Assembly: GCA_025935755.1 (NCBI GenBank)
Contig: JAICUQ010000003.1
Location: 1 to 64,000, forward strand
Reading direction: 5' to 3'
Length of the DNA stretch: 64,000 nt
Origin: Chthoniobacterales bacterium
GTDB lineage: Bacteria > Verrucomicrobiota > Verrucomicrobiia > Chthoniobacterales > UBA10450
Part shown: positions 1 to 64,000 of the stretch, in pieces
How positions within the stretch are numbered: the stretch's first letter is position 1
How the letters are laid out: each line of letters opens with the position of its first letter
The notes under the pieces: generated by a model
The model's database searches: none
What the model saw: the letters and a program-made list of their open reading frames with translations, nothing else
Told to the model about the DNA's origin: nothing
Position numbers and translations under genes: made by a program

Positions 1-44
1 ACTCATATAACGAACACAAACGATTGCTCGTTGCGTACAACAAG

Positions 45-70
45 TAGCCGGGGCCACTGGACCCCGGCTA
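45..70. repeat. Intergenic hairpin after surface-protein gene
   Basis: A 9-bp perfect stem (TAGCCGGGG/CCCCGGCTA) with an 8-nt loop lies just past the stop of the 777-aa gene. No T-tract follows on either strand, so it is not a classical intrinsic terminator. Similar hairpins preceded by a CGATyGCTTC-like block sit at 2612-2638 and 3370-3391, each downstream of a gene of the same cluster, so this is a repeated 3'-end element. Confidence 0.6.
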
Positions 71-107
71 CACTCCCCCACTTCAACAAAAGCTGAGCCT
101 TTTCTAA

Positions 108-2441
108 TCAGGGACGCGGGGCTCGCGAGGGATGTGGTCGCGCCGTCGGACGCGGACCCGGCCCGGGTGACCCTGGCAAATCACATTTCGGAACGCACAA
201 ACCGCCGTTGTTATAACTCGCAAGCGTTCGCACATAAGGATTTGCGCGCAGGTGACCATTGCCTACTGGCGGAATGACCAGGTTCCCGATCATTGCATCG
301 GCTGCCGCTAATACTTGCGTCACACAACTTCCATCGGCGCCGGTAGCGATGTTGAGTTTTGCTGCGATTTCCTGGTGCGCCAATTGATTCAGGCTGTTAC
401 CGCGTGGCGGCTGGCGAAGAATCGCTTGTAATTCCTGCCGATTATAAGTGCGATTGCCAAGCTGCAATTGATTTACCGGCCATTGCTCGTGGTTCTTCCA
501 ATAACCCTGGCCTAACACACATCCGGCTGGTGTAGGCGTAGCGGTAGCAGTCGGACTTGCAGTAGGCGTAGTGCTGGGTGTTGAGCTAGGTGTACTTGTC
601 GGCGAGGCGGTCGCGCTTGGCGTAGGTGTAAGCGTTGGACTGGGCGTTGTGCTAGGGGTCACCGTCGGGCTAGGCGAAACCGTCGGTGTTCCCGTTGCCG
701 AAGCAGTAGCTGTCGCGGTGGCAGAAGGTGTTGCCGTTGCGGTTGCTGTGGGAGTGGGTGTCGGAGTAGGCGTACCGCCGCAAAGCAGCCATCTGCCGGC
801 GTTCACTATCACTCGTCCCCAGGCTCCTGCATACTCGTTTTGGAAATGCAGAGCGGCGTTGATGCCAACTGCCGTTTTGCCGTTGTTGGTCTTGTAAGCG
901 ACCGCTGGCGGGCCATCGGTCCAGTTTGCCACCGCTATCGCGCCGGACGTGAGGGTTACCCCATTGCGATAAAATGCCCCCAGGCGGCTCACTCCCTGCA
1001 TCAATTGTTGAGATGGGTCCGCGATGTTAGCGCTGGTGTAAGAAAAGAGCTGCTGTGATGTAGAATTATACGGCGTGTACCCATCGGTCATCCACCTCCC
1101 CGCCAGATTCCATGTAGCCTGGCTGTCCCACGCGAACGTCCCGACTACAACGACACCGCCGCCATCTTCGTAATCCGCCAGAACGTTACCCATCGCTACG
1201 CGATCGTTCCAACCCATTCTGGAGAAGGCGAACACAATATCGTATTGTTGTAACTGTTGGAGCGTTGGTGTGGCGTTGGAGGCATCGAATAGATCCACTG
1301 CGGCAACGTCGGGTTCAGCCATTATTTCGTTAGGCAGCAGAACCGGCGGTTCGGTATCAGCGTAGGCAATCAGCACGCGATACTGGCAAGGTCCGGGAGT
1401 CGGGGTCGGTGTCGGGGCAGGTGTTGGCGGGACTTGGAAACCAGTAACCCGAAATATGCTGCCGCCGTTGTTTGTAGACCAAAACAGCAGGTCTCCTGTC
1501 AGGGAATCGATAAAAGGGCCCTCGCTCGAACCGAACCCGACGACGACATCCTGTGCGTTTGCAACGATGGGATCGCCGTTCGCATCCAGAGGTGCGGTCA
1601 CAATCTTGCCAGATGACCATTCGTTAATCAGCACGCTGTTAGCCGGAAATACCGGCGAATTGGGTGGCACGAAAAGAATGCCTTCGGGCGTTGCAGGAAC
1701 GGTGGCCCGCAAGAATGCCGATGTAACTTCGAACGTGCCGTTTCCATCTGGTACAAAGTCGCAGTGGTACCATTCGCCGGCAGCAGACACGATCTTCATG
1801 CTGCCCGCACCGGGAAACCCTGACGGCACGAAACCGATCGATCCCACCGAGTGGTCTATGCCGACCCGGCTGAGGTTTGTTACTTTGTCTGGATCGCTGC
1901 TACCAGGCTTACTTTGTTCCAGCTCGTTGTTAGGGAAGCGAGTTACAAAGAGCACATCGTCGGGTCCAAAGACGATGCTTCCGTCGTTGTTTTGACCAAT
2001 GGTCGCGTCTGCAGTCGGATAGATCGTGGCGGTTCCCGTAAAGCCGGTGATATGCATGTTCGCATCGCGTACCAGTCCGATCTGATAAATGCGGCCGTTA
2101 GCTGTGTTCGCACGGCCACCCATCAGTAGCGTGTTAGGATCGTCATACTTCAATGTAAGCGCGCCCCAACCCACGGGCACTGCGGGCACTGTGCCGATCT
2201 TAACGCAGGAGTAGGCAGCAGCGAATGGTTCAGGTATGAAAACCCTGGTGTCGCCAACACATGCTGAGAAGTTGCCAGCCGGCGTATTGCTGAGAGTGAA
2301 TGGTGCGGCGGTTCCTGGTGTTTTGCCAGCGTCTACGGCGGTGCCCTGCCGCGGGGTGTTCGCCCATAGCGTGAGCGAGCCAGTGATGGCGACACATGCG
2401 AAGAGCAAAATGGCTGCCAGTCTGTTAAGGTTGCGTTTCAT
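108..2441 (-). CDS. Secreted modular protein: propeller-like region, GATase-like domain, GYWKNH domain
   Basis: This is a 777-aa exported protein of unknown role. Residues 1-28 form a signal peptide. Residues about 50-340 resemble a beta-propeller (repeated DxxGxI-type strands, no firm family). A short Pro-Thr linker leads to a domain at about 352-556 starting [11 protein letters not shown] and ending GRWLLCGG, with a GATase/ThuA-like look. A long Thr-Pro-Ala linker (about 557-640) follows, then a Cys-containing domain with [11 protein letters not shown] (about 640-755) and a Pro/Arg-rich tail. The GATase-like domain recurs in the 1085-aa protein at 5255-8512 and the GYWKNH domain in the remnant at 2650-3341. 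No Shine-Dalgarno is evident; the start is set by the signal peptide and by the shared leader upstream. Confidence 0.85.
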
Positions 2442-2575
2442 AGAATGTTTTTCTTTGGTTTTCAGGTTTCAGATTCAGATCAGCGCGGCGCCTTTTTTTG
2501 CAGCCGCACAAATGCGTTTCTGTTGGATAAAGCGGAAACCACGGTGAAAAGCCGCCAACTTTTTTAACGCCCCCC
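2442..2575 (-). promoter_or_regulatory. Shared leader, family 1, copy A
   Basis: The segment upstream of the 777-aa gene aligns by eye with those at 4865-4990, 8513-8645 and 9979-10115. Read on the minus strand, the shared blocks are AAAA(A)nTTGGCGG, TTTCCGCTTTA, CAGAAAC (CAAAAAG in one copy) and TTTGTGnGGCT, then an A-rich run to ATG. It could be a promoter for the adjacent ECF sigma factor or a structured 5' UTR; sequence alone does not decide. Confidence 0.55.
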
Positions 2576-2611
2576 GGACGACCTTCGGGGAACAATCGCT
2601 TCGCATGAGCT

Positions 2612-2638
2612 GCAGCCGGGGTCATTGACTCCGGCTGC
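2612..2638. repeat. Intergenic hairpin, copy 2
   Basis: An 8-9 bp stem GCAGCCGG/CCGGCTGC sits immediately after the stop of the frameshifted GYWKNH gene and is preceded by CAATCGCTTCGC, as in the copies at 45-70 and 3370-3391. There is no T-run. Confidence 0.55.
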
Positions 2639-2649
2639 TTTCTGGAATC

Positions 2650-3359
2650 TCAATCGGAGCCCTGAGCTTTCCGTATCAATGACGCGAGGTAATGTCGGGC
2701 GCGGCCGGGCGGTGGGACGTGGACTCGGCAATCGCATTGCGGAGCGCACAACCCGCCACCGTTGTAAAGACCCAGCGTTCGCGCATAAGAGGTCAGCGGC
2801 ATGTGACCGTTGCCGGCTGGCGGGATGATCAGATTCCCGATCGAGGCATCGATCGCCGCCAGCGTTTGCGCCACACAGCTTCCATCCACGCCACTGGCAA
2901 TATTTAGTTTCGCGGCGATTTCCTGATGTGCCAGCTGAACCAAGTTATTACCACGTGGCGCTTGACGTAGAATGGATTCTAATTCCTGCCGGTTATAAGT
3001 GTGGTTGCCAAGCTGCAATTGATTCACCGGCCACTGCTCATAGTTCTTCCAATAGCCTGATCCCAAAACACAACCACTGGTCGTGGGAGCAGGAGTTGCT
3101 GTCGCAGTAGGAGTAGTAATCGCATTTGGCGTTGCTTTGGTGACACGGTAGGCGTTGCGGTTGCCGACACAGTGGGTGTTGCGGTAGCTGTAGGTGTTGC
3201 CGTAGGCGTAGCAGTTGCGGTGGGAGTCGCCGTCCGAGTTACAATGGGATTCGGTGTTGGGCTTGGCTCCGTACATGCTGGAAAGCTGGCTTTAACACTC
3301 GTTAGCGAGCCGGTCCCTACGGAATAGCCACCCCCGGGCAAAACGATCGCTTCCGCTGT
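2650..3359 (-). pseudogene. Frameshifted, 5'-truncated GYWKNH-domain protein
   Basis: The remnant is split over two frames. The 5' part (from about 3341) reads a short Ser/Gly segment and a Thr-Pro-Ala linker, then goes out of frame near 3138-3145. From there another frame continues the linker and a complete GYWKNYEQWPV domain to the stop at 2650, closely matching the C-terminus of the 777-aa protein. There is no signal peptide, and the 5' end abuts a hairpin repeat, so the N-terminal half is missing. A sequencing error in the repetitive linker could explain the frameshift but not the missing export signal. Confidence 0.65.
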
Positions 3360-3369
3360 ACATGCTGCA

Positions 3370-3391
3370 GCCGGGATCCGAGGATCCCGGC
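3370..3391. repeat. Intergenic hairpin, copy 3
   Basis: A 10-bp near-perfect palindrome GCCGGGATCC/GGATCCCGGC is preceded by CGATCGCTTCCGC. It lies between the GYWKNH remnant and the end of the S74 protein gene. Confidence 0.55.
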
Positions 3392-3451
3392 CACATTCTT
3401 GAACAGTTTAAGTTCCTGACGCCTCAGAGCGTTGGTCCTCCGATTTAGTGT

Positions 3452-4864
3452 TTATGGAATATTCCGAGCCAGGGTTTGTAAAGGTCTACGAAGCTCGAGC
3501 TGCGTACTCACTCTTTGGATTTGCGCTGCTTGCTCCTTCACCGTCGCCAAAAGTCCTGCCATTCCTGCTTCCAGGTTTTTCACCTTCTCCTGCTCTGCGA
3601 CAAACGCCTGGTGCTCTTTAAGGAACTCGTTAAGCAGCATTACGTTGATGGCACTGTAACGGACGGTCTCGATTTCGCCCTTCGCATTGCGGATCGCCAG
3701 GTTTGGATCCACCTCGGCTACCTCTTCAGCAATCAGCCCATAGTCGAGAACCTGGTTGCGATCGATCTCCTTCTTGTAGCGATACGTGACAGGTTTGAGA
3801 CGGTAAAGCGTTTCGCTGGCATCCTGCATCGCTTTAATGTCTTCCTTGTGCCGACGCGATGAGGTGAGATGACCAAGTAAACCGGTATTCAAATCAACAG
3901 TAACAGTGTCGGCGAAACCACCGCTTACCGACGTGGTGTTAATGTTGTGGATGTAAGTGTGATAACTCTCGTTGGGATCCCGTGCCATCTCCTGTTCTCC
4001 GATATAGACGTTGCCGGTTCCCGTTCTCAGACCATAACCGGCGCGATTGCCAATCGCCGTATTTGCCATGGCGTCAGTTTCCCCATTGTCTGCGCTCAGC
4101 GCCAACAGGCCGAAAGCGCAATTGAAACTGCCATCCACATTATACAACATCGCTCTATCGCCGACTGCCGTGTTGCCATCACCGCCCAGGCCGGTGCCCC
4201 ACTCTGCACCCGTATAACAAAGCGCCCGATAGCCCACGGCCGTATTGGCGCCTTGGAGTTCGTAGGAAGCGCCGGTTTTATAAAACAGAGCTACGGCGCC
4301 CACAGCCACGTTGCCACTGCCAGTGCTGTTGTTCTGAAGGGCAGCATCCCCCATCGCCGTATTTTCCATGCCAATGGTATTGCCGGAGAGCGCGTCACCG
4401 CCAAAGGCGATGTTGCCCCAGCCGGTGGTGTTATCTTGCAGCGCGCTAGCGCCCATGGCCACGTTGTATGAACCGGTGGTGTTGCTCCAAAGCGCGCTCT
4501 CCCCAAACGCATTGTTGGCCGATCCAGTCGTGTTGTTCTGGAGTGAATACGCGCCTACTGCGCTATTGCGCCATCCAGCCATGTTCGAAGAAAGCGCGTA
4601 ACTACCATTGGCGATATTGTAGCTGCCTGACGTGTTCGCCGACAGTGCGTGCCAACCGTGAGCAGTATTGTGCTGTCCGGTCGTGTTGATATTGAGCGCG
4701 TCTACGTTCTCGGCCGCGCTGTTGTTATTTCCACGATCTTCGCCGAGTCGCGGGGTTGCGGTCGGTACAGGCGTGGGGGTTGGTACCGGCCTTGCCAAAG
4801 CAGTCGATAAAACAGCAAAGCAGGCAACTGCGAGCAGAACCAACGTGATCTTTTGATTTTTCAT
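3452..4864 (-). CDS. Secreted YadA-head-like protein with C-terminal S74 chaperone domain
   Basis: The 470-aa product has a signal peptide (1-24) and a short PTPTPVPTATP linker. Residues about 45-320 carry degenerate repeats of 14-16 residues of the NTALGxxAL/NTTGSxNTA type, as in trimeric adhesin heads. From about 334, SSRRHKEDIKAM followed by LxPVTYRYK, DYGLIAEEVAEV and NAMLLNEFLKEH-like motifs identify an intramolecular chaperone of endosialidase (Peptidase_S74), with a terminal coiled coil. In characterised S74 proteins the domain trimerises and cleaves itself off before the first Ser; that is expected here but not shown. The paralogue is at 55627-56745. It has a family 1 leader. Confidence 0.88.
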   Translation of the reverse strand: MKNQKITLVLLAVACFAVLSTALARPVPTPTPVPTATPRLGEDRGNNNSAAENVDALNINTTGQHNTAHGWHALSANTSGSYNIANGSYALSSNMAGWRNSAVGAYSLQNNTTGSANNAFGESALWSNTTGSYNVAMGASALQDNTTGWGNIAFGGDALSGNTIGMENTAMGDAALQNNSTGSGNVAVGAVALFYKTGASYELQGANTAVGYRALCYTGAEWGTGLGGDGNTAVGDRAMLYNVDGSFNCAFGLLALSADNGETDAMANTAIGNRAGYGLRTGTGNVYIGEQEMARDPNESYHTYIHNINTTSVSGGFADTVTVDLNTGLLGHLTSSRRHKEDIKAMQDASETLYRLKPVTYRYKKEIDRNQVLDYGLIAEEVAEVDPNLAIRNAKGEIETVRYSAINVMLLNEFLKEHQAFVAEQEKVKNLEAGMAGLLATVKEQAAQIQRVSTQLELRRPLQTLARNIP

Positions 4865-4990
4865 GAATGTTTCCTTTCATTTTTGAGTGTTTGAATTTGC
4901 GCAGCGTTCGTCTTTAGCGGCTACACAAGTGTTTCTGCCCGCTAAAGCGGAAATTGCGGCTAAAGCCCGCCAAGTTTTTCACCGCCCACT
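4865..4990 (-). promoter_or_regulatory. Shared leader, family 1, copy B
   Basis: On the minus strand it carries AAAAACTTGGCGGGCTTTA, TTTCCGCTTTAGC, CAGAAACACTTGTGTAGCC and an A-rich stretch ending at ATG, in the same order and spacing as copies A, C and D. Confidence 0.55.
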
Positions 4991-5180
4991 ATGCAGCTGT
5001 GGAATCTGCTCGTGTGTCAAAAGGCAGCCCCCAAGGTGGCGACGATCCTTCTCTTCGATCTTCTCTGCCACAGATGATGAAGTGCTCCCCGCCTGAAGGA
5101 TCGAATTGTGGATCGGGAAATTGATCGAGTTGCAGGTACTTCTCCGAATGCGTATCGAACCGCTTTTACCCGTAAAGCAT

Positions 5181-5206
5181 GCAGCCCCGAGACCGTTCGG
5201 GACTGC
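5181..5206. repeat. Hairpin downstream of the 1085-aa propeller gene
   Basis: A stem GCAGxCCCGA/TCGGGxCTGC with one mismatch lies about 50 bp past the stop at 5255. It is related in position and sequence (GCATGCAGCC) to the hairpins at 2612 and 3370. The rest of 4991-5254 shows no gene I can support. Confidence 0.45.
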
Positions 5207-5254
5207 AGCTATCAGTAGGGTGTTGGTCAGGTATACGCTCTCTTCTCGCAACGG

Positions 5255-8200
5255 TCAGCGATTCTTCGTCCTCACCTTGATGACGTTCGAATTTGGGCTG
5301 GTCCCATTCGTATTGTATGCCCGGACCCGATAGTAATAGAACGTACTTGGATTAAGTCCCAACACATCGCGACTCGTAGCATTTCCGACGTCCAGGTTTT
5401 GGTATCCCGGTATATAACTGTTGAACACCGAGCTCGTGGACACGTCTAGCCGGTAACCCGTCGCTTCGCTCACACTGCTCCAGTTCGCAGTGAAGCGAAA
5501 CGTGTTGATATTTGTTGGTTTCAGCGCCGTTGGCGCAGCTGGGACTTCCGTCGGTGTCGCGGTCGGCGTAACGGTAGCGGTCGCGGTTGGAGTCGGGGTT
5601 GCAGTAGCCGTTGGCGTTGCTGTCGCAGCAGGGGTTGCGGTTGGGGTCGGTGTCGGTGTCCCTCCGCAGGGAAGCAGCCACCTGCCTGCGTTCACTATCA
5701 GTTTCCCCCAATCGCCGCTGTGACTAGTATTACCAAGATAGGCGGTGATACCCACCGTGGTGTGCCCACCGCTGACCGGCCGGTACCCGACCAATGCATA
5801 ACCACCCGGAAGAGCCGCCGCCACACCCGTGGCGCCCGCGGCAAGTGTTACCACCTGGACAAAGCTGCAGTTGAGGCTGGTAACACCAGCCATCAACGGG
5901 TGCTCCGGATGAAGGATGTAGCTTGTCAGTTCGGTAGCGTCTCCCTCCGTCGAGTAGTTATACGGGTTGTAGTTGCCGGTTAGCCATCGGCCGTTGATTG
6001 AGCCGCGAGGCGTCGGCCCGTAAAAGCTCATCGCACATTGGACCACTACACCACCGCCATCCGCATAGTCGGCCAGGTTATCGCCAAGCACAGTGCCATC
6101 AGCAAATGAGCCGTTGTTAAACGGGATCACAATGTCGTATTGCTGCAGTTGTGCCAGAGTGGGAGTGCTCAGACGCGCATCGAACAAGTCCACACTGCTA
6201 ACGTCTCGGTCGGCCAGTATTTCGTCGCGCAACTCGGCTGGCTGCCGCCCATTAAAATCAGCATAAGCGATGAGGACCCGGAACTGACACGAAGCCGGTG
6301 TGGGGGTCGGCGTGGCTGTCGCCGTGGGCGTAGGCGTGACGGTAGCTGTTGCCGTTGGAGTGGCAGTCGCTGTTGCGGTAGCGGTAGCCGTGGCTGTCGC
6401 GGTGGATGTAGGCGTGACGGTAGCTGTTGCCGTTGGAGTGGCAATCGCTGTTGCGGTAGCGGTAGCCGTGGCTGTCGCGGTGGGCGTCGCCGTCGGCGTA
6501 GGGATTGCGCAGGGTGCCGTTCCGATGACCAACGCACCCGGAGAACGCCCTACCGCGAATCTGGCAACGACTGTGTTACTGAACGTGTCAATGACAGAGG
6601 CAGTGTTGCTGTTGCCATTGCTCACGTAGGCGCTGACGCCATCTGGTGTCACCGCCACACCACCGGTTCCGCTGAACGGAACCATGTTCACTGTAGCTAC
6701 CACAGTGTTGCTGAACGTGTCGATGACCGACACGGCGTCGACGAACCTGTTCACATAGGCGCGGGTGCCGTCTGGAGTGATCGCCACCTCGGTGGCACCG
6801 TAAAGTTCCTGCCCGAAGGTAGCTACAACGTTGTTGGTGACTGTCTCGATGACAGAGACATAGTGGGGGTTAAAATTGCCGCCACCTGCCACATAGACGA
6901 GATTGCCGTCCGGCGTCACTGCCACACCGTTGGCGCCTGTATCGACTTCTACTGTGGTTATCAATCCTCCGTTGGAAGCGTCAATGATAGAGAGCTGCCT
7001 GTTGTCCCTGCCTTGATTAACCACATAGACGCGGGTGCCGTCCGGCTTCACCGCCAGGCCGTAGACTGCACTATAGGCGCCAATGTCCCAGGTGGCTACC
7101 AGTGTGTTGTTGAACGTGTCGATGACGGAGAGGGAGTTGTAGTTAGTTACATAAAGACGCGTGCCGTCCGGACTCACTGCGAGGTTACCGGGTTGGCTCG
7201 CAAGTGTTATCGTGTCCACCACCGCATTGGTCGAGGTGTCGATCACCAGGACGTTGTAGTGGATGAAATCGACGCTCGCATGGCTAACATACAGACGCGT
7301 GCTGTCCGTGTTTAGCGCCAGGTCCTCGGGGGTGCTGCCAACCGGAACTCTTGTTACCAGAGTGTTATTGGCGGTGTCGATCACCGAGACATCGTTATCG
7401 TTCCTGTTGGCAACATAGGCGAGAACCATAGGGCATTGGTGCGTTGCACCGACAAAGTTCCCCATCGCAACAGGAGAAGCATTAACATTTATTGTGTTCA
7501 CGACTGCGTTAGAGCCGGTGTTGATGACGGAGAGAGTGTTGCTGCCCTGGTTGGCCACATAAGCGCGAGTCCCGTCAGGATTCAGTGCCACGCCGGTCGG
7601 GCTGTCGTTGACCGCAACCGCGGCTATCACCGCGTTCGTGGAGGTGTCGATCACCGACACATTGTTGCTGAGTTGATTCGCGACATAGACACGAGTGCCG
7701 TCCGGATTTACTGCCACACCGGTGGGACTCTCGTTGACGGTCACCGTAGCTATCACTGCATTAATTGATGTGTCGATGACGGAGACAGTGTTGCTCCCTT
7801 CGTTGGCCACATAGGCGCGGGTGCCGTCCGCCTTCAGCGCCACGCCATACGGATGTGAGCCAACCGCCACCGTCGTCACGACCGTATTGCTGGCGGTGTC
7901 GATTACCGAGACATTGTTACTGCCTTGATTAGTCACATAGGCGCGGCTGCCATTTGGGGTGAGTGCCACGTTAATCGGATTTAAGCCAACCGTTGTTGTG
8001 GCGATTACGGTGTTATTGGAGGTATCAATCACAGAGACATTGCCGCTATCGAAGTTAGTCACATAGGTACGCGTATTGTCCGGTTTCACCGCGACGCCGC
8101 GCGGACTGCTCCCGACCGCCACCGTTGCTATTACTGTATTGCTGGCGGTGTCGATTACCGAGACATCATTACTGCCGGAGTTGATTACGTAGGCGCGGGT

Positions 8201-8512
8201 GCCGTCCAGCTTTACCGCGGCGCCCATCGGGGCGTTGCCGACGGCCACTGCATTTATTACAGTGTCGTTCGAGGCATCGATCACTGAGACATTGTTACTG
8301 CCCGAGTTAGGTACGTAAGCGACGACAGCTGGGACTGGCATCGCGGCCGCCATCGATTCGGCTTCCGCCTTGGGGGGCAGGCTTCTGCTGGGGCCGCGAT
8401 TGCCGGACTGTGCCAGCGCAAACGGGATCGCGCACACAGCGACAAGCAGAAGCAGATAAGATGCGCTCCGAATGAGGTGCGCCCTGGTGTTGCGGTCTGT
8501 TTGTTTTTTCAT
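5255..8512 (-). CDS. Secreted YVTN beta-propeller protein with GATase-like and fibronectin III domains
   Basis: The 1085-aa exported protein has a signal peptide (1-35) and then about 14 repeats of about 42 residues at 60-665 with the YVTN/YNCE signature (VSVIDTxxNTVxATVAVG, PxGVAVxPDGTRAYVxN). A Thr-Pro-Ala linker (about 668-740) leads to a GATase-like domain from about 742 ([11 protein letters not shown] ... GRWLLPCGG). A second linker and a fibronectin type III domain (about 998-1085, ending KVRTKNR) follow. It shares the GATase-like domain with the 777-aa protein. YVTN propellers are known from surface-layer proteins; the ligand is unknown. The first linker contains a 78-bp tandem duplication. 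Confidence 0.9.
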   Translation of the reverse strand: MKKQTDRNTRAHLIRSASYLLLLVAVCAIPFALAQSGNRGPSRSLPPKAEAESMAAAMPVPAVVAYVPNSGSNNVSVIDASNDTVINAVAVGNAPMGAAVKLDGTRAYVINSGSNDVSVIDTASNTVIATVAVGSSPRGVAVKPDNTRTYVTNFDSGNVSVIDTSNNTVIATTTVGLNPINVALTPNGSRAYVTNQGSNNVSVIDTASNTVVTTVAVGSHPYGVALKADGTRAYVANEGSNTVSVIDTSINAVIATVTVNESPTGVAVNPDGTRVYVANQLSNNVSVIDTSTNAVIAAVAVNDSPTGVALNPDGTRAYVANQGSNTLSVINTGSNAVVNTINVNASPVAMGNFVGATHQCPMVLAYVANRNDNDVSVIDTANNTLVTRVPVGSTPEDLALNTDSTRLYVSHASVDFIHYNVLVIDTSTNAVVDTITLASQPGNLAVSPDGTRLYVTNYNSLSVIDTFNNTLVATWDIGAYSAVYGLAVKPDGTRVYVVNQGRDNRQLSIIDASNGGLITTVEVDTGANGVAVTPDGNLVYVAGGGNFNPHYVSVIETVTNNVVATFGQELYGATEVAITPDGTRAYVNRFVDAVSVIDTFSNTVVATVNMVPFSGTGGVAVTPDGVSAYVSNGNSNTASVIDTFSNTVVARFAVGRSPGALVIGTAPCAIPTPTATPTATATATATATAIATPTATATVTPTSTATATATATATATATPTATATVTPTPTATATPTPTPASCQFRVLIAYADFNGRQPAELRDEILADRDVSSVDLFDARLSTPTLAQLQQYDIVIPFNNGSFADGTVLGDNLADYADGGGVVVQCAMSFYGPTPRGSINGRWLTGNYNPYNYSTEGDATELTSYILHPEHPLMAGVTSLNCSFVQVVTLAAGATGVAAALPGGYALVGYRPVSGGHTTVGITAYLGNTSHSGDWGKLIVNAGRWLLPCGGTPTPTPTATPAATATPTATATPTPTATATVTPTATPTEVPAAPTALKPTNINTFRFTANWSSVSEATGYRLDVSTSSVFNSYIPGYQNLDVGNATSRDVLGLNPSTFYYYRVRAYNTNGTSPNSNVIKVRTKNR
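6333..6488. repeat. 78-bp tandem duplication inside a Thr-Pro linker
   Basis: Units 6333-6410 and 6411-6488 differ at one internal base and at the junction end. They encode 26-residue blocks of the Thr-Pro-Ala linker in the YVTN protein. The unit length is a multiple of three, so copy-number change would keep the frame. Confidence 0.8.
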
Positions 8513-8645
8513 AAATGTTTACGTGGTTTTTTGTTGTTGTATTGGATGTGTGGCGCGCACAGCTTTGGAGAGCCACACAAATTCTTTTTGTCAGGTAAAG
8601 CGGAATTCGTGATTGAAACCCGCCAATTTTTTTGATGGCCCACTG
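8513..8645 (-). promoter_or_regulatory. Shared leader, family 1, copy C
   Basis: On the minus strand it has AAAAAAATTGGCGGGTTTCA, ATTCCGCTTTACC and ATTTGTGTGGCT, then an A-rich run to the ATG of the YVTN protein. It is the most divergent of the four copies. Confidence 0.5.
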
Positions 8646-8745
8646 CGAGCTTGGATCTCACAGAGTTTGTGAGGCCACTCCTACAAACGCAGAGACCGTG
8701 GAGCGCTGTCCCTGCCGTCACTGTATTGCTATAAAGCTCGACGTC

Positions 8746-9978
8746 TTAGTGCCGCCCGTGAGGCCTTGGTGTGGGTGTCGGTGTTGGCGTAGGAGATGGT
8801 GCGGCCTGCACCTCGACAGCTCCGATATCAGCGCGACCATTCACCACCCGCGCAAAACCGGGGCCGCGTTGATCCATACTCAGCGCCGGATCACTCCCGT
8901 CGATTGCTGGGCTATCCGATGCCGGTAGATGCGTGAAGGTCGGACCGCCGTTATTTTGCAACGGGCCAAGCTTAGGGTCGGTGTTGATTCGATCGCCAGT
9001 GGCCGTTAGACAACCGCCACCAGCGTCGCTGCTCAAATTGTAGCCAAGGGAGGTTACGGGGCCGAGTTGTTGAACATTGTAAATGTTCTCGCCCACAGGA
9101 CCCGCGTTGAAGATCGTGTTTCCAATCTTAACCGTTCCGCCCTCATTGACGATGCCGCCGCCGTGCGCGTTGAACCCGGTGCCGCAAAAGTTGCCGCTGA
9201 ATGTGTTGTTAGTGATCGTCAGTGTAGCGCCTGACCAGTTATAGATCGCGCCGCCAGAGGCAGCCGAATTGCCGCTCAAAGTACTGTTGCTGATTGTCAG
9301 TGCCCCTATGTTGACGATGGCACCGCCGAAGTTGTAACCGTTGTCCGAGTTGCCGCTCAGAGTGCTGTTCGTGATCGTCACGGTTCCCGAATCGTTAAAG
9401 ATCCCTCCGCCTGGCCAGGCCGAGTTGCCACTAATTGTGCAGTTGCTGATCGTCAGCGTCGCGTTGCCGCCGAACCCGTCGTTGTAGATGCCGCCACCGC
9501 TGCCCTGATCCGCCGTGTTGCCGCTGATTGTGCAGTTGTTCAGCGTCAGGTTCGCATGATCATTGTAGATGCCGCCTCCCCAATAGTTGGGCAGCTCCGC
9601 CGACCCGTTTAAAATGGTCAGACCGGAGATGGTGACCGTCTTACCGGGGCTGATCTCGAAGACGCGGCTGACGTGCCAGGAGGACACGCCCAGGTACGCG
9701 GGGTAACCGGCTTGTGGAACCCAGCGGATGGTGACGCTTTTGTTTACGACGAGCTCGCCTAAAGACGGCATCAGACCGAGCGTGTACCCGCCCAACTGGG
9801 GAGCGAACTCGATGGTGTCGCCATCATTGGCATCGACTAACGCCTGGCGCAAGCTTGTCTGGACACCCAAGCCGTCGCCGACTTCGGTAACTGTGATCAT
9901 CGCGCCGCGAAGGCCGGGCAATCCAGCGGCCGCTGCGCCGAGCAACGCGATCATAAGAATTATTCGTGTGTGTTTCAT
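8746..9978 (-). CDS. Secreted right-handed beta-helix protein with choice-of-anchor Q-type C-terminus
   Basis: The start at 9978 was chosen for its signal peptide (MKHTRIILMIALLGAAAAG); the longer upstream reading frame runs through the leader. The 410-aa product has an ordered series of beta-helix rungs (TISNCTISGNSA, TITNSTLSGNSD) at about 95-290, as in polymorphic outer-membrane/pectate-lyase-like proteins. It then has LQNNGGPTFTHLPASDSPAID and DQRGPGFxRVxNGRxDIGAVE, typical of the choice-of-anchor Q class, and a short Pro-Thr tail ending RPHGRH. A surface or secreted role is inferred; no catalytic residues were recognised. Confidence 0.88.
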   Translation of the reverse strand: MKHTRIILMIALLGAAAAGLPGLRGAMITVTEVGDGLGVQTSLRQALVDANDGDTIEFAPQLGGYTLGLMPSLGELVVNKSVTIRWVPQAGYPAYLGVSSWHVSRVFEISPGKTVTISGLTILNGSAELPNYWGGGIYNDHANLTLNNCTISGNTADQGSGGGIYNDGFGGNATLTISNCTISGNSAWPGGGIFNDSGTVTITNSTLSGNSDNGYNFGGAIVNIGALTISNSTLSGNSAASGGAIYNWSGATLTITNNTFSGNFCGTGFNAHGGGIVNEGGTVKIGNTIFNAGPVGENIYNVQQLGPVTSLGYNLSSDAGGGCLTATGDRINTDPKLGPLQNNGGPTFTHLPASDSPAIDGSDPALSMDQRGPGFARVVNGRADIGAVEVQAAPSPTPTPTPTPRPHGRH

Positions 9979-10115
9979 AGATGTTTTCGTTTGTGTGCTT
10001 TGTTTACCTTGTTGCGATTCGCGCAGCATTGCTTTGGCAGGCCCGCAAATCTGTTTCTGTCGGGTAAAGCGGAAATCGCCGTTAAAACCCGCCAAGTTTT
10101 TCATCGCGCACCGCC
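9979..10115 (-). promoter_or_regulatory. Shared leader, family 1, copy D, between beta-helix and sigma genes
   Basis: On the minus strand it reads AAAAACTTGGCGGGTTTTAA, GATTTCCGCTTTACCCG, CAGAAACAGATTTGCGGGCC and an A-rich run to ATG. It lies in the divergent region next to the ECF sigma gene, which makes a regulatory link plausible. Confidence 0.55.
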
Positions 10116-10152
10116 ACTCGCCTTTGCTAAATTCGGGGTATCGAGTGGCGAT

Positions 10153-10743
10153 ATGACGATTCCCCCCGCTTCCCAGCAAGAAGTGACTAGACTGCTCGCC
10201 GATTGGAGCGGCGGAGACCCGAGCGCACTCGAAAGATTGATACCGCTCGTTCAACCGGAATTGCATCGGCTGGCGCGTCATTACATGAGCCGGGAGGCGG
10301 TCGGGCATACGTTGCAAACCACCGCGCTTTTGAATGAGGCGTACCTCCACCTGGTCGACGATCCGAGACGCAATTGGCAAAACCGCACGCATTTCGTAGC
10401 GGCAGCCGCCCAATTAATGCGACGCATCATGGTTGATCATGCGCGTGAACGACGTGCGCAGAAGCGTGGCGGCGGCGCAGTTAAAGTCGAGCTGGACGAC
10501 GCTGCGCTGGTGACTGAACGCAGATCGGAAGAATTGCTGGCGTTGGATGAAGCGCTGGAGAAACTCGCGGCGCTGGATCCACGCAAAACTCAAATTGTTG
10601 AGCTGCGTTATTTCGGAGGTTTAACCGTAGAGGAGACAGCTCGATTCCTGCAGCTGTCTCAGCGGATGGTAGAGCGGGAATGGATGATGGCAAAGGCGTG
10701 GCTTTACCGTGCGTTAAGCGGGCAGGAAGCCAATGACATCTGA
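10153..10743 (+). CDS. ECF-type RNA polymerase sigma factor (SigX6-like)
   Basis: The 196-aa product, taken from the ATG at 10153, has sigma region 2 at about 20-95 (LERLIPLVQPELHRLARHY ... RRIMVDHARERRAQKRGGG) and region 4 at about 130-190 (LDPRKTQIVELRYFGGLTVEE ... VEREWMMAKAWLYRAL). This fits the TIGR02999 group often encoded beside Ser/Thr kinases in Planctomycetes, Verrucomicrobia and Acidobacteria. Its end overlaps the kinase start by 11 bp (ATGACATCTGA), so translation is probably coupled. No anti-sigma gene is visible; the kinase may fill that control role. The divergent secreted-protein cluster is a candidate regulon. Confidence 0.9.
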   Translation: MTIPPASQQEVTRLLADWSGGDPSALERLIPLVQPELHRLARHYMSREAVGHTLQTTALLNEAYLHLVDDPRRNWQNRTHFVAAAAQLMRRIMVDHARERRAQKRGGGAVKVELDDAALVTERRSEELLALDEALEKLAALDPRKTQIVELRYFGGLTVEETARFLQLSQRMVEREWMMAKAWLYRALSGQEANDI

Positions 10744-13700
10744 GCGCTGGCAACAAGTCAACGAACTGTTTCAGTTAGCGGCAGAACGTACTCCTGAAGA
10801 AAGGACGGCGTTTCTCCAAACAGCCTGCGGGGATGATGAAGGCTTGAGGCGAGAGGTAGAATCCCTGATCGCTTCTTACGAGCGAGCGGCGAATTTTATT
10901 GAATCACCGGCCTTCGAAGTTGTTCCCGAACTTCTGACCAACGAGCGGACAAGCGCGATCATCGGCGAATCGATCGGTCGCTATCAGATCGAAGCCCTGC
11001 TTGGTGTCGGTGGAATGGGCGAGGTGTTCCTGGCACGAGACGAGCAACTCGGACGCAAAGTGGCGCTCAAATTTCTCCCGGAACGATTGACGGCAAACAA
11101 AAGTCAATTGAGCCGGTTCAAAAGCGAGGCGCGCGCCGCTTCAGCGCTGAATCATCCAAATATTCTGACCGTCTACGAAATCGCCACCGAAGGAGACCGG
11201 CACTTCATTGCGACGGAGTTCATTGAAGGTGTAACGCTGCGCACATCGCTGTCGCGCGGCAGAATGAGCGTACAAGACGCGCTGGATGTTGCGGTGCAAG
11301 TCGCCTCGGCCCTCGCCGCTGCACATAAAGCTGGTGTAGTGCATCGCGATATCAAGCCGGAAAACATCATGATCAGACCGGACGGTTACGTGAAGATCCT
11401 CGATTTCGGCCTTGCGAAACTAACTGAACAAAATCCGGCGGTAATCAATCGGCGCCTAACGATAACAAACACATTGCACACGTATAGCGGCCTGCTGCTA
11501 GGCACTCCGCGTTACATGTCTCCGGAACAAGCGCGTGGCGAACCGGCGGATGCACGCTCAGATATTTGGAGTTTGGGCACTGTCATTTACGAGATGGTTG
11601 GCGGTATCCCGGCGTTCTCCGGCGCTACCCCGAGTGATTGCATCGCTTCCATCCTGAAAACCGAAGCGACTCCTCTGTCGAGCGTCGCACCGGCTGTCCC
11701 GGCCGAACTGCAATCGATCTTGCAGAAGGCATTGCTCAAAGACAGGGATGAACGTTACCAACTAATTGCTGAGATGCTCGCAGAGTTGCGGGCTTTAAAA
11801 GCAAATTTGGAACGCGCAGCGTCTGCGCCCAAGAGCCGGCCTGCATGGATGTGGACAGCTGCTGCTGCTGCGATTGTTCTCACTGCCATCGGTGGATTGT
11901 TTCTCATTCGCTACCGCAGCTTACCGCCTGTTATGACGGCGTCTGGCTGGTCTTCCGCCGATCAGACGGACCTGACTGCCTTAACAAGTATACCGGACAA
12001 GAGCATTGCGGTACTTCCGTTTGAAAACCGGAGTCGCGATACAGATAACGCGTACTTTGCCGATGCCATTCAGGATGAAATCCTGACGCGGTTATCGAAG
12101 ATCGCAGACCTGAAAGTGATCTCCCGCACGTCAACGCAGCATTACAAGACCGTGCCCGCGAACGTGCCCGACATCGCAAAACAACTTGGTGTTGCTTACA
12201 TTCTGGAAGGCAGCGTCCAAAAAAGCAGCGACGCGGTGCGGGTAAACGTCCAGTTAATCAAAGCAGCTACTGATGCCCATGTTTGGGCAGATACGTTCGA
12301 TCGCAAATTAACCGACATCCTAGCTGTTGAGAGTGAGGTCGCAAAAGCGATCGCCGATCAGTTAGGCGCCAAACTCACGGGACAAGAAGAGCAAACTATC
12401 GCTGCCAAGCCAACGGACAATCCTGACGCGTACGATGCTTACCTGCGTGGCCTGGCTTTCAGTCTCAAAACGGCAAACACGAACACGAATGTGGTTAATG
12501 CGCAGAAATACCTTCGGGAAGCGGTTCGGTTGGACCCGAAGTTCGCGCTGGCATGGGCGCTTTTGTCATTCGTGGAATCTCGCGGTTACGGAACAGTCAC
12601 TTTGCAACCGACAGACGCCCTGCGTGAAGAAGCGCGGCAGGCCGCGGAGACGGCTCTATCTCTTCAGCCCAACACCGGGGAGTCCATATTAGCCATGGGT
12701 TTCTACCATTATGCTTGTCTGAAGGATTACGACACCGCGATACGTTATTTCGAACAGGCGCGCCAGTTCCTGCCCAATAGCAGCCGGATTCCTGAATCGC
12801 TCGCTTATGTAACGAGAAGGCAGGGAAGATGGGATCAGAGCGAGACTTACTTCAATGAAGCCGAGCGGTTAGATCCACGCAATGTTTCGCTGCTTACCCA
12901 GCACGCATTATCTTACAAAGATCGCCGGCTTTTTCCGGAAGCATTACGGAAGCTCGAACAGATTCTCAATATCACTCCGGATGATGTTGATACGATCGTA
13001 GAGAAAGGAGCGATCGCCCAAGCAGAGGGCGACCTTACGCGAGCTGCGGCTCTCCTTAGTTCTGTGCAACCCGCAGCAGACGACACTAACGCGCTAGAAA
13101 CACAAGCTTACCAGGCTATCCTGGAACGCAGGCCGACACCAATCATCTCGCAATTAAAAACGGTACTCGCTAACCCTGAAGCGGCGCTCGGTTTTTACAA
13201 AGGTGGATTAAGGTTTTGGTTAGGCTGGGTCCAGGATGTTACCGGCGATCACGATGCCGGAAATGAAAGCTGGCAACAAGCACGTCGCGAACTGGAACCT
13301 TTTCTCATAGAACAACCGGAAAACCATATCCTTCTTGGCGATCTCGCGCTGACGGCCATGAGCCTTGGTGACAAGACCGCTGCATTCGATTTCGCGGAGC
13401 GAGCGATTGCTTCGCTTCCTGTCCAGAAAGACGCCGTACGTGGCCCGGCACCAATTGAAATTCTGGCGCGCGTGGCGGCGAAATTCGGCGAATCGGATCG
13501 CGCCATCGCAGCTTTGGAGAAGCTTTTGTCTGTTCCTTATTCAGGGCCACTCGGTCCCGGCGCGCCACTGACTCCTGCCCTGCTCCAGCTGGATCCGATG
13601 TTCGACGCGTTACGGAATGACCCGCGTTTCCAGAAACTCGTTAAGGCAGCGAAGGAACCAGCTGCGACAACTATTTCCGCCAAATCCATTGCGGTTCTTC

Positions 13701-15361
13701 CGTTCGAAAACCTCAGCCGCGATCCGGACAACGGATTCTTTACCGACGGCGTGCAGGATGAAATTCTGACCGACCTGGCGAGGATCGCGGAGTTGAAAGT
13801 GATCAGCCGCACTTCAGTCATGCAGTATAAGAGCGGAGCGAAACGCAACCTGCGGCAGATCGGAACCGAACTCGGCGTGGCCCATGTTTTGGAAGGAAGC
13901 GTGCAACGGGTTGGGAATCGGGTGCGAGTAAATGCCCAATTGATCGATGCGCGCACGGATATGCATCTGTGGGCGCAAACTTACGATCGCGATCTTGCCG
14001 ATGTTTTCGCTATTCAAACCGAGATCGCAAAAACCATCGCTGATCAGCTCCAGGCAAAGCTTTCACCGAGCGAGAAGAGTGCCATTGAACAGCCGCCGAC
14101 AACCGATGTCACTGCGTTCAACCTTTACTCGCACGCTAAAAATCTTTTTCTGACCGCGTTCGCCGGGCCTAACGGGCGAGCCGATTTGCTGCAAGCGGCC
14201 GATCTGCTGAACCAGGCGCTGGCGCGTGATCCACAATTTTTCCAGGCGTATTGCCAACTCGCGTTTACTGAGATCAACATTTACGGCGTTCTGGATCATA
14301 ACCCCGCGTACCTGGCGGCAGCCGAAGCAGCTCTCAAATCTGCAGCTCGCCTTCGTCCGGATGCTGGCGAAACGCATCTCGCGCGCGCTCGTAATCTTTA
14401 TTGGGGTTACCTCGATTATGACGGTGCTCTGCGTGAGTTGGAAATTGCCCGGAAAAGTCTACCCGGCGAGGATTGGATCTTCTCGTTGAAAGGATACATC
14501 GAGCGGCGACAGGGGCGCTGGGAGGAGTGCATACGCGATCTCGAACGCGCTACGGACCTCGACCCTCGCAACGTTCTAACACTTCAGCAGTTGGCATTAA
14601 CTTACCAACAGCTTCGGCGGTATGCGGAAGAGAAATCGACCTACGAGCGGATCCTGGCTTTTCAGCCTAACGATCCAGTGACGAAATCCAGTCACGCGTT
14701 CGTGGACCTCGATTGGAAAGCTGACACTCGACCGTTGCATGAAGTAACCGATTCAATTCGAAACAAGAATCCTGCTGCGGTGCCCGCCATCGCTGACAAC
14801 TGGCTTCTGTGCGCGTTCGCTAAGCGCGACGCTAGCGCAGCGAAGGAAGCATTGGATGCGTTAGGCGAAAATTCAACCTCGTTAGGTCCAATCGTCGACG
14901 TCAGATTCAGTCGTCCATTTATGGAAGGAGTGATTGCCAGGATGGCCGGGGATGATGCCAGGGCGCGCTCCGCGTTCATCGCCGCACGCGCAGAAGCGGA
15001 GAAAATTGTCAATGCTCAGCCAAAATATGCACCGGCGTTGTGCGTCCTGGCTTTGATTCATGCAGCCGTCGGAAACAGAGAGCAAGCGCTACGCGAAGGG
15101 CGACGGGCGGCGCAACTTTATCCAATCGAAAAGGATGCGTTCCTCGCGACCGCGATGGTGAAGTATTTGGCAATGATTGCTGCGTGGGTTGGCGACAAAG
15201 ATCTCGCCTTTGAACAGCTGGCGATCGCCACCGGGGAGCCGGGCGATCTTAGCTATGGCCAATTGAAATTGATGCCGTTCTGGGATCCACTCCGCGACGA
15301 TCCACGATTCGACGAGATCGTGGCATCACTCGCTCCGAAGCAGTCGGCGTTAAAGCGTTGA
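10733..15361 (+). CDS. Membrane Ser/Thr protein kinase with two TolB-N/TPR modules
   Basis: This 1542-aa protein has an N-terminal helical segment (1-80) and a Hanks-type kinase domain (about 84-355). The Gly-rich loop GVGGMGEVF, K113, HRDIKPEN (204-211), DFGLAK (224-229) and GTPRYMSPEQ are all present, so it should be active. One transmembrane helix lies at about 371-392. The outer part holds a TolB/FlgO-like N-terminal domain (about 423-550, SIAVLPFENRSRD ... VAYILEGSVQ), TPRs (about 560-960), a second TolB-like domain (about 982-1110, SIAVLPFENLSRD) and more TPRs to the end. The second half looks like an internal duplication. It probably senses an extracytoplasmic partner and phosphorylates the cognate sigma factor or another target. 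Confidence 0.92.
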   Translation: MTSERWQQVNELFQLAAERTPEERTAFLQTACGDDEGLRREVESLIASYERAANFIESPAFEVVPELLTNERTSAIIGESIGRYQIEALLGVGGMGEVFLARDEQLGRKVALKFLPERLTANKSQLSRFKSEARAASALNHPNILTVYEIATEGDRHFIATEFIEGVTLRTSLSRGRMSVQDALDVAVQVASALAAAHKAGVVHRDIKPENIMIRPDGYVKILDFGLAKLTEQNPAVINRRLTITNTLHTYSGLLLGTPRYMSPEQARGEPADARSDIWSLGTVIYEMVGGIPAFSGATPSDCIASILKTEATPLSSVAPAVPAELQSILQKALLKDRDERYQLIAEMLAELRALKANLERAASAPKSRPAWMWTAAAAAIVLTAIGGLFLIRYRSLPPVMTASGWSSADQTDLTALTSIPDKSIAVLPFENRSRDTDNAYFADAIQDEILTRLSKIADLKVISRTSTQHYKTVPANVPDIAKQLGVAYILEGSVQKSSDAVRVNVQLIKAATDAHVWADTFDRKLTDILAVESEVAKAIADQLGAKLTGQEEQTIAAKPTDNPDAYDAYLRGLAFSLKTANTNTNVVNAQKYLREAVRLDPKFALAWALLSFVESRGYGTVTLQPTDALREEARQAAETALSLQPNTGESILAMGFYHYACLKDYDTAIRYFEQARQFLPNSSRIPESLAYVTRRQGRWDQSETYFNEAERLDPRNVSLLTQHALSYKDRRLFPEALRKLEQILNITPDDVDTIVEKGAIAQAEGDLTRAAALLSSVQPAADDTNALETQAYQAILERRPTPIISQLKTVLANPEAALGFYKGGLRFWLGWVQDVTGDHDAGNESWQQARRELEPFLIEQPENHILLGDLALTAMSLGDKTAAFDFAERAIASLPVQKDAVRGPAPIEILARVAAKFGESDRAIAALEKLLSVPYSGPLGPGAPLTPALLQLDPMFDALRNDPRFQKLVKAAKEPAATTISAKSIAVLPFENLSRDPDNGFFTDGVQDEILTDLARIAELKVISRTSVMQYKSGAKRNLRQIGTELGVAHVLEGSVQRVGNRVRVNAQLIDARTDMHLWAQTYDRDLADVFAIQTEIAKTIADQLQAKLSPSEKSAIEQPPTTDVTAFNLYSHAKNLFLTAFAGPNGRADLLQAADLLNQALARDPQFFQAYCQLAFTEINIYGVLDHNPAYLAAAEAALKSAARLRPDAGETHLARARNLYWGYLDYDGALRELEIARKSLPGEDWIFSLKGYIERRQGRWEECIRDLERATDLDPRNVLTLQQLALTYQQLRRYAEEKSTYERILAFQPNDPVTKSSHAFVDLDWKADTRPLHEVTDSIRNKNPAAVPAIADNWLLCAFAKRDASAAKEALDALGENSTSLGPIVDVRFSRPFMEGVIARMAGDDARARSAFIAARAEAEKIVNAQPKYAPALCVLALIHAAVGNREQALREGRRAAQLYPIEKDAFLATAMVKYLAMIAAWVGDKDLAFEQLAIATGEPGDLSYGQLKLMPFWDPLRDDPRFDEIVASLAPKQSALKR

Positions 15362-15455
15362 AAGGTTGAACCATTGAAGCGGAAGCAACGAGCGACGTCT
15401 TGGCGGCCGTCGAACCAATCTGAGGGCTCGAAAGCCGTCATTCCTTGAGCGACCC

Positions 15456-16067
15456 CTAATCGCTCAGCTCAACGTTCCAGTATGCGAGATCGACGAAGTG
15501 TTTCCATAGATCGTGCTGCGGAACTGAAAATGTAATCTGAACAAACGGCCGCCACTTTGGCCGCTTCGGTTTGCGAATCAGACTCATGTGCGCTTCGCGG
15601 GGGAGCCGATTGCCCTTCCGCGTATTGCACGGGATGCAGGAGCAAACCACGTTTTCCCAAGTCGTCGTCCCGCCACGATCGCGCGGCACAACGTGATCCA
15701 GATTGAGTTCGCTGCGATCGAACAATTGCCCGCAGTACTGGCAGGTGTTGTTGTCACGCTCGAATACGTTGTGCCGGGTGAACTTCACTTCTTTCTTCGG
15801 AAGCCGATCGAACACAAGCAGCACAATCACGCGCGGGATGCGGATCTTGAACGAGATAGTCGTGACCACCTCGTGATCGGGGGCATTCGCGGACAGATCG
15901 CGCCAGCTTTCGAAATCGTGAGTCAGAAAATTGTTGGCGTCATCTGACGAAACGATTTGGGCGTGGCCAGCATAGACGAGCGAGAAGGCGCGACGAGCAG
16001 AGCAGATGTTGACCGCCTGCCAGAGCCGGTTGAGCACCAAAACCTGACTATTCAATAACGTCTGCAA
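15456..16067 (-). CDS. HNH endonuclease
   Basis: The 203-aa protein has a central HNH module: CQYCGQLF, then LNLDHVVPRDRGG, ENVVCSCIPCNTRKG. The two CxxC pairs bind a structural metal and the DH/N residues form the catalytic beta-beta-alpha-metal site. The N-terminal VLVLNRLWQAVNICSARRAF is the usual lead-in of a widespread single-gene bacterial HNH family. No methyltransferase or phage gene lies beside it, so there is no sign of a restriction system. Substrate unknown. Confidence 0.88.
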   Translation of the reverse strand: MQTLLNSQVLVLNRLWQAVNICSARRAFSLVYAGHAQIVSSDDANNFLTHDFESWRDLSANAPDHEVVTTISFKIRIPRVIVLLVFDRLPKKEVKFTRHNVFERDNNTCQYCGQLFDRSELNLDHVVPRDRGGTTTWENVVCSCIPCNTRKGNRLPREAHMSLIRKPKRPKWRPFVQITFSVPQHDLWKHFVDLAYWNVELSD

Positions 16068-16217
16068 GTCTTGAAGGTAACGGCATTACACCCGCCTTTT
16101 ACGGACTTCCGCGTAAATTTGGCCGACGCTATCATTGGGCCTTTTCCATGTCAACGTGAGCGAGTTTGCGAGTGTCCGGTTTTAGGCCGTTCCAGTCAGG
16201 TGCCGGTAAATTATGTT

Positions 16218-16236
16218 GGCGTCTGACACAGACGCC
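16218..16236. repeat. Short inverted repeat upstream of quinone reductase gene
   Basis: GGCGTCT/AGACGCC form a 7-bp stem with a 5-nt loop about 20 bp before the start at 16256. No Shine-Dalgarno lies between hairpin and start. Confidence 0.5.
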
Positions 16237-16255
16237 CTACAGTTCGAAAACCCAA

Positions 16256-17224
16256 ATGGTTCAAGCGCAATTTCCCGACGAAGAAACCAGGTCCGGGGAA
16301 TTCAAACGCCAGGAAGACGCATTTCGCGACTGGATCTCAAATGATGCCTCGAGTCCGTACCCTGCTGAGGCGGGCCGTTATCATCTTTACGTGTCGCTGG
16401 CCTGCCCGTGGGCCAGTCGGACGATCATTGTCCGAAAAGTAAAAGGACTCGAGGACGCCATTGGCATGACCGTGGTGGATCCAGTTCGAGACGAACTGGG
16501 ATGGGCGTTTCGCGATCCTTCCGGCAAGATTCCACCCGGCGCACCGTTTGAATCCACCGATCCGATCAATCGCTTTCGATTTCTGAGCGAAGGCTACATG
16601 GCAACCGATCCCGATTATCATGAGCGCGTCACTGTGCCTGTGCTGTGGGACACGAACACAAAACGGATCATAAACAATTGCGAGGACGACATCTGTCGCA
16701 TGTTCAACGATGTATTTAACGACTTCGCGCGAAACAAAGCCGTGGACCTTTTCCCTCACGACATAAAAGCCGAGCACGCGAAGCTTTCCGATTTCGTCTA
16801 CGACAACGTGAACAACGGCGTTTACAAAGCAGGATTCGCCACGCGCCAGCGGACATACGAGATCGCCTGTCGCAGAGTTTTTCAGTCGCTTGATGAGCTT
16901 GAACAACGCTTGTCGAAAACGAGATATCTGTTTGCAAACCGCATCGTCGAAGCGGACTGGCGATTATTTTGCACGCTGGTGCGTTTTGACCCCGTCTATC
17001 ACGGTCATTTCAAATGCAACCTGCGACGCATCATCGATTATCCAAATCTGCAGGGCTATCTGATGGATTTGTATCAGCAGTCCGGGATCGCGGAAACGGT
17101 AAACGTGGACCATATCAAGCGTCATTACTACATGACGCACACCGCGATTAACCCGACGCGCATCGTTCCTATTGGCCCGGTGATCGACCTAACAAAACCG
17201 CATGGTCGCGAAAGATTGAACTAA
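16256..17224 (+). CDS. Glutathionyl-hydroquinone reductase (ECM4/YqjG family)
   Basis: The start at 16256 gives 322 aa, close to E. coli YqjG (328 aa). Its product reduces glutathionylated hydroquinones using GSH. The catalytic Cys is in LACPWASRTII (about 50), followed by family motifs FLSEGYMATDPDYHERVTVPVLWD, NCEDDICRMFN and FANRIVEADWRLFCTLVRFDPVYHGHFKCN. Both the thioredoxin-like and helical GST domains are complete. GSH-linked chemistry here alongside a bacillithiol-type locus at 44.9-51.2 kb is of interest. Confidence 0.93.
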   Translation: MVQAQFPDEETRSGEFKRQEDAFRDWISNDASSPYPAEAGRYHLYVSLACPWASRTIIVRKVKGLEDAIGMTVVDPVRDELGWAFRDPSGKIPPGAPFESTDPINRFRFLSEGYMATDPDYHERVTVPVLWDTNTKRIINNCEDDICRMFNDVFNDFARNKAVDLFPHDIKAEHAKLSDFVYDNVNNGVYKAGFATRQRTYEIACRRVFQSLDELEQRLSKTRYLFANRIVEADWRLFCTLVRFDPVYHGHFKCNLRRIIDYPNLQGYLMDLYQQSGIAETVNVDHIKRHYYMTHTAINPTRIVPIGPVIDLTKPHGRERLN

Positions 17225-17281
17225 GGCAGTTGCCAGGGCGGCAATTCTTCATACAATCGTGCGCTTCAGCCTGATCCGACC

Positions 17282-19357
17282 ATGATTTTCTTCGCCTTAA
17301 CTATTCTTACCTCCGGCGTGCCACTGTCGATGGTCTGCGCTGTCATCGGTCTCGTAGCCGCATTTGTCTTAATCGGCGTGGTGGTTCGGTCACCCGCAGG
17401 GAACCAACGGATGCGAGAAATCGCTGGAGCGGTGCAGGAGGGCGCCAAGGCCTATCTAAACCGGCAAGTCATCACGATCAGCGCGATCGCGGTGATCATT
17501 TTTATTTTGCTCTTAATTTTCAAAGATGGCCCTACCGCTATTGGCTTTGTGATCGGCGCCTTCTGTTCGCTTTCGGCCGGTTTTATCGGAATGCGTATCG
17601 CTGTGGTCGCGAACGTTCGGACAACTCAGGCCGCCACAGAATCGATTACTAAAGCGCTGCGAATGGCCTTCAACGGAGGCGCAGTCACCGGATTGCTCGT
17701 GGTCGGACTCGCGCTCTTATCAGTCTCGATTTTCTACAGCGTAGTCGGGCGCATGCTCGGGCCGCAGATGGCGGTCAGCAGTCTGGTGGGCCTCGCGCTT
17801 GGGGCAAGTCTCATCAGCGTTTTCGCGCGACTCGGCGGCGGCATTTATACCAAGGCTGCCGATGTCGGCGCGGACCTCGTCGGCAAAATCGAAATAGGTC
17901 TCGAAGAAGACGATCCGCGCAATCCCGCTACCATTGCGGATAACGTAGGCGATAACGTGGGCGATTGCGCCGGCATGGCCGCTGACGTCTTCGAAACCTA
18001 CGCGGTGAGCTTGATCGGCGCGATCCTCGTGGGCGCACTGACGTTGCCGGAGACTCCTGCGGCTGTGATTTACCCGTTTGTGCTGGGCGGAATTTCCGTG
18101 CTCGGGGCGATTCTGGGCGTGCTGTTCGTGAACTTCTCCGGCGGGAAACCCGCCAACGTGTTGATGGGCGGTGTCGTCACCAGCGCGATCGTTTCGGCCG
18201 TCCTGTTCTGGCCAGCCACACATTATCTGTTTCCGGAGGGCGCGACGATCGGCGGACAATTGCGCTCACCCACTCAATTGTACTGGGCATCCATCGTCGG
18301 CATCGCTATGACAGCCGTGATCGTGGTGATCACGAATTATTACACCTCGATGCATTACCGGCCCGTGCAAAAAATTGCGCGTGCTTCAGAGACTGGTCAC
18401 GCGACGAACATCATCGCCGGCCTCGCAGTAGGTCAGCACGCCACTGCATTGCCAGTAGGCTTTATCGCCATCGCTATCCTGCTGAGCTTTCATTTTGGCG
18501 GCCTCTACGGAATCGCTATCGCGGTGATGGCAATGTTGTCGATGGCCGGGATCATTATCTCGCTCGATTCATTTGGCCCGATTACCGACAACGCAGGTGG
18601 TATTGCGGTGATGAGCAAGCTGCCTAACGAGGTTCGCAATGTCACCGATCAGCTGGACGCGGTCGGCAACACCATGAAGGCAGTCACCAAGGGTTATGCC
18701 ATCGCTTCAGCGGGTCTCGCGGCGCTGGTTTTGTTCGGCTCTTACGTGCAGGAACTCAAAACGCACGTCACGCGTAACGGTGACCCGTTCAGATTCGAGT
18801 TCACGCTTACCGATCCAAAGGTCATTATCGGATTGTTCCTCGGCGGATTGCTTCCGTTCATATTCACCGCGTTCAGCATGGACGCAGTGGGTAAAGCCGC
18901 AGGCGCGGTTGTCCGCGAAGTGCGCCGGCAACTGCAGGTCCATCCCGGCATTATGACAGGACAGGACACGCCTGAGTACGGAACCTGCGTCGACATCGTG
19001 ACCAAAGCGGCGTTGCGCGAAATGATCGTGCCGGCGCTGCTGCCGCTGATTTTCGTGGTGGCGGTAGCGATGATTCCGCAGTTGGGACCTGTCGCGCTTG
19101 GAGGTTTGCTCGTGGGAACGATTGTCACCGGGTTGTTTATTGCGATAGCAATGACCTCGGGTGGCGGGGCATGGGACAATGCCAAGAAGTTCATCGAGGA
19201 AGGCAATCTCGGAGGGAAAGGTTCTTTCGCTCACCAGGCCGCAGTGACGGGTGACACCGTAGGTGATCCCTACAAAGACACCGCAGGTCCTGCCATCAAT
19301 CCGATGATTAAAGTCGTGAATATTCTTGCGATTTTAATAATTCCTATTTTCTTTTAA
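17282..19357 (+). CDS. hppA: Membrane-bound H+-translocating pyrophosphatase
   Basis: The 691-aa integral membrane enzyme (about 16 helices) couples PPi hydrolysis to ion pumping. Visible signatures are [31 protein letters not shown], [12 protein letters not shown] and [21 protein letters not shown], which bind Mg-PPi. The segment [10 protein letters not shown] has Lys where K+-dependent enzymes have Ala, pointing to the K+-independent, H+-pumping class. Length is normal. Confidence 0.95.
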
Positions 19358-19455
19358 GACTTAGGTGTAAGTTAGCGATAACCCCCCAGACGTAGATGAG
19401 TTCCCGCTCTCTCCTAAGGAATTCTCCTAAAAACGCTTTGTATAATTGAAAATAC

Positions 19456-20430
19456 ATGGCAAAATCCGCGTTCCTCCACCCCATGCCAAGGATCTCGGCA
19501 TCGTCATCTTCTCCTCAAATTAAATTTTGGGGCACACGTGGTTCCATACCCGTACCCGGCCCGGGCACTTTGCGTTATGGCGGCAACACGACGTGCGTGG
19601 AGTTGCGAGCGGACGGCGAGATCATCGTGCTCGATGCCGGCTCGGGCATCAGGCCACTAGGCATTGCACTCGACACAGAATTTCAAGCGCGACCGATAAG
19701 GCTTTCATTGCTGATTACTCACGCCCACTGGGACCACATCCTGGGGTTCCCATTTTTTAAGCCGGCCTACGATTCGAAAAATGAGATTCGCATTTTCGGG
19801 TTCGACGGCGCCGGCGTGACGTTCCGTGAGATCATGGCGGAGCCGATGAAGTCGCCGTTTTTTCCGATCACCATGCGTGAACTTTCCGCGAGAATGGATA
19901 TCAACAAACTGAATGAGATGAGGTTCTCGCTCGGCAAATTAGACATTCACGCGGCGTTCGTAAATCATCCCGGCGTGTGCGCTGGTTACCGAATTTTTAC
20001 CAGCGGCGGTTCAGTGGCATTTCTGCCCGACCACGAACCGTATGAATTTTTCCTGCATCGAGCCCGCGGAAAACAACTCGGTCCGGAAGAAGCGAAGGAA
20101 ATTGCCGCGGATCAACACGCTGCGTTGGTTCAATTTTTGCACGGCAGCGATATTCTGATCCTCGACACGCAATACACCGACCAGGAATACAAGAGCCATA
20201 TTGGCTGGGGCCACGGGTCAATCTCCAGCGCCGTTTCGCTTGCCATCGAAGCAGAGGTTCAAACGCTGTACTTATTTCATCATGACCCGAGTCATACGGA
20301 TGAAATGGTAGACGCGATGATAGAATCGGCCCGCGAACTCGCGTTGAAGAGCGGAAGCCATTTGGAAGTAGCGGGAGCGCAGCAGGGCAGCGAAATCGTT
20401 TTGGAAGCAAAAAAAGTCGCCGCCGCCTAA
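19456..20430 (+). CDS. MBL-fold metal-dependent hydrolase
   Basis: The 324-aa protein begins with a typical IKFWGTRGSIPVPGP and has the metal-binding THAHWDH (HxHxDH), a further His in FVNHPGVCAGYRI, Asp in ILDTQYTD and HHDPSHTDE near the C-terminus. This is the class-II phosphodiesterase/RNase Z-like branch often encoded alone or fused to sensory domains. Substrate cannot be assigned. An alternative start lies at 19483. Confidence 0.9.
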   Translation: MAKSAFLHPMPRISASSSSPQIKFWGTRGSIPVPGPGTLRYGGNTTCVELRADGEIIVLDAGSGIRPLGIALDTEFQARPIRLSLLITHAHWDHILGFPFFKPAYDSKNEIRIFGFDGAGVTFREIMAEPMKSPFFPITMRELSARMDINKLNEMRFSLGKLDIHAAFVNHPGVCAGYRIFTSGGSVAFLPDHEPYEFFLHRARGKQLGPEEAKEIAADQHAALVQFLHGSDILILDTQYTDQEYKSHIGWGHGSISSAVSLAIEAEVQTLYLFHHDPSHTDEMVDAMIESARELALKSGSHLEVAGAQQGSEIVLEAKKVAAA

Positions 20431-20497
20431 CCGATTCCCGAGGGCGATTGCGCGCGACTTGCAGCGAGGCAGATCGATCTTTACTTTTCTCGCTCGT

Positions 20498-20571
20498 TGC
20501 CTCGTGGTGTAACGGTAGCACTAGAGACTCTGGATCTCTCTGTCTAGGTTCGAATCCTAGCGAGGCAGCCA
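20498..20571 (+). tRNA. tRNA-Gln (CTG)
   Basis: The 74-nt cloverleaf has acceptor TGCCTCG/CGAGGCA, D-arm GGTGTAACGGTAGCAC, anticodon arm AGAGA-CTCTGGA-TCTCT with anticodon CTG, and TΨC arm CTAGG-TTCGAAT-CCTAG. The CCA end is encoded. Confidence 0.95.
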
Positions 20572-20825
20572 CGTCAACTCGAACGTTCGGGACGGGGCGA
20601 CGAGCCACTGTCAACGCGTTAGGCACAGCGTTTATGCGCGCATTTCGCCGAGCCCAGTCTCAGTCGAGGATCGAAACCGTTTTTGATTTTTCCGTCGGAG
20701 CTTTTTACAGGTTTACGAATTTCGTTACTTAAGGAAGATCCTTCGATCTGCCAAAAATTCTTCTGCGATAGTGTCTTGTGTGGAACCCGTTCCGGAGTGG
20801 CATCGCTCTTGCTCTCATAAGGAGT

Positions 20826-21413
20826 ATGAACACGCTTTCGAAAATCCTGGCCGCCATTAAGCCTGGCGCGATTGCGGCCGCAATTGGACTCTCATTCGCC
20901 ATCTTCGGCGCGACGCCGAGCCAAGCGACGCCGATCCTTGGAGGAACAATTTTTGTGCAGCATACCGGGGCGGTGATTGCTACTTTTGTCGACTCCGACG
21001 CGGCGTTTGATAACCTTCTTCTGCTTGCCTCACCCGCAAACGGTGACGGTGTAATCTTTGAAGGCCACGTGACCGCTACCGGCACGGTAGTAAACCTCGG
21101 TGTATTCAGCGCCGGTACAGAATTGATTCTCGCGCTTAACAACCAAGTCGGTGGAATGTTTTTTAGTGGCCCCGCTAACCGCAATCCCGACGACATTGCT
21201 CATGCAATTGTGGACTACGACTATGCGCCCGGGCAAATTTTCGTCGGGTTCGAAGACATGTTCGGCGGTGGTGATTTTGACTACAACGACCTTCAATTCA
21301 CACTTTCGAATGCTGGGCGAAGTTCCGTGCCGGATGGTGGCGCTACTACGGCGATGCTGCTCGGGGGCAGCGTCGTTGTGTTACTCTTTTTGCGGCGGTT
21401 TGCGCACCGCTGA
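20826..21413 (+). CDS. VPDSG-CTERM-type surface protein with DUF4114-like domain
   Basis: The 195-aa product was started at 20826 because it gives a signal peptide (MNTLSKILAAIKPGAIAAAI); AAGGAG lies just upstream although very close. The middle resembles DUF4114 (LILALNNQVGGMFFSGP ... FVGFEDMFGGGDFDYNDLQF), often Ca-binding. The C-terminus SVPDGG + hydrophobic helix + LRRFAHR is the Verrucomicrobial exosortase sorting signal. The exosortase itself is not in this window. Confidence 0.85.
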   Translation: MNTLSKILAAIKPGAIAAAIGLSFAIFGATPSQATPILGGTIFVQHTGAVIATFVDSDAAFDNLLLLASPANGDGVIFEGHVTATGTVVNLGVFSAGTELILALNNQVGGMFFSGPANRNPDDIAHAIVDYDYAPGQIFVGFEDMFGGGDFDYNDLQFTLSNAGRSSVPDGGATTAMLLGGSVVVLLFLRRFAHR

Positions 21414-21479
21414 TGAGGCGCGATTTCTGATTGGCAGCGTCAACTCGCGATTGCCCGGCACGAATCGCCTACACCGCTG

Positions 21480-21677
21480 TTAATCTTCGTCATCCAGCAA
21501 TTGAAGGACAAGCGGGATTGTCGTTAGCGCGCCCACGGCGACCAGTGTCCATCCGATTGCCCGTCTCTGCTCGTCGGTCAATTTTTCAGAAAGCAAAAGG
21601 GCGATTCCCGCGCCGAGCATTGCACGTGTGCCGGCGATAAGACCAACTTGAGGGACAGTGACTTCGTGTTGTTTCAT
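21480..21677 (-). CDS. Small two-helix membrane protein
   Basis: The 65-aa product has hydrophobic segments at about 11-29 and 41-60 separated by SEKLTDEQRRAIG, and an acidic tail LLDDED. A clear AAGGAG lies 9 bp before the ATG. It sits about 55 bp downstream of the CBS gene on the same strand and is probably cotranscribed. Function unknown. Confidence 0.7.
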   Translation of the reverse strand: MKQHEVTVPQVGLIAGTRAMLGAGIALLLSEKLTDEQRRAIGWTLVAVGALTTIPLVLQLLDDED

Positions 21678-21731
21678 TCGTTACTTAACTCCTTTCAATC
21701 GTCACGCGAACACCGACGGAAACCTCCTTCG

Positions 21732-21965
21732 TCACAAATGACTCAACATCGCGTCGCGCACGCTCGTTAATGTTGGGCTTTTGCCGGCCGCCACGACACG
21801 CCACGCGATATCGCGGTCGGTGATTACTCCGATCGGTTTCAAAGTTTCGATATCTTCGACGATGGCGATTTGGCCGCAGTCGTGCCTAACCATTATCTCC
21901 GCCGCCTGCCGCACGGTGTGCTCGGGTGTGCAGCAGGCAAGGTTGGCAATCATGATGTCTTTCAC
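21732..21965 (-). CDS. Single CBS-domain protein, possibly truncated
   Basis: The 77-aa product contains one CBS motif (MKDIMIANLACCTPEHTVRQ ... IGVITDRDIAWRVVAAGKSP) and the first residues of what would be a second (SVRDAML), where it stops. Normal stand-alone proteins have two CBS repeats (about 140 aa) that bind adenine nucleotides as a Bateman module. No continuing second repeat is found in any frame downstream, so this is a half-module or a decayed gene. Confidence 0.7.
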   Translation of the reverse strand: MKDIMIANLACCTPEHTVRQAAEIMVRHDCGQIAIVEDIETLKPIGVITDRDIAWRVVAAGKSPTLTSVRDAMLSHL

Positions 21966-22114
21966 AGAATGGCGAATCGTCGTTAGTGGTCTAATATAAT
22001 TTCGTATCTCGAGCGTTTTTGGCGCGTAACCTAATTGCTGAGCTCCTTTAAACCGCGACGCAAACCTTTTCGCAGCGGGAGCCTAATTGAGGCGTCGCCG
22101 CGATTCAGAATGCA

Positions 22115-23404
22115 ATGAATCTTCGTACTCGCCGTGACTCGCCGCAATGGCCAAAACTGATTGGCACCGCCGCCGCAAGCAGTCTGGCTACTCTGTTCAT
22201 CGTCCGGAACTTCTTCCCGGCAGAGAAGAAAGTCCGCCACTCCATCACAGCCAGGTACAAAGTTGGCGACGACACTTTCGTGCGCACCATGGGCCACCTG
22301 CTTGGGCCGCCACTGGTAAAGGGAAACAAAATCACACCGCTCGAGAACGGCGATGAGATTTTTCCAGCGATGCTGAACGCGATTCGTTCGGCCCAACACA
22401 CAATCACGTTTGAAAATTTCCTCTTTCGAGAAGGCGAAGTTTCGGATGCTTTTGCCGAGGCATTGGCGGAGCGCGCACGCAACGGCGTGAAAGTGCATTT
22501 TCTTCAGGATGCGCTCGGCTGCGATGCCGTACATGGACGCGCCATGAAGCTGATGAAACGAGCGGGTGTCGCGGTGGAGATTTTTCGGTTCGTCTATTTT
22601 TCACGCATCAACTTTCGGACGCATCGCAAAATACTGGTGATCGACGGAACTCTTGGGTTCATAGGCGGTGTCGGGATTGCCGATGATTGGAAAGGAAACG
22701 GCCGAACCCCCGGATTGTGGCGAGACACGCATTACCAGGTACGCGGCCCTGTAGTGGCGCAGTTGCAACAGGCCTTCATGGATAATTGGCTGGAGACCCG
22801 GGCCGAGTTGCTACATGGCGATCCGTATTTTCCAAAACAGGAATGCGCCGGAGAGCAGCTTTGCCAGATCTTCAAAAGCTCAGCTGGCGAAGGCTCCGAC
22901 AGCGGGCGGTTGATGTTGCTGGTGTCAATCGCAGCAGCTCGCCATCACATCCGGATAGCGAACGCGTACTTTATTCCGGACAATCTCACGATGCGAACTT
23001 TGCTCGAGGCATTGCATCGAGGCGTGAAAATAGAAATCATTACACCAGGCCCGGACATCGATGCGCGCATTGTCCGCGCGGTGGGAAAGGCACTCTGGAA
23101 ACCTTTGCTTAAAGCCGGGGCCCGTATTTATGAGTACCAGCCGGCGCGGTTTCACAGCAAATATCTGCTGGTCGATGACTGCTGGGCCTCTGTCGGCTCG
23201 GCAAACCTCGACAATCGTTCGATGTCACTGAATGAAGAAGCGAACCTCAACGTGCTCGACAAGCAGTTCGTCACGTCGCATGCAAAAGTCTTCGAGGACG
23301 ACAAGAGCCGGTCCCGCGAAGTTTCGCTGCAAGATTGGCGAAATCGACCCTGGGAGGAAAAAATTAAAGGTAGAATGATGTCCGTATTTCGGTCCCAGAT
23401 GTAA
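22115..23404 (+). CDS. cls: Phospholipase D-family cardiolipin synthase
   Basis: The 429-aa protein has two HKD motifs: HRKILVIDG (about 170) and HSKYLLVDDCWASVGSANLD (about 347), the catalytic pairs of the phospholipase D superfamily. The N-terminus has a weak membrane segment (LIGTAAASSLATLFIVRN). Cls enzymes join phosphatidyl groups to make cardiolipin at the inner membrane. The gene is followed after 23 bp by an endonuclease/phosphatase-family gene, an arrangement seen in many bacteria. Confidence 0.9.
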   Translation: MNLRTRRDSPQWPKLIGTAAASSLATLFIVRNFFPAEKKVRHSITARYKVGDDTFVRTMGHLLGPPLVKGNKITPLENGDEIFPAMLNAIRSAQHTITFENFLFREGEVSDAFAEALAERARNGVKVHFLQDALGCDAVHGRAMKLMKRAGVAVEIFRFVYFSRINFRTHRKILVIDGTLGFIGGVGIADDWKGNGRTPGLWRDTHYQVRGPVVAQLQQAFMDNWLETRAELLHGDPYFPKQECAGEQLCQIFKSSAGEGSDSGRLMLLVSIAAARHHIRIANAYFIPDNLTMRTLLEALHRGVKIEIITPGPDIDARIVRAVGKALWKPLLKAGARIYEYQPARFHSKYLLVDDCWASVGSANLDNRSMSLNEEANLNVLDKQFVTSHAKVFEDDKSRSREVSLQDWRNRPWEEKIKGRMMSVFRSQM

Positions 23405-23427
23405 CTGTTTGGACGACGCGCGCCAAC

Positions 23428-24192
23428 GTGACTACACCAACAACGGAATCGAGACTGCGCATCGCGACGTATAATGTGCATGGCTGTACAGGAATGGATC
23501 GGCGGCGTTCGGAAACGCGCATAGCCGAAGTGATTGCCGAGATGTCGGTAGATGTGGTCGCATTGCAAGAACTCGATTCGGGACGACGACGTTCCGCCGG
23601 AGCGGATCAGACGACCATGATCGCCGAGCAACTTGGGTGGCACAGTTATTTCCATCCTGCGCTGCAACGGCAGGGCGAGCATTATGGTAACGCCATCCTT
23701 AGCCGTTATCAGCTCACATTTCGCCGGGGCGTCGAATTACCGGGCAAACCGCCATTTTTTTGCAGGGAAAATCGCGCCGCGGTTGAAGTAGAGATCGAAA
23801 GCAGCCTCGGAAAGGTCCACATCATAAACACACATCTCGGCCTTGGCCGGCGCGAACGTTTCCTTCAAGCACAATTGTTCAGCAGCGCAAAGTGGCTGGC
23901 AGGCACTGCCCGGGACATACCGGTTATTTTACTCGGAGACTTCAACAGCCTAACCGGTTCGCTGCCTTATCGCACATTGAGCCGCCATCTGCGGGATGTG
24001 CGCGAATTGATCCAGGCGAAAGAACCCATTCGCACTTACCCGACGCGCTTTCCGGTGCTTGGTGTGGACCATATCTTCGTCAATGGTCCGGTACAACCGG
24101 TTAGCCTAACGGTGCATCGCTCACCTCTCGCGCGAATTGCGTCCGATCATTTTCCACTTATCGCTGAGTTCGTGCGCACCGATCGCCATTGA
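23428..24192 (+). CDS. Endonuclease/exonuclease/phosphatase-family protein
   Basis: The 254-aa product starts with GTG. EEP signatures are RIATYNVHGC, DVVALQELDS, NTHLGLGRRER, ILLGDFNS and the terminal DHIFV/SDHFPLIAEF. The Asn, Glu, His and Asp residues of the Mg-dependent phosphodiesterase site are present. Given the close coupling to cls, a phospholipid-related or DNA substrate is possible; sequence does not decide. Confidence 0.88.
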   Translation: MTTPTTESRLRIATYNVHGCTGMDRRRSETRIAEVIAEMSVDVVALQELDSGRRRSAGADQTTMIAEQLGWHSYFHPALQRQGEHYGNAILSRYQLTFRRGVELPGKPPFFCRENRAAVEVEIESSLGKVHIINTHLGLGRRERFLQAQLFSSAKWLAGTARDIPVILLGDFNSLTGSLPYRTLSRHLRDVRELIQAKEPIRTYPTRFPVLGVDHIFVNGPVQPVSLTVHRSPLARIASDHFPLIAEFVRTDRH

Positions 24193-24311
24193 GTTTTCTG
24201 GCGCTCGCTGGATTGGCACCTCGCAGCGCGGTCAAATGCTATTGGGCGCGTCCCTCCGTACGCGCCGTTTGTTAAATCTCGAATCCATCAAGTGTCAAGC
24301 CCCTCTGGTCA

Positions 24312-24334
24312 GGGCACTATTGTGCCTTTTTTTT
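24312..24334 (+). terminator. Intrinsic terminator after the cls operon
   Basis: A short stem GGCAC-TATT-GTGCC is followed directly by eight T residues on the plus strand, about 120 bp beyond the EEP stop. Confidence 0.65.
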
Positions 24335-24482
24335 CAGCTCGTGCGGGGACCGCGCGGCCCGTCTAATCCGAATTATATCAAAAGAGGAAGAGGCACAGTT
24401 TTCGTATGTGCCCCGGCGAGCTTCGTTTCAGGAGGTTGCATCCTCGAACCAATAAAGGGTGAAATCCAAAAGGGAGGAAATT

Positions 24483-24764
24483 ATGAAGAAGATTCTTTTA
24501 CTTCCATTACTGGCAATTGGACTGGCTCTGATTCCGATGAAGCAGGCTGAGGCTCAAGTTTCCATCGGAGTCGGCCCGGTGGGAGTCGGCTTCGGGTACC
24601 CGGCCTACGGTTACAGCTACTACGGATACCCAGGTTATCGATATTATCCGCGTAGTTATAGCTACTACGGCAGCCACCCCTACTACCGAACTTACTATTA
24701 CACTGGTCGACCATACTACGGCCATCGATACCACAGGCATTACCATCGGTATTACCGCTACTAA
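24483..24764 (+). CDS. Small secreted Tyr/Gly-rich protein
   Basis: The 93-aa product has a signal peptide (MKKILLLPLLAIGLALIPM ... AEA) followed by a Tyr-, Gly- and His-rich low-complexity mature part ending in alternating His/Tyr/Arg. GGGAGG 7 bp upstream fixes the start. Such proteins are often predicted to be cell-envelope-associated; no function is known. A strong terminator follows. Confidence 0.8.
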   Translation: MKKILLLPLLAIGLALIPMKQAEAQVSIGVGPVGVGFGYPAYGYSYYGYPGYRYYPRSYSYYGSHPYYRTYYYTGRPYYGHRYHRHYHRYYRY

Positions 24765-24784
24765 AACAAAGTTAGTGTGAGGTG

Positions 24785-24819
24785 GGCTGGCTTGGAGCAA
24801 TTCCAAGCCAGCCTTTTTT
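24785..24819 (+). terminator. Strong intrinsic terminator
   Basis: A 12-bp stem GGCTGGCTTGGA/TCCAAGCCAGCC with loop GCAAT is followed by six T residues. It separates the Tyr-rich gene from convergent tadA. Confidence 0.9.
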
Positions 24820-24836
24820 CTTGCGTAAAGCCAAAA

Positions 24837-25310
24837 TTATGGCGTTGATTGCCCGCGTCGTTTGCGAAAAAAATCCTGCAGGATTGATGCGCATTGTTGT
24901 TGCAGGACCCCGGACGTAATTTCGCAACGGTGATTGAGAGACTGCATCTGCAGAAGGTTGATCACGCTTCCCGCCGCCCCGGCAGCAATATCGGGGCAGC
25001 CGAAAATGACCCGACGGATCCGCGTGTGCACAAGCGCCCCTGCGCACATCGCGCAGGGTTCCTTTGTTACGTAAAGATCGCAGTCAATCAGACGCCAATC
25101 GCCGACGGCCGCTTCTGCCTCTGTGAGGGTCAGCATTTCCGCGTGCGCGGTGGCGTCCTTTAGCAGCTCAACCTGATTATGCGCACGGGCGATAATTTTG
25201 CCCCCGCGTGCGATCACTGCGCCCACCGGCACTTCGCCTGCGGTGTACGCTTTCTGCGCCTGTCGCAGTGCTTCATGCATGAAATATTCATCGGGCAGTA
25301 GTTCGAGCAC
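24837..25310 (-). CDS. tadA: tRNA adenosine(34) deaminase
   Basis: The 157-aa protein has the cytidine-deaminase fold zinc site: HAEMLTLTEAE (catalytic Glu) and EPCAMCAGALVHTRI (PCxxC). It converts A34 to inosine in tRNA-Arg(ACG). Other family motifs are MHEALRQAQKA, VPVGAVIARGGKII and IRRVIFGCPD. Length is normal; the ATG at the MHEAL position is an alternative start. Confidence 0.93.
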   Translation of the reverse strand: MLELLPDEYFMHEALRQAQKAYTAGEVPVGAVIARGGKIIARAHNQVELLKDATAHAEMLTLTEAEAAVGDWRLIDCDLYVTKEPCAMCAGALVHTRIRRVIFGCPDIAAGAAGSVINLLQMQSLNHRCEITSGVLQQQCASILQDFFRKRRGQSTP

Positions 25311-25452
25311 CCGCTATGTTACAACACTTCAAGAGATACACAGTTGCAAAGCTGTTCATGCATGCTGGCCGTACTCACCTCTTTGGGTTTGAGACAATTT
25401 CAGCGCAGGAGCGCTTGCCCTGAAAAGTTCTTGCGCATATTAGGGACTGCCA

Positions 25453-27399
25453 ATGCACGACAACATTGAATCGCATCTGATCGAGAAACGCGTTTTCAAG
25501 CCAGCACCAGGTTTCAGCAGTAAGGCCCGGATCAAGAGCCTTGCTCAATATCGAAAACTGTATCGCGAATCGATCAGGCAGCCTGCGAAGTTCTGGACAC
25601 GCGAAGCCATGGAACTGGTCTGGCATGCGCCATGGAAGAAGATCCTCGAGTGGAAGCCGCCATTCGCGAAATGGTTCGTAGGCGGAAAACTGAATGTTTC
25701 GGAGAATTGCCTGGATCGTCATCTTGATGGGCCACGTAGGAACAAAGCGGCAATAATCTGGCAGGGCGAACCGGGCGACCAGCGAACCCTCACTTATCAA
25801 CAGCTGCACCGTGAAGTCTGCCGCTTCGCGAATGTGCTGAAACGGAACAACATCAAAAAAGGCGATCGCGTTATCATCTATCTGCCGAACATACCCGAGG
25901 CGGCGATCGCGATGCTGGCCTGCGCACGAATCGGCGCAGTGCATTCGGTCGTGTTCGGCGGTTTCAGCGCCGACAGCATCCGCGATCGGATCAATGATAG
26001 CGGCGCGACGGCGTTGATCACAGCCGATGGCGCGTATCGTCGCGGCGGGATTGTGCCGCTAAAGAAGAACGTCGACGACGCTCTGCGCGACCGCACCTCT
26101 GTGGAGCGCGTGATTGTTTTTCGCCGCGCGGGAAACGACATCCATATGGAGCAGGGCCGCGACGTTTGGTGGCATCGTGAACTGGAATATGTGGACGCGA
26201 ATTGCCCACCAGTTCCCGTCGACAGCGAACATCCGCTTTACCTTCTTTACACCAGCGGATCGACAGGGAAACCAAAAGGGATCCTGCACACCACCGGCGG
26301 TTATCTGGTCAATGTTTATTGCACCACAAAGTACGTCTTCGACATCCGCGACGAGGATGTTTTTTGGTGCACAGCGGATGTAGGCTGGGTCACCGGCCAC
26401 AGCTATATCGTCTATGGTCCGCTCGCGAACGGCGCGACGGTGATCATGTACGAGGGCGCACCGAACTGGCCCGAACCCGATCGTTTCTGGAGAATCATCG
26501 AAGAATATCGGGTTACCATTCTTTATACTGCCCCTACCGCGATCCGGGCGTTCATTCGTTGGGGCGATGATTGGGTGAAGAAACACGATCTGTCATCACT
26601 GCGCTTGTTAGGCTCAGTCGGCGAACCGATTAATCCGGAAGCGTGGATGTGGTACCACAAAATCATTGGCGGCGGACGTTGTCCCATCGTTGATACCTGG
26701 TGGCAAACCGAGACGGGTTCGATCATGATCACTGCTCTCCCCGGCGCGATACCAACCAAGCCGGGGAGCGGCACGCTTCCCTTCTTTGGGGTTGATCCCG
26801 CGGTAGTCGACGCAAACGGAAAGGAAGTCGCTCCCAATATCGGCGGCAAATTAATCATTCGCCGGCCCTGGCCTTCGATGTTGCGCACCATCTATGGCGA
26901 CAACGCGCGGTACCGGCAACAATATTGGAGCGAATTCAAAGGCAATTACCTCACCGGCGATGGAGCGCGCCGCGATGAAGACGGCTATTTTTGGATCGTC
27001 GGTCGAATCGACGACGTTTTGAACGTAGCCGGTCACAGACTCGGCACATCTGAAATTGAAAGCGCGCTTGTTAGCCACTCACGAGTCGCAGAGGCGGCGG
27101 TAGTCGGCAGGCCGGATGAATTAAAGGGACAGGGCGTTGTCGCATTTGTGACTGTGAAAAGCGGAGTTGAGGTCAGGCGCGAACTGAAAGAAGAACTACG
27201 GGATCACGTCGCCAAACACATTGGCGCAATCGCAAAACCCGATGAAGTGCGTTTCGCCGAAGCGCTTCCAAAAACACGCAGCGGCAAAATCATGCGACGG
27301 CTCCTCAAAGAGATTGCCAGCGGCGCAAAAGTTACCGGGGACACCACGGCGCTCGAAGACTTCAGCGTGCTGGCAAAGTTGGCAGCCCCCGAGGAATAA
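25453..27399 (+). CDS. acsA: Acetyl-CoA synthetase
   Basis: The 648-aa AMP-forming ligase activates acetate to acetyl-CoA. The P-loop [20 protein letters not shown], [23 protein letters not shown] motif, [30 protein letters not shown], and the C-terminal [15 protein letters not shown], whose Lys is the usual acetylation site, are all present. It is divergent from tadA. Confidence 0.95.
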
Positions 27400-27474
27400 C
27401 CACGCCTGTTCCGATGCCACTCCTGGATGCATGAAAAATCTTTTTCCCGTAGCGGGTTCGTATAGCGTTTTCCT

Positions 27475-29379
27475 GTGAGCTTCATTCGCACAGGCTTTCG
27501 GGAAGTAACCTTAAAGCTCAAGCGCCAGAGGACGCGCATGGCGCTCCGGCACGAACGGCGTCTTCTGCAAAAAAGTGAGATCAACCTCGGACGCGAGGGA
27601 ACAGCACAAGCAGCCAATTTTCCAGAGCTGCGCAATGAGATTGTTGCATTAAAAAAACTCGAACAGGAGCAGAAAGAAGTCGCGCTGCGGATCGCGCGAA
27701 TCGAGGAAGGAATAAAACAAATCGAGGAAGAACGTCAGCAAATCGCGCGTGAACAGGCGAACGCTATTGCGAAACTCGAAGCGGAAAAAAAGCCGCTTCT
27801 TCAGAAGCGCAACCAGGCAAAGAACACCGCAGAGGTGTGCGAACGAGAGCTCACCGGCGTGGAGCGGCGCATTCAGGAAAGTGAAGCGGCCGACCGCGAT
27901 CTGTTGAAACAGCTTTCCGATCTGCACGCGCTTGATCCTGCTCCTCCCGATCTCGAAACGCTCTCTTCAGGAATCATGGCAAAACGGGCGCGCCTTCCGG
28001 ACGAACGCGCCGAACTTGTGCGAGCACGCCTGGGTAGCACTGATGCGGTGCGCACGGCGAAGGAAAAGCTCAATACTGCCGAGTCCGAACTTGCTGCGGT
28101 GGAAAAAAACATTGCGCGCACGCGAAGCGAGTTCGAAGCGCGAGATCGCAAGCTGGCTGAAAGTGTTCGCACGCAACAGCAAGCAGCACGAGACGCGCGT
28201 GCGCGGCATCAGACGGTCGAGGAACGAAAAAATCCAGCGTATCTGAGCATTGGCAGGCATTTGGCCGAGAAGGGCGTCGCTCCACCAAACGCGCCTCATC
28301 TGCTGAAGGAAGCGCATCGTCGCAGAGAAGCCGTAGATCTTCAGTTAAAGCATCAAGCAGAGCTTGCCCAGCTCTCCAGCCAAATCGACAAGCAGGAACT
28401 GCGGAAGTTTTATTTCAGCACGTTTTCGGTGCTGGTTCTCCTGGCGATCACGCTGCTGCTTATTTTCCAATCGCCACGAGGACGCGAATGGCTCCCACAG
28501 GAAACCGATACGATCTTATCGATCAACGCGGATCAATTCGAACACGCAAATCTCGCAAAGCACTGGCGCGACACGAAGCCCGATCTCTGGCCTGGATTGA
28601 TCGGACCTGCTGCTTCCGTTCCCGGGTTAAACCCATTACGCGATACAACGCGCATCACACGCGCGCTTACCACAGACGAGAACGGCCAGACAAAAGAGTT
28701 CAACCTTGTCCAAAGCCGTCGCGGGCTGTCCAAAGTGATTCGCACCGTCGCCGACGACAAGAATTTTCAAAGGCGCCCGGTCTCTGTGAGCGGTTTGCCG
28801 GTTTGGGATCGACAGTCCAGCTCAGCCGGAGGTACAGCCGCCAAGCCGGATTTTGCCGTGGCCCGCGTCGGACCGGCAACGCTTGCCGTTGGCGCGCCAG
28901 AGCAAGTGGATGAGCTGGTCCTCGTGCGCCTCGGAATGAAGCCGGACCTGAAGATCACAGGACAATTGTTCGATCGTTTCCAGGCTCTCGATCATGAAAG
29001 CGCGCTGCGGCTGATATCACGTGATCCATCGGATTTATCGCGCGTTTTCCATCCCATTTTTTCAGGCGAATTACTCGCTTCTTCGCAACTAATCGGTCTT
29101 GCAGTGAACCTGCAAAATCCAGTAAAAGCCAGGATCCTTATCAAGGTGAATGCTCCGAAAACCGCCGCCGACCTCGCGCGCGATGTGCGCAACAATCTCG
29201 AACAATGGCTTCGCATGCCTGACTCGCGCCTGCTGCTCTACTCGCAGCCGCCGGAAATCCAAACACAGGGCAGTTCGAATCTCGAATTACGCTTCACGAT
29301 GCCCGAGCAGAGCGCTCATCTTCTTCTCGAGCGTCTAGCCGGAATTGATGTGCCTCAAGCAGCGGTAGTACAGGATTGA
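27475..29379 (+). CDS. Coiled-coil membrane protein of unknown function
   Basis: The 634-aa product starts with GTG. Residues about 40-295 are almost entirely charged coiled coil (repeated Glu/Lys/Arg/Gln, EEERQQIAREQANAIAKLEA). A transmembrane helix lies at about 309-329 (FSTFSVLVLLAITLLLIF). The C-terminal half (about 340-634) is a globular, presumably extracytoplasmic domain with no recognised motif. It is followed by the dipeptidase gene after 6 bp, so the two likely share a transcript. A structural or envelope role is a guess. Confidence 0.8.
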   Translation: MSFIRTGFREVTLKLKRQRTRMALRHERRLLQKSEINLGREGTAQAANFPELRNEIVALKKLEQEQKEVALRIARIEEGIKQIEEERQQIAREQANAIAKLEAEKKPLLQKRNQAKNTAEVCERELTGVERRIQESEAADRDLLKQLSDLHALDPAPPDLETLSSGIMAKRARLPDERAELVRARLGSTDAVRTAKEKLNTAESELAAVEKNIARTRSEFEARDRKLAESVRTQQQAARDARARHQTVEERKNPAYLSIGRHLAEKGVAPPNAPHLLKEAHRRREAVDLQLKHQAELAQLSSQIDKQELRKFYFSTFSVLVLLAITLLLIFQSPRGREWLPQETDTILSINADQFEHANLAKHWRDTKPDLWPGLIGPAASVPGLNPLRDTTRITRALTTDENGQTKEFNLVQSRRGLSKVIRTVADDKNFQRRPVSVSGLPVWDRQSSSAGGTAAKPDFAVARVGPATLAVGAPEQVDELVLVRLGMKPDLKITGQLFDRFQALDHESALRLISRDPSDLSRVFHPIFSGELLASSQLIGLAVNLQNPVKARILIKVNAPKTAADLARDVRNNLEQWLRMPDSRLLLYSQPPEIQTQGSSNLELRFTMPEQSAHLLLERLAGIDVPQAAVVQD

Positions 29380-29385
29380 TCAGCG

Positions 29386-30051
29386 ATGGCGACACCGCGC
29401 AACAATATCTGGTGTTGGGCGCTTGTCGCGTTGGCGGCCATCTTCATGCCGAGCAACGCAAACGCTGAACCCCCTCTGGTCGATATACAGTCGGTCGACC
29501 CGACGATCGTGGTAGACTTGCGATACGCGGGAGATAATAATTTGCTCAAACGTCCGCTTTACCACCAGGGGATGCGCGCTCTCGCCCGCCCTGAAGTCGC
29601 CGCAGCTTTAAGCAAGGCGCAAACCACTCTGCGTCGTTATCAATATGGATTGAAAATTTGGGACGCTTATCGGCCGGTGGGTGTACAAACAAAGCTCTGG
29701 CAGGCATCGCGCAACAGTGACTATGTGGCTAATCCTGAAGTCGGAGTTGGCTCGCTTCATAGCTGGGGAATCGCAGTTGACGCCACGCTCGTCGATTCAT
29801 GGAATCGCCCCGTGACCATGCCAAGCGACTTCGATGATTTCACGCCTGCTGCGATGTGGCGTTATACTGGGCGATCTTTTCAGGTGCTGGGTCACGTTCG
29901 TTTATTGCAATGGGCGATGCATCGCGCCGGCTTCTGGGGAATGCGCACCGAATGGTGGCATTTCACCATCGCGGACTGGAAGAAGTTCCTGCCCATAGAA
30001 GCCCGCCAATCCGCGCACGTACAGGGAACTCATTGGACCGGTAAATTATGA
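29386..30051 (+). CDS. D-Ala-D-Ala dipeptidase (VanX/DdpX family)
   Basis: The 221-aa product has a signal peptide (about 1-26). The M15D zinc site is visible: SLHSWGIAVDATLVD (SxHxxGxAxD) and EWWHFTI (catalytic Glu and third His ligand). RPVGVQ and VDLRYAGDNNLLKRPLY also match. An exported form suggests peptidoglycan stem-peptide turnover rather than vancomycin resistance; no vanHA genes are near. Confidence 0.92.
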   Translation: MATPRNNIWCWALVALAAIFMPSNANAEPPLVDIQSVDPTIVVDLRYAGDNNLLKRPLYHQGMRALARPEVAAALSKAQTTLRRYQYGLKIWDAYRPVGVQTKLWQASRNSDYVANPEVGVGSLHSWGIAVDATLVDSWNRPVTMPSDFDDFTPAAMWRYTGRSFQVLGHVRLLQWAMHRAGFWGMRTEWWHFTIADWKKFLPIEARQSAHVQGTHWTGKL

Positions 30052-30127
30052 TCGATCCACTGCGCACCGAAACGGCAGCCAATTGGAATCACCGGCTGGA
30101 TCTCCCAACTGCCTCTAATTACATCCG

Positions 30128-30691
30128 ATGATGATCGCTTCATTCCTCGTGAAGGAGCTGTCCGTCGTTGGCGGATTCGGTGATGCCTTCCTTCGCGGTT
30201 TGCGCCAGCCGGAATACGTTCACGTGCTGCTCAATCCCCTACCCGTTTACGGATTGCTGATCGGTTGGATTGCTCTCATCGCCGCTCTGATTTCAAAAAG
30301 CCGCCGGGCACATGTTGTCGCGTTGATTCTTGTTTTCATTACTTCGATCTCGGCATGGCCAGTCTTCGAGTTCGGCCAGCAGGGATACGATCGCGTCCTG
30401 GCAATGAGCGATGACGACGGTCACGCCTGGCTGGACGAACACGAAGAGCGCGCTGAAAAAGTGATTTACGTTTTCTACGCCCTGGCCGCTTTGAGCGTCG
30501 CTGCGATCGCGGTTCCATTACGTTGGCCGAAATCGTCCGCGCCGCTCGCCATGGCGGTCGTGTTACTCGGCGCGGCAGCATTGGCATCCGGCTGCTACAT
30601 CGCATATGCCGGCGGCAAAATTCGCCACCGCGAATTTCGCAACGAACCAGCACCACCGATAAAATCGCAAGCTGAGCAGGAAAGCGGTTGA
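30128..30691 (+). CDS. Four-helix membrane protein, DUF2231-like
   Basis: The 187-aa product has hydrophobic segments at about 40-58, 65-82, 115-132 and 140-160. VHVLLNPLPVYGLLIG near the N-terminus and YAGGKIRHREF at the end resemble the His-containing ends of DUF2231 proteins, but the match is by eye. Probably a minor envelope protein. Confidence 0.65.
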   Translation: MMIASFLVKELSVVGGFGDAFLRGLRQPEYVHVLLNPLPVYGLLIGWIALIAALISKSRRAHVVALILVFITSISAWPVFEFGQQGYDRVLAMSDDDGHAWLDEHEERAEKVIYVFYALAALSVAAIAVPLRWPKSSAPLAMAVVLLGAAALASGCYIAYAGGKIRHREFRNEPAPPIKSQAEQESG

Positions 30692-30721
30692 AATTTTGAA
30701 CCGTTGAAGCGTTAACCAAAT

Positions 30722-30829
30722 TTCATTCTGATCCCGCAGTCGCGGGAGAAAAATCTCGGATCTTACCTGGTAGCCGCGCTGGCTTTATCCTTGCATTTCG
30801 TTGCAGCGCTTCGCTCAACATGACAAGAT
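30722..30829. repeat. Dispersed inverted-repeat element related to that at 43447-43578
   Basis: The right part CTTGCATTTCGTTGCAGCG ... AACATGACAA matches the reverse complement of the 43447 element. The left end TTTCATTCTGATC is more degenerate. Confidence 0.5.
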
Positions 30830-30880
30830 CGGCGCTGTCGCCTCAACGCTTCACTGCTTCAACGTCGCAACGATCACACC

Positions 30881-32299
30881 ATGACAAGTCAGCTCGATCG
30901 CGCAGAACACGACGTTGAACAACAAAGCGCCGCTCTCAAAAAGCCGCTGGGATTACGCGATCTCGTACTCACGCAAATTCTCTTCGTGGTCGGCTCAAGC
31001 TGGGTAGGGACCGCAGCGAAACTCGGTCACGCGCATCTGTTCTTCTGGCTATCGGCGATCGTGCTCTTCTACGTTCCACAAGCCGTCGTAGTCATTTACC
31101 TGAGCCGGGCAATGCCGCTCGAAGGCGGTATTTACCAATGGGCCAAACTGGCGTTCAACGAATTCGCCGGCTTCATGGTCGCGTGGAATTTGTGGTTGCT
31201 GTCCATCATGGTCATTGCGATGGGCGGGATGTTCGTTACCACCAACATCTCGTACGCAATCGGGGATAGCGCTGCCTGGATGTTGCACAGCAGATGGTCC
31301 GTTTCGCTGGTAAGTTTCGCGATGGTAGCGGGTCTTGGGTGGATCGCAGTGCGGGGCCTTTCGTTAGGCAAATGGGTGCACAATGTCGGCGGCTTCACCA
31401 TGCTTGCTGTTTATGCTGCGCTGATCGCGCTGCCATTCGTTGCCGTGTGGCGGGGCGATCTGAAGGAATATCATCCACTGGCTATCGCCGCGCCCACCAT
31501 GTCGATGTTTTATTGCATCAACATTTCCACGAAACTCGCCATCGGAGGGCTCAGCGGATTCGAATACGTCGCGATTCTTGCCGGCGAAACGCGCTCCCCG
31601 GCACGAGACATCGGTCGCTCGGTCATCATCGCATCTCCGGTGATCGCACTCGCGTTCATTCTCGGCACCAGCTCGGTACTCGCATTCATCGGCGATAAAC
31701 CGATCGATTTGATTGGACCAGTGCCACAAACGCTGCGCCTCGGGTTACGATTTTTCCCCATCGCAAGCGCCATCGCATCGATCGCCATTATTTTGATGAC
31801 GGTGAAAACAATCGCGTCCACCAGTGTCCATGTCACTGGCAGTTCACGGTTGCCCATGGTCGCCGGGTGGGATTGTCTGCTGCCGCAATGGTTCTCGCGT
31901 CTGCATCCGAAATTCAAAACGCCGATCAACTCGGTCATTTTTGTCAGCGCCCTGACGCTCACCATCGCCATCGCAAGCCAGGTCGGCGCCGGCATTCAGG
32001 AAGCGTTTCAACTGGTCGATAATGCTTCGAATGTTTTCTATGGGATCGTTTACGCGACGTTGTTTGCGATTCCCCTCTTTGGCGCCGGCGCGATTCGCAC
32101 AGCTGCTCCAATCTGGTTGCGGATCGCTGCTATTTCCGGCGCAATCATGGCGCTCGCGGCGATTTTCTTCACGATCTATCCCATCATCGATGTTCCGAGT
32201 CCTTTGAGTTTTGCGGTGAAAATCATCGCGGTGACCGCAATCGCGAACGCTGTTGGCCTCGCAATTTACCTGACAGGCAAAAGACGTCAGCGCGGCTGA
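30881..32299 (+). CDS. APC-family amino acid permease
   Basis: The 472-aa product has about 12 hydrophobic segments in the amino acid-polyamine-organocation pattern. VGSSWVGTAAKLG and EGGIYQWAKLAFNEFAGF correspond to the substrate-binding TM1 and TM2-3 loop, and GLSGFEYVAILAGETRSPARD to TM6. Substrate not predictable. The last 13 bp overlap the end of convergent cutA. Confidence 0.9.
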   Translation: MTSQLDRAEHDVEQQSAALKKPLGLRDLVLTQILFVVGSSWVGTAAKLGHAHLFFWLSAIVLFYVPQAVVVIYLSRAMPLEGGIYQWAKLAFNEFAGFMVAWNLWLLSIMVIAMGGMFVTTNISYAIGDSAAWMLHSRWSVSLVSFAMVAGLGWIAVRGLSLGKWVHNVGGFTMLAVYAALIALPFVAVWRGDLKEYHPLAIAAPTMSMFYCINISTKLAIGGLSGFEYVAILAGETRSPARDIGRSVIIASPVIALAFILGTSSVLAFIGDKPIDLIGPVPQTLRLGLRFFPIASAIASIAIILMTVKTIASTSVHVTGSSRLPMVAGWDCLLPQWFSRLHPKFKTPINSVIFVSALTLTIAIASQVGAGIQEAFQLVDNASNVFYGIVYATLFAIPLFGAGAIRTAAPIWLRIAAISGAIMALAAIFFTIYPIIDVPSPLSFAVKIIAVTAIANAVGLAIYLTGKRRQRG

Positions 32300-32616
32300 C
32301 CGCAGTTCTCTACAACCCAGCGGAGATATTCCGATAGCCCTGCTGCGACCGGAATGAAAATGATCTCCGGCACCTCGTAAGGATGAAGCGAGCGCAGTTT
32401 GTCCTGGAACGCTGATTGGCGTTCTTCGCTCACTTTGAAGAACACCAGCGTTTCGTTCGCCGACTCGATTTGCTCCTTCCATCGGTAAATCGATTCGATC
32501 GACGGTAAGATGTTGGCGCACGCGGCAAAACGCCCGCTAACTAACTGGTTCGAAATTGCACGCGCGGTTTCCGCGTCCGGAAATGTGCTCAGCGCGAGCC
32601 GAATGTTTTCACGCAT
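32287..32616 (-). CDS. cutA: CutA-type divalent-ion tolerance protein
   Basis: The 109-aa product, started at 32616, matches CutA length and motifs: STFPDAETARAISNQLVSG, FAACANILPSIESIYRWK, FFKVSEERQ and LHPYEVPEIIFIPV. CutA forms a very stable trimer with a ferredoxin-like fold; its metal-tolerance role is debated. Confidence 0.93.
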   Translation of the reverse strand: MRENIRLALSTFPDAETARAISNQLVSGRFAACANILPSIESIYRWKEQIESANETLVFFKVSEERQSAFQDKLRSLHPYEVPEIIFIPVAAGLSEYLRWVVENCGQPR

Positions 32617-32634
32617 TTTTGTTACACAAGAGCA

Positions 32635-32817
32635 GTCATTCCAAGCGAAGTCGAGCAACCCCGTTGTTGAACTTTAAGCAATCGAAGCGGGCGGCCCCGA
32701 AAGCTTTCGAGGTGGAAGGATCCTGCAATTATACCTCAAGTTTTTGCAACGGGATTGAAGGCCTGGCATCGCGGACTTCGTCCGCTGCGTTGCAGCCTCG
32801 GCTGCGCTCGGAATGAC
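32635..32817. repeat. Inverted-repeat element overlapping the mnmA 3' end
   Basis: The ends GTCATTCCAAGCG and CGCTCGGAATGAC are inverted repeats (12 of 13). The left end continues AAGTCGAGC, as in the elements at 35697-35818 and 43447-43578. The end of mnmA is encoded within it. Confidence 0.65.
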
Positions 32818-34048
32818 GGCTTTGCCTCGCACAAATCCAACCGCCGCCGAGCACAACGTCACCATCGTACATAACCGCGGCTTGTCCGGGCGTTACGGCG
32901 CGTTGAGGATCATGCAGCCGGACATGAGCGCGATCGTTCTCGAGCGGCGTCACAGTCGCACGCGTACCGGGATGGTTGTATCGAATTTTCAGCGTCGCAG
33001 TGAAGCTCCTGGAGGGCGGAGCTCCCGCGACGGCGGGCTCGCTGTTCGAGCGCGGAGCTCCTGCCCCATTGATATGTCTCGCGATATCGCTCGCAACGGG
33101 ATGCCAGTTCACACGATCGATTTCAAATTCGTCGCAAACCAGATCGTCAGCGCCTCCAACGATGACGCGATTGGTGACCGGATCGAGATCGACCACATAA
33201 CGCGGATGCGCCGAACCGCCGGGCAACCCTTTACGCTGACCGATCGTGAACAGCTCGATTCCGCCATGTTCACCGAGGAAATTGCCCGCCACATCGTAGA
33301 TCTCGCCGTGATGAAATTTGTCTTCTCCCAGGTGTGAACGGAGAAATGCCTTGTAATCATTTCCGGGGACGAAACAAATTTCCTGGCTATCAACCTTATC
33401 GGCAACCTTCAGACCTAACGAGTGAGCAATCTCCCGAATCTGCGGCTTGGTCATTCCGCCCAATGGTGTCAGCGCGCGACGCAGTTGCGGCTGACGCAGA
33501 CTAAAAAGGAAATAAGACTGATCCTTGCGCAGATCCACCCCCTTGCGCAGCACCGCGTAGCTGTAGTGCCGTGGTTGCGGGATGACCCCGGCAATCGACG
33601 TGTCAGTGGAACCGCGGCCAGCGCCCTCGGCGGCTACAACCTGCTCGATAATCGAATAATGACCGGTTGCTATGTAATCGCAGCCAAGAGCTCTCGCTTT
33701 GCTCCAAAGATTGCCGAACTTTAGTTTTTCGTTGCACATTACGCAGGGATTCGGCGTTCGGCCCGCCTGGTATTCGCTGGCAAAATAATCAATCACAACA
33801 CGCTCGAACTGATCGGCTTCGTCCACCACGTAATGCGGAAACCCGAGTGCGTGTGCTACGGAGCGGGCATCTGCCACTGCCTGCGGTCCGCAGCATTTGT
33901 CTTCGGCTCGTGAAATACAATCCTGCGGCCACACCTTCATCGTCACGCCGATGACTTCGTAGCCCTCCTCGCGCAGCAGATATCCGGCGACGCTGGAATC
34001 CACGCCACCGCTCATGCCGAGCAACACGCGCTGTTTAGTTGCCTTCAT
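32729..34048 (-). CDS. mnmA: tRNA-specific 2-thiouridylase
   Basis: The 439-aa product, started at 34048, has the PP-loop GMSGGVDSSVAGYLL, the catalytic Cys pair in NPCVMCNEKLKFG and SQEICFVPG, and GQRKGLPGG. It makes s2U34 in tRNA for Lys, Glu and Gln. The family usually ends soon after VLGGGWI; here about 29 extra residues (RHSERSRGCNAADEVRDARP...) are encoded by an inverted-repeat element that supplied the stop codon. A longer upstream start exists but would add a non-conserved 23 residues. Confidence 0.93.
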   Translation of the reverse strand: MKATKQRVLLGMSGGVDSSVAGYLLREEGYEVIGVTMKVWPQDCISRAEDKCCGPQAVADARSVAHALGFPHYVVDEADQFERVVIDYFASEYQAGRTPNPCVMCNEKLKFGNLWSKARALGCDYIATGHYSIIEQVVAAEGAGRGSTDTSIAGVIPQPRHYSYAVLRKGVDLRKDQSYFLFSLRQPQLRRALTPLGGMTKPQIREIAHSLGLKVADKVDSQEICFVPGNDYKAFLRSHLGEDKFHHGEIYDVAGNFLGEHGGIELFTIGQRKGLPGGSAHPRYVVDLDPVTNRVIVGGADDLVCDEFEIDRVNWHPVASDIARHINGAGAPRSNSEPAVAGAPPSRSFTATLKIRYNHPGTRATVTPLENDRAHVRLHDPQRAVTPGQAAVMYDGDVVLGGGWICARQSRHSERSRGCNAADEVRDARPSIPLQKLEV

Positions 34049-34121
34049 CGAAACGAAGAATTTCGATGAAGCGCAGGTCGAGTCAATGGAATGGCGAACT
34101 CCTGCGGACCCGCCCACATCG

Positions 34122-34724
34122 CTACCTCACAGAGCTTCTATGCTCCAGTTTTACGGCTCGGCTCACGAATGGACTTCCGCGCAGCGTAAATCGCCACGGC
34201 AGATGCGCAGAACGGGTGATGCCGATGCGTTTGTCGGCGACGACGTCAAATGTCGCGCGTGAGTTGGAGACAAAACAGTGGCGCGGATCGGAGCACAGAT
34301 CCATCTCGTGATCTCGCCCGGTGATCGCGAGTGCTTGTGTGATCTTGCCCGGACCGGAGCAAAGTTGACGCACATCGTTAACGGCACGGCGTCGCTTCAT
34401 CAGTTGAATCCCTCGCAGCGGCTCGAGCGCACGAAATAAAACAAAGCCGTTCTCATCGCCTTTCACCAGCACGTTCAGCATCCAATGAACGCCGTAGTTG
34501 AAATACACATAAGCCGCGCCGGCTTTGTTTCGATCGATGAACGATCGCGTGCTCGGGCGCGTAAAGGTATGCGCAGCTTCGTCGTTAATCGCCGCATATG
34601 CTTCTACTTCGACCACGATGCCTGAGCATTCGCCCCAAACCAGTTCGGTGCCGATCAGTTCGCGCGCGCACGTGAGCGGATCGCGCTTGAAGAAGGACGC
34701 CTGGACAACCCGACTCACAAGCAA
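34122..34724 (-). CDS. DNA-3-methyladenine glycosylase (AAG/MPG family)
   Basis: The 200-aa protein removes alkylated purines from DNA. Family motifs: ELIGTELVW, VVEVEAYAAINDEAAH (catalytic Glu), GAAYVYFNYGVHWMLNVL, FVLFRALEP and LCSGPGKITQALAI. Length is normal. It is separated from mnmA by about 70 bp on the same strand. Confidence 0.93.
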   Translation of the reverse strand: MLVSRVVQASFFKRDPLTCARELIGTELVWGECSGIVVEVEAYAAINDEAAHTFTRPSTRSFIDRNKAGAAYVYFNYGVHWMLNVLVKGDENGFVLFRALEPLRGIQLMKRRRAVNDVRQLCSGPGKITQALAITGRDHEMDLCSDPRHCFVSNSRATFDVVADKRIGITRSAHLPWRFTLRGSPFVSRAVKLEHRSSVR

Positions 34725-34727
34725 CGG

Positions 34728-35522
34728 TTACTCTGGGCTCTGGTCTTCGTCCTGTTCCTGAATGGAGCTAGCGGATGGTTTGTAGTAAACCGGAATCTTC
34801 ACATTGGATTCGATCGGTTTGCCATCACGGAACGCCGGAATGAATTTGGCTTCGCTAAAATCGGTGAGAGCCGCATTGCCGAACCCAAGCAGCGGCGGTT
34901 GTTCAGATAGAACCTCCATGCCAATCAGATTTCCCTTCTCATCGACCTTCAACCCGAGCTCCACAACGCCAGTGACTGCCACTGTGCTGCCGGTTTCGGG
35001 ATAGTGCAGCCCGGTAAACTTTGAGTCCTGTCCCACATACGGTTGCGGATCGATGAAATCGGTTTCCTTGTCTACTTCCTCAAGTTGCTGATTGGCAAAA
35101 ATTCGCAGACGCGGTTTCCCGTTCACGACTGCGAATTTCACCGTGCCGTAGAAAATGGCCAGGACCAGCTGGTGATTGTGCACTGCTGGTATGAACCTGG
35201 CGGTCAAAAGCCGTTTGAGTAGTTCCTGCTCCAGCAGTTCAGATCCGCGTGTGCCACGATACGCACCACTGTGGACAACCTGGCCAGTGGGTGCGACCAG
35301 ACAGGTAAACATTACCGCCGCTTCTTTTTGTCCTTTTTTGATCAGGTCGGCCGTGTCGATCGTGTTGATTAGCGAATTTGGCGCGGTTCCAACTAGCGCT
35401 GGCCTGATTTCTGGCAGCTTCGGCGCCGGTGAGGGAGATGGTGATCCCGGTTTAGGCGTCTGCGCCAGTGCCAGATCAAGGCTGAGCAATAGACTAACAC
35501 AGCAAAAAATCCCAAGTCGCAT
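34728..35522 (-). CDS. Exported protein with two TonB C-terminal-like domains
   Basis: The 264-aa product was started at 35522 because that Met opens a signal peptide (MRLGIFCCVSLLLSLDLALA). A Pro-rich stretch follows, then two beta-alpha-beta TonB-C-like units (about 60-140, AVMFTCLVAPTGQVVHSG; about 165-250, GVVELGLKVDEKGNLIGMEVL ... KIPVYYKP). It lacks the N-terminal membrane anchor of a true TonB, so it may be a periplasmic partner. It ends 4 bp before the glycosylase gene begins. Confidence 0.8.
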   Translation of the reverse strand: MRLGIFCCVSLLLSLDLALAQTPKPGSPSPSPAPKLPEIRPALVGTAPNSLINTIDTADLIKKGQKEAAVMFTCLVAPTGQVVHSGAYRGTRGSELLEQELLKRLLTARFIPAVHNHQLVLAIFYGTVKFAVVNGKPRLRIFANQQLEEVDKETDFIDPQPYVGQDSKFTGLHYPETGSTVAVTGVVELGLKVDEKGNLIGMEVLSEQPPLLGFGNAALTDFSEAKFIPAFRDGKPIESNVKIPVYYKPSASSIQEQDEDQSPE

Positions 35523-35571
35523 GGCGCAATAGGCAAGCGAAACTAAACGCTTTTGCAAGGCAAACTCTTCG

Positions 35572-35680
35572 GGGAGCGCACGCTTCCAGTGTGCCGCGTT
35601 CGGCGGCCGAACGCTTCTACTGGATTCAATGTGTGTCCCGGCAATGCCGGGCACTGCCCGCCCTGCAAACCGGCGCTCCC
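35572..35680. repeat. Inverted-repeat element (GGGAGCGC ends)
   Basis: GGGAGCGC at 35572 and GCGCTCCC at 35673 are inverted repeats bounding a GC-rich, internally palindromic segment without a credible gene. Confidence 0.5.
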
Positions 35681-35696
35681 ATTTTTGCGAGGCAAA

Positions 35697-35818
35697 GCCT
35701 TGTCATCGAGCGAAGTCGCCTGCCAAGCCGTAGCTTTATGCGGAGCTGGAGGAACCGGGACGCATCACCCAACAGCGACTCCTTCGACTCCGCTGCGCTG
35801 CGCTCAGCATGACGAGGC
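35697..35818. repeat. Inverted-repeat element (TGTCAT-GAGCGAAGTCG family)
   Basis: The left end GCCTTGTCATCGAGCG and right end CGCTCAGCATGACGAGGC pair with few mismatches. The left end shares GCGAAGTCG with the elements at 32635 and 43447. Confidence 0.6.
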
Positions 35819-35820
35819 AA

Positions 35821-37449
35821 TCAGGCCGCGACTTCCAACGTGCGTACTTCGGCAATCCTTCGCACGACTTTGTGGCGCCGGAAGTAATCGATGAGTGCGT
35901 CGCGGGTTTGTACGGGATGCAGCACGCAATTAGCCTCGGGGTTCTCCAGCAACGCGCGCAACTTCATGAAATGATGCCCGCCGCTCCGGGCATCGAAACT
36001 ATTGAAAGCAATCATGTATCGCTTGCCGCGCTCGAGCGGACGTCCATCTGGAAATGTAATTGAGGTAATCCGGGAATCGGATCCCCGGCCCTCCACCTTT
36101 ACCCGAATCCCCAGTAAACTTCGCGGTTCATGACCAGCATACACTTCCTCCATCACGCTTCTTATTTCGTCCGCTGAAAGCGTCGCTGTGACGATCAGGT
36201 TTTCGTATGGAATGACATTCCAGATATCGTTCACCGTGGTTAAGCCCGCGAGAAGTCTACCCTTTTCAGCGAAGACACCGTGCATGACCGCATCGACCAC
36301 CACGCCGCGTTCCGCCAATGTTTCCCTAATCGCGGCGCCGATCAGCTTTTCGATGTCACTGGGCTGACCCCGCGTACCGTGAGCGTGCAACGTTTCCGCC
36401 AGTTCGCCGATCGGTTGCGCCAGCGACCTGTCCGATTCTTCCAGCTGCGATTTTGCTCTGGAAAGCACAACTTGATCGGCCTCAAAGCGATTATCCATCA
36501 GCTCACAGACAGCTTCGCGGCGCAGCAGTTTTTTGGATCGCCGGTCAAAAAGCAGATCGACCCGGCCAACGTGAATTCCAAAGTGGTCCGCCTGGGTAAA
36601 GAGCACGCGATTCGTTAGGCGACTTGGAATAGCCTGATGAGTATGGCCCGCTATGAAAGCTGCGACCTGCGGGAACTCGGAAGTCAACGCCATCACCGTG
36701 TTGGCAAAGTCGTCGCCGCCGGTTCGCGGCTTTAATCCCATGTGACCTGTGAGCACAATCGCGTCCGCGCCGTGCTTATTGGCTTCGGTAATTGCGCGCC
36801 GCACAGGCTCAACCGGATGCTCGAAATTGATTCCAACAGTAAACTCCCGCGGAAGCCAGAACGACATGCCTGGTGTTGTGATTCCGATAATCGCGACTTT
36901 GACTCCGGCAATTTCCCTAACGATAAATGGCTGAACCTTTGCGAAGGGATGTTGGGAATCGGAAAACGAACCGGCTAATTGGCCACCTAATCTGGTATTG
37001 GCACCGAGCACGGCCATTGCTGATTTCTGTAAGGCATTTCGAAACGGCTCGATCCCCCAATCGAATTCGTGATTGCCAATCACCCACGCGTCGTATTTGA
37101 GGTGATTGAAAAGATCGATCATCAGTTCGCCTTTATTTCGAAGGCTAACGTCAGTGCCCTGATAAACGTCGCCGACGTCGATCAGAATCGAATCCGGACT
37201 TTGCGTGCGCCAGCGCCGAAGTTGCGTAACACAACGCGCAAGGCCACCGCGATCAGCGGTCCCGTCGTAGTCAAAGGTAGGCAGAATGTGGCCATGCAAA
37301 TCCGTCGTGTGCAGGATTGAGATACAAATGGTGTCCGGCTCGAGCGCGGCAGCAGCACTGGCCATCGTTGGGAACGCGCCAAGCACTCCCGCGCGGCCGG
37401 CGAGTCTCAGAAAATCACGCCGCGTCCAGGAGCTGTATGGGTGAGACAT
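35821..37449 (-). CDS. Tat-exported 5'-nucleotidase/metallophosphatase (UshA family)
   Basis: The 542-aa product has a twin-arginine signal (WTRRDFLRLAGRAGVLG). The metallophosphatase domain (about 40-330) has HTTDLHGHI, DVGDVYQGTD, GNHEFDWG and GHTH motifs binding two metals. A 5'-nucleotidase C-terminal domain (about 340-520) has NVIPYENLIV and FNSFDARSGGHHFMKL. It should hydrolyse nucleotides or sugar phosphates outside the cytoplasm to scavenge phosphate and nucleosides. Confidence 0.93.
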   Translation of the reverse strand: MSHPYSSWTRRDFLRLAGRAGVLGAFPTMASAAAALEPDTICISILHTTDLHGHILPTFDYDGTADRGGLARCVTQLRRWRTQSPDSILIDVGDVYQGTDVSLRNKGELMIDLFNHLKYDAWVIGNHEFDWGIEPFRNALQKSAMAVLGANTRLGGQLAGSFSDSQHPFAKVQPFIVREIAGVKVAIIGITTPGMSFWLPREFTVGINFEHPVEPVRRAITEANKHGADAIVLTGHMGLKPRTGGDDFANTVMALTSEFPQVAAFIAGHTHQAIPSRLTNRVLFTQADHFGIHVGRVDLLFDRRSKKLLRREAVCELMDNRFEADQVVLSRAKSQLEESDRSLAQPIGELAETLHAHGTRGQPSDIEKLIGAAIRETLAERGVVVDAVMHGVFAEKGRLLAGLTTVNDIWNVIPYENLIVTATLSADEIRSVMEEVYAGHEPRSLLGIRVKVEGRGSDSRITSITFPDGRPLERGKRYMIAFNSFDARSGGHHFMKLRALLENPEANCVLHPVQTRDALIDYFRRHKVVRRIAEVRTLEVAA

Positions 37450-37520
37450 TGCAGGGTGGCCTCTGCCGAGAGGCTAGCTGCAAATGAATCTCTGTTTCAA
37501 TGAAAAAGACGTCGCACGTT

Positions 37521-37727
37521 TCAAGGAACGGCGGCTTCGGCAGCCGCCGAAATCCAGTTTTGCGCTGCGAAGCCAGAGTAGAAGCGGCGCCCACGCCCCT
37601 TTTCATAGAGGCTTGTTCCTTAAATGTAAGCACGGGACGAGGGCGTAGCGTCCACAACGATCGCGCCTCTGAACACCCCGTAGATTTCCGAATCTAAAAT
37701 CGACGGGGGGAAGCCGTCGTTCCTTGA
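37521..37727. repeat. 207-bp element with 18-bp terminal inverted repeats
   Basis: TCAAGGAACGGCGGCTTC at the left and GAAGCCGTCGTTCCTTGA at the right match at 17 of 18 positions. The interior has no credible gene. It fills the gap between the nucleotidase and the FAD oxidase. A similar right-end motif (AAGCCGTCATTCCTTGA) occurs alone at about 15433-15449. Confidence 0.7.
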
Positions 37728-37750
37728 TCGATCCATAACACGGGGTAACG

Positions 37751-39160
37751 GTGTCGGTTACAACTTTTTTTGCCATGCTCAACGAAGATTCCATTGCCGA
37801 ACTAAAACAAAACCTCAGAGGCAGACTCATCCAGCCAGGCGACGCGGATTACGATGAAGCGCGCACCGTCTACAACGCGATGATCCACAAGAAACCGCGG
37901 GTGATCGCGCGCTGTGCAGACGTCGCTGACGTGATCCGTTGCGTAAATTTCGGCCGCGAAAACAATCTACTTGTCTCGATCCGCGGCGGCGGACACAACG
38001 CCGGCGGTTTGGGAATTTGCGATGACGGACTGGTGATCGATCTCGCTTCGATCAAATACACGCGAGTCGATCCCGAAGCTCGCACCGTCACCGTCGGTGG
38101 GGGATGCGTGTGGGGCGACGTCGATCATGCAACGCACGCCTTCGGACTGGCTACTCCGAGCGGCATCATCTCCACCACTGGCGTGGGTGGGCTAACCCTC
38201 GGCGGCGGAGTCGGTCATCTCACACGTAAATGCGGGTTGAGCATCGATAATTTGCTCTCGGCTGATGTGGTGTTAGCCAGCGGCAATTTTGTCAAAGCCC
38301 ATGCCGGTGAAAATCCGGATCTATTCTGGGCGCTGCGCGGCGGCGGCGGCAATTTCGGGATCGTCACATCGTTTACATTCAAATTGCATCCGATCGATAC
38401 CCTCTATGCCGGGCCCATGCTCTACGAACTGAGCGGGGCTGCCGACGTGATGAAATGGTACCGCAATCAGATTCCGTCAGCGCCCGATGATCTGAATGGT
38501 TTTTTCGCTTTTCTCACCGTTCCGCCAGCTCCGCCGTTCCCCGAACATCTGCACACGAAAAAAATGTGCGGTGTCGTATGGGCATATGCCGGACCACTGG
38601 ACAAAGCGGAAGAGACATTCGCGCCCATCCGGGCTTTCAAGAAGCCCGCGCTGGATTTTGTAGGACCACTGCCGCAGCCCGCGTTGCAAAGCATGTTCGA
38701 CGCGCTTTATCCTCCCGGACTCCAATGGTACTGGCGTGCGAATTTTGTAAATGACTTAAGCGACGACGCGATCGCGCAGCACATTCGTTTTGGTGAAGCA
38801 CTGCCAACAATGCATTCCACCATGCATATGTATCCGATCAACGGCGCCGCCGCTCGTGTAGGCAAAACCGCTACGGCGTGGAATTATCGCGATGCGATGT
38901 GGGCGCAGGTCATCGTCGGTGTCGATCCTGATCCAGCGAACAATGACAAAATTATTTCCTGGACCAAGAGCTATTACGATGCGGTGCATCCGTTCTCTGC
39001 CGGTGGCGCGTACGTAAACTTCCTCATGGGCGACGAGGGCGAAGAACGCGTGAAGAAGACTTACGGCGGAAATTACGAACGCCTCGTTGCAATCAAAAAG
39101 AAATATGATCCGGATAATTTCTTCCGTGTGAACCAAAACATTAAGCCGGCTGCCGCCTAA
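37751..39160 (+). CDS. FAD-binding oxidoreductase, berberine-bridge-enzyme type
   Basis: The 469-aa product has an FAD-binding PCMH domain (about 50-220; RGGGHNAGG with the His that often binds FAD covalently, TVTVGGGCVWGDVDHAT, GLTLGGGVGHLTRK) and a C-terminal BBE motif (KKYDPDNFFRVNQNI). It probably oxidises a sugar or alcohol using O2. The GTG at 37751 or the ATG at 37775 may be the start; neither has a strong Shine-Dalgarno. Confidence 0.9.
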   Translation: MSVTTFFAMLNEDSIAELKQNLRGRLIQPGDADYDEARTVYNAMIHKKPRVIARCADVADVIRCVNFGRENNLLVSIRGGGHNAGGLGICDDGLVIDLASIKYTRVDPEARTVTVGGGCVWGDVDHATHAFGLATPSGIISTTGVGGLTLGGGVGHLTRKCGLSIDNLLSADVVLASGNFVKAHAGENPDLFWALRGGGGNFGIVTSFTFKLHPIDTLYAGPMLYELSGAADVMKWYRNQIPSAPDDLNGFFAFLTVPPAPPFPEHLHTKKMCGVVWAYAGPLDKAEETFAPIRAFKKPALDFVGPLPQPALQSMFDALYPPGLQWYWRANFVNDLSDDAIAQHIRFGEALPTMHSTMHMYPINGAAARVGKTATAWNYRDAMWAQVIVGVDPDPANNDKIISWTKSYYDAVHPFSAGGAYVNFLMGDEGEERVKKTYGGNYERLVAIKKKYDPDNFFRVNQNIKPAAA

Positions 39161-39162
39161 CC

Positions 39163-39525
39163 ATGAAACCTTTCCTTATTTCTGCAGCTCTGTCTCTCTT
39201 CGCGTCGCTAAATCTGCATGCCACCGAAGCCCTTTTGTTCGAAGGCGGCGGCTACAACATGCAGATCATGGTGGGATACGAAGACAATCCGGTCATTGCC
39301 CAGGTTCTCTTTACGCCTCCCGAAGCCAAAGACTGGGTTGTCCTTCCTCGCGAAAGCCTGCAGATCCAAAAATTCGACATGAAAAAGCGAATTTTGATCA
39401 TGCGATTTTCAAATAAAAACAATGCGGATTTGCCCGCGTCGTTTTCATTTTCCGCCAGGAACAGCAACGCCGTCCTCTCTATCGGCGGCAAACAAATCAA
39501 AAGCGAATTCAATTGGGATATTTAA
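39163..39525 (+). CDS. Small secreted protein of unknown function
   Basis: The 120-aa product has a signal peptide (MKPFLISAALSLFASLNLHA). The mature part is predicted beta-rich with no known motif. It begins 2 bp after the stop of the FAD oxidase and is probably translated from the same transcript. Confidence 0.75.
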   Translation: MKPFLISAALSLFASLNLHATEALLFEGGGYNMQIMVGYEDNPVIAQVLFTPPEAKDWVVLPRESLQIQKFDMKKRILIMRFSNKNNADLPASFSFSARNSNAVLSIGGKQIKSEFNWDI

Positions 39526-39582
39526 TAATGCATTCGGTACCCGCCGAGATGCATCGATCGTATCAGCCCGTGTATTCCTTTC

Positions 39583-39710
39583 ATTAACACCCGGCCGGGT
39601 GTGTTAAACGACCGCGCGACGGAGCCGTCTCAACGGCTTCTCGCCTGCACATCGTTGAAACGATTTGTTTTCTTTCACTCGGTTGCACCGGGCTGAAGCC
39701 CGGTGTTAAT
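39583..39710. repeat. 128-bp inverted-repeat element
   Basis: ATTAACACCCGG and CCCGGTGTTAAT bound the segment (11 of 12 pair). Each end also carries its own small palindrome (CACCCGGCCGGGTG; CCGGGCTGAAGCCCGG). Confidence 0.65.
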
Positions 39711-39751
39711 AAGAGCCGCGTCAAATTCGATACTCTCCGCATTAAAATTTC

Positions 39752-40264
39752 ATGACAGCTGACGAATTGAGATCCCTGCAAGCGCCGCTGAAAGCGCAGT
39801 ATCGCGAGCGGCCCGAGACGGCATTGGTCACGCTGACCGCAGAGGGACGGGTCAACGAAAACATGACCTGCAAAATCGAAACCGGAAAAGCGCGCGTCGA
39901 AGCAGGTCTTCATCCGGCGACCGGTGGCGATGGGCAAAGCGCGTGTTCCGCCGACATGTTGCTCGAAGCTCTAGTAGGTTGTGCCGGTGTCACATTGAGC
40001 GCTGTCGCTACCGCGCTCGGGGTTCCGTTGCGGGACGCCGTAATCCGCGCGGAAGGCGATCTCGATTTTCGGGGCACGCTCGGTGTTTCCAAGGACGTGC
40101 CGGTCGGGTTTAAACAAATTCGACTGCACATTGATCTCGACACCGATGCGACCGAAGATCAGATCGCGACACTTCTGCGCCTGACCGAACGCTACTGCGT
40201 TGTTTATCAAACATTAAGTAAGCCTGCCGAGATCAGCGTTTTGCATCGGGTTGTATCTCGCTAA
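39752..40264 (+). CDS. OsmC-family peroxide reductase-like protein
   Basis: The 170-aa product has both redox Cys motifs: LVGCAGVTL (about 76) and TERYCVVYQTL (about 150). OsmC/Ohr proteins reduce organic hydroperoxides with thiol cofactors. The cyclase fusion gene starts 12 bp downstream, suggesting an operon. Confidence 0.9.
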   Translation: MTADELRSLQAPLKAQYRERPETALVTLTAEGRVNENMTCKIETGKARVEAGLHPATGGDGQSACSADMLLEALVGCAGVTLSAVATALGVPLRDAVIRAEGDLDFRGTLGVSKDVPVGFKQIRLHIDLDTDATEDQIATLLRLTERYCVVYQTLSKPAEISVLHRVVSR

Positions 40265-40275
40265 AATCTGCTGCT

Positions 40276-41112
40276 ATGCCGTTGTACATGGACATTCACA
40301 ATCTCGACGACGGGACAACCGCGGACGACGTAGCCAAAGCGCACGAGAAAGACATGAAGATCCAGGAGAAATATGGGGTCAAGTACAGCAAGTACTGGGT
40401 CAACGAGAGCGGGAAGAAAGTTTTTTGTCTCGCGCACGCGCCAAACGCCGAGGCAGCAGAACGAGTCCATCGTGAAGCGCACGGGATGATGCCTGAAAAG
40501 ATCATCGAAGTTGAGCCTGAGCTCGCGGAAGGAATCCTGGGTAACTTCGAAACGAATGCAGCAGGAGCAGTCGTTCTTCCCAGCGGCGGAGCGGATGCGC
40601 GAGATCCCGGCATCCGAACCATCCTGTTCACCGACGTGGTCAATTCGACAATATTAACTCAATCGTTAGGCGACGAAGTCGCCCTGGCGGTTTTGGGAGT
40701 GCACGACATGATTGTCCGCGACGCGTTATCGGCGTCGGGCGGCCGGGAAATCAAACACACCGGCGACGGCATCATGGCGTCGTTCGTTTCGGCAGCGAGC
40801 GCGGTCCGCTGCGCAATTCAAATCCAACGCCAATTGGACAAGCATGCGCAAGCAAATCCCAAGCGTGCGCTCAAGGTTCGGGTCGGCGCAGCAGTGGGCG
40901 AACCGGTCGAGCAACACAACGATCTGTTTGGATCGACGGTTCAACTCGCCGCCCGCCTCTGCGCGCACGCGCAGCCCGAACAAATTGTCGTCTCCAACGC
41001 AATCGCTGAACTCTGCCTCGGCAAAGGGCTTTTGTTCGAAGATATCGGGGAAGTAACACTGAAAGGTTTCAATTCCCCGGTGCGCGCCCACGTCGCTGCG
41101 TGGCGACAGTGA
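40276..41112 (+). CDS. DUF4242 (SCO4226-like) domain fused to class III nucleotide cyclase
   Basis: The 278-aa protein has an N-terminal domain (about 1-85: MPLYMDIHNLDDGTTADDV ... HREAHGMMPEKIIEVEP) of the SCO4226-like, possibly nickel-binding family. A class III adenylate/guanylate cyclase domain follows (about 110-278). Metal-binding Asp residues are in LFTDVVNST and HTGDGIMASF. In GSTVQLAARL the Arg is kept, but the position where many enzymes have Asn is Gln. It likely makes cAMP in response to a metal or redox cue. A cyclic-nucleotide-binding MscS channel lies at 60855-62360. Confidence 0.88.
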   Translation: MPLYMDIHNLDDGTTADDVAKAHEKDMKIQEKYGVKYSKYWVNESGKKVFCLAHAPNAEAAERVHREAHGMMPEKIIEVEPELAEGILGNFETNAAGAVVLPSGGADARDPGIRTILFTDVVNSTILTQSLGDEVALAVLGVHDMIVRDALSASGGREIKHTGDGIMASFVSAASAVRCAIQIQRQLDKHAQANPKRALKVRVGAAVGEPVEQHNDLFGSTVQLAARLCAHAQPEQIVVSNAIAELCLGKGLLFEDIGEVTLKGFNSPVRAHVAAWRQ

Positions 41113-41408
41113 TGCCGCATCGGATCCGCAAATCGCGTTTCCCTCGATGTTGTTTCTCGCGGGCGTGATATCTCTTGTCACCAGTTTCGGCATCAGCGGT
41201 TGGATGCGATCCCGTGGTTTAGGCATCGCGACCACGAGTTTATCTTTGCCTGGCGCGGTTGCTGTTTTCGTTGCACTCAGGCCGTTCGTATGTCGTGCCT
41301 GCTCGATAACGTCATTTAATCAACGAAAATGGAGGCCCCCGTTTGACTCCTGCCGCTTCGCAATATCTTCTTCGCTTTAATCATTACACGTCAACCATCC
41401 TTTAAATT
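41113..41408. other. Gap without a supportable gene
   Basis: About 296 bp between the cyclase and the DUF2911 gene. An open frame of 77 codons (41147-41380) exists but has unusual composition, no Shine-Dalgarno and no recognisable family. No hairpin terminator was seen. Confidence 0.5.
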
Positions 41409-42311
41409 ATGATCCAATCCTCACGTCTTCGTTTGTCTCTCGCTTTCGCTTTGTTCGCACTTCCGTTTGCAACGGAATCGTTCTTCCTGCCCGGCTCTTT
41501 GCGGGCAGCGGAGGAGAAAAAAATCGAGTTTCCCGCTCCGAGCCAGCACGCGACGGTCAAACAGCGTGTCGGTTTAACCGATGTCGAAATCGATTATTCG
41601 CGGCCGAACAAGAACAATCGCGAGATTTTCGGCGGCCTGGTGCCTTACGGTAAACTCTGGCGAACAGGCGCGAACGCGGTCACGAAAATCACTTTCAGCA
41701 AACCGGTCGCACTCGGCGGCAAGCAGATCCCGGCTGGCGAGTACGCTCTCTTCACGATTCCAACAGCCGACGAGTGGACCATCATCATTTCGAAAGACGC
41801 GAAAGTGCAGAGCGCGGCCGACTACAAGCAGGAGAACGATGCGGCGCGTATCACGGCGAAGCCGGAGCCGAATCCGAACACAGTCGAGACGTTCACCATC
41901 AGCCTGGGCGATGTGAAAGGCGCTTCCGCAACGCTCAATTTTCTTTGGGATAAAACACGTGTCCCGGTAAAGTTGACCACCGATGACGTCGAGCAGGTAA
42001 GCAAGGAACTCGACGCAGCCGTTGCTGCAGGGACTCCGCTCGATCCGCGCACGGCCTATCAAGCCGCATCCTTCTACTACGATAACAACAAAGACATGAA
42101 CCAGGCGGCGAAATGGATCGGCCAAGCGCTGGAGAAGAATCCCAACGCCTACTTCATGTATTACAAGAAAGCGCAGATTGAGGCGAAGCTTGGCAAGAAG
42201 AAAGAAGCGGCAGCGGCGGCACAGAAGGCGATCGATATCTTGAAGAAAGACAAAGCGCCAGACGAGTCCGCAATCAGGAACGCGCAACAGATTGTCGACA
42301 GCTCGAAGTGA
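41409..42311 (+). CDS. Secreted DUF2911 protein with C-terminal TPR-like helices
   Basis: The 300-aa product has a signal peptide (about 1-33), a DUF2911 domain (about 40-180: VKQRVGLTDVEIDYSRPNKN, GGLVPYGKLWRTGANAVT, GEYALFTIP) and TPR-like repeats (about 215-290). Function is unknown for the family. A second copy with the same architecture lies at 43790-44869. Confidence 0.88.
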   Translation: MIQSSRLRLSLAFALFALPFATESFFLPGSLRAAEEKKIEFPAPSQHATVKQRVGLTDVEIDYSRPNKNNREIFGGLVPYGKLWRTGANAVTKITFSKPVALGGKQIPAGEYALFTIPTADEWTIIISKDAKVQSAADYKQENDAARITAKPEPNPNTVETFTISLGDVKGASATLNFLWDKTRVPVKLTTDDVEQVSKELDAAVAAGTPLDPRTAYQAASFYYDNNKDMNQAAKWIGQALEKNPNAYFMYYKKAQIEAKLGKKKEAAAAAQKAIDILKKDKAPDESAIRNAQQIVDSSK

Positions 42312-42380
42312 AGATCGAGGCGTAGGGATTTTCGCGTAAATCAACAACGTTTGGCGCAAGGTAGTCGGGGGCCTGTACAG

Positions 42381-42842
42381 ATGAAGCATCTGCTGCTTTG
42401 TCTACTCTGCGTTGTTGCAAGCCAGAACTTCTGCTACGCGGAGGTGACAAAACTGTCCGCAAACGATCGCAAGATCTTGCAGGATTCCTCGCGCTTTCAT
42501 GAGGTTCATTCCACCGCTGACTTGCCACCGGCGATCGTAGCGCTTTGCGGCGACAAAGTCGCAGAACCTGGCCAGAATTGGAACGCTACTGATGTCGTTA
42601 CCGATCGAACTCTCCCCGCGAAACGGCTTATCTGGGCCGCCATAGGCGGCGATTACTACGTGGTGCATTACGAGCGCGGTGGGATCGCGCACACCTATCA
42701 CGTGTTAGTTGCGAAAATCGCGAAGGACGAGACGAAACCGAAGATAATCTGGCAGGCTATGGGAGGCCCGTTCAAAGACTACTCGGCATTTGTCCAAGCG
42801 TTGCGAAGCGGCAAGCTGGACGATCGTTTGGACTGGCGGTAA
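42381..42842 (+). CDS. Secreted protein of unknown function
   Basis: The 153-aa product, started at 42381, has a signal peptide (MKHLLLCLLCVVASQNFCYA). The mature part has no motif I recognise; GGDYYVVHYERGGIAHTYHV suggests a small beta-sheet domain. It lies 70 bp after the DUF2911 gene in the same direction. Confidence 0.75.
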   Translation: MKHLLLCLLCVVASQNFCYAEVTKLSANDRKILQDSSRFHEVHSTADLPPAIVALCGDKVAEPGQNWNATDVVTDRTLPAKRLIWAAIGGDYYVVHYERGGIAHTYHVLVAKIAKDETKPKIIWQAMGGPFKDYSAFVQALRSGKLDDRLDWR

Positions 42843-43061
42843 GTGACACCGTTATCGTTTGCTGACTGGCGGCACAAGGAAAAGCGGCGCGGGATGCCCC
42901 GACTCCAAAAGCTTCGCGAGACAGGACACGCTTAATTAGAATTTCGCACGAAGTGCTTTGGGAGTGCCCTGCCCGCAGCAGCTTCGCGCAGCGATGCCGG
43001 CGGGCGATGCGTCCTCGCATCGCTTTGTCTTCGCGCAAGCGATCTGTAGATTCCACACAAT

Positions 43062-43439
43062 ATGGAACTCGAAGGTATCGATCACGTAGCCATGGGTGTG
43101 CGCGACGTCGAACGCTCAGCGAAATGGTATATCGATGTGCTCGGATTCGAGCAACTCCACAAAGGGATGTGGAATGGAGTGCCTATTTTTATCGGAAAAG
43201 GAAATACCGCCATCGCCTTGTTCCCAGCAAATCAGGAGCCTAACAAGTCAACGAACCGCGAGATCCGAATGCTTCATCTCGCCTTCCGGGCGGATGGCAA
43301 AAATTTCCACGCGGCGCAACGTGACCTGGAAAAGCACGGAATCAAATTCGAATTCCAGGACCACGAAATCGCGCACTCGATTTACTTCCGCGATCCCGAT
43401 GGCCACCAGCTCGAGATCACGACGTACGACTTGAATTAG
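43062..43439 (+). CDS. VOC-superfamily (glyoxalase/bleomycin-resistance-like) protein
   Basis: The 125-aa product has one paired beta-alpha-beta3 unit: IDHVAMGVRDVERSAKWYIDVLGF and HSIYFRDPDGHQLEITTYDL. His in IDHV and Glu in QLEI are the usual metal ligands. It could act on a thiol adduct or a small aromatic; not determinable. Confidence 0.9.
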   Translation: MELEGIDHVAMGVRDVERSAKWYIDVLGFEQLHKGMWNGVPIFIGKGNTAIALFPANQEPNKSTNREIRMLHLAFRADGKNFHAAQRDLEKHGIKFEFQDHEIAHSIYFRDPDGHQLEITTYDLN

Positions 43440-43446
43440 TATCATT

Positions 43447-43578
43447 TTGTCATGTCGAAAGAAGTCGCTGCAACGAAATGCAAGCGAGGCCAGGATTCCA
43501 AACATCTCTCGAAAATGAGTACTCCGCGCAACGCAGAGAAATTAATGAGAAATTCCTCGACTTAGCTCGACATGACAA
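43447..43578. repeat. 132-bp element with perfect 12-bp terminal inverted repeats
   Basis: TTGTCATGTCGA at 43447 and TCGACATGACAA at 43567 pair perfectly. The interior shares GCTGCAACGAAATGCAAG with the element at 30722-30829. No coding capacity is apparent. Confidence 0.75.
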
Positions 43579-43592
43579 ATTAGTGGAGCGCG

Positions 43593-43692
43593 AGCGTCCC
43601 GCTTGCGCGGCAAGCGATTCGGTTTCGCCTACAAATTCGGCTCGTTCCACAACGCCAACGCAGGCGTTCCTCTATTTTCCTCAGCGGGACGC
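43593..43692. repeat. Adjacent GC-rich inverted repeat
   Basis: GCGTCCCGCTTGCG near 43593 and AGCGGGACGC near 43683 are inverted repeats. It fills the rest of the gap before the second DUF2911 gene. Confidence 0.45.
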
Positions 43693-43789
43693 ACACCGTT
43701 GACCGCGGGCATTCAAATCGGCGGTCCAAACCTCCTTGAATTATCTGGTAGCGGAATATCGAAAATTTGGGAAGTGTAACCGCCACGAT

Positions 43790-44869
43790 ATGAAAACAAT
43801 CACGCTTAAGCCGCTTATTCTGTGTCTGGCTGTCGCCGGCCTTGGGCAAATCGCTTTCGGACAGAGCGATTTGAAGCTGCCTGATGTCAGCCAGGCTGCC
43901 GAGGTCAAACAGCGCATTGCGTTGACGGACATCACGGTCAATTACCATCGCCCATTGGTGAACGGGCGAAAAATCTGGGGCGGCCTTGTTCCTTATGGCA
44001 AGGTCTGGCGCGCAGGCGCGAACGAAAACACCACCATCGAATTCAGCGATCCGGTTTCAGTCGAGGGTAAACCGTTGGATAGAGGAACGTACGGCCTGCA
44101 TATGATTCCGAACCAGGACTCGTGCACGGTGATTTTTTCAAAAACAAACACGGGCTGGGGAAGCTACAGCTACGATCAGAAAGACGACGCGCTGCGTGTC
44201 GCCGTGAAACCGAAACCGCTCGCTCAGCCGGAAGAGGCGCTTGAATTCGAGTTCGAAGATTTGAAACCAACTTCGACGGCGGTCACGCTGAAGTGGGACA
44301 AGGTCGCCATTCCGTTCACTGTGTCCGTGAACGAAGCGGATCAGACGTTGCAAAATATTCGGGCTCAAATGAAAGGCGCAGGCCAGTTTGCCTGGCAAGC
44401 CCCGGACCAGGCAGCGCAGTTTTGTTTAACGAACAAAATCAATCTGGATGAAGCACTGAAGTGGGCCAATCTCTCAATTCAGAACGAGGAACGGTTCGAA
44501 AATCTCAGCACGAAGGCGGATATCCTAAAGGCGCTGAACAAACAGGACGAGGCGAAAGCCACCTGGGACAAGGCGTTGCAGAAAGCCGAAGCACCGCAAC
44601 TCTATACCTACGGCCGACAGCTTCAGAATCAGAAGAAGCCGGCTGAGGCTGCTCAAGCGATCGATATCTTTAAAGAAGTTGCCAAACGCTTTCCGAACGG
44701 AGTTTACGGAGATCTGGCTCAAGCTCGTGTTAAATCCGCGGCTGGTGATTTTACCGGCGCGCTGAATGATGCGAAACAGGCGCAGGCTGCCGCTCCCAGT
44801 GAGGGACAAAAGCAGGCGATCCAAGGCCTCATTGATCGGCTGCAGGCGAAGCAGGACATCAACAAGTAG
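43790..44869 (+). CDS. Second secreted DUF2911 protein with TPR-like C-terminus
   Basis: The 359-aa product, started at 43790 for its signal peptide (MKTITLKPLILCLAVAGLG), has DUF2911 at about 30-170 (VKQRIALTDITVNYHRP, GGLVPYGKVWRAGANENTTI, GTYGLHMIPNQDSCTVIFS) and helical repeats at about 200-355 (NKQDEAKATWDKALQKAEA). It is paralogous to the gene at 41409. Confidence 0.88.
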   Translation: MKTITLKPLILCLAVAGLGQIAFGQSDLKLPDVSQAAEVKQRIALTDITVNYHRPLVNGRKIWGGLVPYGKVWRAGANENTTIEFSDPVSVEGKPLDRGTYGLHMIPNQDSCTVIFSKTNTGWGSYSYDQKDDALRVAVKPKPLAQPEEALEFEFEDLKPTSTAVTLKWDKVAIPFTVSVNEADQTLQNIRAQMKGAGQFAWQAPDQAAQFCLTNKINLDEALKWANLSIQNEERFENLSTKADILKALNKQDEAKATWDKALQKAEAPQLYTYGRQLQNQKKPAEAAQAIDIFKEVAKRFPNGVYGDLAQARVKSAAGDFTGALNDAKQAQAAAPSEGQKQAIQGLIDRLQAKQDINK

Positions 44870-44901
44870 CGGCTATCTTCGATTTTTAGACGATAGCCTC
44901 G

Positions 44902-47457
44902 ATGGGACGCTCACCGGAACATGGCCTGTCGGCGGTGATAAACCGCCGCTGCAGAACGCGTATTTGGCGCATGGCCGTCGCGGTCGCGATGCTCGCGATC
45001 GCGATCACAGCCAACTCCGCTGACGCGCCGCCGTTGTTGTCTCCAGACCAGATGAGTGCGAGCGAGATTCAGCTCGCATTGGAAAAGCTCAACGTGCTTG
45101 GCCGGGTGCTGTACATCGCCGCGCACCCGGACGACGAAAACACAAATCTGATGGCGTTCTGGTCGAACGGTTCGCTTTACGATGCCGCGTATCTGTCGGT
45201 GACACGCGGCGACGGGGGCCAAAATATATTGGGACCCGAACTCGGCGAGCGGCTCGGCGTCATTCGAACAGAGGAATTACTTGATGCACGACGCATCGAT
45301 CACGCCAGGCAATTCTTCACGCGCGCGCTCGATTTCGGTTTCTCAAAGACGGCGAAGGAAACGCTGCACATTTGGGATCACGACAAGATTCTTGCTGATG
45401 TCGTTTGGGTGATTCGCAATTTCCGGCCGGATGTAATTGTCACGCGCTTTAGTCCCGAGGATGACAAGACGCATGGCCATCACACCGCGTCAGCGATCCT
45501 GGCGACGGAAGCGTTCTCAGCAGCAGCCGATCCGAAGCGTTTTCCCGAACAACTCGCTTTCGTGAAGCCGTGGCAAGCGACCCGGCTGGTTTGGAACACA
45601 TCTCCGTTTTTCTTTAGGAACCGGAATATTCCATTCGATCCGACTGGCCTGACCGTTTTGGAAGCAGGCGGTTACAACCCGCTCCTCGGCAAATCGTACA
45701 CAGAAATCGCAGCGGCGAGTATCAGCATGCACAAAAGCCAGGGGGTCGGTGGATTGCCGCAACGGGGCTCACGGAAGGAATATTTCAAGCCGTTAAAAGG
45801 TAAACCGATGACGAACTCGCTGTTCGAGGCGGTCGACACGAGCTGGTCGCGCGTTCCGAATTCCGAATCCGTCGCAACTGAAATTCGCCAGATCCTTTCC
45901 AAGTTTAATCCGGCCGATCCGGCGGCGTCTGTGCCCGAGTTGTTGAAGTTGCAAAAGACGTTGAGTGGAATTCAGGATGAGTTCTGGATCGCGGAGAAAA
46001 AAGCAGACGTCGACAAGATCATCGCGGCCTGCCTCGGCTTGCATGTGGAAACGTCGACAACCACTGAAACATTCACGCCAGGGCAAACCGCAGCGATAAA
46101 GCTCGAAGCAATTAATCGCTCGAACGTACCAGTCACACTTCAGGAAGTACGATTCCCAAACACGGGTGATTCAACCAGGATCGATGCACCGCTTCCGTCG
46201 AACGAACTGGTTACAAAAGATCTGTCGTCCAGGATCCCCGATAATGCTCCGTATTCGCAACCGTACTGGCTCCGCAAACCTCGCACGTTAGGCACGTTCA
46301 CGGTTGACGATCAAAAACTCATCGGTCTGCCTGAGAATCCCCCTGCTCTTCCCGTCGAAATAATTCTGCAAGTTAGCGGACAGGAACTGCGATACATCGT
46401 GGACACCACGTATCGCGCGTCTGATGCAATAATAGGCCAACCGTTACGGCCATTGGTCATTGCGCCGCCTGTGTTCGTGAACGTCCTGGACAACGTCTTC
46501 ATATTTCCGACGAACCAGCCCAAACCAGTTTCAGTGCGCGTCACCGCGGCAACGGGTCCCGCAACAGGAGAACTGAAACTGGCGGTGCCGCAGGGATGGA
46601 AAGTCTCTCCCGCCTCGATCCCGCTCGATCTGAAGGCAGTCAATGCCGAGATGATGGGCAGGTTCAACGTTAAACCGCCGGATCAAGATAGCGAAGGCAC
46701 TTTACGAGCAATCGTTTCAATCGAAGGCCGCGACTATTCACTCGGTCGGGTACGCATTTCCTATCCGCACATCGGCGTGCAGACCCTAATGCCGCCGGCG
46801 GAAGCGAAGATAGTTCGCGCTGACATCCGCAAGAAGGGCGACAGCATTGGGTATATCCCCGGCGCCGGCGATGATGTTCCGGAAAGCCTGAGGCAAATCG
46901 GGTACTCGGTAAAGATGTTGAGCGAACCGGAAATCACCGCGAAGAACCTGGCGCAGTTCTCTGCCGTCGTGTTTGGGATTCGGGCATTCAACACACAGGA
47001 CCGGATTTCCAACTGGCTGTCGGAAGTGTTCGAGTACGTAAAGAATGGTGGACTTGCGATCGCGCAGTACAACACGTTAGCGGATCTCAAGACCAACCAA
47101 TTCGGGCCATATCCGTTGGAGATTTCACGGGACCGTGTCACTGACGAAAATGCTCCGGTGCGTGTTCTGGCGCCGAATGACGCGCTTATGAACATTCCAA
47201 ACAAAATCACGCCAAAGGATTTCGACGGATGGGTTCAGGAACGCGGACTTTATTTCCCTAACAAATGGGATGCTGCCTGGACGCCTGTCCTGTCGTGCAA
47301 TGATCCAAACGAAAAACCGCTCGATGGCGGTTTGCTGGTTGCAAAGTCAGGCAACGGTTTCTTTATCTACACCAGTTATTCCTGGTTTCGGCAATTGCCT
47401 GCCGGCGTCCCGGGATCGTATCGATTATTCGCCAACATGCTGTCACTGGGAAAATGA
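44902..47457 (+). CDS. Exported PIG-L (LmbE-like) deacetylase, long form
   Basis: The 851-aa product has an N-terminal Arg-rich export signal (MAVAVAMLAIAITANSADA from the second Met, 44971). The PIG-L domain (about 65-290) has the zinc motif AAHPDDENTN and HGHHTAS, as in GlcNAc-linked deacetylases such as MshB/BshB. About 550 further residues form extracytoplasmic beta-rich domains, and the end (VVFGIRAFNTQDRI ... GGLAIAQYN) looks GATase-like. It heads a run of five closely spaced genes ending in bshA. Being exported, it is unlikely to be the cytoplasmic BshB, though a related substrate is possible. Confidence 0.9.
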   Translation: MGRSPEHGLSAVINRRCRTRIWRMAVAVAMLAIAITANSADAPPLLSPDQMSASEIQLALEKLNVLGRVLYIAAHPDDENTNLMAFWSNGSLYDAAYLSVTRGDGGQNILGPELGERLGVIRTEELLDARRIDHARQFFTRALDFGFSKTAKETLHIWDHDKILADVVWVIRNFRPDVIVTRFSPEDDKTHGHHTASAILATEAFSAAADPKRFPEQLAFVKPWQATRLVWNTSPFFFRNRNIPFDPTGLTVLEAGGYNPLLGKSYTEIAAASISMHKSQGVGGLPQRGSRKEYFKPLKGKPMTNSLFEAVDTSWSRVPNSESVATEIRQILSKFNPADPAASVPELLKLQKTLSGIQDEFWIAEKKADVDKIIAACLGLHVETSTTTETFTPGQTAAIKLEAINRSNVPVTLQEVRFPNTGDSTRIDAPLPSNELVTKDLSSRIPDNAPYSQPYWLRKPRTLGTFTVDDQKLIGLPENPPALPVEIILQVSGQELRYIVDTTYRASDAIIGQPLRPLVIAPPVFVNVLDNVFIFPTNQPKPVSVRVTAATGPATGELKLAVPQGWKVSPASIPLDLKAVNAEMMGRFNVKPPDQDSEGTLRAIVSIEGRDYSLGRVRISYPHIGVQTLMPPAEAKIVRADIRKKGDSIGYIPGAGDDVPESLRQIGYSVKMLSEPEITAKNLAQFSAVVFGIRAFNTQDRISNWLSEVFEYVKNGGLAIAQYNTLADLKTNQFGPYPLEISRDRVTDENAPVRVLAPNDALMNIPNKITPKDFDGWVQERGLYFPNKWDAAWTPVLSCNDPNEKPLDGGLLVAKSGNGFFIYTSYSWFRQLPAGVPGSYRLFANMLSLGK

Positions 47458-47573
47458 GCACACAGGATCAGAAGGATGAATCCTATTCCTGGCGCAAAGC
47501 GTACAGCGTGACCCTTTCCGTTTTTGCGGTGGAGGTAGTGCTCCTCTACCTGTTTACCCTCCGGTTCTCGTGA
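47454..47573 (+). CDS. 39-aa single-helix membrane microprotein
   Basis: This small gene overlaps the PIG-L stop (ATGA) and its own stop overlaps the symporter GTG start (GTGA), so all three genes are translationally coupled. The product begins MSTQDQKDESYSWRKAYSVT and continues with one hydrophobic segment (about 18-38) ending TLRFS. The overlap on both sides and the soluble-then-TM layout support a real gene, probably a small accessory subunit of the symporter. It is below usual gene-calling length limits. Confidence 0.75.
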   Translation: MSTQDQKDESYSWRKAYSVTLSVFAVEVVLLYLFTLRFS

Positions 47574-49264
47574 ACCGGCTGGATTATCTTGTCCTCATCG
47601 CCACCATTCTGGCGATCCCCCTCTACGGCCTCTGGCGGACGCGCGGGAGCGCCTCGTTAGGCCAATATCTCAAGGGCGACTCCAGCATTCGCTGGATGAC
47701 CATAGGCTTGTCTGTGCTGGCGACCCAGGCTGGCCCGATCACGTTCCTTTCCATGCCCGGTCAGGCATATGAGAGCGGCATCGGTTTTATCCAGAATTAC
47801 TTTGGGCAACCACTCGCGCTGATCGTCGTGTGCGCAGTGTTCGTTCCGATTTATCAGCGGCTCAAGGTCTACACTGCCTACCAATATCTCGGTGAACGAT
47901 TCGATCGAAAGACACAGCTACTCGGCGCATTCTTGTTTCTTATCCAACGAGGCCTCGCTGCCGGCATCACCGTCTATGCGCCCGCTATCATTCTTTCCGC
48001 GGTACTCGGCTGGCGGCTGAACCTGACCATCTGGCTCGCAGGCGGTGTGGTGATCATCTACACCGTCATCGGCGGAACAAAGATTGTCAGCATCACGCAA
48101 CGCTACCAGATGATCGTGATCCTAATCGGCATGGCGATCGCATTTGCCGTGGCCGTTTACCGCCTCTCGCCCGATCTCTCCTTTCACAACACGCTGTCAG
48201 TCGCCGGCCACATGGGCAGACTCGAGGCCGTTAATTTCTCCGTCGATCCACATAAGCGATATACATTCTGGTCGGGTTTGATCGGCGGATTTTTTCTCGC
48301 GCTCTCGTATTTCGGCGCGGATCAATCGCAGGTACAACGATATCTCGCCGGCGGCTCGCTCAAAGAGAGCCGGCTTGGCTTGCTATTCAACGCGGGAGTT
48401 AAGGTGCCGATGCAGTTCTTCATTCTGCTGCTCGGCGCGATTGTGTTCATGTTTTATCAATTCGAAAAACCGCCGGTTTATTTCAATCAACCTGCGTATC
48501 AACGAGCGATGGAAAGCGGCCATGCGCCGCAGCTCACGAAGATAGAGACCCAGTTCGATGAGGTCTTCGCGCAAAAGCGCGCAGCGATCCGTGCGCTCTC
48601 AATCGCCTCGCCCGGTGACCGCGAAGCGCTGGCCGATAAGGTGCGCGACCTCGATGCGCAGGCGCGCGCGTTGCGCGATCAAACCAGGACGGTTCTGGTC
48701 CAAGCGGGCGTGGATCCGAAAAGCAAGGAATCGGACTATGTATTCATCACTTTTATTCTTCAACAGATGCCGCACGGAATTGTCGGATTACTCATCGCCG
48801 TGATCCTGTGCGCGACGATGTCCGCAATGGCAGCAACTCTAAATGCCCTCGGGTCCACCACCGCGATTGATTTTTATCGGCCATTGATCCGGCCAAACGC
48901 GAGCGACCACCATTATGTGATTGCAGCCCAGGCGCTGACAGCGGCATGGGGGTTAATCGCCATCGCTGTCGCTTCGTTTGCCAGTTTGGTCGAGAACCTC
49001 ATCGAAGCAGGCAACATTCTGGGCTCGGTGTTCTACGGCAGCATCCTCGGCCTTTTTCTCACCGCGTTTTTTATTCGTGGAGTTACGGGATCGGCAGTTT
49101 TCTTTGCGGCGCTCTGTGCACAAATGCTCGTGTTCGTCCTGTTCGCGACGACAAACATCGGCTACCTCTGGTACAATCTGATTGGGTGCGCGGTCGTTCT
49201 GATTCTGGCGCCGATCTTGCAGCAAACTCTCTTCCGTAGCCGGGACACCTCCGCCGGCGTATGA
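47570..49264 (+). CDS. Sodium:solute symporter (SSS family)
   Basis: The 564-aa product starts with GTG and has about 13-14 helices. MTIGLSVLATQAGPITFLSMPGQAY and YTVIGGTKIVSITQRYQMIVI match SSS TM2 and TM5-6 features. A charged, partly coiled-coil insert (about 300-380) is unusual and probably cytoplasmic. Substrate unknown; position between PIG-L and bsh genes suggests a sugar- or thiol-conjugate-derived solute. Confidence 0.9.
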   Translation: MNRLDYLVLIATILAIPLYGLWRTRGSASLGQYLKGDSSIRWMTIGLSVLATQAGPITFLSMPGQAYESGIGFIQNYFGQPLALIVVCAVFVPIYQRLKVYTAYQYLGERFDRKTQLLGAFLFLIQRGLAAGITVYAPAIILSAVLGWRLNLTIWLAGGVVIIYTVIGGTKIVSITQRYQMIVILIGMAIAFAVAVYRLSPDLSFHNTLSVAGHMGRLEAVNFSVDPHKRYTFWSGLIGGFFLALSYFGADQSQVQRYLAGGSLKESRLGLLFNAGVKVPMQFFILLLGAIVFMFYQFEKPPVYFNQPAYQRAMESGHAPQLTKIETQFDEVFAQKRAAIRALSIASPGDREALADKVRDLDAQARALRDQTRTVLVQAGVDPKSKESDYVFITFILQQMPHGIVGLLIAVILCATMSAMAATLNALGSTTAIDFYRPLIRPNASDHHYVIAAQALTAAWGLIAIAVASFASLVENLIEAGNILGSVFYGSILGLFLTAFFIRGVTGSAVFFAALCAQMLVFVLFATTNIGYLWYNLIGCAVVLILAPILQQTLFRSRDTSAGV

Positions 49265-49279
49265 ATCTGCTTTTGAGCC

Positions 49280-50050
49280 ATGGATCATCCGATTATTTGT
49301 TTCGGCCAGCAACCGTGCGGATTTTTTCCCAAGCGATTTTTAGTCGCTAAAATCGTGACGGCCCGCCGACTGCAAAAGGAGATCGGTGGAGAGATCGTTT
49401 TCTTTTGTCACGACAGCGATCATGACCCGCGCGAGACAAGCACCATCTTGCGAGACCATCAGAGCGGCAGGGAAGTCGCTCTGAATTTTCAGTTCGAGAA
49501 TCGGATCCAAAAGCAATTTTCCCCGCTCTATGCGAAACGCGTCCTTCCGGAATGGCACGAAAAAACTGCACGCCAACTTCCAAATTACGTGTCGCAGACA
49601 CTGGTGGAACACTTCAAGGAAAGCAAGTCGTCGAATGTCGCGGATTTCTGTCTCAAGATGTATGCCCGAATGGGTTTGCTGGACGGCATCCGCGTAGACC
49701 GATCCAGCGCACCCGAGTTCAGGGCGCGCGCAGTCGCCGTTTCAGATTATTTCGTAGATCAGCCGTATGAAGGAGAAATCGTTCGCGCTCGACATCGCGA
49801 TGGAAAATTGCTGCTGCATAAAGGCGGCGATCGATTTCTGGAAATTCCTGGAGACGATTTCGGTGCCGAACAGATCAGCCCGACCCGGGACACGCGTTTT
49901 ATCTGGATGCAGTCAGTGATTCATTGCACTCATTATGTGGCCGGCGCGAGCGAACAGCATTACGTCAACAAGGCTGACGCTCCCGATGTCACATTCGTTA
50001 GGCGGGAAGAGATTTCCGACTCGGGCAAAGCCTACACCGAGGAGTCATGA
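49280..50050 (+). CDS. Half-length BshC-like protein
   Basis: The 256-aa product has N-terminal ICFGQQPCGFFPKRFLVAKI and IVFFCHDSDHDPRE, matching the GQQxGLxxGPLYTxxKAI and FWxAxEDHDF motifs of BshC, the enzyme that adds Cys to GlcN-malate. Later, FIWMQSVIHCTHYVAGASEQ corresponds to the BshC LRPVVQDYLLPTxAYVGGPxE region. Normal BshC is about 530 aa; the central and C-terminal coiled-coil parts are missing. Its stop overlaps the bshA start (ATGA). It may be a compact BshC or a related ligase. Confidence 0.75.
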   Translation: MDHPIICFGQQPCGFFPKRFLVAKIVTARRLQKEIGGEIVFFCHDSDHDPRETSTILRDHQSGREVALNFQFENRIQKQFSPLYAKRVLPEWHEKTARQLPNYVSQTLVEHFKESKSSNVADFCLKMYARMGLLDGIRVDRSSAPEFRARAVAVSDYFVDQPYEGEIVRARHRDGKLLLHKGGDRFLEIPGDDFGAEQISPTRDTRFIWMQSVIHCTHYVAGASEQHYVNKADAPDVTFVRREEISDSGKAYTEES

Positions 50051-51204
50051 AGCCTGGGCCGTTCAAAATTGGCATCGCCTGTTTCCCGTTGATCGGCGGG
50101 AGCGGCATCCTGGCAACGGCGCTTGGCTCCGAATTGGCCCGTCGCGGTCATGAAGTTTACTTCTTCAGTTACGCTCAACCGGTCAGGCTGGACCTGCCGC
50201 AGGACAATCTTCACTTCCATCGAGTCGACGTTGCGCATAACCCTTTGTTCCCCTCGCCCGATTACACTTTACCGCTCGCGGTGAAGATGGCAGAGGTTGC
50301 GCGTTCACAGCAGCTCGATCTTTTCCATGTTCATTATGCGGTGCCACACGCACTGGCGGCCTGTTTGGCGTCGCAGATGTTGGGCCCGTCGGCTCCGCGC
50401 ATCGTGACGACGTTGCATGGAACCGATACCACTCTGCTGGGGCAGGATCCTGATTACCGAACCGCCATTGAGCACGCCCTCGTGCACTCCGATGCCGTCA
50501 CCGCAGTGTCCGAAAGTCTGCGGAACCAAACGCTGGAGACATTCGATCTGAAACGCTCGATCGAAGTCATCCCGAATTTTTTTACTCCGGATAAACCGAA
50601 GCGAAGCCGCGAGGAAGTTCGGCGCGAACTCGGCATTGCCGACGAATTTCTCGTGCTGCACATGTCGAGTTTGCGAGCCGTGAAGCGGATCGATCTGTTG
50701 CTGCGTACGATCGCAGCGTCAAAGAATCGAGAGCGCATCCGGTTGTTAATCATGGCAGGCGGCCCTTTTGATTCTTACGAAGCGTTACTCGATGAACTGC
50801 GACTTAGGCCCACTGTCATCGTACGCCAAAACACGGCTGTGGTAGACGAGTATGTGAGGGCAGCGGATGCGGGGCTCTACACATCCGAATACGAAAGCTT
50901 CGGCTTGAGCATTCTTGAGACGATGTTCTATGGAAAACCCGTGGTCGCTTTCCGCGTCGGAGGCATACCCGAAGTGATAGGAGATTCTTCTCCATTATAT
51001 CCATTCGGGGATGTAACTGCGGCTGCCGCCGGATTGGACGCGCTCGTCGAATCCCGGGATCTGGCACACAAATTGGGTGAACGCAGTCGCAACCGCGCGG
51101 TCGACCAATTCTCGGCAGATCGCATCCTGCCGCAATACGAGGCGCTGTATCGCCGCGTAATCGCCGGGGACCGACACAGAGTGAAAGAACGTCTAGCCCT
51201 TTAA
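50047..51204 (+). CDS. bshA: N-acetyl-alpha-D-glucosaminyl L-malate synthase
   Basis: The 385-aa GT4 glycosyltransferase catalyses the first step of bacillithiol synthesis (UDP-GlcNAc + malate). Signatures: IGIACFPLIGGSGILATALG, FHVHYAVPHALAA, TTLHGTDTTLLG, VIPNFFTPDKPKR and SEYESFGLSILETMFYGKPVVAF (EX7E-type donor site). The last about 27 residues differ from what a displaced copy of the 3' end at 53731 would encode, so the present C-terminus was probably supplied by an inserted element. Confidence 0.92.
   Translation: MKPGPFKIGIACFPLIGGSGILATALGSELARRGHEVYFFSYAQPVRLDLPQDNLHFHRVDVAHNPLFPSPDYTLPLAVKMAEVARSQQLDLFHVHYAVPHALAACLASQMLGPSAPRIVTTLHGTDTTLLGQDPDYRTAIEHALVHSDAVTAVSESLRNQTLETFDLKRSIEVIPNFFTPDKPKRSREEVRRELGIADEFLVLHMSSLRAVKRIDLLLRTIAASKNRERIRLLIMAGGPFDSYEALLDELRLRPTVIVRQNTAVVDEYVRAADAGLYTSEYESFGLSILETMFYGKPVVAFRVGGIPEVIGDSSPLYPFGDVTAAAAGLDALVESRDLAHKLGERSRNRAVDQFSADRILPQYEALYRRVIAGDRHRVKERLAL
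51124..51155. repeat. 32-bp direct repeat, left copy (in bshA)
   Basis: The 32 bases coding ILPQYEALYRR of BshA are repeated exactly at 53731-53762, with partial similarity for a further 10 bases. Together they bracket about 2.6 kb like attachment-site duplications. Confidence 0.85.
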
Positions 51205-51296
51205 CAAAAATAGATCCGCTCGAAACCGAAGACGAACACCCGTTTTGCCTTGTCGAAAAAGGTTTTCTTCAAACGCGAAATCCTTTGACCACCACG

Positions 51297-52955
51297 CTAA
51301 TTAGTAGCGGTATCCGCTTGCTGCGAAGCAAACAGTTGCTGCAGAGATTCGGTTGAGATCGCGTACTGGCCCTGCTTGTCCAAGCGCTCCACAAACTCGC
51401 GGAAAACCTTCTGCTGATCCGGTGGCAACGTCTTGTATTCCGCAAACATGAACTGAGGCAATCTGAAGAAACAGCAACGAGAAGCGTCAAGAATAGCGTC
51501 AAGTTTCAATTTGGTTAACGGATCGATCTCATTCCAGTCCATCAGAATTGCACGCGCGCGGTGAGAGTGCCTAGACGCATCTTTCTTCGGGATCGCCTCA
51601 GGCAAATCGAGTTCGCTTTCATCTGGCGAAGAGGTGGCCATCTTTTCCAACATCGGCGTTAGTTCCCTGAAATTTCCCCGCCAAATGACATCAAAATGTG
51701 GGTGATCTTTTAGCCAGTCGATCATAGCAGGCCGAAACTCGGCATGCCTTGACGCAATCAAGGCCGCAGCATCCAAAATTTCCTCCATGGAATTGCTCAA
51801 CCCTTTGCCGCGGAGCAAAATCATAAACGTCGAAAACACCTCGGCTCTATCGCGCCAGGCTAACGCTCGGGCAGCCGCTTCAGCAGTCCACCTTTTTAAA
51901 AAAGAGTCGTCGTCTGACCGCTTCGCGGGCGTGGCGACGTCGTTCAAAATCTCGATTAAAGCCGCATCTATACGCTGATCTGGATACCGGCTGGGTTCTT
52001 CGCGAGGAACGAGCTTATCAATAACGTGATCGCGAAAAGCTACTTTTGGATTTCGTAAAAGCTCGATCATCTGATCAATCCACTGACGGCTGGCAGTCGC
52101 GTCATGCGGATCCGGTGGCTCGGTTTCCTTTACGAATCGTTCTGCCTTCGAGAGCGGGCGTTCGCGACCAACGGTTATGGTAGGTTCGTTAAGGTTGGCG
52201 CCCCGTTTCTCCAACTCCCGGTTAAGCAAAAGATCGGCGAAACTGGCATAGAGACTTTCATCGATACCATTGGTGTAATAATCGCCAATCGTATCGCTGA
52301 AATACAGTGTTACGTCAGTTCGGGGTACATCAGGCGAAACCCAAAAGGTCGCGTGGCCGTCGCCGGTACTCACAAGAAAGCCCGAGTACTCAGGTTTTTT
52401 CGAAGCGCGAACATGGCAAAGCCACCAAATCGTCTCGTACAACTGCCGCGCACTTCCTTCCGGCAGAGAAAGTTGCCTGGTCGCATCAATGGCCTGCCGC
52501 GAAGCCGTTTTCTTGACGTGATCCAAACTCTTGACTCGCGAGTAGGACAGAGTCGATGTGCCTCCGGAATATCGTAGCGCCGTAAACCCTTCATCTGCGA
52601 TGTAACAATGTCCGCATCGCCAGCGAATTCCAACCTCACCTTTTGCAGGCGGGACGGCTTTCTCGGGTAAATCAAAAACGAATTGAAACGACTTCCTTGA
52701 TTCCGTCGGGCAATTCTCTTGGATTAATGCCAGGGCCGCATCCTTCGGAGCCATCTCCCAAAACCTTTCCGGCACATGTGTCTTGACTTTAGCATCTTCG
52801 CGAAGTCGCGACTCGGTCTTACCACCGAGCATGATGTGCAGCAGTTCTTCGTCACTCTTGCCAACTAGGGATGAAGGGAGGCAATTGGGACACGCAAAAG
52901 CAAAGATCGCGGCGAGTATGACTAAAGAAAGACACTGTCGGAGAGTCGTCATCAT
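51297..52955 (-). CDS. Exported protein of unknown function with helical C-terminus
   Basis: The start at 52955 gives 552 aa with a signal peptide (MMTTLRQCLSLVILAAIFAF) followed by Cys, a weak lipobox. Residues about 20-150 include MLGGKTESRLREDAKVKT and IRWRCGHCYIADEG (a CxxC). The rest is mainly helical and HEAT-like (EEILDAAALIASRHAEFRPA). No family was recognised. It lies alone, in reverse orientation, inside the segment bracketed by the bshA repeat and may be cargo of an inserted element. Confidence 0.72.
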   Translation of the reverse strand: MMTTLRQCLSLVILAAIFAFACPNCLPSSLVGKSDEELLHIMLGGKTESRLREDAKVKTHVPERFWEMAPKDAALALIQENCPTESRKSFQFVFDLPEKAVPPAKGEVGIRWRCGHCYIADEGFTALRYSGGTSTLSYSRVKSLDHVKKTASRQAIDATRQLSLPEGSARQLYETIWWLCHVRASKKPEYSGFLVSTGDGHATFWVSPDVPRTDVTLYFSDTIGDYYTNGIDESLYASFADLLLNRELEKRGANLNEPTITVGRERPLSKAERFVKETEPPDPHDATASRQWIDQMIELLRNPKVAFRDHVIDKLVPREEPSRYPDQRIDAALIEILNDVATPAKRSDDDSFLKRWTAEAAARALAWRDRAEVFSTFMILLRGKGLSNSMEEILDAAALIASRHAEFRPAMIDWLKDHPHFDVIWRGNFRELTPMLEKMATSSPDESELDLPEAIPKKDASRHSHRARAILMDWNEIDPLTKLKLDAILDASRCCFFRLPQFMFAEYKTLPPDQQKVFREFVERLDKQGQYAISTESLQQLFASQQADTATN

Positions 52956-53144
52956 CTCAGGCCTAGAAGATTGATCTTGTTGGAAACAGATTCTGAAAGC
53001 AACCGCCATCAGTTCAAACATTTCTGCTCTAACACCAAGTCTAACAACAGGGCCGAAACCGATCGTGTTGCAAAGCACGGAGACCAACCGCATCCAGTTG
53101 CCGATTTGCCGCCGGACCGACTTTATAAAAATCGTCGGGCATGA

Positions 53145-53765
53145 TGACCTCACAAAGACTTACCAAAATGAAACCACCAACGCTTCCCAAGCGCGCTCGC
53201 TAGATGTGTTTCGTCGGGCAGCTCAAGCATTTCTGCTAATCATTGCTTCCGTTTGTGAATGATCCGCGACGTCACGAATGAGAAACGTGAATGTGCGAAA
53301 CGAACACTCCCCACACACCAAATAATCGACATTTCTCGTCACCTGAACGTTTTTCGCAGCCAAATGACTTTGCCAGATATTTTTTAAAGCACCTCGCGCA
53401 CGCAGCTCCGCCATATTTGAGCGGTAACAGCTCTACCCGGCCGAACCCATGTGAGGCGGCCTTCTCGGGCGAACGACGCCACAGTTCGCGCAATCTCGGA
53501 TCCACATTCGCATAAAATCTACGCCGCACCTGGTGTCGCGGAAAATCTGGTTTGATGTCTGATCCGACATTTACCGCTCCATGCGCACGCCAGTTACCAC
53601 TTCGCGGCTGGCGTTCCCGCGTCCACATCCCCGTTGGGAATACTTCTTCAATGCATTCAAATACGAATGCCACTTCGACTGAAAATCGGCAACTCCCAAA
53701 CAATCCGCGGCGGTGACAGTTAAAGAACCAATCCTGCCGCAATACGAGGCGCTGTATCGCCGTGT
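53145..53765 (-). pseudogene. Decayed replication-initiator-like gene
   Basis: The family is spread over several frames with an internal stop. It reads FQSKWHSYLNAL, then after a frameshift FPTGMWTRERQPRSGNWRAH, VNVGSDIKPDFPRHQV, YANVDPRLRELW, HGFGRVELLPLKYGGAACAR, KYLAKSF and KCRLFGVWG, then another shift and FAHSRFSF, IIHKRKQ, a TGA where Trp would fit, and LAEMLELPDETHL ... WWFHFG. From memory this resembles proteins of rolling-circle (HUH) replication type common in Verrucomicrobia. The HUH-like site appears damaged (RAHG). Confidence 0.55.
53731..53762. repeat. 32-bp direct repeat, right copy (displaced bshA 3' end)
   Basis: Identical to 51124-51155. The frame continues to give ILPQYEALYRRVIANAA and a TGA, which is probably the original bshA terminus before insertion. 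Confidence 0.85.
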
Positions 53766-53836
53766 CATTGCCAATGCCGCTTGAATTTTCGAAAAGTGCC
53801 AATCCACCATTGCAATCGCGCACGAATCTCCCTTTG

Positions 53837-54079
53837 ATGAAGCCCGACGATGCCGCTCCGGATGTGCCGCCCGCATCACTCAATCCGGAAAAGGATCCCG
53901 ACGAGTGGGTAACGAAAGATGAACCGATGACTGGCCCGCAGCGCTCATATCTCCAGACGCTCTGCCGCGAAGGTGGGGAAGAATTCAATCAGAATTGGAC
54001 CAAAGCTGAAGCTTCGAAAAAAATCGAGGAGCTGCAGCGGAAAACTGGACGCGGCAAAGCGCGTACTTCCGAAACGTAA
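53837..54079 (+). CDS. DUF3072 protein
   Basis: The 80-aa product, started at 53837, has the family core NPEKDPDEWVTKDEPMTGPQ, SYLQTLCREGGEEFN and LTKAEASKKIEELQ-type ending. Function unknown; the family is small and soluble. It lies just outside the inserted segment. Confidence 0.85.
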   Translation: MKPDDAAPDVPPASLNPEKDPDEWVTKDEPMTGPQRSYLQTLCREGGEEFNQNWTKAEASKKIEELQRKTGRGKARTSET

Positions 54080-54227
54080 CCTGCGTCGTATCAAAGCGCT
54101 CGGCTTGCCGGCTAGTTCAAATAGAGATTACGCGATTGTCTGTTTCAGTTATTCGCAATCCAAATCGCGATCCAGAATCGCAATTGTCGCTGTCCTTGCT
54201 GCACGAAGTCAAAATTAGATTCAGAAC

Positions 54228-54980
54228 ATGACAACTGCTGTAAAACACCTGGCAGATAAAGCCGCCATCATAAGCGGCGGCTCTGGTGGAATTGGACGCG
54301 CGGTAGCGAAAAGATTGGCGAGCGACGGATTTGCGATTGCCGTGCATTATTCCGGCAATTCTGCCAGGGCTGAAACACTCGTGGCCGGGATCGAGAACGC
54401 CGGTGGACAGGCAATCGCAGTGCAAGCAGATGTGACCAAGGCTGAGGCTGTAGAGAATCTTTTCAAGCGGACGCTCGAAGCTTTTGGCAAGATCAATGTA
54501 GTCGTGCACTCGGCGGGAATTATGCCTCTGTCTCCAATCGCCGACGCTGACGTCGAAACTTTCGACAAAGTGATGGCGACGAATTTGCGGGGAACTTTTC
54601 TGGTGCTGGCACAGGCGGCGAAGCACCTCCCTGCTGGCGGACGCATCATCGCGTTCTCAAGCAGCGTCATCGCGAAATCTTTTCCGAAATATGGTGCTTA
54701 CGTCGCATCAAAAGCGGGCGTGGAAGGCCTTGTTCGGGTTCTGGCCAATGAATTGCGTGGGCGAAACATAACCGTGAATGCCGTCGCGCCTGGCCCGATC
54801 CCGACGGAGTTGTTTCTCAAAGGAAAGACCGACGCACAGATTGAAGAATTCAGAAAGCTTCCTCCTCTGGAACGGCTTGGAACAGCGGAAGACATTGCCG
54901 GCGTGGTATCGTTCCTCGCCGGTCCTGACGGCGGTTGGGTGAACGCGCAGGTCCTGCGGGCTAATGGCGGCTTCGCCTGA
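54228..54980 (+). CDS. Short-chain dehydrogenase/reductase
   Basis: The 250-aa Rossmann enzyme has the NAD(P) motif SGGSGGIGRAVAK, VHSAGIM and catalytic Ser-Tyr-Lys (SSSVIAK, YGAYVASK). Classical SDR; GIM, PEDIA and AEDIAGVVSFLAGPDGGW place it near 3-oxoacyl-ACP reductase/glucose-dehydrogenase-type enzymes. Substrate not predictable. Confidence 0.92.
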   Translation: MTTAVKHLADKAAIISGGSGGIGRAVAKRLASDGFAIAVHYSGNSARAETLVAGIENAGGQAIAVQADVTKAEAVENLFKRTLEAFGKINVVVHSAGIMPLSPIADADVETFDKVMATNLRGTFLVLAQAAKHLPAGGRIIAFSSSVIAKSFPKYGAYVASKAGVEGLVRVLANELRGRNITVNAVAPGPIPTELFLKGKTDAQIEEFRKLPPLERLGTAEDIAGVVSFLAGPDGGWVNAQVLRANGGFA

Positions 54981-55096
54981 GATCGAAAAGATCCGCCATG
55001 CCGTCTGCCGACGAACGGGGAACGGGACGTAGCCGAAATAACGCGACGCAGCCGTTTGCAATCGGCACCCGAAAATCTAGAATCGAAAATCTCATT

Positions 55097-55168
55097 GTTC
55101 CCGTAGTTCAACGGATAGAACGGAGGTTTCCTAAACCTTAGATGTGGGTTCGATTCCCGCCGGGAACG
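55097..55168 (+). tRNA. tRNA-Arg (CCT)
   Basis: Acceptor GTTCCCG/CGGGAAC, D-arm AGTTCAACGGATAGAAC, anticodon arm with loop TTCCTAA (anticodon CCT, one G-U pair in the stem), TΨC arm GTGGG-TTCGATT-CCCGC. CCA is not encoded. Its 3' end is repeated twice downstream. Confidence 0.93.
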
Positions 55169-55205
55169 GTTCTGTGATCACGTGAGTGTTGGATAACTTG
55201 GGTAC
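55153..55205. repeat. tRNA-Arg 3'-end repeat, unit 1
   Basis: The 53-bp unit starts in the tRNA TΨC arm (ATTCCCGCCGGGAACG) and runs to GGATAACTTGGGTAC. Confidence 0.9.
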
Positions 55206-55294
55206 GTGCCTTCACTCGGGCTCCGATTGATTCGCTTTCTCCCGAAAGCTCACCCTACGGGCTTCGTCTATGTCGCTCGACTCCCGTCGGCTCC

Positions 55295-55347
55295 ATTCCC
55301 GCCGGGAACGGTTCTGTGATCACGTGAGTCTTGGATAACTTGGGTAC
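55295..55347. repeat. tRNA-Arg 3'-end repeat, unit 2
   Basis: Same 53 bp as unit 1 with one mismatch. Other segments between units also recur (CTACGGGCTTCGTCT..., GGCTCCATT at about 55253, 55420 and 55482), so 55169-55626 is a degenerate tandem array. No gene is supportable here. Confidence 0.9.
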
Positions 55348-55587
55348 TGCTTTCGCTTGGGCTTCGATTGATTGACTCGAACTTCCCAGTTCTCGGTCTG
55401 CGACCTCCGCTTTGCTGCGTCTATGTCGCACCGCTTCCCGCGGGCTCCATTCGCTCACTCCCGTTCGCTCACCCCTACGGGCTTCGTCTCTGTCGCTCGG
55501 CTCCCGTGGGCTCCATTGATTGATTCGCGACCCCGCTCATCACGCTCTCGCGCTTCCCGTCTATCCGCCCCGGCTCCCGCCGGACGT

Positions 55588-55603
55588 ATTCCCGCCGGGA
55601 ACG
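55588..55603. repeat. tRNA-Arg 3'-end repeat, unit 3 (core only)
   Basis: The 16-bp core ATTCCCGCCGGGAACG is present exactly, with no further similarity downstream. Confidence 0.8.
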
Positions 55604-55626
55604 TAAGTTTTACTGATTGTTGAAGA

Positions 55627-56745
55627 CTATTTGCGGCGCGGTCCGATTTTTATTTCCGTTTGTGCGCTCACCTTCTTCAAGCCCGCGATAAGCTCCGCAA
55701 CTTGTTTCTCCAGTTGCTCGACTTTGCGATGTTCTTTCAGAAATTCGTTAAGCAACATGGCGTTTACTTGATCGTAGCGGACGCTGTACGGCTTTCCTTC
55801 TTTGTCGCGCACAATCAGGTCAGGATTCACCTTTTCCACCTCCTCGGCGATCAAGCCCAGTTGCTGAATGCCTGTCGAATCGATCTCCTTGTTATAGCGG
55901 AAGGTAACCGGTGTAAGTGCAAAGAGCGCCTCGCTCGCCTCGCCCATGGGTTTGATTTGGTTTTTGTAGCGGGCCGAGGAAGTCATCGTTCCGAGTCTTC
56001 CGTCTGAATTGACGAAGACTCCAACACCACTGGCAGAAGTCGAGCCGAATATATTTCCGATATAGCAGCTGTCGTCCACGTTTGCACCGGACACGCCCGC
56101 GCCGATGCAGATAACGTTACTGGCCGTGGTGACATTTCCGCCTGCTCCGGCGCCCAAGGCGGTGTTGTCATTGCCAGTGCTGTCGCGGAGCGCGGTAAAA
56201 CCGTTGGCCGTGTTGCGGCTGCCGGTGGTGCTTTCGAGCGCTGCAGCGCCAGTAGCAGTGTTGGCTTCGCCGTCGGTCTGGCTTGCGAGCGCGCTTTCAC
56301 CAATGGCCGTGCTCCCCCCGCGTCCGGTTTGGCTTGCGAGCGCTTGATAACCGACAGCGGTGCTGCCCCCGCCGAAGGTGTTGCTGGAGAGCGCGCCAAC
56401 ACCTACGGCTGTGTTGGTAGGCCCCGTGGTGTTGAGCAAAAGCGCGGCAGCGCCGACGGCCGTATTGGAATCCCCCTTGTTGAGAAGCAACGCTACCGCG
56501 CCGAGAGCGGTGTTGAAGCTGCCACTGGTATTGAAAAAGAGAGAGCGCCAACCGACGCCCGTGTTTCCAGCACCGGTGGTGAGGGAATTGAGCGCACCGC
56601 ATCCTTCCGCCGTCGTAAACCCGGGATAGCATCCGTCCGGCGCGGGAACAACTGCGAGTGCTGCGGGCGAAAGCCCAAAGTACGCAAACAGAAGAGCGGC
56701 GAGCAATACTGGAGTTGCTTTTTGGATCTGAATGAATGGATTCAT
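55627..56745 (-). CDS. Secreted YadA-head-like protein with S74 chaperone domain, second copy
   Basis: The 372-aa product, started at 56745 for its signal peptide (MNPFIQIQKATPVLLAALLF), has head-like repeats (about 50-225: NTALGAVALLLN, NTAVGAAAL, GGSTAIGESALASQT) and a C-terminal S74 domain from about 255 (TSSARYKNQIKPMGEASEAL, LTPVTFRYNKEIDSTG, QLGLIAEEVEKVNPDL) with a coiled-coil tail. It is paralogous to 3452-4864 but has a different upstream leader (family 2). Confidence 0.88.
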   Translation of the reverse strand: MNPFIQIQKATPVLLAALLFAYFGLSPAALAVVPAPDGCYPGFTTAEGCGALNSLTTGAGNTGVGWRSLFFNTSGSFNTALGAVALLLNKGDSNTAVGAAALLLNTTGPTNTAVGVGALSSNTFGGGSTAVGYQALASQTGRGGSTAIGESALASQTDGEANTATGAAALESTTGSRNTANGFTALRDSTGNDNTALGAGAGGNVTTASNVICIGAGVSGANVDDSCYIGNIFGSTSASGVGVFVNSDGRLGTMTSSARYKNQIKPMGEASEALFALTPVTFRYNKEIDSTGIQQLGLIAEEVEKVNPDLIVRDKEGKPYSVRYDQVNAMLLNEFLKEHRKVEQLEKQVAELIAGLKKVSAQTEIKIGPRRK

Positions 56746-56890
56746 GTGCTTCCTTTCTTTCCCCGCCAACGTTGGTTCTGTTGGTCGCGGGTCCGGAGAG
56801 GCAAAGAACCTGGCGGGGAAAGGTCCTCCGCCCTGATTCAGATCCGCTTTAGCGACGCCGAGTTTGGAAAAATCTCGCCAACCGGTCAAC
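56746..56890 (-). promoter_or_regulatory. Shared leader, family 2, copy E
   Basis: On the minus strand: TTGACCGG, AAACTCGGCGTCGCTAAAG, GGAGGACCTTTCC, CCAGGTTCT and CCGGACCCGC before the start codon. The same blocks in the same order occur at 58641-58790 upstream of the NHL propeller gene. It resembles a structured UTR more than a simple promoter. Confidence 0.55.
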
Positions 56891-56972
56891 GCAAATCGGA
56901 GTTCGACCAGTGGAAGATCGTTGTCCCAATTTTTGTCGCGACGAACTAATCGGTGCTACGGTGAGCACACTT

Positions 56973-57575
56973 ATGGATCGCGTCATCAACATCTGGTCCG
57001 ACGTTATCTGACCGTTTTGTTATCTCGGCTCGGTCTGGGCCGAAGCGGCGGCGAAACAGCTCAAGGCTGGTCTGCGTTGGCTTCCATTTGAAATTCATCC
57101 TGAGACGCCGCCCGAAGGAGCACCGAAACCCTTTCCACCCGAGGAGTGGCGTAACGTTCGGGCGCGGCTTGAACGTCTGGCTGCTGAAGTGGAACTTCCG
57201 ATTGATCCACCGAAGCGTAACGTGAACTCGCGGCTCGCGCTCGAGACGGCCGAACTGGTGCGCGCGAAAAAGGGCGATCACGCAGCCGGCGTGTTTCATC
57301 ACGAGGTTTCGCGTGCTTTCTTCACCAGGCATGCGGACATCTCAAAAACCAAGATCATTATGCCGATCGCTCAAAGCTTCGGCATCGCAGCTCCCGAGGT
57401 AGAAGCCGCCTGGAACGAGCATCGCTTTTCTCCCGCCGTTGATATGTTTATGGAACAGGGCTACATGGCCGGCGTCACAGGCGTCCCGGCGATGGCGTGG
57501 CCGAATGCGCGCGCGATCATTGGGATGATGCCGGCAGCTGATCTCGTGCGTCTACTTCGAAGCGAGACACCCTGA
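56973..57575 (+). CDS. DsbA/FrnE-family oxidoreductase, candidate selenoprotein (in-frame TGA)
   Basis: The 200-aa product reads MDRVINIWSDVI-U-PFCYLGS, where U is a TGA at 57009-57011 (residue 13). In DsbA/FrnE proteins this position is the reactive Cys of a CPWC/CPFC motif. The frame then continues with LRWLPFEIHPETPPEG, helical DsbA insert and the cis-Pro GVTGVPAMAWP to a normal end. A SECIS-like hairpin starts 13 nt after the TGA. GGTGAG lies 7 bp before the ATG; an in-frame GTG is at 56961. Family members are thiol-disulfide oxidoreductases or isomerases, cytoplasmic here (no signal). The alternative is a nonsense-mutated gene. Confidence 0.8.
57025..57043 (+). promoter_or_regulatory. 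SECIS-like hairpin in the coding frame
   Basis: Seven base pairs (TCGGCTC with GGGCCGA, one U-G) close a GGUCU loop at 57032-57036. Twenty bases separate the TGA from the loop G; the E. coli fdhF SECIS has the same GGUCU loop about 18 bases after its UGA. The loop is the SelB contact in bacteria. Confidence 0.75.
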
Positions 57576-57632
57576 GCCTAACGAGTAAAGGGTATTGCGC
57601 TGCTTCCCATCGGCCACGGGTTTGATCCCGCC

Positions 57633-58640
57633 TTATTTCGCCGCGTGAAGATGCGATTGTTTGGAGAGCAGCTTGAGATCGCTCGCCATAGATCCTGGCT
57701 CAATCGCCAAGTACTCGGGACCGCTGTTTTCTTGTACGCCAATGTCCGAGGCGAAAACAGTCGGTTCGCCCCGGTGTGAAAATTTTAAAATATCGCCGCT
57801 GGCAGATGGAGGCATCTCGCTTACGAAGAGTTTCCCTGCGCCGTCGAAGATCAGGTCGCGCGGATTAGGCAGGCCCGACACAAAAGTTCTTTTAAGCCCC
57901 TTCGCAGTAAACTTAAGAATTGCGTCGGCCGTGTTGGGGTACATCGCAGTAGATACAAAAAGATTTCCCGAAGGATCAAAGGCCAGTCCGAAAGGGCCAG
58001 TCTCGGGTTTGGCGAAAGCTTCCGGCCCCACGAATACAGTTCGTTCGCCGCCCGGGCTAAATTTGTAAATCGTTTGCCCCGTGACATCGGCGGCAAAGAG
58101 GTTACCGGCTCGATCAAACGCGAGATCGAACCCGTGACCGGGAACAAATCCGAACGATCCGCGCCCACCGTTCGGCGTAATTTTGAAAATGATGGAAACA
58201 TCGTTAGACGGTGAAATCGCCATCACATACACGTTCTCCAAGCAGTCGATCGCCAGGCCTTCAGCAAAAAAGGAATCTGGTATCGTCGCGAAGGTACTCT
58301 GCCTGCCGTCCGGCATGATTTTCACAATCGTGGGATGACACCAGGAATTTTCCTCGCAGAAATTTGTCGCCACAAAAAGGTTGCCGACGTTGTCAAAAGC
58401 CAACCCGCGAGGTTGATTAAGGCCGTACGCTAACATGGTTTGCGTCCCGTCGGGAGCATACTGGTAGATGGCTCCGGCCCCGTTTCCGGGCCCGCCATTA
58501 ATCGAAGCGAATAGATCACCCGGCGCGCCGTTAACAGTGCCCCCCGAGATTGCCGTAATCAAAACTGCGAACGCACTCGAAACAACTATCCCTGGCAGCC
58601 CGACGTTTTTTGCCCTTCTCATGTTTTTCACTGAATTCAT
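57633..58640 (-). CDS. Secreted NHL/SMP-30-like beta-propeller protein
   Basis: The 335-aa product, started at 58640, has a signal peptide and about six propeller blades with repeated LAFDxxGNLFVA and KFxPxGxRTVF motifs. NHL-type propellers bind protein or carbohydrate partners; SMP-30-like enzymes need acidic metal ligands that I cannot confirm here. A plausible envelope protein, controlled via the family 2 leader. Confidence 0.85.
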   Translation of the reverse strand: MNSVKNMRRAKNVGLPGIVVSSAFAVLITAISGGTVNGAPGDLFASINGGPGNGAGAIYQYAPDGTQTMLAYGLNQPRGLAFDNVGNLFVATNFCEENSWCHPTIVKIMPDGRQSTFATIPDSFFAEGLAIDCLENVYVMAISPSNDVSIIFKITPNGGRGSFGFVPGHGFDLAFDRAGNLFAADVTGQTIYKFSPGGERTVFVGPEAFAKPETGPFGLAFDPSGNLFVSTAMYPNTADAILKFTAKGLKRTFVSGLPNPRDLIFDGAGKLFVSEMPPSASGDILKFSHRGEPTVFASDIGVQENSGPEYLAIEPGSMASDLKLLSKQSHLHAAK

Positions 58641-58790
58641 CGTTCTCCTGTTTCCCCACGTCACTGGATTTCACAAATGCGGGTCCGGGTAAGACGAGAA
58701 CCTGGCAGTGAGAAAGGTCCTCCATCTGATCCAAAGCCGTTTAACAACGCCGAGTTTGAGAATATTGAGTGAATCGGTCAATGCAATTCA
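58641..58790 (-). promoter_or_regulatory. Shared leader, family 2, copy F
   Basis: On the minus strand: TTGACCGA, AAACTCGGCGTTGTTAAACG, GGAGGACCTTTC, CCAGGTTCT and CCGGACCCGC, then AGGAGAACG and ATG. It matches copy E block for block; the Shine-Dalgarno AGGAG is clear. Confidence 0.55.
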
Positions 58791-58864
58791 CGCAGTTCAT
58801 TGTTGCCTTAGGGCGACAAACCGGTGAGACAGGCGGCTTCCTTGTCGCTCTTCGATGAATGGCT

Positions 58865-59122
58865 TCAACTAAACACAGCGCGCTGAGGTCCTTTGATTGC
58901 CGGTGCAGCTTCCTCATCCGGCTGCCTATCGAAGATGGCGCACATTCCCTTGTGATAAAATCTCAGGCGAAAGCCATATTTTGCCGCAAACGCCGCGATC
59001 CTGACTTCTCGATACGGCGCGTCCAATGGCCATAAACGTTGCAGTTCATCCTCGTAAATAGCGCAATGGGACCAGAGCCCGTGTTGCAATTCGTCCTCGA
59101 TACGGTTTGCCAGGGTTTTCAC
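58865..59122 (-). CDS. Small conserved hypothetical protein
   Basis: The 85-aa soluble product has MKTLANRIEDELQHGLWSHC, LQRLWPLDA and KYGFRLRFYHKGMCAIF. I believe similar proteins occur in soil Verrucomicrobia and Acidobacteria, but function is unknown. The Cys/His content is modest and no motif is evident. Confidence 0.65.
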   Translation of the reverse strand: MKTLANRIEDELQHGLWSHCAIYEDELQRLWPLDAPYREVRIAAFAAKYGFRLRFYHKGMCAIFDRQPDEEAAPAIKGPQRAVFS

Positions 59123-59138
59123 TTGCTCCTGCGCACGC

Positions 59139-59253
59139 CAGCGACTGCGACGGCCGGGAATTTGACGGGGACTTTAACCCAACCGGTGTTCAATGAATCA
59201 GCACGGTTAATCCACATACCGCCTCTCCGCCACCATCAGGGTCGCAGTCGCTG
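59139..59253. repeat. 13-bp inverted repeat in intergenic region
   Basis: CAGCGACTGCGAC and GTCGCAGTCGCTG are perfect inverted repeats 89 bp apart. The surrounding 59123-59413 holds no supportable gene. Confidence 0.5.
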
Positions 59254-59413
59254 CTCGTGCGACTAGGGCTGTTTTACGAAAAAACCGGAATTTGTCTATC
59301 AGGCAGGCGGTCTGATTTTTGATATCGGGCGATGCCTGACATTACCGTAAATTTAGGAACAAATGCGCAACCAAAATCTGCCGATTCATTGTACGCCCGT
59401 ATCGAACAAATCT

Positions 59414-59878
59414 TCAGCGATCCAACAGCCGCGAATCAAACCGATATTCGAGCGGCTCGCTGATTTTGATTTTCCTGAAATCCGGATGTCTCGGATTCAA
59501 CAAAAAGTTCATCTCGCTCGTACTCAGCACGCTGGGAACTGCCAGAGCAACGGATTTTCCCATGTCCGCCCATTCGTCGCCGATTTGCATGGTCTGAATA
59601 CCCGGCGGTTCCGCGTTCCAATGCGGCGGCAGATTTTTGACCGACAGGCGACTGGTTAGTTTGTCCTCCCACTCCAGTCGAAATGACAGATATCGCGCGT
59701 CGGGAATTAACGGCGTTAGATGAACGAGCAACTCCAATGCGGCAAGCGATTCGTGTTCGCTCACATAAACGATTGCGGTGCCTCGCGAGTTCCAGCGGCC
59801 ACCGTAGATGCGAGCGCCCTCTCCGGTAAATGCACTTTTAGCGCGCGCCCCGCGAACAATTCGCCACGCAGACGGCAT
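59414..59878 (-). CDS. RES-domain toxin
   Basis: The 154-aa product has the RES signatures WRIVRGARAKSAFTGEGARI, YGGRWNSRGTAIVYVSEH and ALELLVHL. Known RES toxins degrade NAD+ through an ADP-ribosyltransferase-like fold. It overlaps the antitoxin stop by one base (ATGA), the usual order antitoxin then toxin. Confidence 0.92.
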   Translation of the reverse strand: MPSAWRIVRGARAKSAFTGEGARIYGGRWNSRGTAIVYVSEHESLAALELLVHLTPLIPDARYLSFRLEWEDKLTSRLSVKNLPPHWNAEPPGIQTMQIGDEWADMGKSVALAVPSVLSTSEMNFLLNPRHPDFRKIKISEPLEYRFDSRLLDR

Positions 59879-60324
59879 CAGGTATACACACTGTATTCGA
59901 TACGGCCTAACAAGTTCTCGACCTCGCGCGCGCCGGTCTCAGTGCTTGCGTAGTCGAGCGGGGTTGCGCCTCCGAGCCCCGCCTGGGGATGTTTCAGCCA
60001 GGCTCGTGCTTTGGCGGCATCGCCGAAAACCGCCGTCGCCTGTCTGAGTAATCGTGAAAAACGAACTACTTTGTCCGACTCATCCGGAGAGAGGCGTCCC
60101 GCAACTTTGCGCCGCTGCAGGGTGGATCGTGAAATACACAGTTTTGCCGCGAGCTTCTCAAAAGGCAGGTCAAGAGTGTCTTGCAAAGTCTTCAGCTCAG
60201 AAAAGCGGAGGCCTTTCTGAATTTTCTGGATCAGCTCGGTGGGATGGCTGGGTTTTCCGGCTGCCGAATGTTTATCGAGAGTTGCCGTTTTCACCGGTGG
60301 GTGCGGATGATTCACTTGACACAC
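59878..60324 (-). CDS. Xre/MbcA/ParS-family antitoxin
   Basis: The 148-aa product has an N-terminal helix-turn-helix region (FEKLAAKLCISRSTLQRRKV) and a C-terminal DUF2384 domain (AKARAWLKHPQAGLGGATPLDYASTETG) that blocks the RES active site. A GTG start at 60324 lies within the palindromic operator; a GTG a few codons downstream is an alternative. It neutralises the RES toxin and should repress its own promoter. Confidence 0.9.
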   Translation of the reverse strand: MCQVNHPHPPVKTATLDKHSAAGKPSHPTELIQKIQKGLRFSELKTLQDTLDLPFEKLAAKLCISRSTLQRRKVAGRLSPDESDKVVRFSRLLRQATAVFGDAAKARAWLKHPQAGLGGATPLDYASTETGAREVENLLGRIEYSVYT

Positions 60325-60349
60325 AGTAATGTGTCAAATGGACATGTCA
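60316..60349 (-). promoter_or_regulatory. Operator/promoter of the RES-Xre operon
   Basis: TTGACACA-CAGTAA-TGTGTCAA is a perfect palindrome at 60316-60337, and a second GACATGTC palindrome lies at 60341-60348. On the minus strand TTGACA can act as -35 with TACTGT about 16 bp later. The overlap fits autorepression. Confidence 0.65.
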
Positions 60350-60385
60350 AAGCGAGCCAGGATTAGGACATGCGGTGCCCGGTTT

Positions 60386-60781
60386 TCAGGCTGCGATCTG
60401 GCCTAAAACGCTGCGGAGCTCGTGAAAATCCACCGGCTTCGCCAGATGAAAATCGAACCCGGCTTTTCTGCCGCGCTCGATGTCGTCACGCGCGGCAAAA
60501 CCGGATATTGCTACGGCTTTGACGACTCCTTTTCGTTTCGCTTCCACGATGACATCGTATCCGTTCCCGTCCGGCAACGCGATATCACACAGCACGACAT
60601 CGAACTTTTTGGCGTTGATCAAGTCCAGCGCGCCGCGGGCATCATCCGCCGTCGAAATGTCGTGGCCAAAGTGATTCAAAAGCCGGGATAACGCCTCAAG
60701 CGTGTCGCTATGATCCTCCACGACCAGAATCCGCAAACTCTTGCCTGCATTGTATTCCGCCCTTGACCGATCTTCACTCAT
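60386..60781 (-). CDS. Stand-alone response regulator receiver domain
   Basis: The 131-aa product has the REC fold: acidic pair VVEDHSD, phospho-acceptor Asp in VVLCDIALPDGNG, Ser in VAISGFA, Lys in HLAKPVDF. There is no output domain, as in CheY-like regulators or those paired with hybrid kinases. No histidine kinase lies nearby. Confidence 0.92.
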   Translation of the reverse strand: MSEDRSRAEYNAGKSLRILVVEDHSDTLEALSRLLNHFGHDISTADDARGALDLINAKKFDVVLCDIALPDGNGYDVIVEAKRKGVVKAVAISGFAARDDIERGRKAGFDFHLAKPVDFHELRSVLGQIAA

Positions 60782-60854
60782 CTGTTGGAACCCCCAAAAC
60801 CCCTATAATCGGATTTCGCCGCGCGTCCAGATGCATTCAGGCATTATCGCAATG

Positions 60855-62360
60855 TTATAGTTGAAAGAACGTTCGCAAACGGTTCAGGAAGTTGGCGGTA
60901 TACTGGCGTTCTGTTAACGCATGGTCGTCGCTGCCGCTCGCCTCTTTCAAGATGCCCTCAGTTTCCATTCGCCGTTGTGCAAGCAATTGACTCAACTGCT
61001 CCATGCAGCTTGGAGCGCTGCTTAGCACTTCAGCCATCACAGGTTTCCCAATCTCCATCACGTAACAATCGCCGTCTGCCCGCACCGTAGCGCTCCGCGG
61101 TTCGCCGGTAAGCAATGACATTTCGCCGAAACAGTCGCCCGCGCTTAACTTTGCGACTTGGATTTTCGATCCATTTTTTGACACCAAAACGTTGGCCGCG
61201 CCCCGCAGCATGACGAACATCGAATCGCCCGCGGCGCCTTCCTCAATCACTGGTTCCCCGCGACCGAAAAGTTTGAGACGCGCCTGGTTGACCATCTGAC
61301 TAAGTTGGTCTTCGGTGAGACAATCAAAGAGCGGTTCTCCGCGGAGAATCGAAAACGCTTCTGCCTGGTCTTCCTGCACACGTGTCGCTTTTTTGCGTTC
61401 AACGTGCAGCGTGCGAGTCGGAAGGGGGATGCTAATTCCTTGTCGCTTTAATTCATACCAGACGTTGGTTCGGATCGAGTCGTTAGTCTCATTGATCCGG
61501 GAATGATTGCCCATGAAGAATTTGATCTCGTAGGTCATGGCATAATCGGAAAAATCGACCAGATACACCCTTACAGGCGGATTGGGCAAAACGTTTTTGG
61601 CCTTTTGCGCAGCCCGCCCCAGTACATCTTTCACGCGGTTCGGCGGCACATTGTAATCGATACCGACGCGGACGCGCATGGCGTGCGTCTCGGTCGGATA
61701 ATGCAGGTTAACAATCTGGTGGCTCACCATCTCGTTATTTGGAATATCGAGATAGATTTGGTCGTTAGTGCAAAGCCGGGTAGAACGCCAGTTGATCTCA
61801 CGCACCTCGCCGTAGGTGTCGCCGACCTTTAACCAATCACCGACCTTATATGGCCTGTTGATTTGGATCGATATGCCACCAATGATCCCGGCAAAGAGAT
61901 TCTGTCCTGCGAAGCCCAGGATGATCGCAACGAGGCCGGAGCCCGCCAGCAGTCCTTTCAATTGGGTCTCGGCGTGATAGCCGTAACTCAAAATCAACAA
62001 TAGAACGATCAGGAAGATAAAGCCGCCGACCACCTCGCGCAGAAAATTCGGGATCGGCGTCTGGCGTTTCTTCTCAAAGTAAAAATCCCAAACGTAACGA
62101 TTTACCAGAGCCACAACGAGTGCAGTGCTCAACAGGATCGCTGCTGCTCCTATGTGATAGCGCCATGGGGCATCGACGCCGTAAACCGCAATCGCGGCAT
62201 AGAAGGCTATGATCAGACAGAAAAGGCGAAAAACGACACCGAGCTGAACACCGGCACGGCGTTTCAGGAATCGTCCAATTCCCACAGCGACAAAAAACGT
62301 CACGATAAAGACCGCTACCGTGATCGCACCGCGCTGCGCTTCGGAGACCGCATCCAACAT
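60855..62360 (-). CDS. MscS-type channel with cyclic-nucleotide-binding domain
   Basis: The 501-aa product has four or five TM helices, then the MscS core (about 135-280: GSGLVAIILGFAGQNLFAGI, INRPYKVGDWLKVGD, RSTRLCTNDQIYLDIPNNEM). A C-terminal cNMP domain (about 345-465) has GRGEPVIEEGAAGDSMFVML and the phosphate cassette FGEMSLLTGEPRSATVRAD. It likely gates ion flow on cAMP or cGMP. The cyclase at 40276 is a possible source of the ligand. Confidence 0.93.
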   Translation of the reverse strand: MLDAVSEAQRGAITVAVFIVTFFVAVGIGRFLKRRAGVQLGVVFRLFCLIIAFYAAIAVYGVDAPWRYHIGAAAILLSTALVVALVNRYVWDFYFEKKRQTPIPNFLREVVGGFIFLIVLLLILSYGYHAETQLKGLLAGSGLVAIILGFAGQNLFAGIIGGISIQINRPYKVGDWLKVGDTYGEVREINWRSTRLCTNDQIYLDIPNNEMVSHQIVNLHYPTETHAMRVRVGIDYNVPPNRVKDVLGRAAQKAKNVLPNPPVRVYLVDFSDYAMTYEIKFFMGNHSRINETNDSIRTNVWYELKRQGISIPLPTRTLHVERKKATRVQEDQAEAFSILRGEPLFDCLTEDQLSQMVNQARLKLFGRGEPVIEEGAAGDSMFVMLRGAANVLVSKNGSKIQVAKLSAGDCFGEMSLLTGEPRSATVRADGDCYVMEIGKPVMAEVLSSAPSCMEQLSQLLAQRRMETEGILKEASGSDDHALTERQYTANFLNRLRTFFQL

Positions 62361-62457
62361 CGGGCCAATAGTATACCAGAACCAGACCGCCGGAATAGCT
62401 TTTCTGCTTTAACTCAAAGGCAATCGCCCCATGGCCCGGTTGCGGGCTGTCACAGGC

Positions 62458-62817
62458 CTATCTGGGCGGTGTGAAAACTAACCACGCCCATCCCGCAAGG
62501 AAACAAAGGCCACCCAAAGGAGTAACCGGTCCGAGCCAATCCCGCGCCTGCGGGATTAGGGCAAGCAGATACAAGCTTCCGCTAAACAGCAGAATCCCGA
62601 TCAGCAGCAGCAAGCACGCGCCGCGGTTGATTGTCCCATGAAGCGCAAGCACGAGGAGCGCAATCGCGTGGATGAATTGGTAAAACACAGCCTTGTTCCA
62701 GACATCGAGCATTCCACGTGCTTCCAAAGTTGATCGGAGACCGTGCGCTCCAAATGCTCCCAGCGCGACTGCCACAAAGCACAGCACCGCAGCGATTCGG
62801 AAAAGTAAGATCGGCAT
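62458..62817 (-). CDS. DUF423 membrane protein
   Basis: The 119-aa product has four hydrophobic helices and the family motif LGAFGAHGLRSTLEARGM, VWNKAVFYQFIHAIALL and PLGGLCFLAGW. Function unknown. It ends 4 bp from the MFS gene's stop, in the same direction, so probably the same transcript. Confidence 0.92.
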   Translation of the reverse strand: MPILLFRIAAVLCFVAVALGAFGAHGLRSTLEARGMLDVWNKAVFYQFIHAIALLVLALHGTINRGACLLLLIGILLFSGSLYLLALIPQARDWLGPVTPLGGLCFLAGWAWLVFTPPR

Positions 62818-62821
62818 CTTC

Positions 62822-64000
62822 TTAGTTCCAACGGCTTCGTCGTATCTCCAACTGCTTTTTCAAATCGCTCATGGCCAGGTGCCGCCGTGGGCGAATCGTT
62901 CTGATGTAGAAAATCGTTCCAGCCGCGCCGATTGCAGCTGCTCCAAGAAAATTCAGAGCCGGTCCGAGTCCCCACAGATAGGCGCCAAGGATTGCGCCGG
63001 TGCTCACGATCAAATCGCGGGCCAGATAGTACGTGCCGATCGTTTGTCCGCGGCGCTTTGGTTCAGAGTAGCCGATGATCAGTGCTTTACGGGAGGTATC
63101 ACCGAATTCCTTTAAACCCCGGATCGCAAAGGCGACGACCAGGGCGGGAAAACTCCGTGACATGAGCAGAGCAATGGGAAAGAGCGTGAACATCATGAAT
63201 GTTGCGATAACAAAAGGCTGGCGCGGGTACTTGTCAGCGAAATGCGAGGTAGGAATGATGCATAACGTGGCGGTGAGCATTTCAATTGCTGTGAGCACGC
63301 CGACTTGCCGGCCGCTCATGCCAATGTAATCCATCGCGAAGATGACCACCCAGGCGTACGGAATTCGTTCGCAGAAGCGCACCAGGATATCGCTCAACAG
63401 TAATCGCCGCATCGGCGTGTTGAACTCGCGAAGAGTTTGCCAAAACATCCCTCCCTCGCGGTTCACAGGCGTCGCCACCTCTCGCGTCTTGCCGTCGAAT
63501 TTTTCGCGGAGCGAACGCTGTACGAGAATGGTCGTTGCCGAGAAAAGGATCGAGATGAACAGGGCAATCCGCACGCCACCAATAATTCCAAAGTAGTCGA
63601 TCAAGATCCCACCCAGGATCGGTGAGATCATCATCGGCAATCGCCTAACGACCATTTGGACACCCACACCCATGGCATGTCGATTTGCTTCGAGGGCAGC
63701 GCCGACAAGCGACAGGCTGGCGGGAAGCGAAAAGCAGGTCCACGACAGAAACAGAAACATCCCCACGATCACTGCGCCCCAATGCGGTACAAGCAGGACC
63801 AGGACATAGCCGGCGATTGAAACAACATTAAAAACGATGAATGCGCGCCGATGGCCCCAACGGTCTGCGATTACTCCACCCGGATACGCGTAAACAGCAC
63901 CGAGCAGCGTGCGCAACGCGTCGTAAACACCAATAACAAACACGGTTGCGCCGACCACTTGCAGATACTTCGGCACAAAACGCATCCAAAGTTCTTCGCC
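62822..64000 (-). CDS. MFS transporter, 5' end outside the window
   Basis: About 392 residues are visible, with 10-11 helices, RWGHRRAFIVFN (TM2-3 loop motif) and a second set in the C-terminal half. The reading frame is open to the window end (GEELWMRFVPKY), so the start lies beyond 64000. Substrate unknown. Confidence 0.9.
   Translation of the reverse strand, partial: GEELWMRFVPKYLQVVGATVFVIGVYDALRTLLGAVYAYPGGVIADRWGHRRAFIVFNVVSIAGYVLVLLVPHWGAVIVGMFLFLSWTCFSLPASLSLVGAALEANRHAMGVGVQMVVRRLPMMISPILGGILIDYFGIIGGVRIALFISILFSATTILVQRSLREKFDGKTREVATPVNREGGMFWQTLREFNTPMRRLLLSDILVRFCERIPYAWVVIFAMDYIGMSGRQVGVLTAIEMLTATLCIIPTSHFADKYPRQPFVIATFMMFTLFPIALLMSRSFPALVVAFAIRGLKEFGDTSRKALIIGYSEPKRRGQTIGTYYLARDLIVSTGAILGAYLWGLGPALNFLGAAAIGAAGTIFYIRTIRPRRHLAMSDLKKQLEIRRSRWN

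Follow-up and report, generated by a model that had tools for sequence, protein, structure and literature searches.

A putative promoter of an ECF43-type sigma factor in the leaders of four exported-protein genes from a soil Verrucomicrobiota bacterium

Four similar leaders and their common core

Four genes for exported proteins in a Chthoniobacterales genome start with similar leaders, and one of these leaders lies beside a divergent ECF sigma gene. This raised the question of what the leaders do and whether the sigma factor acts on them. The window, by which we mean the whole stretch of 64,000 nucleotides analysed here, is from contig JAICUQ010000003.1. A sequence-only reading of this DNA had placed leaders A, B, C and D at 2442-2575, 4865-4990, 8513-8645 and 9979-10115. 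These positions were confirmed on the minus strand, directly 5' of the minus-strand open reading frames 108-2441, 3452-4864, 5255-8512 and 8746-9978, respectively. The same reading had listed ordered blocks shared by all copies. TTGGCGG and TTCCGCTTTA were exact in all four leaders, and CAGAAAC was present in three, with CAAAAAG in its place in leader C. The TTTGTGnGG block held in part, being exact only in leaders A and C, with related letters in B and D.

The genome-wide scan proposed with that reading was performed using the spaced leader pattern with up to three mismatches. It gave four matches in the 3.67-Mb genome, all at this locus, and the reversed-pattern control gave 0. The genome thus holds no good copy besides the four window leaders. 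Their core was TGGCGGGTTT-N13-CGCTTTA, located 77-85 nt upstream of each ATG. The putative promoter cores A (TGGCGGCTTT-N13-CGCTTTA, 2528-2557) and B (TGGCGGGCTT-N13-CGCTTTA, 4943-4972) carried one mismatch each. Core C (TGGCGGGTTT-N13-CGCTTTA, 8596-8625) and core D (10065-10094), which is divergent from the ECF gene, were exact. All four were on the minus strand.

The sigma factor gene and the kinase gene

The ECF sigma gene (10153-10743, plus strand) was divergent from leader D, as had been claimed. Its product was ECF43-like, with E 3e-55 for PF07638 and 219.8 bits for TIGR02999 (cut-off 126), as for an ECF sigma factor of sigma2 and sigma4 domains. Residues 55-58 were QTTA (codons 10315-10326, plus strand), an uncharged motif with threonine that replaced the DAED of region 2.2. 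This is the position of the ECF43 phospho-threonine according to passages of PMC13147305. The motif was QTTA in 48 of 91 relatives, QATA in 23, QATG in 10, QPTA in 9 and QSAA in 1. The adjacent gene (10733-15361, plus strand) starts before the end of the sigma gene at 10743, and the two overlap. It encodes a Hanks-type Ser/Thr kinase (Pkinase E 6e-49) with HRDIKPEN and DFG, one predicted transmembrane segment (residues 374-392) and a TPR-rich C-terminal part.

ECF43 sigma-kinase pairs are so far known from few studied cases. In passages on EcfP-PknT of Vibrio parahaemolyticus and EcfK-PknS of Xanthomonas citri (PMC13147305, PMC8999054), a QTTA-type motif likewise replaces DAED in region 2.2 and the sigma gene likewise adjoins a Hanks-type kinase gene. 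The window kinase also resembles PknS in its layout of N-terminal extension, kinase, one membrane segment and TPR part, as described there. The QTTA motif, the adjacent kinase and the kinase layout of the window thus match ECF43 systems as those passages present them (PMC13147305). EcfK activates a type VI secretion system, and polymyxin-resistance genes are under the control of EcfP, whereas the targets predicted in the window were the neighbouring exported-protein genes only. No ECF43 promoter sequence is given in the passages of the ECF43 literature examined, and literature searches returned no description of ECF43 promoters in this phylum.

Conservation of the core beside ECF orthologues

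The core was then followed in related soil Verrucomicrobia, using 21 close ECF orthologues with at least 63% identity to the window ECF. It was present beside 20 of the 21, with a spacer of N13 or N14, and pointed at the divergent gene. The spacing between the boxes was 16 nt at 17 of these 20 loci and 17 nt at the other 3. At the single orthologue without the core (G041), the -10 half was missing and the divergent gene seemed not to encode an exported protein. A search for the exact core pattern across 213 genomes of the order gave 23 sites, compared with 1 for the reversed control, and 20 of the 23 adjoined an ECF orthologue. A motif scattered inside genes and unrelated to exported proteins would have spoken against the sequence-only reading, and this distribution did not refute it. 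At G014, an exact site preceded an fn3 protein, and the 90%-complete assembly contained no ECF match at the cut-off. At G053, the core site was present with no ECF gene on its contig. At the relic locus C106, no ECF gene was found, the kinase was broken and the -10 box had a changed final letter. Three matches of the mismatch pattern (L037, L047 and L054) were taken as chance because phmmer gave no ECF or kinase match for them. Genome searches for core targets gave only local ones, which suggests a sigma factor that serves the adjacent genes alone.

Paralogous sigma factors carry their own version of the core

A matrix was trained on the upstream regions of 70 more distant ECF paralogues (below 60% identity). 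It recovered the core in 20 of the 21 window-clade regions, while only 4 of 686 natural control strand-segments exceeded 12 bits. It gave all four window leaders 16-25 bits, with 24.1 bits for core A, 20.8 for B, 16.0 for C and 25.3 for D. On the opposite strand, 1 of 21 regions passed at the 1% level, giving no clear sign of autoregulation of the ECF gene at that level; 8 of 21 passed at the 5% level. Expectation maximisation on all 91 ECF upstream regions reached a log-likelihood of 915, compared with 115 and 118 for mononucleotide shuffles, and 8 of the 91 regions scored below 10 bits. Paralogous ECFs thus carry their own version of the same promoter architecture, and these sigma relatives appear to be paired likewise with their own exported genes through matching promoter sequences. 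The reverse matrix, built from the 21 window-clade regions, found just 7 of the 70 paralogue regions, which is consistent with narrow specificity and yet also a weaker result. In distant phyla, the family matrix found 6 of 68 upstream regions, compared with 5 of 68 when the opposite strand was scored, and we extend no claim to those phyla.

Classic ECF promoters, such as those of sigma-E, SigW and EcfG, have two boxes 16-17 nt apart. The window core is similar, with two boxes at this spacing upstream of the predicted target genes, and the paralogue -10 boxes (CGTTTA) are near the usual ECF CGT. The -35 box is different. Classic ECF promoters have AAC there, whereas the -35 cores here differ between sigma clades, and the window core has GGCGGG and CGCTTTA in place of the classic AAC and CGT. 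According to passages of a review (PMC8103513), AAC (-35) and CGT (-10) were an early hallmark of ECF promoters and no longer define the class.

Co-change of the -35 letters with a sigma residue

By sigma clade, the -35 cores were GGCGGG, GGTGGG, GATCAC, GGCCCC and GTCCGT. Mutual information with the -35 core placed E174 (codon 10672-10674, plus strand) and R171 of the window sigma as the top two of 196 columns under three weightings. In the helix register, E174 aligned with R171 of sigma-E, and R171 of the window sigma with G168 of sigma-E. Passages on the sigma-E complex report contacts of R171 with -31/-32 and of G168 with -34 (PMC6713349). The register was fixed via a second ECF (G066), from SigH/SigE alignments and a joint alignment. 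With the window ECF as the sole query, a PDB search matched designed repeat proteins, which were judged spurious, and a search with a profile of 13 ECFs found sigma-F only. Co-change was also counted on a tree from which the helix had been left out. Of the 15 changes at residue 174, 8 coincided with a change of the -35 core on the same branch, compared with 1.9 expected (p 7.6e-5), and the residue ranked first of 164 columns. Window-sigma R171 ranked 107 of 164 in this test. The residue aligned with sigma-E R171 co-changes with letters placed at -32 to -30, a further likeness to classic ECF systems. That the promoter letters vary with the cognate sigma factor was seen by co-change only.

Comparison between genomes showed the conservation, orientation and spacing of the core, its tie to the sigma orthologues and the co-change of promoter and sigma residue. 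The earlier suggestion of common control gained support from the core beside 20 of 21 orthologues, the promoter-like fixed spacing, the paralogue architecture and this co-change. We consider it very probable that each leader contains a promoter read by an ECF43-type sigma factor under activation by the kinase, and that a short untranslated region, often folding into a hairpin, comes after it. The sites in G014 and G053, the 7 of 70 paralogue regions, the -35 letters that depart from AAC, the 8 regions below 10 bits, the low rank of R171 in the tree test and the loci in G066 and G073 with a divergent sigma gene weigh against this reading. It is quite unlikely that the core is instead a two-part operator of a non-sigma DNA-binding regulator with the ECF gene merely as a neighbour. 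Two blocks at fixed spacing would also suit a dimeric regulator, and G014 and G053 have sites without an ECF gene found beside them, but an operator does not fit a core that accompanies the ECF orthologue in nearly every case, paralogous ECFs with their own core version, or -35 letters that change together with a sigma residue whose counterpart in sigma-E is a known -35 contact.

From these data we infer transcription, its start, the phosphorylation and the signal as follows. The kinase in the membrane would sense something extracellular via its TPR-rich part and would phosphorylate the threonine of the QTTA motif. RNA polymerase with the ECF43-type sigma (10153-10743) would then use the promoter in each leader, consisting of a -35 box GGCGGG(TTT) and, at a spacing of 16 nt, the -10 box CGCTTTA, with an untranslated region of ~80 nt behind it. 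In this way, the phosphorylated sigma would activate all four exported-protein genes beside it at once.

Folding of the untranslated region

A possible 5' untranslated hairpin was located in leader A (2483-2509, minus strand, z -3.1). Another, an 8-bp inverted repeat noticed in reading the sequence, was located in leader C (8547-8579, minus strand, z -1.9). Leaders B and D had z of about 0 and -0.7. The check for RNA structure suggested earlier had a mixed outcome. Of 26 downstream regions, 19 folded better than shuffles at z<-1 and 12 at z<-2, and stems with differing letters recurred at roughly the same place. However, RNAalifold on an alignment of the 26 regions gave no consensus pairs, and the hairpin was therefore kept as a secondary feature only, with whatever function it may have. 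No leader had an Rfam match even at E 10, and the matches of the region were chance ones far below the gathering scores, so that a known cis-regulatory RNA was not recognised. It is very improbable that the leader acts chiefly as a structured RNA, a riboswitch or an attenuator, with the promoter elsewhere: the recurring stems would suit it, but the Rfam and RNAalifold results and the folding of leaders B and D argue against it, and the best-conserved letters, which co-vary with a protein residue, are found upstream of the hairpin.

Exported proteins behind a constant putative promoter

Exported protein A (777 aa, 108-2441) has a part in common with protein C and no Pfam family. Protein B (470 aa, 3452-4864) carries Peptidase_S74 at its C-terminal end, protein C (1085 aa, 5255-8512) a YVTN beta-propeller and fn3, and protein D (410 aa, 8746-9978) a choice-of-anchor Q domain. 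The downstream proteins had been called different families. This fits B and D, which matched neither A and C nor each other in a phmmer comparison of the four, but A and C have a homologous part (~1e-64). The signal peptides differ among the exported proteins of the window. In relatives, arrays of exported genes are also present at the sigma locus, and their families vary from species to species. The leaders are highly unlikely to be remnants of tandem gene duplication that have no function in common, as four genes in a row, the part shared by A and C and the arrays in relatives might suggest, because the core was kept where proteins and signal peptides differ, stayed constant across species while the mature proteins changed, and has its last -10 letter changed in the relic C106.

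Under the promoter reading, a wider proposal can be made, for and against which we see the balance as even. Each ECF43 sigma-kinase pair of these soil Verrucomicrobia may be a private switch for one neighbouring exported-protein slot, with several pairs per genome separated by -35 letters that are set largely by residue 174. The slot would serve as a cassette site, with promoter, leader and signal peptide kept constant while the mature parts of the exported proteins, whatever their function, are replaced. The loci would link a eukaryote-like kinase pathway to a fast-changing set of exported proteins, in soil bacteria that are represented here by metagenomes only. They give matched sigma/promoter pairs with different -35 letters, so the specificity of the group is directly testable. 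In G050 and G053, the promoter and signal peptide were nearly identical and the mature proteins unrelated, an apparent exchange of the mature part for which G070 and G077 are a second candidate pair. In G066 and at the second G073 locus, the gene called as divergent was another sigma factor and not an exported protein.

The shared leader in the window

The minus strand carried four leaders, A (2442-2575), B (4865-4990), C (8513-8645) and D (9979-10115), each preceding an exported-protein ORF (A, 108-2441; B, 3452-4864; C, 5255-8512; D, 8746-9978). Leader D was divergent from the ECF43-type sigma gene (10153-10743, plus strand), and the Ser/Thr kinase gene (10733-15361, plus strand) overlapped the ECF gene. 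This arrangement, proposed in the sequence-only reading, was borne out on the window sequence. The proposed blocks TTGGCGG and TTCCGCTTTA were exact in all four leaders and CAGAAAC in three, as claimed, but TTTGTGnGG was exact in only two. A genome-wide scan of the spaced block pattern gave four occurrences in the organism's own genome at ≤3 mismatches and none for the reversed control.

The downstream proteins had been described as different families. Protein B was assigned to Peptidase_S74, C to a YVTN propeller with fn3, D to choice-of-anchor Q, and A to no Pfam family. However, not all four were different, since a homologous part was common to A and C. Repetitive Thr/Pro/Ala-rich linker sequence of proteins A and C was encoded at 541-780, 5560-5660 and 6300-6510. 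A 208-aa ORF without a leader (2650-3276, minus strand) resembled the C-terminal end of protein A and looked like a gene remnant.

RNA structure was checked in 26 leader regions. Folding gave z<-1 in 19 and z<-2 in 12 (mean -1.9), but RNAalifold on the 26 found no pairs, and leaders B and D gave z near 0 and -0.7. These results weakly suggested a leader hairpin.

Association of the core with ECF genes

A model built from the sequences of five leaders recovered further copies in the family. The core TGGYGGGTTT-N13-CGCTTTA occurred at 26 sites in 83 genomes with ≤1 mismatch (reversed pattern, 4). Seventeen adjoined an ECF orthologue and three were window copies A-C; the remainder were one site each in relatives G014 and G053, one on contig C106 of the own genome, and three others, which looked like chance. 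When 17-nt spacing was also allowed, exact matches to the core numbered 23, spread over 21 of the 213 genomes searched in the order; the reversed control gave 1. Twenty lay beside an ECF gene, and the other three were window C and the G014 and G053 sites.

An ECF protein search at E 1e-40 gave 115 matches, summed over 47 of the 83 genomes; the best 91 were analysed and the weakest 24 left out. The core was present at 20 of the 21 proteins of ≥63% identity (the window clade), with 16 nt at 17 and 17 nt at three (G034, G068, G074). The exception, G041, had the -35 half only and a divergent gene without export signal. The C106 locus (11500-14500) is the remnant of another sigma-kinase locus like that of the window: its kinase was split into several broken frames, its exported gene was still open, no ECF gene was found there, and its -10 box ended in C, not A.

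When EM was run on the 330 nt preceding each of the 91 ECF genes, a single motif emerged, with a log-likelihood of 915 against 115 and 118 on mononucleotide shuffles. It scored ≥10 bits in 83 of the 91 regions. The -35 core was specific to each sigma clade (GGCGGG, GGTGGG, GATCAC, GGCCCC, GTCCGT, GCGCGG). A matrix from the 70 paralogue regions (<60% identity) detected 20 of 21 window-clade regions and one of 21 opposite strands, at a 1% level set on Markov-shuffled regions. Above 12 bits it matched four of 686 natural strand-segments, versus 20 of the 21 window-clade regions. Leaders A, B, C and D, all outside its training set, scored 24.1, 20.8, 16.0 and 25.3 bits. The reverse test was weak, with the window-clade matrix detecting just 7 of 70 paralogue regions.

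At four loci of Acidobacteria/Pyrinomonadaceae MAGs (L132, L140, L147, L154), TGAGCC.AT followed ~11 nt on by TTGCG or TTGCT stood upstream of ECF genes. This two-block sequence was similar to the core but of a different class; it pointed toward the divergent gene and was not above opposite-strand background across the whole distant set.

Sigma residue 174 and the -35 letters

Among 196 columns, those of E174 and R171 had the highest corrected mutual information to the -35 core (83 pairs, three weightings). GGCGGG went together with E or Q at residue 174, GGTGGG with M or T, GGCCCC with K, GATCAC with R, GTCCGT with L and GGCGTG with D. The helix register aligned residues 174 and 171 with sigma-E R171 and G168, which PMC6713349 reports to contact -31/-32 and -34, respectively. 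In our own numbering, the best-paired letters were -32 to -30 for E174 and -34 and -33 for R171.

With the helix left out of the tree, eight of 15 changes at 174 coincided with the 23 core changes where 1.9 were expected (p 7.6e-5), which placed this residue first among 164 columns; residue 171 ranked only 107 in this test. G031 and a second G024 gene lay inside a K/GGCCCC clade (support 0.89-0.91), yet had GGCGGG with Q and E and so repeat the window clade's combination independently. All these associations are correlations.

Extent and proposed activation of the predicted regulon

A model of 22 promoters, mostly from these loci themselves, was run on 18 genomes. Its matches were the four leaders and the C106 relic in the own genome and, elsewhere, one site per window-clade ECF gene plus the G014 site; the next began at E 0.01. 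The predicted regulon is thus local. That of the window has grown to four promoter copies, and no second core copy was found in relatives' exported-gene arrays.

In the window kinase the glycine loop, the HRDIKPEN and DFG motifs, a single membrane segment and a TPR-rich part were present, matching the PknS layout given in PMC13147305. QTTA is given as the ECF43 consensus, its threonine being phosphorylated in EcfP (PMC13147305, PMC8999054). By analogy, the window sigma factor would be switched by threonine phosphorylation at QTTA. This site need not be the sole switch, since PMC13147305 describes EcfK as still working with alanine for this threonine, with linker sites that matter.

The exported gene opposite the ECF gene

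Divergent genes looked exported in 76 of 91 cases, compared with 16 of the 31 window ORFs that lie outside this region (Fisher p 5e-4 on 76/90, one region having no called ORF). The simple hydropathy rule used was lax, and several misses were near-threshold signals or genes cut by contig ends. The window-type promoter was followed by no fewer than seven unrelated families of exported proteins, whose order changed.

In two sister-species pairs (L100/L101 and L107/L111), promoter, leader and signal peptide were near-identical and the mature proteins unrelated. Between G050 and G053, identity was 95% across the stretch that runs from the promoter up to the ATG and 91-95% in the initial 150 coding nucleotides, and the sequences were unalignable beyond; G070/G077 gave a comparable, less sharp pattern. 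The difference in the mature parts may be assembly error, since these sequences are MAGs. At L105 in G066 and L108 in G073, the gene call that follows the promoter was a second, RpoE-like ECF sigma factor, which hints at a sigma cascade. The G066 copy was fused to the apparent start of a former exported protein.

Follow-up and report, generated by a model that had tools for sequence, protein, structure and literature searches.

Why do two genes that encode unrelated proteins carry nearly the same leader? The question arises from a window of 64,000 nt (the whole stretch of DNA analysed) from a Chthoniobacterales bacterium, in which an earlier note had described shared blocks in front of an S74 gene and an NHL gene. 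In a blastn-type search of the own 3.67-Mb genome, the S74 and NHL leaders were 73% identical over 107 nt (E = 3.7e-9), and the S74 leader was the sole significant other match of the NHL leader. A repeat search paired the two as well, with the offset staying at 1892-1894 nt throughout. The four shared strings that had been reported were all present in both leaders, on the minus strand, colinear and 5′ of each ATG; the spans proposed for the leaders (56746-56890 and 58641-58790) run from a −35-like box to just 5′ of the ATG. That the proteins behind them are unrelated was also borne out: the S74 and NHL proteins gave no match to each other (BLASTP E = 6.7), one being a PF13884 S74 protein and the other a beta-propeller. 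One of the shared blocks, AAACTCGGCGT, is probably the promoter −10 region with the transcription start and not part of the RNA structure. A string search for GGAGGACCTTTC with one mismatch returned 12 places besides the two leaders, none of which resembled a further leader on reading. The features of the two loci are as follows.

55627..56745 (-): S74 gene, surface protein of 372 aa, ATG at 56745 (Pfam PF13884, 3.9e-10)
56749..56756 (-): S74 leader, Shine-Dalgarno-like AAAGGAAG (sequence)
56757..56769 (-): S74 leader, pseudoknot 3′ strand UUGGCGGGGAAAG (strand-swap tests)
56789..56795 (-): S74 leader, P1 3′ strand CGGACCC (covarying helix)
56800..56810 (-): S74 leader, P2 3′ strand GGUUCUUUGCC (covarying helix)
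56811..56821 (-): S74 leader, P2 loop = pseudoknot 5′ strand UUUCCCCGCCA (swap tests; own duplex −24.9 kcal/mol)
56822..56832 (-): S74 leader, P2 5′ strand GGCGGAGGACC (covarying helix)
56839..56845 (-): S74 leader, P1 5′ strand GGAUCUG (covarying helix)
56861..56866 (-): S74 gene, putative weak −10-like CAAACT, spacer 17 (sequence and consensus)
56884..56889 (-): S74 gene, −35-like box TTGACC of a putative promoter (sequence)
57633..58640 (-): NHL/beta-propeller exported-protein gene, 335 aa, ATG at 58640 (Pfam SBBP 3.3e-8, NHL 4.4e-4)
58643..58650 (-): NHL leader, Shine-Dalgarno-like CAGGAGAA (sequence)
58651..58659 (-): NHL leader, pseudoknot 3′ strand GUGGGGAAA (pairs with UUUCUCAC)
58681..58687 (-): NHL leader, P1 3′ strand CGGACCC (alignment to covarying helix)
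58693..58702 (-): NHL leader, P2 3′ strand GGUUCUCGUC (alignment to covarying helix)
58708..58715 (-): NHL leader, pseudoknot 5′ strand UUUCUCAC (duplex with GUGGGGAAA −9.4 kcal/mol)
58716..58726 (-): NHL leader, P2 5′ strand GAUGGAGGACC (alignment to covarying helix)
58732..58738 (-): NHL leader, P1 5′ strand GGCUUUG (alignment to covarying helix)
58753..58758 (-): NHL gene, putative weak −10-like CAAACT, spacer 17
58776..58781 (-): NHL gene, putative −35-like box TTGACC

When 83 genomes of the family were searched in blastn fashion, good matches were numerous, with several per genome, and almost all of them came from the own genus. From 49 loci fetched from the family, an iterated profile search (nhmmer) collected 60 copies; 54 passed score and end filters and 42 were aligned (genus set), the other 12 being near-duplicates or, on inspection, copies whose 3′ half had diverged or was gone. 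A first covariance model, R1, was built from P1 and P2 of this set. R1 found 10 copies in the own genome (E < 1e-3); across the order, 51 of 213 genomes had a match at E ≤ 0.05. The earlier observation is thus real and larger than first described, the two leaders of the window being 2 of about 10 copies in their own genome. A diverse set comprised the 115 matches with E ≤ 1e-5, from 99 sources, out of 145 matches in 130 sources, and a second model, R2, was built on these 115 members.

The leader is an RNA in which P1, conserved, forms the lower helix and P2 the upper one; base pairing between the P2 loop and a G-rich strand further downstream adds an H-type pseudoknot. As read from the alignment, P1 is GGAUCUG/CGGACCC and P2 is GGCGGAGGAC/GUUCUUCGCC, while the P2 loop UUUCCCCGCUA pairs with AGCGGGGAAA 5′ of the start site. 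The complementarity of GGTTC and GGACC that had first hinted at a structure falls at the top of P2, where GGACC (the end of GGAGGACC) pairs with GGTTC. The pseudoknot, missed by the earlier note, is the strongest feature of the leader; it is near-perfect in the S74 copy and weaker in the NHL copy, where it lies below most copies.

Covariation was evident in both sets. In a structure-free MAFFT alignment of the genus set (42 rows), 90.8% of the cells were paired, compared with 44-64% when the strands were slid, and two-sided changes occurred at 12 of 24 pairs, a count reached by 1 of 500 shuffles. For the diverse set (115 rows) the corresponding values were 85.6% and 21 of 23 pairs, with 294 two-sided cells versus 112 in shuffled alignments (0/500 shuffles). 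Since the 115-row alignment was fitted to P1 and P2 and the pseudoknot is absent from the covariance model, the support for the pseudoknot is independent. Its columns were 78.9% paired in this alignment, a value lowered by some subfamilies that are shifted by one column. When the strands of loop/downstream duplexes were swapped between rows (113 of the 115 rows, two fragments being dropped), the native mean was −14.85 kcal/mol versus −11.78 kcal/mol for swapped duplexes (0/5000). Clustering at 72% identity gave 43 clusters from 113 rows (40 from 115 rows); among the 43 representatives (<72% identical), the swap test gave 0/5000 for all three, pseudoknot, P2 and P1. Swaps within clusters (>72% identity) gave 2/5000 for the pseudoknot, 12/5000 for P1 and a weaker 229/5000 for P2.

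In a survey of all 66 pairings of leader segments among the 43 representatives, pseudoknot, P2 and P1 ranked first in covariation, and beyond these three helices no alternative pairing covaried clearly. The P2 3′ strand plus J21 against the Shine-Dalgarno (SD) region was not significant in the representatives (113/3000), J12 or the linker against the coding start displayed no covariation, and the P2b-LINK pairing (4/2000) was borderline among 66 tests. Whole helices were exchanged in concert in the diverse set, e.g. P2 as GACAAAGGAC/GUUCUUUGUC. Pseudoknot strands that are wholly different and still paired include CCCCGCUA/UAGCGGGG, CCCGGUA/ACCGGG and CUUCUCCCGAC/AUCGGGGGAA, as well as the fully replaced CUUUUCCAGGCA/CGCCUGGAAAA and UUUAUCCUGGGG/CCCCGGGGUAAA. 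P2 and the pseudoknot vary by covariation, unlike the sequence-conserved core: P1 UCUG/CAGA is nearly invariant, and A35, C39, U98 and U99 of the internal loop (AAUC/UU) and A161-A162 of the linker are conserved and unpaired. Single-sequence folding of the two leaders gave stabilities no higher than those of shuffles (z = −0.40 and 0.05), nested folding being blind to pseudoknots, and RNAalifold on the genus set recovered P1 and P2 incompletely and did not detect the pseudoknot. The larger alignments lend strong support to the proposed structured 5′ UTR; the outcome named in advance as counting against it, a lack of covarying stems, did not occur, as P1 and P2 covary.

The structure lies at a regular distance from the start codon. 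Distances were taken from the 105 of the 115 rows whose AUG falls in the aligned column: the median span from the start of P1 to AUG is 103 nt (range 92-118), and that from the end of the pseudoknot core to AUG is 18 nt (range 12-23). Of these 105 copies, 53 have no SD-like motif in the stretch from knot to AUG; where such a motif is found, it lies 3′ of the knot core, outside the pseudoknot. Simple SD sequestration is therefore not general, and a general gating of ribosome docking by the knot is more likely than the masking of an SD. Upstream, 99 of 114 leaders carry a TTGACA-like box (at least 5 of 6 positions), most commonly 44 nt 5′ of P1, and the consensus has a weak CAAACT-like −10 at a spacing of 17-18 nt from it. 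A strict sigma-70 scan reported no promoter, and neither leader contains a terminator-like site. The promoter-like box 5′ of P1 together with the lack of a terminator suggests that transcription probably sets in shortly 5′ of P1 and that the RNA works at the level of translation.

R2 detected at least 203 copies (E ≤ 1e-3) in 51 of the 213 genomes of the order, with 1 to at least 15 per genome. By rank, these were 31 of 35 genomes of the own genus, 51 of 83 of the family and 7 of the family's 14 genera; none of the 130 genomes from other families of the order had a match. A sample of 387 genomes of the phylum (E ≤ 0.01) added just four weak places outside the family, in three genomes, none of them convincing: their E-values of 8e-4 to 9e-3 are about the chance expectation, and L239 alone has a partial P1/P2. 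The covariance search in Verrucomicrobiota that had been suggested thus brought further copies to light, in one family and not across the phylum. Named carriers are the soil Verrucomicrobia MAGs AV16, AV37, AV42, AV94, AV95, AV125 and AV_138. Viral contigs contained no exact match to a 22-base string, which is a narrow test.

Two loci deserve separate mention. Contig VBKE01000269 (L232), filed as Deltaproteobacteria DP_1, holds two exact copies of the leader core (441-462 and 3095-3116); it comes from the same soil sampling series and is probably mis-binned, or else reflects transfer. L054 has three adjoining promoter-plus-leader copies (2204-2337, 4449-4576 and 5944-6077) with three dissimilar exported proteins downstream, and the leader has possibly spread there through local duplication.

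What the downstream genes share is export. Of the 145 matches, 134 had an ORF, 123 had it at the expected place, and 116 distinct usable proteins remained. A crude hydrophobic N-terminal export signal was present in 113 of the 116, compared with 35 of the 82 ORFs of these loci that served as controls. Their mature parts fell into 23 groups at 1e-4 and 27 at 1e-10, which include S74 surface proteins, beta-propellers, lipoproteins and others. Pfam domains among the 116 were S74 (40), Kelch (5), BclA_C (3) and single cases such as arylsulfotransferase, PD40 and Fn3-associated. The own genome has 30 S74-domain matches, and about seven of those loci carry the leader (some loci overlap); the leader therefore marks a subset and not the S74 family. 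It is very improbable that the leaders have no RNA function and are merely a promoter and signal-peptide cassette copied by gene duplication. Nearly all genes do have alike N-termini (MNPLIQLKK, MYSLIQLKT, MKTKTSL) and tandem paralogues with copies occur (L054, L189, L190), but a cassette accounts neither for compensatory changes in three helices across leaders less than 72% identical nor for mature proteins in 23 groups without detectable similarity.

Further observations concern these genes. S74 beta-roll proteins are strongly expanded in the own genome (30 places; window 3698-3862 (-)), mostly behind leaders unrelated to this one; a set on contig C160, for example, has its own common upstream sequence. 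Most of L147, L177, L179, L181, L182, L190, L195-L203, L206-L208, L219, L220 and L222 belong to a subfamily with an unusually long N-terminal signal region (MYSLIQLKTLVSCGRDPARSLPLRRGFLLIPL...), with a purine-rich AAAGAGAAAGAACA before AUG in place of a Shine-Dalgarno. Between the two leader genes of the window, 56973-57572 (+) is a DsbA-like thioredoxin gene (PF01323, 93 bits if read through) in whose reading frame a TGA takes the exact place of the first Cys in a CPFC-type motif (DVI-TGA-PFC). The own genome has a tRNA-Sec (69.2 bits, above cut-off), and a hairpin is possible just 3′ of the TGA (z = −1.43); judged from the sequence, this gene likely encodes a selenoprotein.

We propose, with a probability of roughly 0.7, that both leaders are copies of a single cis-acting RNA at the mRNA 5′ end, whose knot controls translation of an exported-protein regulon. 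Transcription would start just 5′ of P1, and folded P1, P2 and pseudoknot would form a compact knot bordering the ribosome docking site on its 5′ side. This knot would alter 30S loading in one direction or the other, most likely repressing translation. A cue, be it a small ligand or an RNA-binding protein, may act on the conserved core (P1 UCUG/CAGA, internal loop AAUC/UU, linker AA), which by its conservation would be the place where ligand or protein binds; by shifting the knot, it would co-regulate a set of surface and secreted proteins.

As to the cue, a ligand-binding riboswitch is a tentative candidate, in which the core would bind a small molecule and the pseudoknot would serve as an expression platform at the level of translation, like that of switches of the preQ1, SAM-II and SAM-V types. 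The compact pseudoknot adjoining the start codon, the conservation of P1, internal loop and linker AA while P2 and pseudoknot covary, and the several copies per genome are all in its favor. Its targets, however, lack a metabolic or transport theme: they are exported proteins of many families, and therefore no metabolite is indicated. That export and not metabolism is common to the targets, and that the structure lies at the likely mRNA 5′ end, would suit an operator for an RNA-binding protein or trans-RNA, or a stability or localisation element for exported-protein mRNAs; ompA-type 5′ stems are such stability elements. We regard this second possibility with similar reserve, as no candidate partner protein was identified and CsrA, the best-known GGA-binding regulator, had no match in the own 90%-complete genome, where controls were positive. 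A CsrA/Rsm target is thus unlikely for leaders of this genome.

The best reading remains a previously uncatalogued class of cis-regulatory RNA, probably controlling translation, that defines an exported-protein regulon. Structured leaders usually precede metabolic or transport genes, which betrays their ligand; here the regulon is defined by export instead, in uncultivated soil bacteria. It is conceivable, though at less than even odds, that this riboswitch-like class couples the exported and surface proteome of an uncultivated soil Verrucomicrobia lineage to an intracellular signal, essentially without c-di-GMP machinery. If true, this would be an RNA-level 'surface regulon', with one pseudoknot controlling more than 20 groups of dissimilar exported proteins. 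Structure and alignment offer a concrete basis for probing what cue sets surface proteins, and an orphan class with about 200 copies and a pseudoknot by the ribosome site is open to direct experiment.

We compared the leader with known RNA classes using the Rfam 15 covariance models, with the gathering score as membership threshold. The whole window contained two tRNAs only. In the leader region, matches up to E ≤ 10 were four chance-level ones, all below gathering; the one to bxd_2, an lncRNA of flies (E = 0.2), overlaps the NHL leader, and Virus_CITE_6 (E = 0.11) touches the S74 start on the other strand. Eight loci with divergent members had no match at E ≤ 1. For lack of an Rfam match, we call the leader a new structured leader class, akin in its working to pseudoknot-based translational regulators, and do not claim a riboswitch. 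The available parts of the literature (including PMC11109978 and PMC2864571) contain no such motif in Verrucomicrobia, and an earlier publication, e.g. in the '224 candidate RNAs' study, is conceivable. The uncatalogued environmental motif 'Soil-1', in the portion of its description available, was found in soil sequence only and graded 'ambiguous' as RNA and 'probably not' cis-regulatory (Genome Biol 2010, PMC2864571). The leader resembles it in the soil-only finding and differs from those published gradings; in a comparison by description, identity of the two is conceivable.

Among second-messenger switches, GEMM has a regulon of the same style, its RNAs preceding genes for adhesins and exported proteins at many places in a genome. 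A c-di-GMP (GEMM-like) switch is nevertheless scarcely plausible: unlike GEMM, the leader has no Rfam match, and GGDEF (diguanylate cyclase) domains were found in 9 of the 83 family genomes, being missing from the other 74 and from the own genome, compared with leaders in 51 of 83. As GGDEF is missing from most hosts, c-di-GMP is unlikely as the cue. The diadenylate cyclase domain DAC occurs in 78 of the 83 genomes, leader-free ones included, and being nearly universal it has no bearing for or against c-di-AMP.

The closest parallels in working are the translational H-type pseudoknot riboswitches preQ1, SAM-II, SAM-V and SAM/SAH, in which a loop pairs with a downstream strand by the ribosome site. 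Like riboswitches in general, the leader is a conserved structured 5′ UTR before co-functional genes; like these four, its hairpin loop pairs with a downstream strand adjoining the ribosome site, and it has no terminator-like site. Unlike them, it matches no Rfam sequence or structure model and does not hold the SD inside its pseudoknot. Whereas preQ1/SAM-type knots lie within the SD, the leader's knot sits on a stack of P1, internal loop and P2, ends about 18 nt before AUG and, unlike those switches, serves exported proteins.

Follow-up and report, generated by a model that had tools for sequence, protein, structure and literature searches.

Does a reading frame that is intact but for one in-frame TGA encode a selenoprotein, or is it the remnant of an ordinary gene? 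The question is raised by positions 56,973–57,575 (forward strand) of a 64,000-nucleotide stretch from the genome of a Chthoniobacterales bacterium, the whole of which we call the window. An earlier note, made from the letters alone, had read this locus as a DsbA/FrnE-like enzyme in which UGA is decoded as selenocysteine (Sec), giving a UPFC redox site. Judging from homologues, the hairpin downstream of the TGA and the selenium genes of the host, we consider it very probable (about 0.95) that the product of this gene is a DsbA/FrnE-family oxidoreductase with a thioredoxin fold, located in the cytoplasm and using Sec as the active-site nucleophile.

Results

The frame runs for 200 codons, and its TGA at 57,009–57,011 is followed by no other in-frame stop until the terminal TGA at 57,573–57,575. 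The product of reading through it would be MDRVINIWSDVI-U-PFCYLGS..., 200 aa in length, so that a full-length DsbA/FrnE frame broken solely at residue 13, as had been claimed, is what the sequence contains. PF01323 matches residues 5–191 of the readthrough protein with 93 bits (cut-off 25.6), and no NCBIfam model matches it. The TGA stands where the CPxC active site has its first Cys. The TGT codon at 57,018–57,020 specifies the putative resolving residue Cys16, which is invariant among 32 aligned sequences and is the only Cys of the readthrough protein besides Sec13, and the codon at 57,486–57,488 specifies Pro172, within ‘GVP’, which is invariant in the aligned family (100% in the homologue comparison) and which we take to be the cis-Pro position of thioredoxin-fold oxidoreductases. 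On the 5' side, GGTGAG at 56,960–56,965, 7 nt ahead of the ATG, might serve as a weak ribosome-binding site; a simple scan for a sigma-70-like promoter of the gene found none. The gene stands singly, with functionally unrelated neighbours on the opposite strand. The minus strand of the window carries, at 55,627–56,889, a protein that is rich in repeats and ends in a Peptidase S74 chaperone domain, with numerous related copies across the genus, and, at 59,414–60,324, a RES-domain protein with an Xre/MbcA/ParS antitoxin, a typical toxin-antitoxin pair.

The candidate SECIS element at 57,025–57,043 also has the position and spacing attributed to it earlier. Its arms (57,025–57,031, tcggctc; 57,037–57,043, gggccga) form a 7-bp stem closing a GGTCT loop at 57,032–57,036, the spacer between the TGA and the loop is exactly 20 nt (57,012–57,031), and the stem-loop by itself has a folding energy of –10.4 kcal/mol. 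Published criteria for bacterial SECIS elements call for a loop of 3–9 nt with G in the first two loop positions, an upper stem of 4–16 bp, a location 16–37 nt after UGA and an energy of –7.5 kcal/mol or lower (PMC13188914); the 5-nt GGUCU loop, 7-bp stem, 20-nt distance and energy found here all lie within these ranges.

How often would such an element arise by chance? The two strands of the whole window hold 1910 TGA triplets. By a permissive definition, 21 of them precede a SECIS-like hairpin of 7 bp; just one, that at 57,009–57,011, precedes a 7-bp stem whose loop reads GGTCT and lies 17–23 nt on. When codons were redrawn synonymously from local usage with the protein held fixed, a 7-bp stem appeared in 7.4% of draws and a stem with the GGTCT loop in 0.9%. 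Local folding energy was not unusual compared to shuffles (z about –1 to –1.4), and because the single-sequence fold is unremarkable in this sense we do not rely on it as evidence. By itself, then, the hairpin is no more than moderately improbable, which makes it suggestive but not conclusive. What settles the question is the conservation of the hairpin in homologues together with the presence of sel genes in the host.

Homologues with UGA at the same codon are widespread. A degenerate pattern, which demanded TGA at the first active-site Cys and fixed part of the 5' arm of the hairpin (T and GG) and nothing in the 3' arm, gave at least 118 matching stretches in 85k species genomes. Among the matches listed, 80 loci were inspected, and 79 of them show TGA within a DsbA/FrnE active-site motif, two of the inspected loci (L024 and L025) having further stops shortly after the motif; the one without this motif (L084) is a chance match. 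SelA was searched for in 50 genomes of these listed loci: it was found in every one of the 49 true TGA-DsbA/FrnE genomes tested, with 313–540 bits, whereas the genome of the chance match gave a SelA-like match of just 44 bits. In a 301-genome sample of Chloroflexi, the phylum of another scan locus (L094), each of the 22 sequences that best match the window protein contains a single TGA and is otherwise free of stops. Throughout the aligned homologues the codon column holds U or C, that is, TGA or TGY.

The hairpin follows the TGA. Of 97 main-clade UGA forms, 68 form all seven stem pairs of the window element; of 46 Cys forms, none does. Over 54 thinned UGA rows, 94.2% of cells are paired compared to 79.1% in arm shuffles, which ignore the relatedness of the rows, and none of 500 shuffles reaches as high; both sides have changed at five stem pairs, in 48 cells. 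Two controls agree in direction with the shuffles, namely that sliding by one column destroys the pairing register in the UGA rows and that 32 Cys rows reach 51.3%, nothing above their shuffles. Close Cys relatives bearing the same loop, along with further disabling mutations in this strain, had been named as what would speak against the reading. The comparison does not refute it: within the clade the TGA forms keep the hairpin, and Cys forms lack it. Two Cys forms lie inside the UGA clade. One, L189, forms four of the seven pairs; the other, L197, still forms six of the seven of its former SECIS hairpin and is possibly a recent Sec-to-Cys reversion, so that loss of the hairpin after such reversion is partial in one case.

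A separate observation concerns UGA-FrnE genes of Betaproteobacteria and Bacillales (L030, L054, L067, L071, L076, L087, L089, L093, L099 and L047, L049–L051, L065, L081, L083, L090, L102), which sit inside an otherwise Cys-type clade and show no hairpin where one is usually found. Those of the Bacillales have one whose loop lies about 29 nt after UGA. The sequences suggest that Cys may have given way to Sec separately in these groups, with SECIS elements arising anew.

Is the host equipped to decode UGA in this way? Its genome is a fragmented draft of 3.67 Mb in 270 contigs, about 90% complete, in which selC, selD, selA and selB form one cluster on a single contig. All four genes whose absence would have counted against the earlier note are accordingly present: the tRNA-Sec scores 69 bits and has the anticodon TCA (UCA) by ARAGORN, SelA matches with 387 bits, and SelB carries its winged-helix domain. 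A second C-terminal fragment of SelB (L010, G000:C20:158-295), which lies on a separate contig and scores the same as the full copy, is either a duplicate or a strain variant. SelA was found in 31 of 35 genus genomes searched, which makes it a trait of the genus and not the mark of a stray or contaminating contig; the GC content is 0.553 for the sel contig, 0.550 for the window and about 0.55 for the contig with the formate dehydrogenase gene.

Two further host genes have UGA where Sec would be expected. SelD itself reads LSTCAG-U-ASKLS at its active-site Cys position (L001:230-1294), and the UGA codon is identical in all eight genus mates in which the region is visible (L145, L146, L148–L151, L153, L154). 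The formate dehydrogenase alpha chain (FdhA; L144:1120-1770), cut by the contig end at the edge of contig C103, reads NQARI-U-HSSTVPGLG, and its hairpin, GGTGCCC-GGTCT-GGGCACC, places the loop 18 nt after UGA. The GGTCT loop is common to this hairpin and the one in the window.

In the tree, the window protein falls within a clade of UGA forms only (16 rows including itself, support 89/83); its exact position is unsure because its branch is long (2.16). The residues invariant in the family, D10, U13, P14, C16, G19, P172 and G184, are all retained. An AlphaFold2 model built with 31 homologues has a pLDDT of 95.6 and places U13 immediately before a helix spanning residues 14–29, which in this predicted structure is the position that the residue has in thioredoxin-fold enzymes. 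The best PDB match of the model is Deinococcus radiodurans FrnE (TM 0.86), and SCO1869 is also among the best solved structures.

The distribution of the gene is sparse. Identity to other UGA forms is 24–36%, with none found above about 36%, and it is the sole UGA form among 213 genomes of its order. No copy was found in genus mates, where matches to the flanking genes lie on scattered contigs, none containing the gene. Searches with residues 14–200 found no close relatives among the genome contigs searched, viral contigs gave no close relatives of the protein, and plasmids gave no DNA similarity to the gene, with plasmid protein matches being distant (about 31% identity or less).

Discussion

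Such a distribution can be accounted for either by horizontal gain or by an old gene that survives here after loss elsewhere; both are possible. A bolder proposal is that the gene represents a separate, deeply diverged Sec-FrnE lineage, acquired by this one species from an unsampled donor, in which Sec serves a different substrate or stress role than in the known DsbA-like selenoproteins. We regard this as tentative, and somewhat unlikely.

Of the readings that deny Sec altogether, that of a decaying pseudogene, in which an ordinary Cys codon of a DsbA/FrnE gene has mutated to TGA, survives best, and it is very improbable. A long branch, the lack of an orthologue in the genus and an in-frame UGA are what a decaying gene might show; with the nearest homologue found at about 36% identity, recent decay is conceivable, and the protein departs from the family consensus at several places (L26A, G74E, A96V, G100K). 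Yet decay has left 200 codons free of a second stop or a frameshift, as the earlier note had observed, and every invariant residue in place. The stop would have had to fall exactly on the codon that is Sec in more than 100 homologues, in a gene that groups with the UGA forms and not with the Cys forms and that keeps the SECIS hairpin of the family intact in seven of seven pairs.

A base error, with TGC or TGT as the true codon, is conceivable in principle in a draft genome of this kind, but a random mistake would not put the gene among the UGA forms with their hairpin, and Sec-type UGAs are found also in the SelD and FdhA of the host; we give this reading next to no weight. Hardly any weight, too, belongs to translation from 57,189 only, with the upstream part untranslated: ordinary start and stop rules do yield a 128-aa frame there (GTG start, 57,189–57,575, forward strand), the first after the TGA and what standard annotation had been expected to call, but homology to the family covers the residues ahead of the TGA and those immediately following it, where the active site lies, and a fragment lacking them would be without any known function.

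If UGA is decoded as Sec, as we believe, the likely course of events can be sketched. SelA and SelD would produce Sec-tRNA-Sec from the selC product, and SelB would bind the GGUCU hairpin 20 nt downstream and deliver the charged tRNA to the UGA at codon 13, where Sec would be inserted. In the finished protein, Sec13 would act as the attacking nucleophile and Cys16 as the resolving thiol, the two perhaps joining in a selenenylsulfide while the enzyme exchanges disulfides with thiols of proteins or small molecules. Its most likely role, judged from FrnE and DsbA-like proteins, is that of a thiol-disulfide oxidoreductase. The enzyme would presumably work in the cytoplasm, as no signal peptide was seen by eye.

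These findings add a selenoprotein that ordinary annotation misses. They also indicate that the genus, which looks like one of soil Verrucomicrobiota, decodes Sec and that its complement of selenoproteins is small: SelD and FdhA, to which the DsbA-like protein is added in this species. For the SECIS element of the DsbA-like family, they provide strong evidence by covariation across many phyla.

How does the protein compare with known systems? Lists of selenoproteins include DsbA-like ones from 2006 at the latest, when there were four (PMC1794560); by 2016 the count stood at 45 proteins from 41 organisms (PMC5029168). A 2026 review names a DsbA-like ‘form 1, PF01323, UxxC’ (PMC13188914), and two DsbA-like selenoproteins have been reported from Asgard archaea. 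On selenoproteins of the host's group nothing was found in the literature searched, whose coverage was incomplete. Since DsbA-like UxxC proteins had already been published, the kind is known, and what is new is the member and its host; the selenoprotein reading of the earlier note stands on the frame, the hairpin, the sel genes and the UGA homologues, and its novelty has to be toned down. With DsbA-like form 1 the gene shares PF01323, a UxxC motif in which UGA replaces the first Cys codon, a downstream bacterial SECIS element and sel genes in the host, but the protein is very diverged, at 24–36% identity to other UGA forms.

The E. coli fdhF SECIS element has a GGUCU loop, as does the element of the window, which differs from it in its spacing of 20 nt and in an unrelated stem sequence. 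The closest solved relative, D. radiodurans FrnE (5cnw, 5cp1), resembles the window protein in sequence (8e-7), in predicted fold, at the TM score given above, and in the motif IWSDxxCPxCYxG. Its C-terminal extension bears a Cys of its own, and a C239S mutant structure is in the PDB. In contrast, the window protein stops after 200 residues and lacks this longer Cys-bearing C-terminus, and where the active site of FrnE has Cys, it would carry Sec at the first position.
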